DNA of 42,000 bases from positions 1-42,000 of the forward strand of contig JAKSSE010000007.1 in the NCBI GenBank assembly GCA_024403255.1, in the 5' to 3' direction. Source of the DNA: Lachnospiraceae bacterium. GTDB lineage: Bacteria > Bacillota > Clostridia > Lachnospirales > Lachnospiraceae. Positions 1 to 42,000 of the stretch are shown here, piece after piece. Positions within the stretch are counted from its first letter, which is position 1; every line of letters starts with the position of its first letter. Position numbers and translations under genes: made by a program. The notes under the pieces are model-generated. The model was not told the origin of the DNA. It searched no databases and saw nothing but the letters and a program-made list of their open reading frames with translations.

Positions 1-872
1 TATTCCAGAACTACGCTCTTTATCCACACATGACTGTTTATGATAACATGGCATTTGGTCTTAAGCTTCGTAAACTTCCTAAGTCAGAAATCGACGAGAA
101 GGTTCGTGCAGCAGCTAAGATTCTTGACCTTGAGCAGCTTCTTGATCGTAAGCCAAAGGCTCTTTCAGGTGGTCAGCGTCAGCGTGTAGCTATGGGTCGT
201 GCAATCGTTCGTGAGCCAAAGGTATTCCTTATGGACGAGCCTCTTTCAAACCTTGATGCTAAGCTTCGTGTTCAGATGCGTTCTGAGATTTCACAGCTTC
301 ATCAGAGACTTGGTGCTACCATCATCTACGTAACACATGATCAGACCGAGGCTATGACTCTTGGTACCAGAATCGTTGTTCTTGATAAGGGTATCATCCA
401 GCAGGTAGATTCACCTCAGAAACTTTACAATGAGCCATGCAACCTCTTCGTAGCAGGCTTCATCGGATCTCCACAGATGAACTTTGTTGATGCTACTGTT
501 GCTGTATCAGGCGACACCTGCACTCTTAAGTTTGACAAGTTTGAAGTAACCCTTCCACCTGCAAAGGCTAAGAAGGTTATCGATGGCGGATATGCTGGAA
601 AGACCGTTGTACTTGGTATTCGTCCAGAAGACATCTCAGATTCAGAGATCATGCTTAATGCTCATGCTGATTCACAGATTGATGTTGATATCAATGGTTA
701 CGAGCTTCTTGGTGCTGATGTACTTCTTTACTTCAACATCGGCGGCGCTAAGTTCACTGCAAATGTTGACGCTCGTACAACTGCTCGTTACGGTGATCAT
801 ATCTCTCTTGCAATGGATCCAGAAAGAATCCACGTATTTGACAAAGAGACTGAAATTACTATCACCAACTAG
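1..872 (+). CDS. Sugar ABC transporter ATP-binding protein (MsmX/UgpC/MalK type), 5' truncated
   Basis: This is the ATPase subunit of an ABC importer, which powers uptake of oligosaccharides or glycerol-phosphate-type substrates from the inner face of the membrane. The frame is open from base 3 and the start lies outside the window. The first residues are the Q-loop (FQNYALYPHMTV). The ABC signature LSGGQRQR follows near bases 162-185, then Walker B VFLMDEP and the D-loop SNLDAKLR near 222-267, and the H-loop in YVTHDQTEA. The C-terminal third is the OB/TOBE regulatory domain typical of the MalK/MsmX group, with the GIRPEDI motif. MsmX-type ATPases often serve several sugar permeases and are often encoded away from them, so the substrate cannot be read from this fragment. 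A terminator follows 20 bases after the stop. Confidence 0.93.
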   Translation, partial: FQNYALYPHMTVYDNMAFGLKLRKLPKSEIDEKVRAAAKILDLEQLLDRKPKALSGGQRQRVAMGRAIVREPKVFLMDEPLSNLDAKLRVQMRSEISQLHQRLGATIIYVTHDQTEAMTLGTRIVVLDKGIIQQVDSPQKLYNEPCNLFVAGFIGSPQMNFVDATVAVSGDTCTLKFDKFEVTLPPAKAKKVIDGGYAGKTVVLGIRPEDISDSEIMLNAHADSQIDVDINGYELLGADVLLYFNIGGAKFTANVDARTTARYGDHISLAMDPERIHVFDKETEITITN

Positions 873-891
873 TCTTAAAACAAAATGTCGA

Positions 892-923
892 AGCGCCTTC
901 CCGGAAGGGGAGGCGTTTCTTTT
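892..923 (+). terminator. Intrinsic terminator after the ABC ATPase gene
   Basis: The arms CGCCTTCC and GGGGAGGCG pair with one G-U and a short loop, followed by TTTCTTTT. The hairpin ends only 15 bases before the start codon of the next gene. Confidence 0.75.
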
Positions 924-938
924 AAGGAAGGATTTTTC

Positions 939-2018
939 ATGCAGAGATTTCAGGATGCCCTTATTGAGATAAAGGCACTTTCACATCTTGATTTATTATA
1001 TTTTTCTAATGATGGAGAATTATTAGCATCTACCTGTAAAGCAAAGACCGATTTGTCAGCTTCAGTGAAAGATTTTGCAACATCTGTTGCAGAAAGTCAG
1101 GTGGCTTTTGGATTCCATTTTATAAAGGTTATGCTTCGTGACAATGTAGAAGGTGTTCTTCTGGTGTCAGCTTCAGCAGACAATGCTTTTATGATAGGAA
1201 AAATGGCTGCAAGAGAGCTTTCTCTTATTAGTGAAAGCCAGAGGGCTGATTCGGACCGTGGTGGTTTCATGCAGCACCTTTTGCTTGGAAACCTCTTGCC
1301 TGTTGATATTTATCAGAAAGCAAAGACTCTTAAACTTGATACTGTTGACAGAGCTTGCTTTTTAATCAGAGTAGAGGGTGGAAAAGAGCCAGCTATGGAA
1401 GAAATCTTAAGGGGATATTTTGACCTTAAGATTGATGATATAGTTGAGCTTGATCAGGAAAGCTATATTCTTATAAAAGACGTGAGAGAGGATAACTCTG
1501 ACAGTGAGCTTATTGAAATTGCAAAGGCAATAATTACGGTTATGCAGACTGAGGCTATGGCCAATGTTGTTGTAAGTGTAGGAAATCCTACTTCACGCCT
1601 TGAAACTTTGCCTACTTCTTATCAGGAAGCAAAACTTGCTATGGAAGTTGGTCGTACCTTCTATCCTAAAGAGACAATTTTGCCATACACAAGACTTGGA
1701 ATTGGAAGACTTATTTATCAGCTTCCAGCAAGTCTTTGCGAAATGTTCATAAAGGAAGTATTTGGAGAAAAGATTCCTGAGGAAGTTTACGATGAAGAAA
1801 TAATGGAAACTATTGAGAAATTCCTTGAGAATGATCTTAATATTTCAGAAACGGCAAGACAGCTTTATGTTCATAGAAATACCTTAGTTTATAGACTCGA
1901 AAGGCTGCAGGCTGAACTTGGTCTTGATATAAGAGTTTTTGAGGATGCTATGACATTCAGAATAGCTGTTATGGTACTTCAGCATCTTGAAGATATGCGT
2001 AAGCAGTCGGGGATTTAG
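939..2018 (+). CDS. CdaR/PucR-family transcriptional regulator
   Basis: A 359-residue DNA-binding regulator. The C-terminal 55 residues contain the PucR-type helix-turn-helix (PF13556-like), with NISETARQLYVHRNTLVYRL followed by the conserved LGLDI element. The middle part resembles the GGDEF-like domain of CdaR regulators, ending in SYQEAKLAMEVG. The N-terminal section has no domain I recognise and probably senses a ligand. An ATG at 885 is also in frame, but it lies before the terminator hairpin. The ATG at 939 has AAGGAAGGA seven bases upstream, so I chose 939. CdaR-family proteins usually activate sugar-acid or purine use. The adjacent sugar ABC ATPase makes a carbohydrate role possible, but the effector and targets are unknown. 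Confidence 0.85.
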   Translation: MQRFQDALIEIKALSHLDLLYFSNDGELLASTCKAKTDLSASVKDFATSVAESQVAFGFHFIKVMLRDNVEGVLLVSASADNAFMIGKMAARELSLISESQRADSDRGGFMQHLLLGNLLPVDIYQKAKTLKLDTVDRACFLIRVEGGKEPAMEEILRGYFDLKIDDIVELDQESYILIKDVREDNSDSELIEIAKAIITVMQTEAMANVVVSVGNPTSRLETLPTSYQEAKLAMEVGRTFYPKETILPYTRLGIGRLIYQLPASLCEMFIKEVFGEKIPEEVYDEEIMETIEKFLENDLNISETARQLYVHRNTLVYRLERLQAELGLDIRVFEDAMTFRIAVMVLQHLEDMRKQSGI

Positions 2019-2043
2019 TACCAAAGAATTATTTTAAAAATAT

Positions 2044-2067
2044 CCGAACAAATGTTTGTGGTTTTTT
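2044..2067 (+). terminator. Probable weak terminator after the CdaR-like gene
   Basis: ACAAA-TG-TTTGT pairs, with a CC/GG base extension across a two-base bulge, followed by TTTTTT. The loop is only two bases, so the structure is weak. Confidence 0.45.
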
Positions 2068-2068
2068 C

Positions 2069-2098
2069 TTGAAAAGCCTCCAAACCTTGTGTTATACT
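2069..2098 (+). promoter_or_regulatory. Sigma-A-type promoter for parE-parC
   Basis: TTGAAA (2069-2074) and TATACT (2093-2098) are separated by 18 bases. The start codon is 46 bases downstream of the -10 box, with GGAGAG as the ribosome site. The -35 box follows the T-tract of the preceding terminator directly. Confidence 0.75.
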
Positions 2099-2143
2099 CT
2101 CCCGAGATAGGCATATATTGTGCCTTTGAAGGAGAGTTTTTTT

Positions 2144-4063
2144 ATGGCAAAACCAGTTTATGACGAGAAATCCATCATAGCTCTTGAGGGTCTTGAAGCG
2201 GTCAGAATGAGACCTGGAATGTACATAGGTTCCACCTCAAGAAGAGGACTTAATCACCTCATCTACGAGATTGTGGATAATGCTGTTGATGAGCATTTGG
2301 CAGGAGAGTGTGACACTATTAAGGTCACTCTTGAAAAAGACGGATCATGTACTGTTGAAGATAATGGTCGAGGCATTCCTGTCGGCCTTCATGCAAAGGG
2401 GGTTTCGGCTGCACGTTTAGTATATTCCACACTGCATGCTGGTGGTAAATTCGATGATTCTGTATATAAGACCTCTGGTGGTCTTCATGGCGTGGGCTCA
2501 TCTGTAGTAAACGCTTTATCTACATATCTTGATGTTGAAATAAGCCGTGAAGGTTTTATTCATCACGATCATTATGAAAAAGGTAACCCAACTGTTCAGC
2601 TTGAAAAAGGTCTTTTGCCTATAATTGGTAAGACTAAAAAGACTGGAACAAAGGTTAATTTCTTACCTGATCCTACTATATTTGAAAAAACATACTTTAA
2701 AGAGGATGATGTTAAGAGTCGTATGCATGAAACTGCATATCTTAACCCAGGCCTTACTATAATTTACACAGATAAAAGACTTGCTGAAGAGGAACAGATT
2801 ACTTTCCATGAGCCAGAGGGCATACGTCAGTTTGTTAAGGATATAAATAAAAATGTCCAGGCTGTTCATGATGTTGTCTATTTCAAGGGCGAGTCTGATG
2901 GTGTGGAGGTCGAGTGTGCATTCCAGTACACAGATGAGTTCCATGAAAATGTACTTGGCTTTTGTAATAATATCTATAACTCTGAAGGTGGTACACATAT
3001 CACGGGATTTAAGACTCAGTTCACCACCATTATTAATTCATATGCAAGAGAACTTGGCATTTTAAAAGAAAAGGATTCAAACTTTACGGGTGCTGATGTT
3101 AGAAGTGGACTTACAGCAATTGTTTCTATAAAGCATCCAGATCCAAGATTTGAAGGCCAGACAAAAACCAAGCTTGATAACCAGGATGCTGCGAAGTGTG
3201 TTTCTAAGGTTACAGGCGATGAAGTTGTTTTATTCTTCGATAGAAACCTTGAGACTCTTAAGGCAGTAATTGCATGTGCTGAGCGAAGCGCTAAAATCCG
3301 CAAGGCAGAAGAAAAGTCAAAGACTAATCTTTTGGCAAAGCAGAAATTTTCATTTGACTCAAATGGAAAGCTTGCAAACTGTGAGTCGAAGGATCCTTCA
3401 AAATGCGAGATATTTATCGTCGAGGGAGATTCTGCGGGTGGTTCAGCTAAAACAGCCAGAAACCGTGAATTTCAGGCTATTTTGCCTATTCGTGGTAAGA
3501 TTCTTAACGTTGAGAAAGCAACTATAGATAAGGTCCTTGCAAATGCAGAAATCAAGACAATGATATATGCATTTGGATGCGGTTTTTCTGAAGGATATGG
3601 AAACGATTTTGATATCACAAAACTCCGCTATGACAAGATAGTAATCATGGCCGATGCGGATGTTGATGGTGCACATATCTCAACGCTTCTTTTGACTTTA
3701 TTCTATAGATTTATGCCTGAACTTATCACAGAGGGCCACGTTTACATTGCGATGCCACCTCTTTATAAGGCGATTCCTTCAAAGGGAGAAGAAGAGTATC
3801 TATATGATGATGCAGCTCTTGATAAGTACAGACAGACTCACAAAGGTAATTTTACTCTTCAAAGATACAAAGGTCTTGGAGAGATGGATGCAGAACAGCT
3901 TTGGGAAACCACCTTGGACCCAGAACGTCGTGTGATGAAGAAAGTTGAAATTGAGGATGCAAGACTTGCATCTGACGTTACTGAAATGCTTATGGGTAAT
4001 GATGTAGCGCCTCGTAAGAGCTTTATTTACAAACATGCACAGGATGCAGAACTTGATATTTAA
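2144..4063 (+). CDS. parE: Type IIA DNA topoisomerase subunit B (topoisomerase IV ParE-like)
   Basis: This ATPase subunit (639 aa) of a type IIA topoisomerase works with the product of the next gene to pass one DNA duplex through another. The GHKL ATPase domain shows EIVDNAVDEH, the DNGRGIPVG motif and the glycine-rich ATP lid TSGGLHGVGSSVVNALS. The TOPRIM domain shows FIVEGDSAGGSAK and the metal-binding MADADVDGAH, and the C-terminal tail has QRYKGLGEMDAEQLWETT. The frame is open from 2120, but the ATG at 2144 with GAAGGAGAG upstream gives the normal MAKPVYDEKSI start. Subunit B alone does not separate gyrase from topoisomerase IV. The partner lacks a GyrA box, which argues for topoisomerase IV and chromosome decatenation. 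A separate gyrBA pair should then exist elsewhere. Confidence 0.9.
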   Translation: MAKPVYDEKSIIALEGLEAVRMRPGMYIGSTSRRGLNHLIYEIVDNAVDEHLAGECDTIKVTLEKDGSCTVEDNGRGIPVGLHAKGVSAARLVYSTLHAGGKFDDSVYKTSGGLHGVGSSVVNALSTYLDVEISREGFIHHDHYEKGNPTVQLEKGLLPIIGKTKKTGTKVNFLPDPTIFEKTYFKEDDVKSRMHETAYLNPGLTIIYTDKRLAEEEQITFHEPEGIRQFVKDINKNVQAVHDVVYFKGESDGVEVECAFQYTDEFHENVLGFCNNIYNSEGGTHITGFKTQFTTIINSYARELGILKEKDSNFTGADVRSGLTAIVSIKHPDPRFEGQTKTKLDNQDAAKCVSKVTGDEVVLFFDRNLETLKAVIACAERSAKIRKAEEKSKTNLLAKQKFSFDSNGKLANCESKDPSKCEIFIVEGDSAGGSAKTARNREFQAILPIRGKILNVEKATIDKVLANAEIKTMIYAFGCGFSEGYGNDFDITKLRYDKIVIMADADVDGAHISTLLLTLFYRFMPELITEGHVYIAMPPLYKAIPSKGEEEYLYDDAALDKYRQTHKGNFTLQRYKGLGEMDAEQLWETTLDPERRVMKKVEIEDARLASDVTEMLMGNDVAPRKSFIYKHAQDAELDI

Positions 4064-4081
4064 TTTAGGCAGGAGTAACTT

Positions 4082-6319
4082 ATGCAGCCAAATGAACATA
4101 TAATTCCAACAGAATACTCTGAGATAATGCAAAAATCGTATATTGATTATGCGATGAGTGTAATTATTTCAAGAGCCCTTCCTGATGTAAGAGACGGACT
4201 TAAGCCAGTACAGCGTCGTACTTTATACGATATGTATGAGCTGGGAATTAAATACGATAAACCATACAGAAAATGTGCAAGAATCGTTGGTGATACCATG
4301 GGTAAGTATCATCCACATGGCGATTCTTCAATTTATGAAGCTTTGGTTGTAATGAGTCAGGACTTTAAAAAAGGTCTTCCTCTTGTTGATGGTCATGGTA
4401 ACTTTGGATCAATCGAGGGTGATGGTGCCGCTGCGATGCGTTACACTGAGGCCAGGCTTGCACGTGTTACTCAGGAGGCATATCTTGGGGACCTTGATAA
4501 AGATGTAGTAGATTTTGGACCAAACTTTGACGAGACAGAAAAAGAGCCTATTGTTCTTCCTGTTCGTGTTCCAAACCTTCTTATCAATGGAGCCGAAGGT
4601 ATTGCTGTAGGTATGGCTACAAGCATTCCACCTCACAATTTATCAGAGGTGCTTGATGGCGTTATTGCCTACATGAAAAATCCGGATATCAATACTGCAC
4701 AAATGATGCAGTATATTAAAGGACCAGATTTTCCTACTGGCGGTATTGTTACAAATCAGGACGAGCTTCATGAAATTTATTCTACCGGTCAAGGTAAGGT
4801 TAAAGTCAGGGGTAAGGCTGAAATTGAGAAGTTAAAGGGTGGAAAAGAGCAGATTGTTATATCTGAAATTCCATACACCATGATTGGTGCAGGTATTGGT
4901 AAGTTTATCAATGATGTTGCAGCTTTAGTTGAAACGAAAAAGACTCAGGATATCGTAGATATCACAAATCAGTCATCAAAAGATGGAATTCGTATTGTTA
5001 TCGAGCTTAGAAAGGGTGCTGATTCAGAGAATCTTCTTAATATGATTTATAAGAAGACCAAGCTTGAGGATACTTTTGGTGTAAACATGCTTGCAGTTGC
5101 GGATGGAAAGCCAGAGACAATGGGAATTGTTCCTATTATCCGACATCATGTTAATTTCCAGTATGAAGTAGCTACCAGAAAGTATACCTACCTTCTTGCA
5201 AAAGAAAGAGATAAGAAAGAAATTCAGGAAGGTCTTATGAAGGCCGTTGATGTTATCGATCTTATCATTGAGATTCTTCGTGGATCTAAGGATGTAAAGA
5301 TGGCAAAGGCGTGCCTTGTTGAAGGTATTGTTGATGGCATAAAGTTTAAATCTGAAACTTCTAAAAAGGATGCTGCAAAGCTTAAATTTACCGAGCGTCA
5401 GGCTCAGGCAATTTTGGAGATGCGTCTTCAGAAACTCATTGGTCTTGAAATAGATGCCCTTCGTGCTGATTATGCAGACACAATGGAAAAGATTCAGACC
5501 TACGATGATATTCTTTCGAACCGTTCATCAATGACAAAGGTTATCATTGATGACATTAAGGATTTTAAGAGAGAGTATAAGCGCGAGCGTCGTACTGTTA
5601 TTGATAATGTTGAAGAAGCAGTCTTCGAAGAAAAGAAGATTGAAAAGATGGATGTAGTTGTACTTATCGATCGTTTCGGTTATGCTAGAAGCGTTGATGT
5701 ACCTACATATGAGAGAAATAAAGATGCTGCAGAAGCAGAGAGCAAGTACATCATCACATGCACTAATATGGATAAGCTTGCTGTCTTTACAGACAAGGGT
5801 AACCTTCATACTTTGAAAGTGCTTTCACTTCCATTTGGAAAGTTTAGAGATAAGGGTCAGCCTATTGATAACATGTCAAATTTCTCAAGCTCAGCAGAGA
5901 CAATAGTGGCTATTGAGTCGGTTGAGAATATGGCAGGTAAAAAGATTCTCTTTGGTAATTCAAGTGGATATATCAAGGTTGTTGATGGCTCTGAATTTGA
6001 TGTTGCTAAAAAGACAACAGCAGCTACCAAGCTTTCTGATAATGAGACTGTAATTATAGTTAAGCCATTGAACGGTGATGAGACTTTAATTATGGAGTCA
6101 AGTGACAGAAACTTCCTTAGAATTGTATGTGCTGAAATTCCAGAAAAGAAGAAAGCTGCAGCAGGTGTAAGGGGCATTAAATTAAGCAGTGGTGCAAGCT
6201 GTCAGGCTATGTATGTCCTTGGAAGTGGAGAAGATAAGGTTGTCAGTGTAAAGGGACAGGATATTCACCTTAATCGTCTTCATATCGGAAATAGAGATAC
6301 CAAGGGAACAAAAAGATAA
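4082..6319 (+). CDS. parC: Type IIA DNA topoisomerase subunit A (topoisomerase IV ParC-like)
   Basis: This is the DNA breakage-reunion subunit (745 aa), 18 bases after parE with AGGAG at its start. The catalytic tyrosine is Tyr121 in AAMRYTEAR. The quinolone-resistance region reads [12 protein letters not shown] with Ser82 and Glu86, the usual drug-sensitive residues. A long coiled segment leads to a C-terminal beta-pinwheel (from about residue 520). In gyrases the first blade of that pinwheel carries the GyrA box (QRRGGKG-like); here the same place reads [12 protein letters not shown], so the box is missing. [11 protein letters not shown] also resembles ParC. I therefore infer topoisomerase IV. 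Automated annotation may call it gyrase A. Confidence 0.9.
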
Positions 6320-6334
6320 TTTTTAGGTGATATT

Positions 6335-9019
6335 ATGATTGAACGTATGAAAAAAAATGCTACTAAAGAGGCAATCTTTGTATATGTATCAAGTATGATG
6401 GTATACATGATGCACGTCATATATGCATTTTTGGCATACGGATCAAAAGAAGGTCTTATTATTTTAGGAATCACAGCAGCATGTGAATTCTTAATGTTTG
6501 GATCTTTATTTGTATTCAAGAATGTTGAGGCAAATAAGCGAATATATTTTATTGTTGCGATTGCAAGCTGTTTTATAATTGCGGATCGTCTTAATACCGT
6601 AGGCCTTGTTCTTATGGTGTATATGGGTATACTTTATCAGCTCTCTATCTATATAGACAGGAGAGTTATAAATGAGGCGTTTTTAATGGCTCAGCTCGCA
6701 TTATTTGTTTATCTTAAATTCTTTTATGATTGGAGTTCTTCAAATTTAACTCAGGGATTTTTTGCAATACAGGAAGTTTTACTGGTATGCTTCTGGATTA
6801 TTATTTCTAACCAGGTTATCAGAATGCGTGAGGTTCTTACTGGCTTTGAGATAAAGACCCAGCAGGCAGAAAATGCAAATATCAGTAAGAATACTTTCCT
6901 TGCTAATATGTCTCACGAGATAAGAACCCCTCTTAACTCTATTCAGGGTATGACTCAGCTCATGAGCGATAGAGAGCTTTCTCCAATAGAGCGTGAATAC
7001 ATCAATAATATTCAAAATTCATCAAATGATCTTTTAAGTCTCGTAAATAATCTTCTTGACTATGCAAACATTGAAGCAGGCAAGATGGAAATGAACAATA
7101 ACGTATATGATATGGGTTCAATGATCCATGACATATGCGTTGAAGTTACACGAAAGATTGATACAAAACCAATTTCTTTTATTCTTGATATCGCACCAGA
7201 TTTTCCGCATCTTTTGAAGGGTGATTCTGCGCGTGTTAATCAGATACTTGATAATGTTCTTGATAATGCTGTTAAGTTTACAAAGTCTGGAACAATCTAC
7301 ATGGGAGTTCGTTGGGAAGAAAAAGAAGGACGTGCTCACATTTATATTGATGTAACTGATACTGGTACTGGAATAAAGGAATCAGATCTTCAGAAAATCT
7401 TTGATGCATTCTCTCAGTCTGATATGCATAGAAACAGAAGAGCGGAAGGAACCGGACTTGGTCTTTCGATTGTTAAAAAGCTCGTTGATTCTATGGATGG
7501 TGATATTCATATTGTGTCGCGTGAAAACGAAGGAACCACCGTTAAAATGGATATTTATCAGGGTATCGATGACAGATTTCCGTTTATTAATGTGGATGTT
7601 GAACCAAACACACAGGTATTTGTTTATGAACCAAATCGTACCTACTGCGATAACCTTTTAAAGACTCTTAAATCTTTAAATACCGTTCCTACAAAGATTC
7701 AAAGTTTTGACTTTGTTCAGGATCATCTAAAAGATGCTGGTAAAGGTTACGTTTTATATGATTATCTTCGCGGCTCAGAATTCTTTGAGGCTCTGAAAGA
7801 TGAGTTCCCAGAGTTTACCTTCATTGCAATGCATAATAGAAATGTTAAAACATCATCTATTAATACGCCAGGTATAACCTATGCACAAAGACCAATAACA
7901 ATTCTTACTTTGGCAGGGCTTTTAGGAAAGCAGTACTCAAATATCACGTACGAGAAAAAGAAAGAGTTCAGACTTTTCTCAGCGCCTGAAGCAAAGGTTC
8001 TTGTTGTTGATGATAACGAAACTAACCTTAAGGTTGCAGAAGGATTTTTGCGCAAATATGATGTTCAGGTTACTACCGTAATAAGTGGCTATGATTGTAT
8101 CAGAGAGCTTGGAAATGGATCATTTGATATAGTATTTATGGATCATATGATGCCAAACTTAGATGGTGCAGAGACAACTCAGCTTATAAGAAAAAGCGAG
8201 TTGGAAACAGGAACTCATCAGATTATTGTTGCACTTACAGCGAATGCTGTAAAAGGAGCAGAGGAGTATCTTCTTTCCTGTGGTATGGATGATTATATGA
8301 CTAAGCCAATTGATAACAATACGCTTAATCAGATAATGAATAAATATATTCCAGAGGAATATAAATATGACAAGATTGAAACCGAAACTGTTTCCGAAAA
8401 AATACCAGAAGAGTTTTTGGTATCAACTAATAATATTGATATTGAAAAAGGCATCCAGAATATGGGTGGATCTAAAACCACTTATCTTGGCATATTAAAG
8501 ACGGCTTATAATGAAGGCCTGAAACAGATTAAAAATATCAGAGAATACTTTGAAGCAGGCGATATCAAAAGCTATATCATTACAGTTCATGCTGTTAAAT
8601 CTACCATGCTTGGACTTGGAGCAACTGAACTTTCTGAAATTGCCAAGGCTCATGAGTTTGCAGGAAAAGATGACAACATAAGTTTCATCAAAGATGGAAT
8701 AGATGCTCTTGTTGAAAAATTCGATTTGGTTCTTTATGAGATGAAACAGATTCTTGAAAGAGAAGGCCTCATTGAAAAAGAAGAAGAGAAGAAAGAAGAA
8801 GTAAAAGAGGAAGTTAAAGAAGAAACCTCCACCGTTATTGATGATGAAACCAAAGAAAAAATATCAAAAGCAATTGAGCTTTTGCATTCTTTCGACAGCG
8901 AAGCTGCGATTGAGATTTTGGGTGAAATTAACGGCGTAGGTAAGGTTAAAGATGCAATGGCTTTAGTAGATGAATTTGAGTACGAACAGGCCATAGCTAT
9001 ATTGAAGGAATTAGTATGA
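6335..9019 (+). CDS. Membrane hybrid sensor histidine kinase with receiver and Hpt domains
   Basis: An 894-residue phosphorelay protein. Residues 12-160 hold about five or six hydrophobic segments and no obvious extracellular domain. A HisKA domain has the phospho-acceptor His194 in NMSHEIRTPL. The HATPase domain has an N-box (NVLDNAVKF), G1 (DTGTGIKES) and G2 (GTGLGLSIV). Residues about 420-540 look like a degenerate receiver. A true receiver follows (VLVVDDNETN, phospho-acceptor Asp603 in FMDHMMP, Lys in MTKPID). An Hpt domain has His752 in VHAVKSTML. A Lys/Glu-rich linker and two similar 24-residue helical hairpins (842-865 and 870-893) end the protein. The last bases overlap the next gene by four (ATGA), suggesting translational coupling. 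No output domain is present, so the phosphate probably goes to a separate regulator. Confidence 0.93.
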   Translation: MIERMKKNATKEAIFVYVSSMMVYMMHVIYAFLAYGSKEGLIILGITAACEFLMFGSLFVFKNVEANKRIYFIVAIASCFIIADRLNTVGLVLMVYMGILYQLSIYIDRRVINEAFLMAQLALFVYLKFFYDWSSSNLTQGFFAIQEVLLVCFWIIISNQVIRMREVLTGFEIKTQQAENANISKNTFLANMSHEIRTPLNSIQGMTQLMSDRELSPIEREYINNIQNSSNDLLSLVNNLLDYANIEAGKMEMNNNVYDMGSMIHDICVEVTRKIDTKPISFILDIAPDFPHLLKGDSARVNQILDNVLDNAVKFTKSGTIYMGVRWEEKEGRAHIYIDVTDTGTGIKESDLQKIFDAFSQSDMHRNRRAEGTGLGLSIVKKLVDSMDGDIHIVSRENEGTTVKMDIYQGIDDRFPFINVDVEPNTQVFVYEPNRTYCDNLLKTLKSLNTVPTKIQSFDFVQDHLKDAGKGYVLYDYLRGSEFFEALKDEFPEFTFIAMHNRNVKTSSINTPGITYAQRPITILTLAGLLGKQYSNITYEKKKEFRLFSAPEAKVLVVDDNETNLKVAEGFLRKYDVQVTTVISGYDCIRELGNGSFDIVFMDHMMPNLDGAETTQLIRKSELETGTHQIIVALTANAVKGAEEYLLSCGMDDYMTKPIDNNTLNQIMNKYIPEEYKYDKIETETVSEKIPEEFLVSTNNIDIEKGIQNMGGSKTTYLGILKTAYNEGLKQIKNIREYFEAGDIKSYIITVHAVKSTMLGLGATELSEIAKAHEFAGKDDNISFIKDGIDALVEKFDLVLYEMKQILEREGLIEKEEEKKEEVKEEVKEETSTVIDDETKEKISKAIELLHSFDSEAAIEILGEINGVGKVKDAMALVDEFEYEQAIAILKELV

Positions 9020-9657
9020 AGTCAAAATCAGGCAATGCAATAATTGTTTCAGTTTATTCGCTGGCTCTATATTACGTAATGTACAGGGCTATGTCTTATT
9101 ATATTGAAGGTCACAATACAAAAGACTTTAGTTCGAGTATGATTATGGCTGTTGCGGGACTTGTCACAATACCTTTTATACTTTATCCATATTTTTATAC
9201 ACCAAAACCAAAGGGAGGCGGTGTTGGGACAAAGTGGGAAGGAGCATTGTGGATTATTCTTACCGTTGTTTTGGCCTTGGTTTTAAATGTTGTACTGACC
9301 AGAATCCCAGCTCTTATGTCTGATGGTGCATACCAGTCATCTTATGCAAAAATAACTGGTGGCTCTATGCTTGATATAATACTGGCGACCTGTGTGGTTG
9401 CGCCTGTTCTTGAGGAGCTTGTATTTAGAGGCATTATTTTTTCACAGTGTAAAGATGCCTTTGGCGCAATTGTTGGTGTAATTTTTTCTGCAGTATTATT
9501 TGGAGCGATGCACTTTAATTTGGCCCAGTTTATTTACGGCTGTATAATGGGTGTTGTCCTTTCAATAATGTTCAATCGTATGAAGAGATTATATTTCCCT
9601 ATACTTGCACATGCTCTGTGCAATCTTGCCACTCTTCTTATGACAAATTATCTCTAA
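9016..9657 (+). CDS. CPBP-family (Rce1/Abi) intramembrane metalloprotease-like protein
   Basis: A 213-residue membrane protein with several hydrophobic segments. The CPBP motifs are present in order: EELVFR (Glu133, Glu134, Arg138), FGAMHF with His166, and the late histidine His199 in AHALCN. These residues match the glutamate and histidine pattern of the Rce1-type glutamate protease family. It starts inside the end of the hybrid kinase gene. The coupling suggests the two are made together, though no known pathway pairs them. Its substrate is unknown. Bacterial members are linked to peptide maturation, self-immunity or sensing, and nothing here chooses between these. Confidence 0.88.
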   Translation: MKSKSGNAIIVSVYSLALYYVMYRAMSYYIEGHNTKDFSSSMIMAVAGLVTIPFILYPYFYTPKPKGGGVGTKWEGALWIILTVVLALVLNVVLTRIPALMSDGAYQSSYAKITGGSMLDIILATCVVAPVLEELVFRGIIFSQCKDAFGAIVGVIFSAVLFGAMHFNLAQFIYGCIMGVVLSIMFNRMKRLYFPILAHALCNLATLLMTNYL

Positions 9658-9673
9658 AAAATGAAATTTACTA

Positions 9674-9702
9674 TTGCAAAATTTTATGCATAGTTATATT
9701 AT
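9674..9702 (+). promoter_or_regulatory. Promoter of groES-groEL
   Basis: TTGCAA (9674-9679) and TATTAT (9697-9702) are spaced by 17 bases. The predicted start near 9709 places the CIRCE element at the very 5' end of the transcript. Confidence 0.65.
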
Positions 9703-9713
9703 TACAAACGAGG

Positions 9714-9740
9714 TTAGCACTCAATAAAGTAGAGTGCTAA
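9714..9740 (+). promoter_or_regulatory. CIRCE operator (HrcA binding site)
   Basis: TTAGCACTC, nine spacer bases, then GAGTGCTAA form a perfect 9-bp inverted repeat that matches the CIRCE consensus exactly. CIRCE binds the heat-shock repressor HrcA. hrcA itself is not in this window. Confidence 0.97.
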
Positions 9741-9768
9741 CAAAAACGCAAAAGGAGGCGTATTAAAA

Positions 9769-10056
9769 ATGAAGTTAGTACCTTTATTAGACAGAGTTGT
9801 ATTAAAGCAGCTTGAGGCAGAGGAGACTACCAAGAGCGGTATCATCCTTACCACCAGTGCTCAGGAAAAGCCACAGGAAGCTGAAGTAATTGCAGTAGGT
9901 CCTGGTGGAGTTGTTGATGGAAATAAGATTGAAATGCAGGTAAAGAAGGGCCAGAAAGTTATTTATTCTAAATATGCTGGTACCGATGTAAAGCTTGATG
10001 GCGAGGAATACATCATTGTTCGTCAGAGCGATATCTTAGCTGTAGTTGAAAAGTAA
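9769..10056 (+). CDS. groS: Co-chaperonin GroES
   Basis: A 95-residue 10-kDa chaperonin that caps the GroEL chamber in the cytoplasm. It starts with the typical MKLVPLLDRVVLK, carries the mobile-loop region EETTKSGIILTTSAQEKPQ and ends in the beta-strand region with IIVRQSDILAV. The ribosome site AAAGGAGG is strong, and the CIRCE element is 28 bases upstream, so it should be heat-induced through HrcA. groEL follows after 18 bases. Confidence 0.98.
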   Translation: MKLVPLLDRVVLKQLEAEETTKSGIILTTSAQEKPQEAEVIAVGPGGVVDGNKIEMQVKKGQKVIYSKYAGTDVKLDGEEYIIVRQSDILAVVEK

Positions 10057-10062
10057 TTTTAG

Positions 10063-11703
<1,641 letters not shown>

Positions 11704-11724
11704 GATTTAGTATATAGTTTACAT

Positions 11725-11754
11725 AAGTCGGTCCCTAGTGGACCGACTTTTTTT
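11725..11754 (+). terminator. Intrinsic terminator of groES-groEL
   Basis: A perfect 10-bp stem AAGTCGGTCC / GGACCGACTT with the loop CTAGT is followed by a run of T. Confidence 0.95.
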
Positions 11755-11774
11755 ATTTAAAGATTGATTTTTAC

Positions 11775-11803
11775 TTGAAAAACGCCAATATGTTGTGTAT
11801 ATT
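11775..11803 (+). promoter_or_regulatory. Promoter of the purO-purH unit
   Basis: TTGAAA (11775-11780) and TATATT (11798-11803) are spaced by exactly 17 bases. AACGCC (11781-11786) and GGCGTT (11808-11813) form an inverted repeat that flanks the -10 box, so it could be an operator. Confidence 0.75.
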
Positions 11804-11837
11804 TATAGGCGTTAGCACAAAATATATGGAGGACACC

Positions 11838-12548
11838 ATGAAGATTCAATCAATGAAGACTATTCTTAACGATTTAAGCTATCCAGGACGTGGTATTGTC
11901 ATTGGACTTAACCCTTCTGGCACCTGCGCTATGACTGCATATTTCATTATGGGCAGAAGTGCAAACAGCCGTAATCGTGTTTTTGTAACCGAGGGAGAGG
12001 GCATCAGAACAGAAGCTTTTGATCCATCAAAGATGGAAGACCCATCACTCATCATTTATGCTCCAGTACGTAAGCTTGGAGATAAGCTCATCGTTACAAA
12101 CGGAGATCAGACAGATACTATCTATGATGGTATGAAAGCTGGCAAGACTTTTGAGCAGTCACTTCAGGTACGTGAGTTTGAGCCAGACGGTCCAAATTAC
12201 ACCCCACGTATTTCTGGTTTACTTGATTTTGAAGGTTCATACTCTTACAGCATGTCTATTCTTAAGAGTGCAAATAAGAATCCTGATTCATGCCAGAGAT
12301 TTACTTTTGATTATGCAGCTCCAGTAAAGGGAGAAGGTCATTTCATCCATACCTATCAGGCAAATGAAGAGCCATTACCTTCATTTGAAGGCGAGCCAAG
12401 ACTTGTTGAGATTCCTGAAACTGCAAAAGAATTTTCAGATCTTCTTTGGGCAAATCTTAATGATGAAAACAAGGTGTCACTTTTTGTTCGTTCAGTAAAC
12501 TTGACCACTGGCGAAGTAGATACAATTATTACTAATAAAAACGAGTAA
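11838..12548 (+). CDS. IMP cyclohydrolase, PurO-like
   Basis: Predicted to close the ring of FAICAR to make IMP, the last step of purine synthesis. The 236-residue sequence matches the archaeal-type PurO/IMP cyclohydrolase-like family (PF07826) by its opening (YPGRGIVIGLNPSG), the FIMGRSANSRNR block and the central YTPRISG. It has no MGS-like fold of the bacterial PurH N-terminus. An earlier in-frame TTG at 11775 is inside the promoter. The ATG at 11838 has GGAGG five bases upstream, so I chose it. The next gene, ten bases downstream, supplies the preceding reaction, which strongly supports this assignment. Confidence 0.87.
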   Translation: MKIQSMKTILNDLSYPGRGIVIGLNPSGTCAMTAYFIMGRSANSRNRVFVTEGEGIRTEAFDPSKMEDPSLIIYAPVRKLGDKLIVTNGDQTDTIYDGMKAGKTFEQSLQVREFEPDGPNYTPRISGLLDFEGSYSYSMSILKSANKNPDSCQRFTFDYAAPVKGEGHFIHTYQANEEPLPSFEGEPRLVEIPETAKEFSDLLWANLNDENKVSLFVRSVNLTTGEVDTIITNKNE

Positions 12549-12557
12549 GGAGCAACA

Positions 12558-13736
12558 ATGAAAGAACTTGAACTTAAATATGGTTGTAACCCTAACCAGA
12601 AGCCTTCAAAGATTTATATGACAGAAGGTGAGCTTCCTATTGAGGTTCTTGGTGGTAAGCCAGGTTACATTAACTTTTTGGATGCTTTTAATGGCTGGCA
12701 GCTTGTTTCAGAACTTAAGAAGGCTACCGGACTTCCAGCAGCTGCATCTTTTAAGCACGTTTCTCCAGCAGGTGCTGCAGTAGGTCTTCCTTTATCAGAT
12801 GTTGAAAAGAAGATTTACTGGGTTGATGATATGGATGTTGAATTTTCTCCACTTGCAAATGCATATGCCAGAGCACGTGGTGCAGACAGAATGAGCTCAT
12901 TTGGTGATTTTATTTCGCTTTCAGATGTTTGTGATGTTCCTACCGCACTTATTATTAAACGAGAGGTATCTGATGGTGTTATCGCTCCAGGATATGAGCC
13001 AGAAGCCCTCGAAATCTTAAGAGCTAAGAAGAAGGGTAATTACAACATCATCAAGATTGATCCAAATTATGTTCCAAAGGCTCTTGAGACCAAGGAAGTA
13101 TTTGGTATTTCTTTCGAACAGGGAAGAAATGAGCTTGTTATTGATGATGAATTTTTCTCAGACATCGTAACTAATAATAAAGACCTTACAGAGGGAGCTA
13201 AAAGAGATTTAGCTATTGCAATGATTACTCTTAAGTATACTCAGTCAAATTCAGTTTGTTATGTTAAGGATGGTCAGGCAATCGGTATTGGAGCAGGACA
13301 GCAGTCACGTATTCACTGTACACGTCTTGCTGGTTCAAAGGCTGACAACTGGTGGCTTCGTCAGTGCCCTAAGGTACTTAACCTTCCATTCCTTGATAAG
13401 ATTGGTCGTGCTGATAGAGATAACTCAATTGATCTTTACATTGGTGAGGATTATATGGATGTACTTGCCGATGGAAAGTGGCAGAATATCTTTAAAGAAA
13501 AGCCAGAAGTATTTACCGCTGAAGAAAAGAAGGAGTGGCTTGCTAAGAATACTAATGTATCTCTTGGTTCAGATGCATTCTTCCCATTTGGCGATAACAT
13601 CGAAAGAGCAGCAAGAAGTGGCGTTAAGTATGTAGCTCAGCCAGGCGGCTCAGTTCGTGATGATAATGTAATTGAGGCATGCAACAACCATGATATGGTT
13701 ATGAGCTTTACACACCTTCGCTTATTCCACCACTAA
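12558..13736 (+). CDS. purH: AICAR formyltransferase (stand-alone PurH C-terminal domain)
   Basis: This enzyme transfers a formyl group from 10-formyl-tetrahydrofolate to AICAR to give FAICAR. At 392 residues it corresponds only to the transformylase half of a normal PurH (over 500 residues). Conserved blocks include [12 protein letters not shown] with the catalytic Lys-His pair, [37 protein letters not shown] and the closing PGGSVRD and THLRLFHH. The cyclohydrolase half is supplied by the separate upstream gene. The ribosome site GGAG is inside the ten-base gap. The stop codon overlaps the end of the convergent tmcAL gene by 15 bases, and I see no terminator hairpin between them. Confidence 0.93.
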
Positions 13737-14885
13737 GAATTTTCTTTTAAGTTCGTTTTGGATTTTTGTGCCAGATTTAAGAGCTCTAACACCTTCGTAT
13801 AAAGCATCATTTTTGAATTGCTTGAGTAGAAGAGGTGAAGGCTCTTTTGGCATAGAAGTAACTAATTCACCAACCGATTCTAAAGAAGAGGATACTGAAG
13901 AAAGAAGCTGTTTAGCTTCTTTTTTCATGCCTAAAAGTCGCACGAAAGGAAGATAATCTTTGGAATCATCGGCACTAAAGTCTAAAAGAATTCTGGTTAA
14001 CGCACGGCTTACAGCAGTGTAAGTTACATTTTTTGTTTTGATTAATTCTATGAATTCAGTCGTTGTTGTAAAGTTATAGATGTTATTTTTAATGCGATTG
14101 AATAAATCGCTATCTATATCATAATAATAGTTGTCATCCAAAGACAGGAGTCTGTCGAAAATAAGTTTATCAAAGTCGGAAAGCTCCAAAAAATCATTTG
14201 AATTAAATAAATCCGGATAAGGTAGAAGGCTCTTTACATCTTCACCAGAAGAAAGAGAATCTCTGATGAAAGAAGCAGAAGCAAACTCATCAGTTGCCTT
14301 TTTATCATGATGACCGACTTTTTCTCTTTTTATTGGAATGATTTCAAGGTCAAGATCAAAATATTTAGCAGCAAGCGCATATTCTATAGCTAAAAGATTA
14401 TTTGGCTCACCTATGAATTTAGCTATGGAATCATCATCGTATATTCTAGAAATGGCGTTAGTTCTTGCCAAAGGGAAGGTAAGTCCTTTTTTTAGTTCAT
14501 CCTGCAGATAGTTTTTGTATTCATCTGTTTCATTCGAAAGAATATTTGTGATTTTTCTAAAAGAATCATTATCCAGAGTTTCTACGCCGCAGGCTATAAC
14601 AGTACATCCACATGAAGATAAAAGCTTAACCCCAGCTCTTGCAAAGTCTCTTGCTGAAGCTGTGGCAAAAACCTGAGGAATTTCAAAGACCAAAGATGCC
14701 CCGGCTAAAAGTGCACTTTGGGCACGCAGATATTTGTCGAAAGATGCCATCTCCCCTCTTTGAACATAATTTCCGGACATGGCAATAATAATCCCGTCAG
14801 GATTATAGTTTTCTTTCAGAAAATCAATCTGGTATTTATGCCCATTGTGAAAAGGGTTGTATTCAGCGACTATTCCAATTATCAT
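13722..14885 (-). CDS. tmcAL: tRNA(Met) cytidine acetate ligase TmcAL (YlbM family)
   Basis: Predicted to make N4-acetylcytidine at the wobble base of elongator tRNA-Met from acetate and ATP. The 387-residue protein opens with [15 protein letters not shown], in which HNGH (13-16) is the nucleotidyltransferase HxGH motif, followed by [10 protein letters not shown] and later IGEPNNLLA. The minus-strand frame is open for another 176 codons upstream, but family alignment fixes the start at [10 protein letters not shown]. No good ribosome site is visible before it. The gene is head-to-head with the next one, only 30 bases apart, and tail-to-tail with purH. Acetate kinase and Pta lie nearby, though a functional link is only a guess. 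Confidence 0.9.
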
Positions 14886-14891
14886 AGGTAA

Positions 14892-14897
14892 TATAAT
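14892..14897 (+). promoter_or_regulatory. Candidate -10 box for the DUF6062-like gene
   Basis: A perfect TATAAT lies 18 bases before the start codon at 14916. I find no convincing -35 box at the right distance, because that position is inside tmcAL. The leader would be about 12 bases and would contain GGGAGG. Confidence 0.4.
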
Positions 14898-14915
14898 ACT
14901 TATTGGGAGGAAAAA

Positions 14916-15662
14916 ATGAAAGAGCAAATTTATACTATTCCCCTTAACAAAGCAATTGAGGCAAATGATGAGTGCCCAATCTGCAATCTTAGAAGAAAAA
15001 TGAATAACGATATCATGGATTCGGTTCTTGGGGCAGCTGCCTGTATGGAACCGAATTTTCGTGAAATAACTGATAAAGAGGGCTTTTGTGATGAGCACTA
15101 TCATAAGATGCTCAAATATGGCAATTCTCTTGGCAATGCGTGGATGCTTAAAACTTATTTTATGCGTACCATTGAGCAGTTTGAGGCTAACACAAAAGGA
15201 TTTAAGCCGAAGAAAAAAGGACTTTTTGATAAGAAAAATAAAAACGAAAATCCTATAGTTTCCTGGAATGAAGCTAGAAAAGAAAGCTGCCATATGTGTA
15301 AAAGGGAGAAGGAGTCTTATGAGGGCATAATTAGAACATTCCTTTATATGTGGGCAAAAGACGATTCTTTCAAAGACAAGATAAAGAATTCGAAAGGTTT
15401 TTGTGTTTCGCATTTTGGGGATTTGTGCAATGCAGCAGATAATGAGCTAAATGAGAAAGATCTTAATGATTTTTACGATATTTGCATTCCTCTTATGAAG
15501 GAAAACATTGAAAGAGTTTTTGAGGATGTATCCTGGTTTATCGATAAATATGAGATTCAAAATAAGGATGCAGACTGGAAAAATTCTAAGGATGCACTGC
15601 AAAGGGGTATGCAGAAGATGAAGGGTGGATATCCTGCAGATGAATTATACCGTCAAAATTGA
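14916..15662 (+). CDS. DUF6062-like protein with duplicated Cys/His motifs
   Basis: A 248-residue soluble protein of unknown function that fits what I remember of the Clostridia family DUF6062. Two half-repeats are visible. The first has ECPICNLRRK and later GFCDEHYHKML; the second has SCHMCKREKE and later GFCVSHFGDLC. Each half thus offers a Cys-x2-Cys followed about 50-75 residues later by Cys-x2-His, which suggests two metal (zinc) or Fe-S sites. A Lys-rich loop separates them near residues 94-110. The ribosome site GGGAGG is strong. It is divergent from tmcAL with only 30 bases between, and pta follows after its own promoter. No enzymatic motif is seen. Confidence 0.75.
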   Translation: MKEQIYTIPLNKAIEANDECPICNLRRKMNNDIMDSVLGAAACMEPNFREITDKEGFCDEHYHKMLKYGNSLGNAWMLKTYFMRTIEQFEANTKGFKPKKKGLFDKKNKNENPIVSWNEARKESCHMCKREKESYEGIIRTFLYMWAKDDSFKDKIKNSKGFCVSHFGDLCNAADNELNEKDLNDFYDICIPLMKENIERVFEDVSWFIDKYEIQNKDADWKNSKDALQRGMQKMKGGYPADELYRQN

Positions 15663-15735
15663 TAAAAAATTAACAAAAATCAGGTTAAAGTATTGCATTT
15701 AGTACAATTTTTTACATGTATACAATTTGATTTTT

Positions 15736-15744
15736 TGCTATAAT
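15736..15744 (+). promoter_or_regulatory. Extended -10 promoter of pta-ackA
   Basis: TGCTATAAT is an extended -10 element (TGn plus a perfect TATAAT) 31 bases before the pta start, with AAAGGGAGG as ribosome site. No good -35 box is present at 17 bases. A second possible -10 (TATACA, 15719-15724, inside the palindrome TGTATACA) lies just upstream. Confidence 0.65.
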
Positions 15745-15775
15745 ATACGGTGGTTTATATAAAAGGGAGGATGAA

Positions 15776-16813
15776 ATGAATTTTATCGACGGTATTAAGC
15801 AGAAAGCAAAAACAAATAGAAAGCTTATTGTTTTACCAGAGACCGAAGACTTACGTACATATCAGGCTGCAGCAATGGCTCTTGAAGAGGGCTTTGCAGA
15901 TATCCTTCTCATCGGTAGCAAGGATTTAATTGAGGTAAAGTCAAAGGCAGCTGGAGTAGATGTTTCAAAAGCATCATATATTGACCCAAAAACTACTGAC
16001 AAACTTCAGACATACGTGGATGCTTTAGTTGAACTTCGTAAGAAGAAGGGTATGACACCTGAACTTGCTAAAGCTACACTTCTTTCTGATTATACATATT
16101 TTGCCGTTATGGCGATGAAGCTTGGTGATGCTGATGGTATGGTTTCAGGATGTTGCCATTCTTCAGCAAACACAATAAGACCAGCACTTCAGATTCTTAA
16201 AACATCTGACGAGGCAAAGCTTGTATCAGCATTCTTCGTTGTTGATGTTCCAGATTGTGATTTGGGAGATAACGGTGTATTTATCTTCGCTGATTCAGGA
16301 CTTAATCAGGATCCTACTTCAGAGGAACTTGCATACATTGCAAGAGACTGTGAGAAATCCTGGAATCTTCTTGTTGGAAGCACTGCAAAGGTTGCTATGC
16401 TTTCACATTCTACAAAGGGATCAGCTCAGCACGAATTAGTTACAAAGATGGTTGAGGCGACAAGAATCGCACATGCTCTTTTCCCAAAGATGAGAGTAGA
16501 TGGCGAGCTTCAGCTTGATGCTGCAATTATTCCAGAAGTTGCACTTTCAAAGGCACCAGGAAGTGATGTGGCAGGTCAGGCTAACATTCTTATCTTCCCT
16601 AACCTTGATGCAGGAAATATTGGATATAAACTTGTGCAAAGACTTGGTAAAGCAGAAGCTTATGGACCACTTCTTCAGGGTATTTCAAAACCAGTTAATG
16701 ACCTTTCAAGAGGATGCTCAGCTTCTGATTTCGCTGGAGTTATTGCAATTACAGCTGTTCAGGCTCAGCTTGCTGAGGAGGAAGCAATCAGAAGAATGAA
16801 GGAGAATGAATAA
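15776..16813 (+). CDS. pta: Phosphate acetyltransferase
   Basis: This enzyme converts acetyl-CoA and phosphate into acetyl phosphate and CoA, the first half of the acetate/ATP-forming pathway. It is 345 residues, the short single-domain form, without the N-terminal regulatory domain of the enteric enzyme. Family blocks include the opening [61 protein letters not shown] and a closing region with [20 protein letters not shown]. An ATG five bases earlier (15771) stops at once, so 15776 is the start. The TAA overlaps the ackA ATG by one base, so the two are translationally coupled. Confidence 0.97.
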
Positions 16814-18003
16814 TGAAAATTTTAGTTATCAACTGTGGAAGTTCATCACTTAAATATCAGGTAATAGATCCTTCTAAAGAGGAAGTTCTTGCAAAGGGAC
16901 TTTGTGAAAGAATTGGTATTGATGGCAGACTTGTTTATCAGCCAAAGGGTGGTGAGAAAGAAATCACTGAGCCAAGCCTTCCTACACATACAGAAGCTGT
17001 TCAGGCAGTTCTTGATGCGTTATGTAATGAAAAGACTGGTGTATTAAAGAGTCTTTCAGAGATAGATGCAGTTGGTCACAGAATCGTTCATGGTGGTGAG
17101 TCATTTGCAAACAGTGCAATCATCACAGAGGATATGATAAAAGCTATTGAAGCTTGCAATGATTTGGCACCACTTCACAATCCAGCAAACCTTATTGGTG
17201 TTCGTGCCTGCCAGAAGCTTATGCCTAATGTTCCTATGGTTGCTGTATTTGATACTGCATTCCATCAGACTATGCCAGAAGTTGCATATATGTACGGTAC
17301 TCCATATGAGTACTATGAGAAATATAAAGTAAGAAAGTACGGATTCCACGGAACATCACACAGCTTTGTATCTCAGCGTGTGGCTGTTCTTGAAGGAAAG
17401 CCTTATGATTCGCTTAAGACTATTGTTTGCCACCTTGGTAACGGTGCATCAGTTTGTGCAGTAAAGAATGGTAAATCAGTAGATACTACAATGGGACTTT
17501 CTCCACTTCAGGGCCTTTTGATGGGAACAAGATCTGGAGATATTGATCCATCGGCAATTGAGTATTTTGCAAAGAAAGAGAATCTTTCATTTGCTGAGGC
17601 AATGAATGTACTTAATAAGAAATCAGGTGTATTAGGTATTTCCGGAGTATCATCAGACTTTAGAGATATCGAGGCTGCAGCTAAAGAAGGAAACAAGCGT
17701 GCACAGCTTTCACTTGATATGTTCGTATATAAAGTAGCTAAATATGTTGGTGCATATGCTGCTGCAATGAATGGTGTTGACTGTATCGCATTTACAGCTG
17801 GTCTTGGCGAAAATGATGCGACCACAAGAAAAAATGTGTGCAGCTACCTTGAATTTTTGGGAATCACTATCGACGAAGAGAAGAATAAAACTCGTGGTGA
17901 AGAAGTGAAGATTTCTACCGATGATTCAAAGGTTAGAGTATATGCTATTCCTACAAACGAGGAACTTGCAATAGCAAGAGAGACTGCTGCATTAGTAAAA
18001 TAA
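16813..18003 (+). CDS. ackA: Acetate kinase
   Basis: This enzyme converts acetyl phosphate and ADP into acetate and ATP, giving substrate-level ATP during fermentation. The 396-residue sequence has the ASKHA phosphate-binding opening [13 protein letters not shown], the HRIVHGGE motif, [15 protein letters not shown] with the catalytic region, [12 protein letters not shown], and the late [10 protein letters not shown]. Its length is standard. The start codon overlaps the pta stop. A weak hairpin covers its stop codon, and a consensus promoter for the next operon follows immediately. Confidence 0.98.
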
Positions 18004-18020
18004 GCAAAATGGCTTATTTT
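17999..18020 (+). terminator. Weak terminator at the ackA stop codon
   Basis: AATAAGC / GCTTATT form a 7-bp stem around AAAATG, ending in TTTT. The stem includes the ackA stop codon and is AT-rich, so it is probably leaky. Confidence 0.4.
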
Positions 18021-18024
18021 CTGC

Positions 18025-18053
18025 TTGACAGTAAACAACTGCGTATGTATAAT
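18025..18053 (+). promoter_or_regulatory. Consensus sigma-A promoter of the DUF177-rpmF unit
   Basis: TTGACA (18025-18030), 17 bases, TATAAT (18048-18053) is a perfect consensus promoter. The predicted transcript starts near 18060, about 11 bases before the first ATG. Confidence 0.93.
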
Positions 18054-18070
18054 CGTAAAAGTGTGAAAAG

Positions 18071-18592
18071 ATGGCTATGAACGTTAAAGAATTCATTATT
18101 AGTCCAAAAACAACTTTATCTGAAACTATTGAAGTTGCACTTACTGAGATTGCTTTTGGTTATGGTGAATATGAAGTCGTTTCAAAAAGCCCCTTATCAC
18201 TTTGTCTATCAAAGCGTGATGGCAGATTAGTAATTGAAGGAGATTCTCACGTTTCTATCAAAACTAGCTGTGATTTATGCTGTAAAGATGTGACATTGGA
18301 TTTTCCAATCGAAATCAGACGTAGCATACCAATTATTGATGGTGAGCTTTCTGAATGTGATGACGAAGATTCAACCTTGGCCTTCGAGGGCTTCGAGCTT
18401 GAAACCGATCGAATGGTGTTTGATGAGATAATTGAGCACTGGCCAATGAAAATTCTCTGCCACGAAGACTGCAAAGGACTATGTACAGTTTGTGGTAAGG
18501 ATTTAAACGAAGGAGATTGCGGATGTGATACCTTCGTGCCGGATCCGAGAATGGCCGGTTTTCTTGATATTTTGAATAGTATGGATGACTAA
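18071..18592 (+). CDS. DUF177 (YceD/YlbN) protein, probable 23S rRNA accumulation factor
   Basis: A 173-residue cytoplasmic protein of the DUF177/YceD family, which is linked to 23S rRNA accumulation and conserved next to rpmF. Metal-like cysteines are visible in SCDLCCKD (middle) and, at the C-terminus, LCHEDCKGLCTVCGKDLN followed by GDCGC, typical of the family. The stop is 14 bases before rpmF. ATGs at 18071 and 18077 are both possible. The leader is very short and neither has a strong ribosome site, so the exact start is uncertain. The DUF177-rpmF-plsX order is normal in Firmicutes and supports the call. Confidence 0.9.
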   Translation: MAMNVKEFIISPKTTLSETIEVALTEIAFGYGEYEVVSKSPLSLCLSKRDGRLVIEGDSHVSIKTSCDLCCKDVTLDFPIEIRRSIPIIDGELSECDDEDSTLAFEGFELETDRMVFDEIIEHWPMKILCHEDCKGLCTVCGKDLNEGDCGCDTFVPDPRMAGFLDILNSMDD

Positions 18593-18606
18593 GGAGGTGT
18601 TAAGAT

Positions 18607-18786
18607 ATGTCTATCTGCCCAAAGAATAAATCTTCAAAAGGAAGAAGAGACAAGAGAAGAGCTCAGTGGAAAATGACTGCTCCAAATCTTGTAAAGTGCA
18701 GCAAGTGTGGTGAGCTTATGATGCCACATCGTGTATGCAAGGCTTGCGGTAACTACAACAAAAAAGAGATTATCGCTCAGGATTAA
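18607..18786 (+). CDS. rpmF: 50S ribosomal protein L32
   Basis: A 59-residue ribosomal protein. It starts MSICPKNKSSKGRRDKRRAQ and has the zinc-ribbon cysteines CSKCGE and CKACGNY. AAGGAGG lies ten bases before the ATG. It ends 22 bases before a strong terminator. The four-cysteine form indicates the zinc-binding version of L32. Confidence 0.97.
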   Translation: MSICPKNKSSKGRRDKRRAQWKMTAPNLVKCSKCGELMMPHRVCKACGNYNKKEIIAQD

Positions 18787-18807
18787 TTCCTTTAAGAAAT
18801 GATAATT

Positions 18808-18835
18808 AAGGCTTAGCTTCGGCTAAGCCTTTTTT
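18808..18835 (+). terminator. Intrinsic terminator after rpmF
   Basis: A perfect 10-bp stem AAGGCTTAGC / GCTAAGCCTT with a TTCG tetraloop is followed by T6. Confidence 0.97.
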
Positions 18836-18836
18836 C

Positions 18837-18865
18837 TTGATTTTAGAGTGGGAATATAGTACTAT
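18837..18865 (+). promoter_or_regulatory. Promoter of plsX-acpP-rnc-smc-ftsY
   Basis: TTGATT (18837-18842), 17 bases, TACTAT (18860-18865). The -35 box starts one base after the T-tract of the rpmF terminator. I see no FapR-like operator here. Confidence 0.7.
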
Positions 18866-18891
18866 AGGAAGGATTATGGGGAGGTATGCAT

Positions 18892-19905
18892 ATGAGCAAA
18901 TTGACTACAATTGCAATTGACGCAATGGGCGGTGATAATGCACCACAGGCCATAGTTCAGGGAGCTATTGAGGCATTAAAGGAAAATGAAAATGTAAAGA
19001 TAGTTTTAGTTGGAACCAAGGAACCTGTTGATGCCGAATTAGCAAAATATAGCTATGACAAAGATAGAGTTGAAGTTGTTTACACGACTGAAGAAATAGA
19101 TATGGGAGACCATCCAGTACAGGCTATTAGACAGAAGAAGGATTCTTCTATGGTAGTAGCTATGAAGATGCTTAAGGAAGGTACAGTTGATGCAATGATT
19201 TCAGCAGGATCTTCGGGAGCACTTTTGGCTGGAGGTCAGCTTGTAGTTGGCAGAGTAAAGGGTGTTGAGAGAGCGCCTTTTGCACCTATTCTTCCTACTG
19301 AAACAGGAGCGACGCTTTTAATTGATTCAGGAGCAAATGTTGATGCATCACCTTCACATCTTGTTCAGTATGCAAAGATGGGAGATATTTATTTCCAGTG
19401 CACTATGGGCAGAAAACCATCTATAGGCATTGTAAACATTGGTCTTGAAGAAGAAAAAGGAAATAAGCTTGTAAAAGATACATTCCCTCTTTTGAAAGAA
19501 TGCAAGGATATCAACTTTGTTGGATCAGTTGAGGCTAGAGAAATCCCAGCGGGCGCAGTAGATGTTGCAGTTTGCGATGCATTTACTGGCAATGTAATTG
19601 TTAAGCTCTATGAAGGAATGGGAAAGACTCTTCTTAGAATGATTAAGGCTGGTCTTATGACTACTTTTAAGAGCAAGATAGGAGCACTTTTAGTAAAGGA
19701 TTCCTTGAAGAATACTTTGAAGCAGTTTGATGCGGCTGAGCATGGCGGAGCACCAATGCTTGGACTTAATGGTCTTTTGATTAAGACCCATGGTAATTCA
19801 TCACATATGGAAATTAAGAATGCAGTAAAGCAGTGCCTTGGATGTATTGAGCAGGGAATTACTGAAAAAATGAAAGCTGCATTTGCAAATAACGTAGAGG
19901 AGTAA
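18892..19905 (+). CDS. plsX: Phosphate acyltransferase PlsX
   Basis: Makes acyl-phosphate from acyl-ACP, the first committed step of phospholipid synthesis in Gram-positive bacteria, at the membrane surface. It has the opening TIAIDAMGGDNAP, the SAGSSGALLAGG block, LIDSGANVD, ending of the fold at CDAFTGNVIVKLYEG, and HGGAPMLGLNGLLIKTHG. The 337 residues counted from 18892 are the usual length. An in-frame ATG at 18886 is one base after GGGGAGG. The ATG at 18892 has a better seven-base spacing. acpP and rnc follow closely, the common order. Confidence 0.97.
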   Translation: MSKLTTIAIDAMGGDNAPQAIVQGAIEALKENENVKIVLVGTKEPVDAELAKYSYDKDRVEVVYTTEEIDMGDHPVQAIRQKKDSSMVVAMKMLKEGTVDAMISAGSSGALLAGGQLVVGRVKGVERAPFAPILPTETGATLLIDSGANVDASPSHLVQYAKMGDIYFQCTMGRKPSIGIVNIGLEEEKGNKLVKDTFPLLKECKDINFVGSVEAREIPAGAVDVAVCDAFTGNVIVKLYEGMGKTLLRMIKAGLMTTFKSKIGALLVKDSLKNTLKQFDAAEHGGAPMLGLNGLLIKTHGNSSHMEIKNAVKQCLGCIEQGITEKMKAAFANNVEE

Positions 19906-19926
19906 ACTGGGATACCAGTAGATATT

Positions 19927-20151
19927 ATGGAAGAAGTATTAATAGAAGCAATTTGCAATATACTTGGAGTGCATTCTTCAGAAATAAATGAAGATACTAA
20001 TTTTGTAGAAGATCTTGGTGCAGACTCACTTGACCTTTATCAGATTGTTATGGAGGTTGAAGAGGGACTTGGCATTGAAGTTGATGCCGAGAGCATAGCA
20101 AAGGTTTCAACCTACGGCGAAGCTTTGGAGATGTTACAAGAGTATGAGTAG
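19927..20151 (+). CDS. acpP: Acyl carrier protein
   Basis: A 74-residue acidic acyl carrier protein for fatty acid and phospholipid synthesis. The phosphopantetheine site is the serine in DLGADSLDLYQIV. The ribosome site is weak. The gene is 21 bases after plsX and its end overlaps rnc by eight bases, so translation is probably coupled on both sides. The central helix (LYQIVMEVEEGLGIEV) diverges a little from the standard ELVMALEE pattern, so a specialised carrier cannot be excluded, but the location argues for the housekeeping one. Confidence 0.95.
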   Translation: MEEVLIEAICNILGVHSSEINEDTNFVEDLGADSLDLYQIVMEVEEGLGIEVDAESIAKVSTYGEALEMLQEYE

Positions 20152-20815
20152 CTTTGAAGAAAAAATAGGATATTCGTTTAAGAATAAAGATCTTTTGACT
20201 CAGGCTTTAACTCATAGTTCATATGCTAATGAGAAAAAAATGAAGGCTTTATCGGATAATGAAAGGCTGGAGTTTTTGGGAGATGCAGTTCTTGAAGTTG
20301 TATCTAGTGATTTCTTGTATAAAGAATACCCAGACCTTCCAGAAGGAAAGCTTACTAAGCTTAGAGCCTCTTTAGTTTGTGAGCCTACTTTAGCTTATTG
20401 TGCAATGCAGATGGGGCTTGGCTCATATCTTTTGCTTGGAAAAGGTGAGGATGCCACTGGTGGACGTACCAGAAAATCAATCTTAAGTGATGCACTTGAG
20501 GCTACAATAGGAGCAATATATCTCGATGGTGGCATTGAGTTAGCAAGAGGTTATATTATGCAGTTTATTCTTAATGATATTGAGAATAAACAGATGTTTT
20601 CAGATTCAAAATCCCTTCTTCAGGAAAAAGTACAGGCTTCTGGAAAAGAACTTCCGGAATATGTTCTTGTGGGCGAGTTTGGCCCAGATCATGCTAAAAG
20701 CTATGAAGTTGAAGTGTTGGTAGATGGAAAGAGCTTGGCAAAAGGACAGGGACAGACAAAAAAAGCAGCAGAACAGGAAGCGGCATATAAAGCCCTTTTA
20801 ATGCTTAAAGAATAA
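20144..20815 (+). CDS. rnc: Ribonuclease III
   Basis: A double-stranded RNA endonuclease that processes rRNA precursors and structured mRNAs. The 223-residue protein has the RNase III signature NERLEFLGDAVLE (39-51) with catalytic Glu/Asp, a second acidic block SDALEATIGAIYLDGG, and a C-terminal dsRNA-binding domain (about 150-221) with AKGQGQTKKAAEQEAAYKAL. It overlaps acpP by eight bases. smc begins 12 bases after its stop, the classic rnc-smc-ftsY order. Confidence 0.97.
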   Translation: MSSFEEKIGYSFKNKDLLTQALTHSSYANEKKMKALSDNERLEFLGDAVLEVVSSDFLYKEYPDLPEGKLTKLRASLVCEPTLAYCAMQMGLGSYLLLGKGEDATGGRTRKSILSDALEATIGAIYLDGGIELARGYIMQFILNDIENKQMFSDSKSLLQEKVQASGKELPEYVLVGEFGPDHAKSYEVEVLVDGKSLAKGQGQTKKAAEQEAAYKALLMLKE

Positions 20816-20827
20816 GAGAGAAAAAGT

Positions 20828-23800
20828 ATGTATTTAAAAAGTATTGAGATGCATGGCTTTAAGTCTTTTGCACAGACTACAAAGCTTGAATTTCATAATG
20901 GTATTACCGGTGTAGTTGGACCTAATGGATCTGGTAAATCAAACGTAGCAGATGCAGTGCGTTGGGTTCTTGGAGAGCAGAGCGCTAAACAGCTTCGTGG
21001 TTCAAGTATGCAGGATGTAATTTTTGCAGGTACAGAGGGTAGAAAACCTCTTTCATTTGCATACGTTGCTCTTACTCTGGATAATTCAGATCATGTACTT
21101 CCAATTGATTATGAGGAAGTTACTGTTGCCCGTAGAGTATATAGAAGTGGCGAGACAGAGTATCTTTTAAATGGTGCACCTTGCAGACTTCGTGATGTAT
21201 ATGAGCTTTTCTATGATACTGGTGTTGGTAAAGAAGGTTATTCAATCATTGGACAGGGCCAGGTAGAAAAGGTTTTAAGTGGAAAGCCAGAAGACCGTCG
21301 AGAACTTTTTGATGAAGCTGCTGGTATTGTTAAGTTTAAAAAGCGTAAAGCTGCTGCAGCTAAAAAACTTGAGCATGAGCAGGAGAACCTTGTACGTATA
21401 AATGATATTTTGGGCGAGCTTGAAAAGCAGGTTGGCCCACTTGAGAAGCAGGCAGAAAAGGCACGTATTTATCTTGATAAAAGAGAGCAGATAAAAAAGC
21501 TTGATGTAAACTGTTTCCTTTTAGATTTGGCAAGAATCGATAATGAGCTTGCTGAAGTGGATAAAAATGCCAAGGTTGCCACCGAAGATCTTGAAAATGC
21601 AAATAAAGAGCATGAAAAGATTAAGAGTGATTATGAAAACATCCAGCAGAAGATAACTTCTTTGGATGAAAAAATAGAGTCAATAAGAGATGAACAGGCT
21701 AAAAGTTCTGTTGCAAAAACTGATATGGAAGGCCAGATTCGTCTTTTGACAGAGCAGATTCATACTGCAGAAATGTCTGATGAGCATTTTAAATCCCGCA
21801 TGGATTCCATAGAGGAAGCTAAAGCGGAATATGTAAAGCAGCAGACTGAGTATGATGCTCAGAAACATTCCATCGATGATCAGATTGCAGAAGTTCAGAA
21901 AAGACTTGCTGAAGCTAATGCAAATTATGAGAATATTCAGGCGGAGATTAAACGCTGTACTGATGGTATTGAGCAGCAAAGCACAGAGATTATTAAAATC
22001 TTAAATGACCGTGCAAATATGAAGTCGAAGCAGCAGCACTTTGACACAATGCTCGAACAGATTCAGATCAGAAAAGCGGAACTTAACTCGCGTCTTCTTT
22101 CAAGAAAGACTCAGGAAGAGGCTCTTTTGAATGGCGTTAAGGATGCTGAAAAAGAATTAGAAGAAAGTCAGAAAAGACTTAAAGCTCTTGCAGATAAAGC
22201 TGTAGAGTTTATGAAGGAAGAGAAAGTCTGGAATGATAAGACTGTTGAGAATAACAAGCATTTAGAAGGTCTTAACGAGGAGTACCTTACAAAGAAGACA
22301 AGACTTGAGTCATTAAGAAACATTGCTGAGCGTTATGATGGATACAACGAGTCCATCAGACGCGTTATGAGTGAAAAGAAACATGGCGTTTGTGGTGTAG
22401 TTTCTGATCTTATTAAAGTTGATAAGAAATATGAAACTGCGATTGAGACCGCACTTGGTGGAAATATTCAGAATATTGTAACTGAGGATGAAAAGACTGC
22501 AAAAGACATGATTTCCTTCCTCAAGGAAAACAGACTTGGTCGTGCAACCTTCCTTCCACTTGATTCTGTATCAGGTCGAGTTAAGACTCCATCGGATGAT
22601 GTTCTTACAGAAAAGGGTGTAGTTTCACTTGCAAATGAGCTTGTTGACTGTGATGAAAAATATGAGGATGTAGTTCGCTACCTGCTTGGTCGAGTTGTTG
22701 TTGCGGAGAATGTTAATATTGCAACATCGATTGCGAGAAAGAACAAGTTCTCTTTGCACATCGTTACTTTAGAAGGTGAGTACCTTTCACCAGGTGGTTC
22801 AATTACTGGTGGTGCTTTCAAAAATAAAGGAAATCTTCTTGGCAGAAATCGTGAGATAGAAGATTTAGAGAAAGAACTTAAGAGACTTGAAGAGTCTATC
22901 AAGAAAGCAAATGAGAGAGCAGAGGAAATAAAGACTGCTAAATCGCTTCTTGAAGAAGATAAGAATAAAAATCAGGAAGCACTGAATGCAGAAAAGCTTG
23001 TTGAAAATACCGCTAAAATTAATGTCGACAGAGCAAAAGAACTCATGGATAACAGTTCTTTGGCATATGAAGGACTTAACCAGGAATCTGCTGAAATTGA
23101 AAAGCAGATTGCGGATATCGATGCACAGAAGAAGTCTGCACTTAAAGAACTTGAAGACTCTGAAGCTAGAGAAAATGAGCTTAAAACAGAGTCAGAGAAA
23201 CTTGCCAATATTTTGGACCAGCAGACCTATTTAGAGGGAACTGCTCAAAGGACGGTATCTGAAATTCAGATGGAGGAAGCAACTGTTCGCCAGAGAGTTG
23301 AATTTGCTTCAGAAAACTTAGAGCGTGTAAATAAGGAAATAGAGCGTCTTGATAATGAGGCCAAAGAGCTCGAAAACTCAAGAAACAGTGCTGCTGACGA
23401 AAAGGCTAAAAAGCTTCAGGAGATTGAGGATATCAAGGCAGGTATTTCTGCAGGCGATGAGAATTTTGCCAAGTTAGAGCAGGCATTAAAGGACACCATT
23501 GCAGAAAAAGAAAGTTCTCAGGAACAGTACAGTACCTTCTTTACAAGACAGGGTGAGATAACAGATAAGATAGCTCTTTTGGATAAGGAAATCTTTAGAC
23601 TTAATTCACAAAGAGAAAAGCTAGAAGAGAATAAGTCATATCAGAATAGCTATATGTGGACTGAGTATGAAATTACAGCTCACATAGCCGAAGAAATGAA
23701 GGATCCTGAACTTAATGACCTTCCTGAAATGAAGAAGGAAATTAGAGAACTTAAAGATGAAGTTAAGCGTCTTGGCGATGTAAACGTTAACGCTATAGAG

Positions 23801-24388
23801 GACTTTAGAGAAGTTAATACACGTTATACCTTCCTTAAGGCTCAGCATGATGATTTGGTTAAGTCAGAAGAAGACTTAAAGGGAATTATTCTTGAACTTG
23901 ATGAGGGAATGAGAAAACAGTTTGAGGAGGCATTTGCCAAAATCCAGACTGAGTTTAACAGTGTATTTAGACAGCTCTTCGGTGGTGGTAAAGGTAGCCT
24001 TGAACTTGTTGAAGATGAGGATAAGGATATATTGGAGTGCGGCGTAAAAATTATTGCTCAGCCACCTGGAAAGAAACTTCAGAATATGATGATGTTATCT
24101 GGTGGAGAGAAGTCGCTTACTGCTATAGCTTTACTATTTGCAATTCAGAATCTTAAGCCATCGCCATTCTGTCTTCTTGACGAGATTGAGGCAGCGCTTG
24201 ATGATTCAAATGTAGACAGATTTGCTAAGTATTTAGGAAAACTTACAGAAAATACTCAGTTTATTGTAATTACTCATAGACGAGGTACCATGAATGCTGC
24301 TGACAGACTTTATGGTATTACAATGCAGGAGAAGGGTGTTTCTACACTTGTCTCTGTAAATCTTATAGAGGATAAATTAGACGATTAA
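20828..24388 (+). CDS. smc: Chromosome segregation SMC ATPase
   Basis: The 1186-residue condensin subunit that organises and helps separate chromosomes. The Walker A motif GPNGSGKSN is at residues 31-39. Two long coiled-coil arms (about 170-500 and 670-1010) flank a hinge near 510-660, recognisable by HGVCGVVSDLIKVD and the GGSITGG block. The ABC signature LSGGEKSLTAIALLFA lies near residue 1090 and Walker B CLLDEIEAALDD follows. Its TAA shares one base with the ftsY ATG. ScpA and ScpB are not encoded here. Confidence 0.98.
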   Translation: MYLKSIEMHGFKSFAQTTKLEFHNGITGVVGPNGSGKSNVADAVRWVLGEQSAKQLRGSSMQDVIFAGTEGRKPLSFAYVALTLDNSDHVLPIDYEEVTVARRVYRSGETEYLLNGAPCRLRDVYELFYDTGVGKEGYSIIGQGQVEKVLSGKPEDRRELFDEAAGIVKFKKRKAAAAKKLEHEQENLVRINDILGELEKQVGPLEKQAEKARIYLDKREQIKKLDVNCFLLDLARIDNELAEVDKNAKVATEDLENANKEHEKIKSDYENIQQKITSLDEKIESIRDEQAKSSVAKTDMEGQIRLLTEQIHTAEMSDEHFKSRMDSIEEAKAEYVKQQTEYDAQKHSIDDQIAEVQKRLAEANANYENIQAEIKRCTDGIEQQSTEIIKILNDRANMKSKQQHFDTMLEQIQIRKAELNSRLLSRKTQEEALLNGVKDAEKELEESQKRLKALADKAVEFMKEEKVWNDKTVENNKHLEGLNEEYLTKKTRLESLRNIAERYDGYNESIRRVMSEKKHGVCGVVSDLIKVDKKYETAIETALGGNIQNIVTEDEKTAKDMISFLKENRLGRATFLPLDSVSGRVKTPSDDVLTEKGVVSLANELVDCDEKYEDVVRYLLGRVVVAENVNIATSIARKNKFSLHIVTLEGEYLSPGGSITGGAFKNKGNLLGRNREIEDLEKELKRLEESIKKANERAEEIKTAKSLLEEDKNKNQEALNAEKLVENTAKINVDRAKELMDNSSLAYEGLNQESAEIEKQIADIDAQKKSALKELEDSEARENELKTESEKLANILDQQTYLEGTAQRTVSEIQMEEATVRQRVEFASENLERVNKEIERLDNEAKELENSRNSAADEKAKKLQEIEDIKAGISAGDENFAKLEQALKDTIAEKESSQEQYSTFFTRQGEITDKIALLDKEIFRLNSQREKLEENKSYQNSYMWTEYEITAHIAEEMKDPELNDLPEMKKEIRELKDEVKRLGDVNVNAIEDFREVNTRYTFLKAQHDDLVKSEEDLKGIILELDEGMRKQFEEAFAKIQTEFNSVFRQLFGGGKGSLELVEDEDKDILECGVKIIAQPPGKKLQNMMMLSGGEKSLTAIALLFAIQNLKPSPFCLLDEIEAALDDSNVDRFAKYLGKLTENTQFIVITHRRGTMNAADRLYGITMQEKGVSTLVSVNLIEDKLDD

Positions 24389-25407
24389 TGGCAGGTTTAT
24401 TAGAACTCGCGGAGACTTGGAGCGTTGATTCGCTTCAGGATGACGAAACTAAAAAGATAGAAGAAGAGCTTGCGGCTAAGAAAGCGAAGGAGGAGTCTGC
24501 ATTTTGGCACAGGCTCTATTCTGGTATGGAAAAGACCAGACAGAATCTTCTTTATAATCTTGAAAATCTTTTTGTCAGTGGTGATATTGATGACGACTTT
24601 TATGAGGAACTTGAAGAAACCCTCATCATGGCAGATATTGGTGTTGTTACCACAGAAAAGATTATAGAAGAAATCAAGCAGAGAGTTTTAGATGAGCGAA
24701 TTCATGAGCGGTCCGCTACAAGAAAGCTTCTTATGGATACCATGAAAGCCCAGATGAAACTTGGCGAGACTGCATATCGATTTGAGAACGAGGATTCAGT
24801 TGTTCTTTTTGTTGGAGTTAACGGCGTAGGCAAAACAACTACAGTTGGAAAGATTGGTGCCCGTCTTAAGAATGATGGGAAAAAAGTAATTTTTGCTGCG
24901 GCAGATACATTTAGAGCAGCGGCTGCATCTCAGCTTGTTGAGTGGGCAAAAAGAGCTGACTGCGATATAGTGACTGGAAATGAAGGTTCTGACCCAGGAG
25001 CTGTTGTCTTTGATGCGGCTAAGGCTATGAAGGCAAGAGGACATCAGATAATGCTTTGCGATACAGCTGGTCGTCTTCAGAATAAAAAGAACCTTATGTC
25101 TGAGCTTGGAAAAATTTCTAATATTTTAGATAAAGAGCTTCCAGGTATGTACCGGGAAACTTTACTTGTTGTCGATGGAACAACAGGACAGAATGCAATA
25201 TCTCAGGCAAAAGAATTTTCTGAAATATGTGAAGTGACAGGAATTATTATTACCAAACTTGATGGAACCGCAAGAGGTGGTATTGCCGTTGCAATTGCAT
25301 CAGAACTTGGAATACCTGTAAAGTATATTGGTGTAGGGGAAGCGCTTGAAGATCTTGAGAAGTTTAATCCAGATCATTTTGTAGATGCTTTATTTGGAGA
25401 AGAATAA
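24388..25407 (+). CDS. ftsY: Signal recognition particle receptor FtsY
   Basis: The membrane-associated SRP receptor GTPase that docks ribosome-SRP complexes at the translocon. It has 339 residues with a short acidic/Lys-rich N-terminal region (about 1-40), then the N domain and the G domain with P-loop GVNGVGKTT (143-151), DTFRAAAASQL, CDTAGRLQNK, TKLDGTARGG and GVGEALEDLEKF. It overlaps smc by one base. Its partner Ffh is encoded about 3 kb downstream at 28410. Confidence 0.97.
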   Translation: MAGLLELAETWSVDSLQDDETKKIEEELAAKKAKEESAFWHRLYSGMEKTRQNLLYNLENLFVSGDIDDDFYEELEETLIMADIGVVTTEKIIEEIKQRVLDERIHERSATRKLLMDTMKAQMKLGETAYRFENEDSVVLFVGVNGVGKTTTVGKIGARLKNDGKKVIFAAADTFRAAAASQLVEWAKRADCDIVTGNEGSDPGAVVFDAAKAMKARGHQIMLCDTAGRLQNKKNLMSELGKISNILDKELPGMYRETLLVVDGTTGQNAISQAKEFSEICEVTGIIITKLDGTARGGIAVAIASELGIPVKYIGVGEALEDLEKFNPDHFVDALFGEE

Positions 25408-25408
25408 A

Positions 25409-26620
25409 ATGTTGACACTTGATAAATTTGAGGAAGCCTGTGAGGCTGTAAGCAAAGTAACATCAGAGACCAAACTTTTATATAGTTCCTATTTTTCGGA
25501 CAAATGTGGAAATCAGGTTTACCTTAAGCCTGAAAATATGCAAAATACTGGAGCTTATAAGGTTAGAGGTTCGTATTTTAAAATCAGCACAATGACTGAT
25601 GAAGAAAGAGAAAGGGGTCTCGTAACTGCATCAGCAGGAAATCATGCACAGGGTGTAGCTTATGCAGCTTCAAAGTATGGGGTTAAGGCAACAATCGTTA
25701 TGCCAACAACTACCCCTCTTATTAAGGTGAATAGAACCAAAGGGTATGGCGCAGAGGTTGTTCTTTACGGAGATATATATGATGAGGCCGCAGCTTATGC
25801 AGAAAAGCTTGCAAAGGAAAAGGGTCTTACCATGGTGCATCCTTTTAATGATTTAGCTGTTGCAACTGGTCAGGGTACTATTGCAATGGAAATCATAAAA
25901 GAACTTCCACTTGTAGAATATATTTTAGTGCCGATTGGCGGTGGTGGTCTTTGCGCTGGAGTATCAACTCTTGCTAAGCTTTTGAATCCTAAGATTAAAG
26001 TTATTGGTGTTGAGCCAGCTGGTGCAGCTTGCATGAAAGCGTCTATTGAGAAGGGAGAAGTAGTTGAGCTTCCTTCGGCTTCAACAATTGCTGATGGTAC
26101 AGCTGTTAAAAAACCAGGAGATAAGATTTTTCCATATGTTCAGAAGAACGTAGATGAAATTATCACTGTAGATGATGATGAGCTTATAGCAGCGTTCCTT
26201 GATATGGTTGAAAATCACAAGATGATAGTAGAAAACTCGGGTCTTCTTACTGTTGCTGCACTTAATCATTTAGATATTAAAGGTAAGAAAGTTGTTTCTA
26301 TTCTTTCTGGTGGTAATATGGATGTTATTACCATGAGTTCGGTTGTACAGCAGGGACTTATTTTTAGAGACAGAATATTTACAGTATCTGTTCTTCTCCC
26401 AGATAAGCCGGGTGAGCTTGCCAGGGTTTCACAGACTATTGCAGATGTGCAGGGTAATGTTATTAAGCTTGAGCATAACCAGTTTGTTTCAACAAACAGA
26501 AATGCAGCAGTTGAGCTTAGAATTACTCTTGAAGCATTTGGTACAGATCACAAGGAGCAGATTCTTAAAACTCTTGATGAAAAAGGTTATAAACCTAAGC
26601 AGGTTAGAACCATTCTTTAA
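25409..26620 (+). CDS. ilvA: Threonine ammonia-lyase (threonine dehydratase) with C-terminal ACT domain
   Basis: A PLP enzyme that deaminates threonine to 2-oxobutanoate and ammonia, for isoleucine synthesis or threonine breakdown. The PLP lysine is Lys51 in NTGAYKVRGS. The phosphate-binding glycine loop GGGGLCAG is near residue 178. A single ACT-like domain occupies about 325-403 (VSVLLPDKPGELARVSQTI). The 403-residue length fits the short ACT-containing type found in many Clostridia. The ORF is open from 25385 inside ftsY, but the ATG at 25409 has GGAGAAG upstream, one base after the ftsY stop. Biosynthetic versus catabolic role cannot be decided from sequence. Confidence 0.92.
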   Translation: MLTLDKFEEACEAVSKVTSETKLLYSSYFSDKCGNQVYLKPENMQNTGAYKVRGSYFKISTMTDEERERGLVTASAGNHAQGVAYAASKYGVKATIVMPTTTPLIKVNRTKGYGAEVVLYGDIYDEAAAYAEKLAKEKGLTMVHPFNDLAVATGQGTIAMEIIKELPLVEYILVPIGGGGLCAGVSTLAKLLNPKIKVIGVEPAGAACMKASIEKGEVVELPSASTIADGTAVKKPGDKIFPYVQKNVDEIITVDDDELIAAFLDMVENHKMIVENSGLLTVAALNHLDIKGKKVVSILSGGNMDVITMSSVVQQGLIFRDRIFTVSVLLPDKPGELARVSQTIADVQGNVIKLEHNQFVSTNRNAAVELRITLEAFGTDHKEQILKTLDEKGYKPKQVRTIL

Positions 26621-26628
26621 TTATTAAA

Positions 26629-28014
26629 TTGAACGGCATATTTTTTGAATTAAAAAAGGTGTTAAAGGCAGGACTACTTTGTTTCTGCCTTTTTGTGTTG
26701 TGTGGATGCGCTAAATCCGAAGAAGAAATAGTGGATTTTGGCAGGGTTGATATAGTTAAACTTATTACTCCTGTAATGGAGTGTTATGACTATAATCTCA
26801 TAATAGAAGATGATGAAGTGGCAGACTCGGAAGATGCAGCGGTAGAAGAGACAAAGGAAGATGCTGCGACAGAGCCCCCTAAGGATGACAAGGTATACTT
26901 TAACCCTGATGAACCTATGCATGGAGTGTGGGTTGCATCTGTTTTAAATATTGATTATCCAAAAACAAGAACAGGAAATGCAGAAGCATTAAAGTCTCAG
27001 GCTGATGAGATAATAAATAACTGTGCAAAGATGGGCATAAACAATATCTTTTTGCAGGTAAGACCTTGTAGTGATGCTTTTTATAAGTCTGACATTTTTC
27101 CTACAAGCAAATATTTAACTGGAGCGCAGGGAAAAAATCCTGATGGTGATTTTGACTGCCTTGAATATTGGATTTACAAGTGTCATGAAAATAATATTGC
27201 CCTCCATGCCTGGATAAATCCATATAGAATAACAAAGGAAAAAGAGTCTTTAGAAGAGCTTGACGATACAAATCCTGCCAGACTTCATCCTGAGTGGGTT
27301 GTTAAGCATGAAGGAAATCTATATTTTGATCCAGGTATTCCGGAAGTAAGAGAACTTGTTGTTTCCGGAATAGTTGAGATAATCAAGAATTATGATGTTG
27401 ATGGCATTCATTTTGATGACTATTTTTATCCGCAAGAATCAAAGGAAAACTTTAACGATGGTGAGACCTTTGAAAAATATGGAGCTGGATTTGACAAGAA
27501 AGGTCCGTTTAGAAGAGATAGCGTAGATAAGCTTATACGAGAATGTATGGATGCAGTAAAAGCTGCTGATAATACAGTGGTTTTTGGAATCAGTCCATCT
27601 GGCATTTGGGCAAATAAATCCACAAATAGCGAGGGTAGCAATACTTCCGGTTCAGAGGCTTATGTCAGACTTTATGCTGATACAAGAAAATGGGGTAAAG
27701 AGGGCTGGATTGACTATATTATCCCTCAGATTTATTGGCATATAGGTCACGATAAAGCAAATTATGCTACGCTGGTAAAATGGTGGAGCGAGCAGATGGA
27801 AGGTTCTCCTACCATACTTTATGTAGGTTTAGCTGATTATAAGGTGGGGGATGATAAATACTGGAAAGGCGGAGCCGGACTTCAGAATTTGAAAGACCAG
27901 ATTGAACTTAATAAAGAATATCCAAATGTAAAAGGAGAAGTTCACTATAACTACACAAGTTTGTTTGGTCATAGTGATCTGGTGGATTATTTTACAGATT
28001 TATATTCAAAATAA
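26629..28014 (+). CDS. GHL10-family glycoside hydrolase-like lipoprotein (YngK/DUF187 type)
   Basis: A predicted surface-tethered glycan-cleaving protein of 461 residues. A lipoprotein signal with lipobox FVLCGC (Cys27) is followed by an acidic linker (to about residue 95). The GHL10/PF02638 TIM-barrel then begins at MHGVWVASVLNIDYP, with NNIFLQVRPCSDAFY, the acidic barrel-strand motif DGIHFDDYFYP and PQIYWHIGH. The substrate is not known; relatives are thought to act on glycans of peptidoglycan or other polymers. The annotated start is a TTG with no ribosome site, and a GTG at 26659 is another option, so the start is doubtful. A terminator-like hairpin (26664-26692) lies inside the signal-peptide region. 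A strong terminator covers the stop codon. Confidence 0.85.
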   Translation: MNGIFFELKKVLKAGLLCFCLFVLCGCAKSEEEIVDFGRVDIVKLITPVMECYDYNLIIEDDEVADSEDAAVEETKEDAATEPPKDDKVYFNPDEPMHGVWVASVLNIDYPKTRTGNAEALKSQADEIINNCAKMGINNIFLQVRPCSDAFYKSDIFPTSKYLTGAQGKNPDGDFDCLEYWIYKCHENNIALHAWINPYRITKEKESLEELDDTNPARLHPEWVVKHEGNLYFDPGIPEVRELVVSGIVEIIKNYDVDGIHFDDYFYPQESKENFNDGETFEKYGAGFDKKGPFRRDSVDKLIRECMDAVKAADNTVVFGISPSGIWANKSTNSEGSNTSGSEAYVRLYADTRKWGKEGWIDYIIPQIYWHIGHDKANYATLVKWWSEQMEGSPTILYVGLADYKVGDDKYWKGGAGLQNLKDQIELNKEYPNVKGEVHYNYTSLFGHSDLVDYFTDLYSK

Positions 28015-28044
28015 AGTGTCAAGAAAAAAGTCTTGACACTTTTT
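28013..28044 (+). terminator. Intrinsic terminator after the GHL10 gene
   Basis: An 11-bp stem, AAAGTGTCAAG / CTTGACACTTT, has the loop AAAAAAGT and then TTTTT. Its 3' arm contains the TTGACA used as the -35 box of the next promoter. The first arm starts within the GHL10 stop codon. Confidence 0.92.
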
Positions 28045-28061
28045 GAATATGAGTATATACT
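28033..28061 (+). promoter_or_regulatory. Promoter of ylxM-ffh, embedded in the upstream terminator
   Basis: TTGACA (28033-28038), 17 bases, TATACT (28056-28061). The predicted start near 28067-28069 leaves only 3-5 bases before the ylxM ATG. Confidence 0.75.
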
Positions 28062-28071
28062 ACACAAGGTT

Positions 28072-28410
28072 ATGGAAGAAAAGGTATATCAGGCATACTT
28101 ATATGATTTTTACGGCGAACTATTAAAAGAGAGCCGTAGAAGCGTGCTTGAAGATTATCTTTTTTCGGATATGTCGGTATCTGAGATTGCACAGGACAAG
28201 GATATTACCCGTCAGGCAGCGCATGATATGATTAAGCGCTCGATAGCATCTTTGGAAGGCTACGAAGAAAAGCTAGGTCTTTTAAAGAAATTTCTTTCGG
28301 CAAAGAAAGATATTGAAGATATCGAAAAGCTTACGACGAAAGAATCCATAACAAAAGAAGAGTTATCAAAGATTAATTCGTTGGCAGCTCGCATCCTGGA
28401 GGATTTTTAA
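28072..28410 (+). CDS. ylxM: YlxM-like SRP-operon DNA-binding/regulatory protein
   Basis: A 112-residue helical protein with a sigma-70 region-4-like helix-turn-helix (DYLFSDMSVSEIAQDKDITR), typical of YlxM/p13 proteins encoded just before ffh. In streptococci YlxM modulates SRP assembly. A TTG at 28033 is in frame, but it is the -35 element. The ATG at 28072 starts MEEKVYQAYLYDFYG, matching the family, with a minimal AAGG two bases upstream. Its TAA overlaps the ffh ATG by one base. Confidence 0.9.
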   Translation: MEEKVYQAYLYDFYGELLKESRRSVLEDYLFSDMSVSEIAQDKDITRQAAHDMIKRSIASLEGYEEKLGLLKKFLSAKKDIEDIEKLTTKESITKEELSKINSLAARILEDF

Positions 28411-29768
28411 TGGCATTTGAGAGCTTATCAGACAAACTTCAAAATGTTTTTAAAGGCCTTCGAGGAAAAGGACGCCTTTCAGAAGATGACGTAAAGTCAG
28501 CTCTTAAAGAAGTTAAACTTGCTCTTTTAGAGGCAGATGTTAACTTCAAGGTTGTAAAGGACTTTATTAAATCCATTGAAGCACGTGCAGTTGGCACAGA
28601 TGTTTTAAATGGTCTTAATCCAGCACAGACTGTAATTAAGATAGTAAATGAAGAAATGATTGCCCTTATGGGTTCTGAGACTACAGAACTTTCATTTAAA
28701 GGTGCATCGGACATCACTGTTATAATGATGCTCGGTCTTCAGGGTGCTGGTAAAACTACCACAGCTGCAAAGCTTGCAGGCAAGATTAAATCGATGGGAC
28801 GTAATCCTCTTTTAGTAGCCTGCGACGTCTATAGACCTGCAGCTATTGAACAGCTCGAAATTAATGCTAAAAAGCAGGAAGTGCCTTGTTTTTCTCTTGG
28901 AAACAAAGAAAAGCCAGCTGTTATAGCAAAGAAAGCTGTTGAATTTGCGAAAGCTAATGGCCATAAGGTAGTCTTGATTGATACCGCTGGTCGTTTGCAG
29001 ATAGATGAAGCCATGATGGATGAGCTTAAGGAGATTAAATCCGAAGTAGATGTTCATCAGAGCATATTGGTTGTCGATGCTATGACAGGTCAGGAAGCTG
29101 TTAATGTTTCAAAGACCTTTGCTGAACAGATAGGTATTGACGGGGTCATCCTTACAAAGCTTGATGGCGATGCAAGAGGTGGTGCAGCGTTATCAATCAG
29201 AGCGGTAACCGAAAAGCCAATTCTTTATGTTGGTATGGGTGAAAAGTTATCAGATCTTGAAATTTTCCATCCGGACCGTATGGCTTCAAGAATACTTGGA
29301 ATGGGTGATGTTCTCACTCTCATCGAAAAAGCTCAGGAGAGCATAGATGAAGAAGAGTCAAGAAACCTTGCCAAGAAAATGAAAAAAGCGGATTTTGATT
29401 TTAATGATTATCTTACATCCGTTTCTCAAATGAATAAATTAGGTGGCATTGGTTCGATTATGAAGATGATGCCAGGAATGATGGGTGGTATGATGCCAAA
29501 GGGTGGCAAAATGCCAGACATTGATGAAGACGATGCTGCAGCTCAAATGAAAAAGGTTGCATCTATTATCTACTCGATGACTCCAGAAGAAAGAGCTAAT
29601 CCTAAGCTTGTTAATCCAAGCAGAAAAAAGAGAATAGCTATGGGAGCTGGCGTTGATGTTGCTGAAGTAAACAGACTTTACAAACAGCAGGAGCAGATGA
29701 AGAAAATGATGAAGCAGTTTGGCGGCATGGGTAAACATGGCAAAAGAGGTATGAGATTTCCTTTTTAG
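28410..29768 (+). CDS. ffh: Signal recognition particle protein Ffh
   Basis: The SRP54 GTPase that binds signal sequences of membrane and secreted proteins as they leave the ribosome. The 452-residue protein has an N domain, the G domain with P-loop GLQGAGKTTT (109-118), DVYRPAAIEQL, DTAGRLQ, TKLDGDARGGAAL and GMGEKLSDLE, and a methionine-rich M domain (about 300-452) with MMPGMMGGMMP and a Met/Gly/Lys tail. It is coupled to ylxM. rpsP follows 44 bases later. The SRP RNA gene is not in the window. Confidence 0.98.
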   Translation: MAFESLSDKLQNVFKGLRGKGRLSEDDVKSALKEVKLALLEADVNFKVVKDFIKSIEARAVGTDVLNGLNPAQTVIKIVNEEMIALMGSETTELSFKGASDITVIMMLGLQGAGKTTTAAKLAGKIKSMGRNPLLVACDVYRPAAIEQLEINAKKQEVPCFSLGNKEKPAVIAKKAVEFAKANGHKVVLIDTAGRLQIDEAMMDELKEIKSEVDVHQSILVVDAMTGQEAVNVSKTFAEQIGIDGVILTKLDGDARGGAALSIRAVTEKPILYVGMGEKLSDLEIFHPDRMASRILGMGDVLTLIEKAQESIDEEESRNLAKKMKKADFDFNDYLTSVSQMNKLGGIGSIMKMMPGMMGGMMPKGGKMPDIDEDDAAAQMKKVASIIYSMTPEERANPKLVNPSRKKRIAMGAGVDVAEVNRLYKQQEQMKKMMKQFGGMGKHGKRGMRFPF

Positions 29769-29788
29769 CATAGATTATTAAATTTATA

Positions 29789-29794
29789 TATAAT
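29789..29794 (+). promoter_or_regulatory. Candidate -10 box before rpsP
   Basis: TATAAT is 18 bases before the rpsP start. The -35 position (29766-29771, TAGCAT) is poor, so this may only supplement read-through from ffh. Confidence 0.35.
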
Positions 29795-29812
29795 ATTCAA
29801 GGAGGCACAACA

Positions 29813-30055
29813 ATGGTAAAGATTAGACTTAGAAGAATGGGACAGAAGAAGGCACCTTTCTATCGTGTAGTAGTAGCAGATGAGAGAAGCCCTCGTGATG
29901 GCCGTTTCATCGCTGAAATTGGTACTTATGATCCTTCAAAGGAGCCAGCAGCATTCTCTGTAAATGAAGAAGAAGTTAAGAAGTGGATTGCTAACGGTGC
30001 ACAGCCAACTAATACTGTAGCTCGTCTTTTAAAGCAGGCTGGCGTAACCAAGTAA
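29813..30055 (+). CDS. rpsP: 30S ribosomal protein S16
   Basis: An 80-residue ribosomal protein with the conserved opening [17 protein letters not shown] and [15 protein letters not shown]-like block, ending in [19 protein letters not shown] is the ribosome site. The order ffh-rpsP-khpA-rimM is normal for Firmicutes. Confidence 0.98.
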
Positions 30056-30084
30056 TTTTTGCCTAAACCATACGAGGTACAATA

Positions 30085-30321
30085 ATGAAAGATTTGGTAG
30101 AAATCATTGCTAAGGCATTGGTAGATTCGCCTGATCAGGTTGTTGTTACCGAGACCAAGAAGGAAGATACCGTAGTTGTAGAACTTCGTGTTGCACCTTC
30201 AGATATGGGCAAGGTTATCGGCAAGCAGGGCAGAATCGCAAAATCAATTCGTTCCGTAGTGAACGCTGCAGCAGCTAGAGATAAAATCAAGGTTGTTGTT
30301 GATATTGTAGATGTTCAGTAA
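30085..30321 (+). CDS. khpA: KH-domain RNA-binding protein KhpA (YlqC)
   Basis: A 78-residue single KH-domain protein. The RNA-binding GxxG loop is GKQG within MGKVIGKQGRIAKSIR. KhpA forms dimers with KhpB in some Gram-positives and affects cell division and sRNA or mRNA fate. It lies 29 bases after rpsP with GAGGT as ribosome site. A hairpin that looks like a terminator follows its stop. Confidence 0.95.
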   Translation: MKDLVEIIAKALVDSPDQVVVTETKKEDTVVVELRVAPSDMGKVIGKQGRIAKSIRSVVNAAAARDKIKVVVDIVDVQ

Positions 30322-30336
30322 TCTTACAATAAAAAA

Positions 30337-30368
30337 GGGGGATGCTAAGGCATTCCCCGATTTGTTTT
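30337..30368 (+). terminator. Terminator-like hairpin between khpA and the GH5 gene
   Basis: GGGGGATGC / GCATTCCCC form a 9-bp stem with one G-U pair and a TAAG loop, then GATTTGTTTT. A6 precedes the stem. The T-run is interrupted, so termination may be partial. The next start codon is ten bases beyond the stem. Confidence 0.65.
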
Positions 30369-31577
30369 ATGAAAAGAAAAAGAAGAATATTAAACTTAAT
30401 ATTAAATTGTGCTTTAATTTGTCTACTTATTACTGGATGTGGAAATGACAGGATAGCTGAAGATTCGGAGAGCAAAGAACCCGAAAAGGTGACTACAAAC
30501 GAAAGTCAGCTTGTAGAAGAATCTTTTGAACAGGATGAGGAAGATATTGAAGTAGAAAAAGCAGATGAAATTATCGAGAGTGCGGAGGCAGTCTCTTTAC
30601 TTGATAGACTTGGTAGAGGAATTAACATTGGTAATTCCCTTGACTGCTTTGATGAGTGGAATGACCAGGCTGTTGTTACTGAAACTTACTGGGGCAATCC
30701 ACAAATTACCGAAGAATATGTAAGGACTATTATTAAATCTGGATTTAACACTATAAGGATTCCAGTAACATGGAGCCCGCATGTTCATGATAATAAGATT
30801 GATGATGATTTTATGAACAGAGTTAAAGAGGTGGTAGATTACGCCTATAATTCTGGTGCAAATGTAATTATAGATATTCATCATGACAGAATGTTTGCTC
30901 CTTCTTATGGTAATTATAATTTTGCAAAAGAGTATTTGGAGTGTATTTGGGGCCAGGTGGCTGAAGAATTTAAGGATTATGATGATAGACTTATATTCGA
31001 AGGAATTAATGAGCCTAGATTTTATGGTTCTGCAGATGAATGGACAGAAGGAACAGCTGAGGGGGCAGATAATGTAAATAAGCTCATGGCTGACTTTGTT
31101 AATGTTGTAAGAAGTAGTGGTGGAAATAATAGCACAAGGCTTTTGCTTGTTACCTGCTACTGTAATCGATCTGGCGGCCCGGCGCTTGATAGACTAATTT
31201 TGCCAGAGGATTCTAATATTGCAATATCGATACATTCATATGACCCTTACGAGTTTACCTCCAGTGGAAACTATCGTGAATTTGACGATGAATTAAAATG
31301 GCAATTCGATGCGACCATTAGAAATCTTAAGATGTATATGGAAAAGAATCATATTCCTATAGTTATTACTGAATGTGGAACGTATGAGAGTGTTGGTAAA
31401 AGTGGAAGATTGCAATACTTAAATTATGTTTTAACAAAAACGGATGAGGCGGGTATCCCATGTGTATGGTGGGATAATGGAAACGGCTATGGTTATGGGG
31501 CATATGGATTGTTTGATCGATATGGAAATAAACCTTATGATCAGGAATATGTAGATGCGATAGCAAAGGAGAATTAA
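30369..31577 (+). CDS. GH5 endoglucanase-like lipoprotein (subfamily 4-like)
   Basis: A predicted surface-tethered beta-glucanase (402 aa; cellulose, xyloglucan or mixed-linkage glucan are possible substrates). The lipobox LITGC (Cys24) is followed by a very acidic linker to about residue 75. The GH5 barrel starts GRGINIGNSLDC and has YWGNPQITEEY, FNTIRIPVTW, IDIHHD, the acid/base Glu215 in FEGINEPR and the nucleophile Glu335 in VITECG. An in-frame ATG at 30342 lies inside the hairpin stem, so I prefer 30369, but no ribosome site precedes it. The gene interrupts the conserved khpA-rimM order. Its stop codon overlaps the rimM start by one base, and the rimM ribosome site GGAG lies in its last codons. 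Confidence 0.92.
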   Translation: MKRKRRILNLILNCALICLLITGCGNDRIAEDSESKEPEKVTTNESQLVEESFEQDEEDIEVEKADEIIESAEAVSLLDRLGRGINIGNSLDCFDEWNDQAVVTETYWGNPQITEEYVRTIIKSGFNTIRIPVTWSPHVHDNKIDDDFMNRVKEVVDYAYNSGANVIIDIHHDRMFAPSYGNYNFAKEYLECIWGQVAEEFKDYDDRLIFEGINEPRFYGSADEWTEGTAEGADNVNKLMADFVNVVRSSGGNNSTRLLLVTCYCNRSGGPALDRLILPEDSNIAISIHSYDPYEFTSSGNYREFDDELKWQFDATIRNLKMYMEKNHIPIVITECGTYESVGKSGRLQYLNYVLTKTDEAGIPCVWWDNGNGYGYGAYGLFDRYGNKPYDQEYVDAIAKEN

Positions 31578-32083
31578 TGGAGTTATACCAGATAGGAGCA
31601 ATAACAGCCACACATGGCGTTAAAGGGGAAGTAAAGGTTTTCCCTATGACAGATGATATCAAAAGGTTTAAAGGAGCAAAGGGAGTTATCCTGAAAGCCC
31701 CACATGAAGAATTAAAACTAGATATAATATCTGCGCGACCTCAGAAAAATCTTGTTATTATCAAGTTCGCTGGGATTGACAATATAAATGATATCGAAAA
31801 ATATAAAGGCTGTGGTCTTTTTGTTACCGAAGAAGACAGGGTAAAGCTTTCAAAAGATGAATATTTTGCATCTGATTTAATGGGGATGGAGGTATTTACC
31901 GATGAAGGCGAGCTTCTTGGGGAAATAGAAGATGTTCTTTTTACAGGTGCAAATGATGTCTATGTTGTTAAAACCAAAGATAAAGAGATTTTAATTCCGG
32001 CAATCAAAGATGTAATAAAAGAAGTTGATGTTGAAAATTCTAAAATGACAATACATCTTCTCGATGGATTGTTAGATATATAA
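31577..32083 (+). CDS. rimM: Ribosome maturation factor RimM
   Basis: A 168-residue 30S maturation factor that binds S19. The N-terminal RimM barrel starts YQIGAITATHGVKGEVKV. The C-terminal PRC-barrel has YFASDLMGMEVFTDEGELLGEIEDV and closes with ILIPAIKDVIKEVD and the terminal LLDGLLDI. It is translationally coupled to the GH5 gene (TAATG overlap), an unusual neighbour. trmD, which normally follows, is absent here. The next gene is rplS after 113 bases. Confidence 0.96.
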   Translation: MELYQIGAITATHGVKGEVKVFPMTDDIKRFKGAKGVILKAPHEELKLDIISARPQKNLVIIKFAGIDNINDIEKYKGCGLFVTEEDRVKLSKDEYFASDLMGMEVFTDEGELLGEIEDVLFTGANDVYVVKTKDKEILIPAIKDVIKEVDVENSKMTIHLLDGLLDI

Positions 32084-32090
32084 AAAGGAC

Positions 32091-32119
32091 TTGCATACTG
32101 GAAAAAGTTGTGATAAAGT
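32091..32119 (+). promoter_or_regulatory. Probable promoter and short leader of rplS-secG
   Basis: TTGCAT (32091-32096), 17 bases, TAAAGT (32114-32119). If used, the leader runs about 70 bases to rplS and includes GATGGTC (32139-32145) and GAACATC (32165-32171), which pair apart from one mismatch. It may be a small ribosomal-protein leader, but I cannot match it to a known one. Confidence 0.45.
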
Positions 32120-32196
32120 ATGTGAGTTGCAATTTGTGATGGTCCTCTGGTCAATACGATTTATGAACATCAAAAATCAAACAGGAGGAAATAAAA

Positions 32197-32550
32197 ATGA
32201 ACGCAAGTGAAGTAATTAAGGAAATCGAGCAGTCACAGCTTAAAGCTGATGTAACTGAGTTTGGCGTAGGTGATACCATTAAGGTTTACGCTAAGATTAA
32301 AGAGGGTAACCGTGAGAGAATTCAGGTTTTCGAAGGTACCGTATTAAAGAGACAGGGTGGTTCTTCTCGTGAGACTTTCACCGTACGTAAGATTTCAAAC
32401 GGTGTTGGTGTTGAAAGAACTTGGCCACTTCATAGCCCTTCAATCGACAAGATCGAAGTAGTTCGTAAAGGTAAGGTTAGACGTGCTAAGCTTAACTACC
32501 TTCGTTCACGTGTTGGTAAGGCAGCTAAGGTTAAGGAAGTTGTTCGCTAG
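32197..32550 (+). CDS. rplS: 50S ribosomal protein L19
   Basis: A 117-residue ribosomal protein at the 30S-50S interface. It has the typical [40 protein letters not shown] and [21 protein letters not shown]-like blocks, and the basic end with [22 protein letters not shown] is the ribosome site. Confidence 0.98.
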
Positions 32551-32575
32551 TTAGATTCCCTTTTGGAGGTTTGAA

Positions 32576-32818
32576 ATGGAAGTTGTAAAGATTATTCTTA
32601 CAATCCTATTCATTTTAATATGTATCGCTCTGACAGTTATCATTCTTATGCAGGAAGGTAAGTCAGCAGGTCTTGGTTCAATCGCTGGAGCAGCAGAAAG
32701 CTACTGGGGAAAGAACAAAGGTCGTTCTATGGAAGGCAGACTTCTTAAAATCACCAGAATACTTGTTATTCTTTTCATTGTGATTTCAGCTGTTCTTAAC
32801 ATGGGATTCATGAATTAG
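32576..32818 (+). CDS. secG: Protein-export membrane protein SecG
   Basis: An 80-residue subunit of the SecYEG translocon with two membrane helices (about 4-24 and 57-77). The cytosolic loop has MQEGKSAGLGSIAGAAESYWGKNKGRS, here shown in family order: QEGK, GLGS and YWGKNKGRS. TTGGAGG precedes the start. secG-rnr-smpB-ssrA is a common Firmicute order. Confidence 0.95.
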   Translation: MEVVKIILTILFILICIALTVIILMQEGKSAGLGSIAGAAESYWGKNKGRSMEGRLLKITRILVILFIVISAVLNMGFMN

Positions 32819-32836
32819 TTTAAACTATTCATTGGC

Positions 32837-32859
32837 AGGGCGCTTTTAAGCGCCCTTTT
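32837..32859 (+). terminator. Terminator-like hairpin between secG and rnr
   Basis: AGGGCGCTT / AAGCGCCCT form a GC-rich stem with a short T loop, then TTT. The hairpin ends seven bases before the rnr ATG. Confidence 0.8.
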
Positions 32860-32862
32860 ATT

Positions 32863-34929
32863 ATGGCAAAAAAAAGAAGTGCGAAAACTAAATATACAAA
32901 GAAGAAGGCGCCAAAGGTAAGGATTGGAAAATCTAAATCGGGTGTTTCTTTGGGGCGCCCTAAAAAAGAAATAAAATGTATTGGTGTATATAGGGCCAAT
33001 ACCAAGGGCTTTGGTTTTGTAACAGTTGAAGGCCTTGAGGATGATATTCACATTAATGAGAAATATGTGAATGGAGCTATAGACGGTGATACAGTTGAAG
33101 TGGCAATAAGACGTCCCGCAGATAAAACACATAGGGCTGAAGGTGATATCCTTCGTGTTTTGGCACACGGAAGAGAGACTTTTGTAGGTACTTTTGAAAA
33201 GAGCAAGAGTTTTGGTTTTGTTGTCGTGGATGATGCAAAAATCCCAGGTGATATTTTTGTTAAGTATGAAAACAGCATGAAAGCTGTTGATGGCTCAAAG
33301 GTTGTCGTAAAGATAATTGATTATGGTCATGACAGAAAAAGCCCTGAGGGTGAGATTGTTGAGATTCTTGGACACATTGATGATCCGGGTGTTGATATTA
33401 TATGTATTGCCAGAAGTTTTGGTATTTACGAGCAGTTTCCTAAAGAGGCTATGGATCAGGCAGCTTCCCTGCCTGATAAAGTAAAGACAAAAGATAGAAA
33501 AGATCGTAAGGATTATAGGAAGAAACTGACAGTAACCATTGATGGTGCAGATACAAAAGATATAGATGATGCAATTACTTTGGAAAGAACAAAAAAGGGG
33601 TATAAGCTTATTGTTCATATTGCAGATGTTTCGCATTATGTTATAGAAGGTTCGCCTTTAGATGAAGAGGCATTAAACCGTGGTAATAGTTCGTATCTTG
33701 TTGATACAGTTATTCCTATGCTGCCTCACAGTTTATCAAATGGTATTTGTTCATTAAATGAAGGTGTTGACAGATTGACTCTTTCGTGTGTAATGAAGTT
33801 TGATAATGAGGGAAATAGGATTTCGCATGAAATAACAGAAGGCGTCATTAAGTCAAACCACAAGATGACCTATGATGAGGTTCAGGATATTATAGATAAT
33901 CCGGAAGGTGATACAGCTAAAAGATATGATGATGTGAAGGATATGATTCTTTACGCATCGGAATTATCAGATTTATTAAGAAATAAAAGACTAAACCGTG
34001 GGTTTATTGAATTTGATTTTCCAGAGTGTAAAATAAGTTTAGATTCAGATGGAAAGCCAACTAATGTTGCGGTTTATGAAAGACATAAGTCTCATATGCT
34101 TATCGAAGATTTTATGCTTGCTGCAAATGAAACAGTGGCACAGGAATTTTGTGAGAGAGGAATACCTTTTCTTTACAGAGTTCATGAAAAACCAGATGAA
34201 GCAAAAATGGAGACTTTGGCAGGTATGCTTAAAGGATTTGGAATTAAATTTCCAAAGACAGAAGATATTAAGCCGATTGATATTCAAAGGATTTTAAACA
34301 AGGCTGAAGGTACGCCTGATGAGAATTTTGTTCAGACTGCTGTGCTTCGCAGTATGCAAAGGGCAAAGTATTCTCCAGAATGTTTAGGACACTTTGGACT
34401 TGCGGATAAGTATTATACTCACTTTACTTCTCCAATAAGAAGATATCCGGATTTACAAATCCATCGTATCATTAAAGAAGTTCTTCATGGTACAATGTCC
34501 AAAAAGTATGAAACTCATTTTGCAAACATTCTTCCTGGAGTTGCAGAACGAACTTCAACTACGGAGCGTAGATCCGACGATGCTGAAAGGGAATGTGAAA
34601 AACTTAAAAAAGTTGAATATATGGAAGATAAACTGGGAGAAGAGTTTGTTGGAAATATAAGTGGTGTTACAAGCTGGGGAATATATGTTGCACTTCCGAA
34701 TACGGTTGAAGGTCTTGTTGCCGCTCAGACAATGAGAGATGATTACTACATATATAACGAGCAGAAGATGACTGTGACTGGAGAAAGAACCAAGAAGGTT
34801 TACAGACTTGGGGATGAAGTAAAGGTTAAAGTTGTTCGTACCGATAAACTTGCTAAAACAATAGATTTTATTTTGGTGACAGAAGATGGCAGTAAACAAA
34901 GAGCACACAAAGCTCATAGCAAACAATAA
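32863..34929 (+). CDS. rnr: Ribonuclease R
   Basis: A 3'-5' exoribonuclease (688 aa) that degrades structured RNA, including nonstop mRNAs during trans-translation. A very basic N-terminal tail (about 1-45) is followed by cold-shock-type domains ([17 protein letters not shown]). The RNB catalytic domain has the metal-binding [47 protein letters not shown] and [14 protein letters not shown]-terminal S1 domain starts near residue 590 ([13 protein letters not shown]). No ribosome site is visible before the ATG, which sits almost against the upstream hairpin. The last 44 bases overlap smpB in another frame. Confidence 0.96.
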
Positions 34930-35359
34930 AAAAGCATATCATGAATACTTTATTGAAGAGACCTATGAAGCTGGAATTCAGCTCTTTGGTACTGAGGTAA
35001 AGTCGCTTCGTATGGGACATTGTTCAATTAAGGAGAGCTTCCTTAGAATTGATTCGGATAATGAAATCTGGTGCTACCAGATGCATATATCGCCATACGA
35101 AAAAGGAAATATCTTTAATAGAGACCCACTTCGCCCTAAAAAGCTTCTTATGCATAAGTATGAGATAGTGAAGCTTCAGGGAAAAATTTCTGAAAAAGGG
35201 TACGCTCTTGTTCCGCTTGAAGTGTACTTTAGAGATGGAAAAGCAAAGGTGAAGGTAGCTTTAGCAAGAGGTAAAAAACTTTACGATAAGCGTGATGATA
35301 TGGCTAAACGCGATGCAAAACGCGATATAGAAAGAGCGTTCAAGGATGCAAATAGATAA
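34886..35359 (+). CDS. smpB: SsrA-binding protein SmpB
   Basis: The tmRNA-binding partner needed to rescue stalled ribosomes (157 aa). Family blocks are [23 protein letters not shown], seen here as [12 protein letters not shown] and ETYEAGIQL, then [25 protein letters not shown] and [12 protein letters not shown]. The tail has [18 protein letters not shown], which is the part that reaches into the mRNA channel. It starts 44 bases before the rnr stop, and the ribosome site is weak. tmRNA lies 30 bases downstream. Confidence 0.97.
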
Positions 35360-35389
35360 TCCTTGTGCTAATATATATTAATTGAATAA

Positions 35390-35721
35390 GGGCTAGTACT
35401 GGTTTCGACGGGCCAGCTGAAGTCGAAGAAGCAAGTGGCTGATATCCTACTATCAAACTTAAATGTAAACGCTAACAACGATTACGCACTCGCTGCCTAG
35501 TTGCAGCTGTCCTTCTGGGTATACCTGTTTACTCGGGTAAGGGCATCGAACTAACAGGAAACGACACATAGAAAGCTTTGACTATGTGGGCGTATCATGA
35601 AGCTACCGCCTGAAGGTTTTGTTCTTTGAACCTTTAGATACGGGAAATTAATCAACGAACTAAACTTGTAGAAGAGCGAGGGACGATGGTTCGGACGCGG
35701 GTCCGACTCCCGCCTAGTCCA
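35390..35721 (+). ncRNA. ssrA: Transfer-messenger RNA (tmRNA)
   Basis: The one-piece tmRNA begins GGGCTAGTACTGGTTTCGAC and ends with a tRNA-like part. The 7-bp acceptor stem is GGGCTAG (35390-35396) with CTAGTCC (35714-35720), including one G-U. The T-arm GCGGG / CCCGC (35697-35713) holds a seven-base loop. Discriminator A is 35721. The following bases are CTA, so the 3' CCA is not encoded. The tag reading frame is at 35471. smpB is directly upstream and a very strong terminator follows three bases later. Confidence 0.97.
35471..35500 (+). other. tmRNA proteolysis-tag reading frame
   Basis: After the TGTAAAC context, GCT is the resume codon. The frame reads ANNDYALAA and ends in TAG. The terminal YALAA is the usual Firmicute degradation signal for ClpXP-type proteases; the ANND part departs slightly from the common ANDN/AENN forms. 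Confidence 0.9.
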
Positions 35722-35723
35722 CT

Positions 35724-35765
35724 AAAGTAAATGCGAACGACGATGTCGTTCGCATTTACTTTTTT
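35724..35765 (+). terminator. Strong intrinsic terminator after tmRNA
   Basis: A perfect stem of about 16-18 bp (core AATGCGAACGAC / GTCGTTCGCATT) closes on a GAT loop and runs into TTTTTT. Confidence 0.97.
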
Positions 35766-35884
35766 AGATGGGTAATCAAACTTTTTGAGGGTTTCCCAAG
35801 CGTTTTTATTGTTCAATCTGTACGTTTTACCAGAGAGTAAATTGTGTCAAATTAACAAAAAGCACAATTGAGAGAAAAAAGTAG

Positions 35885-35913
35885 TTGACCGGAAACGATT
35901 CCGGAAGTATTAT
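35885..35913 (+). promoter_or_regulatory. Promoter of the PilZ/surface-protein unit
   Basis: TTGACC (35885-35890), 17 bases, TATTAT (35908-35913). The predicted start near 35920 gives a 5' leader of about 160 bases. Bases 35766-35884, after the tmRNA terminator, hold nothing I recognise. The leader also carries a weak hairpin (CGCATT / AATGCG, about 36008-36029). The spacer between the two boxes is filled by operator 1. Confidence 0.75.
35889..35904. promoter_or_regulatory. LacI-family-like operator 1 (promoter spacer)
   Basis: CCGGAAACGATTCCGG has 6-bp inverted arms around a central CG, the layout of LacI/GalR-type operators. It covers the spacer of the promoter, so binding should block RNA polymerase. 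Confidence 0.65.
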
Positions 35914-35924
35914 TATCTCAAGTT

Positions 35925-35940
35925 TCGGAACCGTTACCGA
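35925..35940. promoter_or_regulatory. LacI-family-like operator 2 (just after the transcription start)
   Basis: TCGGAACCGTTACCGA is an imperfect palindrome with central CG, 36 bases centre-to-centre from operator 1. Confidence 0.6.
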
Positions 35941-35948
35941 CAACAATA

Positions 35949-35964
35949 CCGAAAACGGTTCCAA
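35949..35964. promoter_or_regulatory. LacI-family-like operator 3
   Basis: CCGAAAACGGTTCCAA shares the GAAxCGxTTCC-like core, 24 bases from operator 2. Its AACGGTTCC is the exact reverse complement of GGAACCGTT in operator 2, so the RNA could also fold into a 9-bp stem. Confidence 0.5.
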
Positions 35965-36078
35965 TACAAAGGCAAACAATTCGGAATAGTATACTTTAGA
36001 ACAGTCGCATTATGAAGAAAAAATGCGCAAAATGGTTCCTCAAATAGAAATTTGTGTTTTGTATATAGAGGAAAGACA

Positions 36079-36387
36079 ATGGAAGAAAGACGCCAAATTA
36101 ACAGAGTTGAGTACCCGACAAAGAGTTTGATAGTGGTATGTGATACTGGTGAAAAGTATTATGTGGATACTGTTAACGTAAGCCCACTAGGCATGGGGAT
36201 TAAGGCACCAGAGGATACACCGAATCTTGAAGGTAAAGACATCATTACTGTAGCAGATACACTGATTATGTATGCGGATGTTACACGACAGGTAAAGAAA
36301 GAGGATGGTACTTTTGAGATTGGAATTCGGGCAAGAAAATTCACCTCAGAGGTTTTGGAATATTTATTCACAAATTTAGGTCACTAA
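36079..36387 (+). CDS. Small PilZ-domain protein (predicted c-di-GMP receptor)
   Basis: A 102-residue single PilZ-like domain. The c-di-GMP-binding motifs are present: RxxxR as Arg5-QIN-Arg9 and the NxSxxG variant of (D/N)xSxxG as Asn33-Val-Ser35-Pro-Leu-Gly38. The rest fits a short beta barrel. The frame is open from a GTG at 36052, but the ATG at 36079 has AGAGGAAAG upstream and restores the motif to the N-terminus. It is 27 bases before the surface-protein gene and appears to share its promoter, so c-di-GMP may influence that protein. This link is inference from position. Confidence 0.85.
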   Translation: MEERRQINRVEYPTKSLIVVCDTGEKYYVDTVNVSPLGMGIKAPEDTPNLEGKDIITVADTLIMYADVTRQVKKEDGTFEIGIRARKFTSEVLEYLFTNLGH

Positions 36388-36414
36388 TTATTTATCTATA
36401 GAATGGAGGAAAAA

Positions 36415-38928
36415 ATGAAGAAGAAAATGGCAAACGACAAAGTAATTCGTGCAATGGCAATCGGTATTTCAGCAGTGCTTGCAACTGCACAGCCAATGAC
36501 TGCGTTTGCGGCAGAACCGGATTCAGGGGATGCAGGGAACAATGGTGTTGAGTCGGAGGCCAAGGTTAGTGTTGAAGATGTCAAGTCAGCTGTAGGTAAT
36601 GATAAAACTGTTGATGATGCAGTAACTCAGGCTGGCGTAGTTGAAGAAGCTGCAGAAGAGGCTAAAGTGGCAGAAACTGAAGCAACTGAACTTAAGGAAA
36701 ATGTAGCAGCAGCAGATGCTGATATGGATAAGGCATTTAAGAATGTAGAAGCTGTCGATAAGGCAGAGGATAAACTCATTGAAGGTAAAGAAGAAGCAGA
36801 CAATGTTGTAAAGTCTATAACAGAAAATGCAGCAGAAGCACATGCTACAGTAGAAGAGGCTAGCAAAAACGTTGACACTTATGATGTTGAAATAAAGAAT
36901 GCTACCTCTATTGCTGAGGCCAATACTGCATATGAGAACATAATTGTTGAAGTGAGCAATGCAGAGGAAGCATGTGAAGAAGCAAAAAAGAAGCATGCAG
37001 AACTTATGAGTGATTATGATAAGGCTCTTGATGAGATTAAGATTGCCAAAAAAGCATATGAAGATGCAAAGGAAGAGGGCTTAGGAAATATTGATGAAGC
37101 TTTAGCAAATCTTGCCTCTGCAAAATTAGATGCTGAAGCAATTAGAGATAAGGCAATTGTCGTAGAGGCTGAAATAGATATTCTTAAAGATATTGAAATT
37201 CAAAAAACTAAGGTTGATAAGATTGCGAATAAAGAGGAAACAGGCAATTATTGGCGAGAGGCAGATAAACTTGCTAATCTCATGATAAAGTACTCATATA
37301 TCATAAGAGATGATGTAGATGTGAATAGTATTTCCTTTTCTACATGGGTATCGGATAAATCAGACGATAACAACGTTGTTGTAACCTATAAGTTGAAGGG
37401 AAGCGACAAGGAAGTTACCGACTACTTTGACTATGTTGCATATGATAGTGACGGTAATGACATTGTTAGTACAAACAAAACACCTGCATCTATTACAGTA
37501 TTAAAGAAGATACCTGCATATGAATCTGAGGAGGGAAATAAACTTACAGTTTCGTCTGAAGATGATAAGTTGGTTTACAAGATTAACGGTGAGAATCTTG
37601 CAGAAAACCAGAGTATTGTAGTGGAAGAAGATGGAAATATTAAAGTGGTAACTAGTGAAATAACTGGATATACCACAGAATACAAGAACGGGGAATCTTC
37701 GTTTGAGGTTGTGGTTAAAAATGGAAATGGACATGGAAACGGACAGATTCAATATAAAGTAGACGGAAAACCTCTAAATGGAAATGCGAACGTAAAGTAC
37801 ACGGTTGAAGGTGATGAGAAAACAGGATACACGGTTACTACCAGCGAGAAAAAGAAAGTTGATTTCCATAATGAGTTTTCGGGAGATAATTTAGTAGTAA
37901 TACTTGATCAAGATGGAAATCTTAAGTCTATTGATAAAACAGATAGTATTTTTCCTGTGACCTATAGGAACTTTAAAAAGGTATCTGATACAGTATATGA
38001 AGTTCAAGTATGGGGGTTATCAACATGTTCATGGAGAACTCATAAACTTTATGCAACAAATAATACAATTAAAGTAGATGGATGGGTAGAAACTGACGTT
38101 AAAACATATGGTAAGGTTGAAACTCCTACATACAAAACAACAGAGGAAACTTTTGCGTCAGGAACATTTGTTAATAAGGGGGATTCATACCTTTCAGATA
38201 ATGACGTTGTTTTAGTTAATAAGATTAAAAATGTTGATTTATTGAATGCAGCAAATGAGCAGATTAAACGAGTTGAAGCAGCAGAAAAAGCTGTTGAAAA
38301 TATCAAGGCTCAGATGGCAGCTCTTGATGTAGAGGATTTTGCCTTTGATGAAGGTGGATATGCAAGCCTTCTTATCTCATATCAGACAAGACTTTACGCA
38401 GCAGAAGCAAATCTTGAAGCTGCTAAGGAAAAACTTGTCGATATCAAAAATAAAGAGGCAGTAGCAAAAGCAGATCTTGCGGCAACTATTGCTAGACTCA
38501 CCCCAGCACCTGTAAGAAGAAACGACAATAACAGAGTGCCTGTTGTGCAAGAAGCAACCCCAGCACTTGACTTTGTATATGCTCCAGGCGTAGCGGTAGC
38601 TGCAGCACCTATGCAGGTGGTAGCAGGTGGACAGCCTGCTCAGATTGCACAGGATGGTGGTAATGCAGCAGCACAGGGTGCAGGTGAAGTATTTGACCTT
38701 GGTGAGGCAGCAACTCCACTTGCAGATTTCGCTGAGGAAGACGAGACATTAAATGAAATCACTCTCCAGGATGAGGCGACTCCTCTTGTTGACTTTGAGC
38801 AGGCAAGCCGTATGTCATGGTGGTGGTTACTTGTTGTAGCTGTGTTAGGTGTTACAGGCTATGAACTGTATGAAAAACATCAGAAGAAAATTGAGGCTCG
38901 TGAAGAAGCAGCAAAAAAGACTAAATAA
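36415..38928 (+). CDS. Large secreted surface protein with coiled coils and a C-terminal membrane anchor
   Basis: I do not recognise the family as a whole. The 837-residue protein has a signal peptide (basic MKKK, hydrophobic core, probable cut in TAFA-AEPD after residue 32). Residues about 40-270 and 615-700 are Ala/Glu/Lys-rich helices that look like coiled coils. Residues about 300-600 are beta-rich and hold two degenerate repeats starting YKINGENL and YKVDGKPL. The C-terminal part is Ala/Gly/Gln/Pro-rich with three ATP-x-x-DF motifs (714-720, 766-772, 788-794). It ends in SWWWLLVVAVLGVTGYELYE and a basic tail. There is no LPxTG. The layout suggests an adhesin or cell-surface stalk. GGAGGA at 36405 supports the ATG at 36415 over the one at 36403. 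Confidence 0.85.
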   Translation: MKKKMANDKVIRAMAIGISAVLATAQPMTAFAAEPDSGDAGNNGVESEAKVSVEDVKSAVGNDKTVDDAVTQAGVVEEAAEEAKVAETEATELKENVAAADADMDKAFKNVEAVDKAEDKLIEGKEEADNVVKSITENAAEAHATVEEASKNVDTYDVEIKNATSIAEANTAYENIIVEVSNAEEACEEAKKKHAELMSDYDKALDEIKIAKKAYEDAKEEGLGNIDEALANLASAKLDAEAIRDKAIVVEAEIDILKDIEIQKTKVDKIANKEETGNYWREADKLANLMIKYSYIIRDDVDVNSISFSTWVSDKSDDNNVVVTYKLKGSDKEVTDYFDYVAYDSDGNDIVSTNKTPASITVLKKIPAYESEEGNKLTVSSEDDKLVYKINGENLAENQSIVVEEDGNIKVVTSEITGYTTEYKNGESSFEVVVKNGNGHGNGQIQYKVDGKPLNGNANVKYTVEGDEKTGYTVTTSEKKKVDFHNEFSGDNLVVILDQDGNLKSIDKTDSIFPVTYRNFKKVSDTVYEVQVWGLSTCSWRTHKLYATNNTIKVDGWVETDVKTYGKVETPTYKTTEETFASGTFVNKGDSYLSDNDVVLVNKIKNVDLLNAANEQIKRVEAAEKAVENIKAQMAALDVEDFAFDEGGYASLLISYQTRLYAAEANLEAAKEKLVDIKNKEAVAKADLAATIARLTPAPVRRNDNNRVPVVQEATPALDFVYAPGVAVAAAPMQVVAGGQPAQIAQDGGNAAAQGAGEVFDLGEAATPLADFAEEDETLNEITLQDEATPLVDFEQASRMSWWWLLVVAVLGVTGYELYEKHQKKIEAREEAAKKTK

Positions 38929-38953
38929 TAACCGATATATCTAAAATTGATTT

Positions 38954-38995
38954 AAAACTCCTCAAATAGGTGTAATCCTGTTTGAGGAGTTTTTT
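38954..38995. terminator. Bidirectional terminator between the surface-protein gene and the AraC gene
   Basis: A 13-bp stem AAAACTCCTCAAA / TTTGAGGAGTTTT has a 14-base loop. Runs of T follow the stem on the plus strand, and the minus strand is also T-rich, so it may serve both convergent genes. Confidence 0.85.
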
Positions 38996-39042
38996 GATTA
39001 CCCAGAAATAATATAGTTCACAGTTTTATGGTAATAAAGAAT

Positions 39043-39795
39043 TTATTCTTTTTCCATCCAGGTACTTCTAAAGTGCTGCATTCTGTATTTATGTGGAGTG
39101 GTGTTCATATATTTTTTGAATACCATAATAAAATGGCTTTCAGATGAAAAGGCCAGATAGTTTGCTATATCAACTATGCTTATATCTGAAAACTTTAATA
39201 GATTGGAAGCTTTATCTATTTTGATTTTTAAGATGTATTCGCTAATCGTCATCCCCATTTCCTTTGAAAAAAGTCTGGATAGGTAGCTGTCAGATAGACC
39301 GAGATAATCTGCCAACTCTGGAATTGTAATTCTTGAATGAAGATGGTTATAGATGTAATCGAGGCACAGAACGATAGGCTTTGAAAGTATCATATTTTTG
39401 CGAATGGTTTTCATTCGTGTGCACATGTCAATACAAAGCTTGTCATGAAGATTTGCAATTTCCTCAACGGTGTGAAGTTTATCCATGCTCTGGATATAAA
39501 AATCGCTCAGCGCATAAGCTTTTTCCTGCTCCATGCCGGCATTTATGCAGTGCCTTGTGATAAGAGCAGTAGTTACAACAAAATGATATCTTAGATTCTG
39601 GATTGGATTGTCGGATAAATGCCCCATTCCGTCAGGGTTTGTGAAATCCCCCATCTTGCAGTTTTCTTCCACATACTTAATATCGCCTTCAGCAATTGCT
39701 TCAAAAAAAGGCTGTTCTATCTCTATTTCTCTATGCGAAAGCATAATTTCCTGCTTTAAGAATTCGTTTTTATTCCATTCTTTATTTAAATCCAT
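39043..39795 (-). CDS. AraC-family transcriptional regulator
   Basis: A 250-residue regulator. The C-terminal 100 residues are a two-helix-turn-helix AraC domain: ITIPELADYLGLSDSYLSRL for the first and ISIVDIANYLAFSSESHF followed by FKKYMNTTPHKYR for the second. The N-terminal part (about 1-150) is helical and not a typical sugar-binding cupin. The minus-strand frame is open for 21 more codons, but the ATG at 39795 has GGAG upstream. It is divergent from the GH16 gene with a 141-base intergenic region, so control of that gene is likely. Confidence 0.9.
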   Translation of the reverse strand: MDLNKEWNKNEFLKQEIMLSHREIEIEQPFFEAIAEGDIKYVEENCKMGDFTNPDGMGHLSDNPIQNLRYHFVVTTALITRHCINAGMEQEKAYALSDFYIQSMDKLHTVEEIANLHDKLCIDMCTRMKTIRKNMILSKPIVLCLDYIYNHLHSRITIPELADYLGLSDSYLSRLFSKEMGMTISEYILKIKIDKASNLLKFSDISIVDIANYLAFSSESHFIMVFKKYMNTTPHKYRMQHFRSTWMEKE

Positions 39796-39936
39796 AGATT
39801 TTTCTCCATAAAAAATATCATTTTTAGGATTATAGCATAATTTTGATATTATCGTCATAAAATTGACATATTTAAATGTTCATTGAATGTACTATGAGGA
39901 TGCTTCTAAAACGTACATTTAAGGATGGGAAGAAAC
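39796..39936. promoter_or_regulatory. Divergent control region between the AraC gene and the GH16 gene
   Basis: This AT-rich region has TTGACA at 39863-39868, but the next -10-like box (TACTAT, 39890-39895) is 21 bases away, too far for normal sigma-A. Such spacing would fit a promoter that needs an activator. Two nested inverted repeats flank it: TTAAATGT (39872-39879) with ACATTTAA (39915-39922), and AATGTAC (39886-39892) with GTACATT (39913-39919). They are candidate binding sites for the divergent regulator. Confidence 0.5.
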
Positions 39937-41310
39937 ATGAATAAACAGATAGCTATGACAGTTGCAGGTATTGTCGGAATAAGTTTTCTTTTAGCTGGTT
40001 GTGAAAGTAAAGTGGCTGAGGAAACCAAGGTGGTAGAGGAAGATACTTCAGCGATTCAGCTTGAAGGGTATAACCTTCTTTGGCACGATGAGTTTGAAGG
40101 TGATACGCTTAATGAGGATATCTGGACAAGAGAAGTAAGAGAAGTTGGTTGGACAAATAACGAACTTCAGGCTTATGTAGACAGTGAAGATAATGTTTTT
40201 GTAAAAGATGGAAATCTCATTCTTAAAGCTCTTGACTCGGGAGATGGAACATATACATCAGGCAAGGTTAATTCCCAGAATAAAGCTGATTTTACATATG
40301 GAAAAGTAGTTGCAAGAGCAAAGGTTCCAGAGGGTAAAGGTTTATGGCCAGCTATATGGATGATGCCACAGGATGAAGAACATTATGGTCAGTGGCCAAA
40401 ATGTGGTGAAATCGATATTATGGAAGTGCTTGGAGATAATGTGGCTAAGACTTATTCAACTATTCACTATGGCGAGCCACATGCAGAGCAGCAGGGTACC
40501 TACGTTATTAGTAATGTGCTGAAGGATGGTACATTTGCATCTGATTTCCATGACTACTCGGTTGAGTGGGAACCTGGTGAAATGAGATTTTATGTAGATG
40601 ATATCGAGGTTCTTACAGTTAATGACTGGTTCACTGCCGTTCAGGGTGAAGATGACAAGCCTTATCCAGCACCTTTCGATCAGCCTTTCTTCGTTCAGAT
40701 GAATCTTGCTGTAGGTGGAAACTGGCCAGGAGATCCTGATGAAAATACAGATTTTGAAAAAGCTGAGTTTGCTATTGATTATGTAAGAGTTTATCAGAAA
40801 GACGAATACGATACTAATGTAACAAAACCAGTTAAAGAATATAGACAGCCTAATGAGGATGGTAACTACATCAACAATGGTGATTTTGCTACTGAACTTG
40901 ATAAAGTGGCCGACTGGACCTTCTATAAGGATAAAGGCGGTGATGGAAGCGCTGAAGTAGTTGATGGAGAAGTTGTTATTTCTACTGTAAGTGAGGGAAC
41001 AGAGGATTATGCAATTCAGATGTTCCAGGCTGATATCCCTCAGATTAAGGGTCATAAATATAAGGTTTCATTCGACATGCGTGCCGATGAAAATAGAAAA
41101 GCAGTTGTGTGCGTATCTGCTCCAACAGCTGGATGGGTAAGATATCTTGCTGATACAGAGTTTGATGTTACAACTGAAAAACAATCATTTGAGTTTGAAT
41201 ATGAGATGACAGAAAAAGATGATAATAACGGAAGACTTGAGTTCAACTTGGGTAAGAGGGGAACGAGTACCGTTTACATCTCAAATGTCAGACTCGAAGA
41301 AGTGCAGTAA
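39937..41310 (+). CDS. GH16 laminarinase-like lipoprotein with C-terminal CBM4_9-like domain
   Basis: A predicted surface beta-1,3(4)-glucanase of 457 residues. A lipoprotein signal ends in LLAGC (Cys22), with a short acidic linker. The GH16 jelly-roll begins at NLLWHDEFEGDTLNEDIW. The catalytic motif is GEIDIMEV with Glu158, Asp160 and Glu163, the laminarinase-type spacing. NWPGDPDE and the closing YVRVYQKDE end the domain near residue 292. Residues about 310-457 resemble a CBM4_9 carbohydrate-binding domain (NNGDFATELDKVADWTFY to STVYISNVRLEEV). The ATG at 39925 is in frame, but the one at 39937 gives a better signal peptide. A strong terminator follows. Confidence 0.93.
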   Translation: MNKQIAMTVAGIVGISFLLAGCESKVAEETKVVEEDTSAIQLEGYNLLWHDEFEGDTLNEDIWTREVREVGWTNNELQAYVDSEDNVFVKDGNLILKALDSGDGTYTSGKVNSQNKADFTYGKVVARAKVPEGKGLWPAIWMMPQDEEHYGQWPKCGEIDIMEVLGDNVAKTYSTIHYGEPHAEQQGTYVISNVLKDGTFASDFHDYSVEWEPGEMRFYVDDIEVLTVNDWFTAVQGEDDKPYPAPFDQPFFVQMNLAVGGNWPGDPDENTDFEKAEFAIDYVRVYQKDEYDTNVTKPVKEYRQPNEDGNYINNGDFATELDKVADWTFYKDKGGDGSAEVVDGEVVISTVSEGTEDYAIQMFQADIPQIKGHKYKVSFDMRADENRKAVVCVSAPTAGWVRYLADTEFDVTTEKQSFEFEYEMTEKDDNNGRLEFNLGKRGTSTVYISNVRLEEVQ

Positions 41311-41330
41311 TTTGTACTTTAGACAGGGGT

Positions 41331-41357
41331 AAAAAGGAGCATTCGTGCTCCTTTTTT
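41331..41357 (+). terminator. Intrinsic terminator after the GH16 gene
   Basis: An 11-bp stem AAAAAGGAGCA / TGCTCCTTTTT with a TTCG tetraloop is followed by T. Confidence 0.95.
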
Positions 41358-41385
41358 GTTGGAAAATTAGATTATAGGTCTAGCC

Positions 41386-41415
41386 TTGAACAATATAGAA
41401 TAGTATCATTAGTAT
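41386..41415 (+). promoter_or_regulatory. Probable hydG promoter
   Basis: TTGAAC (41386-41391), 18 bases, TAGTAT (41410-41415), 38 bases before the hydG start. Confidence 0.5.
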
Positions 41416-41453
41416 GATTTTGAATACATGAAGTTCAGGAGATGGTTTATAAA

Positions 41454-42000
41454 ATGTACAACCCTAAATCTTTGAAAGCTGAAGAGTTTATCTCTGATGA
41501 AGAAATCCAGGCGACCTTAAAATACGCTGATGAAAATAAGAATAATGAAAAGTTAATAGATGAGATATTAGAAAAAGCGAAATTACAAAAAGGACTGACG
41601 CACCGTGAGGCATCAGTTCTTTTGGCGTGTGAAATGCCGGATAAAATACAGGTCATGTATGATTTGGCTAGAAAGATAAAGGATGAGTATTACGGAAATC
41701 GTATCGTTTTATTTGCACCGTTATATCTTTCTAATTATTGCATAAATGGTTGTGTTTATTGTCCTTATCATATGAAAAATAAGCACATAGCACGTAAAAA
41801 GCTTACGCAGGAAGAGATTGTAAAAGAAGTTACAGCACTTCAGGATATGGGACATAAGCGTCTTGCGATTGAGCTTGGGGAAGATCCTGTAAATAATCCT
41901 ATCGATTATGTGTTAGAGTGCATTGATACCATCTATAGCATTAAGCACAAAAATGGTGCAATACGTCGTGTAAATGTCAATATTGCTGCAACTACAGTTG
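41454..42000 (+). CDS. hydG: [FeFe]-hydrogenase H-cluster radical SAM maturase HydG, 3' truncated
   Basis: This radical SAM tyrosine lyase makes the CO and CN ligands of the [FeFe]-hydrogenase active site. Only the first 182 residues are in the window. The opening MYNPKSLKAEEFISDEEI and the YGNRIVLFAPLYLSNYC block are typical. The radical SAM cluster motif is CINGCVYC (CX3CX2C), followed by PYHMKNK, KKLTQEEI and HKNGAIRRVNVNIA. An in-frame ATG at 41442 directly abuts GGAG, so I prefer 41454. The gene implies an [FeFe] hydrogenase and H2 metabolism in this organism. Confidence 0.96.
   Translation, partial: MYNPKSLKAEEFISDEEIQATLKYADENKNNEKLIDEILEKAKLQKGLTHREASVLLACEMPDKIQVMYDLARKIKDEYYGNRIVLFAPLYLSNYCINGCVYCPYHMKNKHIARKKLTQEEIVKEVTALQDMGHKRLAIELGEDPVNNPIDYVLECIDTIYSIKHKNGAIRRVNVNIAATTV

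Follow-up and report, generated by a model that had tools for sequence, protein, structure and literature searches.

What controls a promoter that is overlapped by palindromes and stands before the genes for a PilZ-domain protein and a large surface protein? We addressed this question in a stretch of 42,000 nucleotides from a Lachnospiraceae genome (the window). The first-pass annotation had described a TTGACC-17-TATTAT promoter overlapped by three CG-centred palindromes, and we found both promoter and palindromes at 35885-35964. The features of the region are as follows.

35390..35724, + strand: ssrA (tmRNA; Rfam RF00023, E=4.7e-47), a separate upstream unit
~35726-35765: hairpin terminator of ssrA, from the sequence
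35885..35913, + strand: predicted sigma-70-type promoter TTGACC-17-TATTAT, from the sequence (10/12 consensus)
35889..35904, no strand: operator O1, CCGGAAACGATTCCGG, inside the -35/-10 spacer; core GGAAACGATTCC at 35891
35925..35940, no strand: operator O2, TCGGAACCGTTACCGA, at ~+6 to +20, just past the predicted start; core GGAACCGTTACC at 35927
35939..35950, no strand: degenerate operator unit O2b, GACAACAATACC, 12 bp past O2
35949..35964, no strand: operator O3, CCGAAAACGGTTCCAA; core GAAAACGGTTCC at 35951
36079..36387, + strand: PilZ-domain protein, 102 aa (Pfam PF07238, E=1.3e-5)
36415..38928, + strand: surface protein, 837 aa, from the sequence and an AlphaFold2 model

O1, O2, and O3 are even palindromes with a central CG and a 12-bp core GGWAMCGKTWCC, the form of the LacI-family operator class. 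Their centres are 36 bp (O1 to O2) and 24 bp (O2 to O3) apart, and the weaker unit O2b fills the gap between O2 and O3 to give a series, O2-O2b-O3, with a pitch of 12 bp. Even palindromes centred on CG, like sites in tandem, are characteristic of LacI-family regulators (PMC4052901). Tandem sites ~13 bp apart and groups of three to four sites have been documented, e.g., for GntR at gntKU (Ravcheev et al., 2014; PMC4052901), whereas the array here combines a 12 bp pitch with one site 36 bp away in the promoter spacer. In the 42-kb window, only O1, O2, and O3 matched GGWAMCGKTWCC with at most one mismatch, against a chance expectation of 0.26 such sites per 42 kb in dinucleotide shuffles, and no triple within 80 bp occurred in 12.6 Mb of shuffled sequence; the pattern was built from the window sites themselves, however, so the site count alone overstates the case. 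Independent evidence comes from malE, both from a second copy of the element there and from the orthologs of that gene.

The element is correctly oriented, and the 165 bp that separate it from the PilZ start codon downstream contain no gene. An Rfam search of the window for leader RNAs returned the tmRNA as its sole match. We also observed in the PilZ leader an 11-codon open reading frame (36013-36048; MKKKCAKWFLK) without a clear ribosome-binding site, and a small CGCATT/AATGCG hairpin.

The host genome is a 1.50-Mb MAG, 60.7% complete. The 29-bp promoter/operator core occurred at exactly two places in this assembly, both full matches to the degenerate pattern, and no further place appeared in the 1.50 Mb when the composite pattern was allowed one to three mismatches. 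The second place lies 5' of malE on contig C2, where TTGACTGGTAACGGTTCCGGAGATATTAT is followed by GGAACCGTTACC, again with a centre spacing of 36 bp. The operon there reads malE-malF-malG-malQ-malR: the malE product is an SBP_bac_8 protein that matches a solved maltose-binding protein, malF and malG are the two permease genes between malE and malQ, and the malQ product matches TIGR00217 with 383 bits (cut-off 206). Directly 3' of malQ, the last gene, malR, encodes a LacI-family protein of 346 aa. In a family search, malR was the sole LacI-family gene of the assembly; a second match, on contig C14, was rejected as a 211-aa open reading frame with a weak HTH match and no LacI protein. The same operator thus precedes maltodextrin transport and utilisation genes in the same genome, and a LacI-family regulator gene is encoded within that operon, as in a MalR-type regulon. 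The first-pass annotation had placed the repressor gene outside the window and suggested looking genome-wide for a LacI-family gene with its own site; our pattern searches led to malEFGQR, which carries the element and ends in the candidate gene, malR. Genome sites were collected by pattern searches and from the stretches around the matches, and among single sites with zero or one mismatch only those at malE and in the window were intergenic, the remaining two dozen or so lying within open reading frames that had been called mechanically.

The likeness between the two promoters extends beyond the operators. From the -35 box through O2, the malE and window promoters are identical at 51/60 positions; when palindrome cores and hexamers are left aside, the figure is 18/24 (P ~2e-6, assuming independent positions). 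A third such promoter precedes malE in G127, a genome of another genus. The -10 hexamer and the spacing are the same in the window promoter and the malE promoters of its own genome and of G127, and the -35 box is near-identical. The O2 core of the window is identical to that of malE, and O2b aligns with GATAACGGTTTC in the own malE promoter and GACAACGATACC in that of G127. The own malE promoter carries no O3 at the 24 bp distance, whereas the G127 promoter has O1, O2, and, 24 bp beyond, O3 as in the window, its array being identical to that of the window at 31/38 positions. Furthermore, the G127 MalR is 77% identical to the own MalR, with the same residues 1-34, including the recognition helix. 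This likeness is most simply explained by a duplicated mal promoter, with convergent constraint as an alternative; a search for related DNA on plasmids found none. When the whole composite promoter was searched for across the family, only the own genome and G127 gave convincing matches; most other matches, with two to three mismatches, were chance-like, and one of them (L053) precedes an unrelated regulator gene.

We also noted that a GGDEF-domain gene (L016:9819-11165, minus strand) lies directly 5' of the own malE promoter, in the same direction and with a hairpin in between; a different gene takes its place in G127.

Across Lachnospiraceae, such palindromes precede malE in about half of 30 orthologs inspected, often as two to three sites at a 12-bp pitch. 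A malR-related LacI gene was adjacent in 11/12 evaluable genomes with sites versus 1/7 without (Fisher P=0.0017, which is optimistic since the tested genomes are related to each other and came from the first entries of the malE list). One genome with sites was left out of this count because its contig breaks off there, and we did not take a LacI protein of 22% identity in G224 for malR. G136 has sites at malE and no malR in the fetched stretch. Thus the motif is kept at malE orthologs with malR nearby, and because its presence in the family tracks an adjacent malR, we read the palindromes as operators of a MalR-type maltodextrin repressor. The malE copy and its orthologs back the first-pass view of the palindromes as LacI-type operators over the PilZ/surface-protein promoter: by their sequence, the window sites are genuine LacI-type operators for a regulator of the MalR type, with predicted binding and an ordinary mechanism. 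They probably belong to the regulator of malEFGQR on C2.

The MalR operators of Firmicutes, known from Streptococcus pneumoniae MalR and from comparative-genomics MalR regulogs, are likewise even palindromes with a central CG before maltodextrin transport genes; there too, the repressor is encoded with the mal genes and a regulon has more than one target promoter (PMC4451989, PMC4052901). The half-site differs (GGWAM here, CGCAAA for pneumococcal MalR), and the operators here form arrays with a 12-bp pitch. This system is also set apart by its additional predicted target, a PilZ/surface-protein operon; for the pneumococcal regulator, PMC4451989 lists carbohydrate genes as targets.

We propose that a MalR dimer would bind O1 between the -35 and -10 boxes, that MalR would also occupy the O2/O2b/O3 array just past the start site, and that the bound protein would block access of RNA polymerase. 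Maltose or maltodextrin imported by the MalEFG transporter would release MalR, and the PilZ and surface-protein genes would then be expressed together with the mal operon. A duplicate of a mal promoter would most likely have come to stand before a relocated copy of the PilZ/surface-protein pair. We put the probability of this joint reading at roughly 0.85. We read binding, effector, and sign of regulation from what the family shows, and co-induction is likewise a prediction. Activation of maltodextrin genes by some LacI regulators is known, according to the title of one paper (PMC3737153); the operator positions here nevertheless fit repression. Repression relieved by maltodextrin is most likely, because a protein at O1 between the boxes and at O2 past the start would block the polymerase.

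We then compared other PilZ loci, using a family set (homologs in 17/299 genomes) and a second set of 80 loci from named genomes. Conservation of the palindromes upstream of orthologous PilZ genes, on which the first-pass annotation had staked its reading, was found in neither set. Within 350 bp upstream, none of the 80 loci had comparable operators (the highest score was 10.5, versus 16.5-18.3 for the window sites), and the family loci showed scattered matches at 10-11 of 12 positions with no cluster before the PilZ gene. Operators were absent from a paralogous PilZ/surface-protein pair on contig C16 of the same genome, and G192 and G136 have them at malE and none at the PilZ gene. The nearest PilZ homolog is only 73% identical, so the comparison took in no true sister locus; in the loci examined, the PilZ/surface-protein operon is not a conserved MalR target across species. 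Despite this, the malE match makes the window operators themselves secure at the level of sequence. Because of the lack of conservation upstream of PilZ orthologs, the MalR-PilZ link seems lineage-specific, and it may be recent or confined to the genus.

The same pattern would also suit a relic, i.e., a mal promoter that remained from a lost or translocated mal gene; its place before the PilZ operon would then be accidental and without selected function. The element closely copies the mal promoter, none of the other PilZ loci examined has the operators, and no other fetched PilZ locus has ssrA alongside. However, the hexamers, operator cores, and spacing are intact though the flanks have diverged, and the element points the right way at a short, gene-free distance from the PilZ start codon. 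We consider a relic unlikely; this reading bears on how the element arose and whether it was selected, less on what it does now, and it overlaps with the MalR reading, since the promoter would still be MalR-controlled.

It is less probable still that the true ligand, at malE and the PilZ operon alike, is another LacI-family regulator absent from the assembly, such as CcpA or a beta-glucan regulator. At 60.7% completeness, the assembly could miss a LacI gene of the same specificity, and LacI paralogs can recognise similar CG-centred palindromes. However, the sites track an adjacent malR in other genera, and the G127 MalR shares residues 1-34 beside the same operators. From a CcpA-type regulator one would expect many targets, but the motif occurs at just two intergenic loci. 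Moreover, cre sites end TG..CA, unlike the GG..CC ends here. Looping, raised by the first-pass annotation and considered here as a tetrameric repressor joining O1 to O2/O3, is highly improbable: the operators do flank the start site, but their centres are 36 bp apart, or ~3.4 helical turns, which would make a very short loop, and the 346-aa MalR appears to have no C-terminal tetramerisation segment, as its alignments with non-tetrameric relatives, of similar or shorter length, extend to residue 341-345, close to its C-terminus.

The PilZ protein carries RxxxR and NxSxxG, the c-di-GMP-binding motif of PilZ receptors (RxxxR and (D/N)xSxxG), which is conserved in homologs and present in 78/80 further ones, and a receptor role is predicted; here, the PilZ protein stands alone at 102 aa, and its partner is a large coiled-coil surface protein. 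The latter consists of an N-terminal signal-like helix, a coiled-coil stalk, a low-confidence beta-rich region, a second coiled coil, and a C-terminal membrane helix (MSWWWLLVVAVLG); its AlphaFold2 model has a mean pLDDT of 52, but >90 across much of the coiled coils. It had no Pfam or NCBIfam match. A starch-binding domain was considered and rejected, the beta-rich part having no Pfam or PDB sequence match and mostly pLDDT <50. A terminator-like hairpin follows the surface-protein gene, and the GH16 gene sits beyond this hairpin and an oppositely oriented AraC-family gene. Since GH16 is thus separated from the operon and the regulator is one of alpha-glucan metabolism, the glucanase neighbours are irrelevant. 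Of the unusual link once proposed between a sugar repressor and a c-di-GMP receptor, the uncommon target stands, with a predicted regulator of the maltodextrin type, and the glucanase context falls away.

By inspection, a PilZ gene is followed by a large coiled-coil surface protein in ~50/80 Lachnospiraceae loci (e.g., window 36079-38928, L035:2590-4972, and many of L067-L146), so judged by sequence the pairing is widespread in the family. The paired surface proteins share an N-terminal NKxVIxAxSIGxSA and a C-terminal MSWWWLLIxxLGATG anchor, and a stricter pair of regular expressions recovered 25 loci with both ends. A literature search found no description of this pair in the collection covered. 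In L092, L096, L100, L109, L110, and L115, the PilZ homolog is followed by a gene for a G3E/CobW-like GTPase and not by one for the surface protein. A leader sequence, GGAACGCCCGCTACAT, precedes PilZ genes in at least two genera (L037:1400-1414, L103:4900-4914, and L050:1892-1906, minus strand); it stands before a terminator-like hairpin in L050 and has no Rfam match.

The type of switch is ordinary, and its target is unusual. The chances are about even that, through a captured mal promoter, maltodextrin directly sets the level of the PilZ receptor and its adhesin-like partner, coupling starch sensing to c-di-GMP-controlled attachment in a Lachnospiraceae bacterium of rumen or gut; attachment to starch as the reason for maltodextrin control of a surface protein is our guess. 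A model of the MalR operator in Lachnospiraceae comes out of the analysis, as does a widespread pairing of PilZ with a coiled-coil surface protein that has apparently not been described before. If true, the proposed link would be a clean example of regulon expansion via promoter duplication. Functions of c-di-GMP are little studied in fibre-degrading gut Firmicutes, and the link would tie sugar sensing in these bacteria to c-di-GMP signalling and cell-surface composition.
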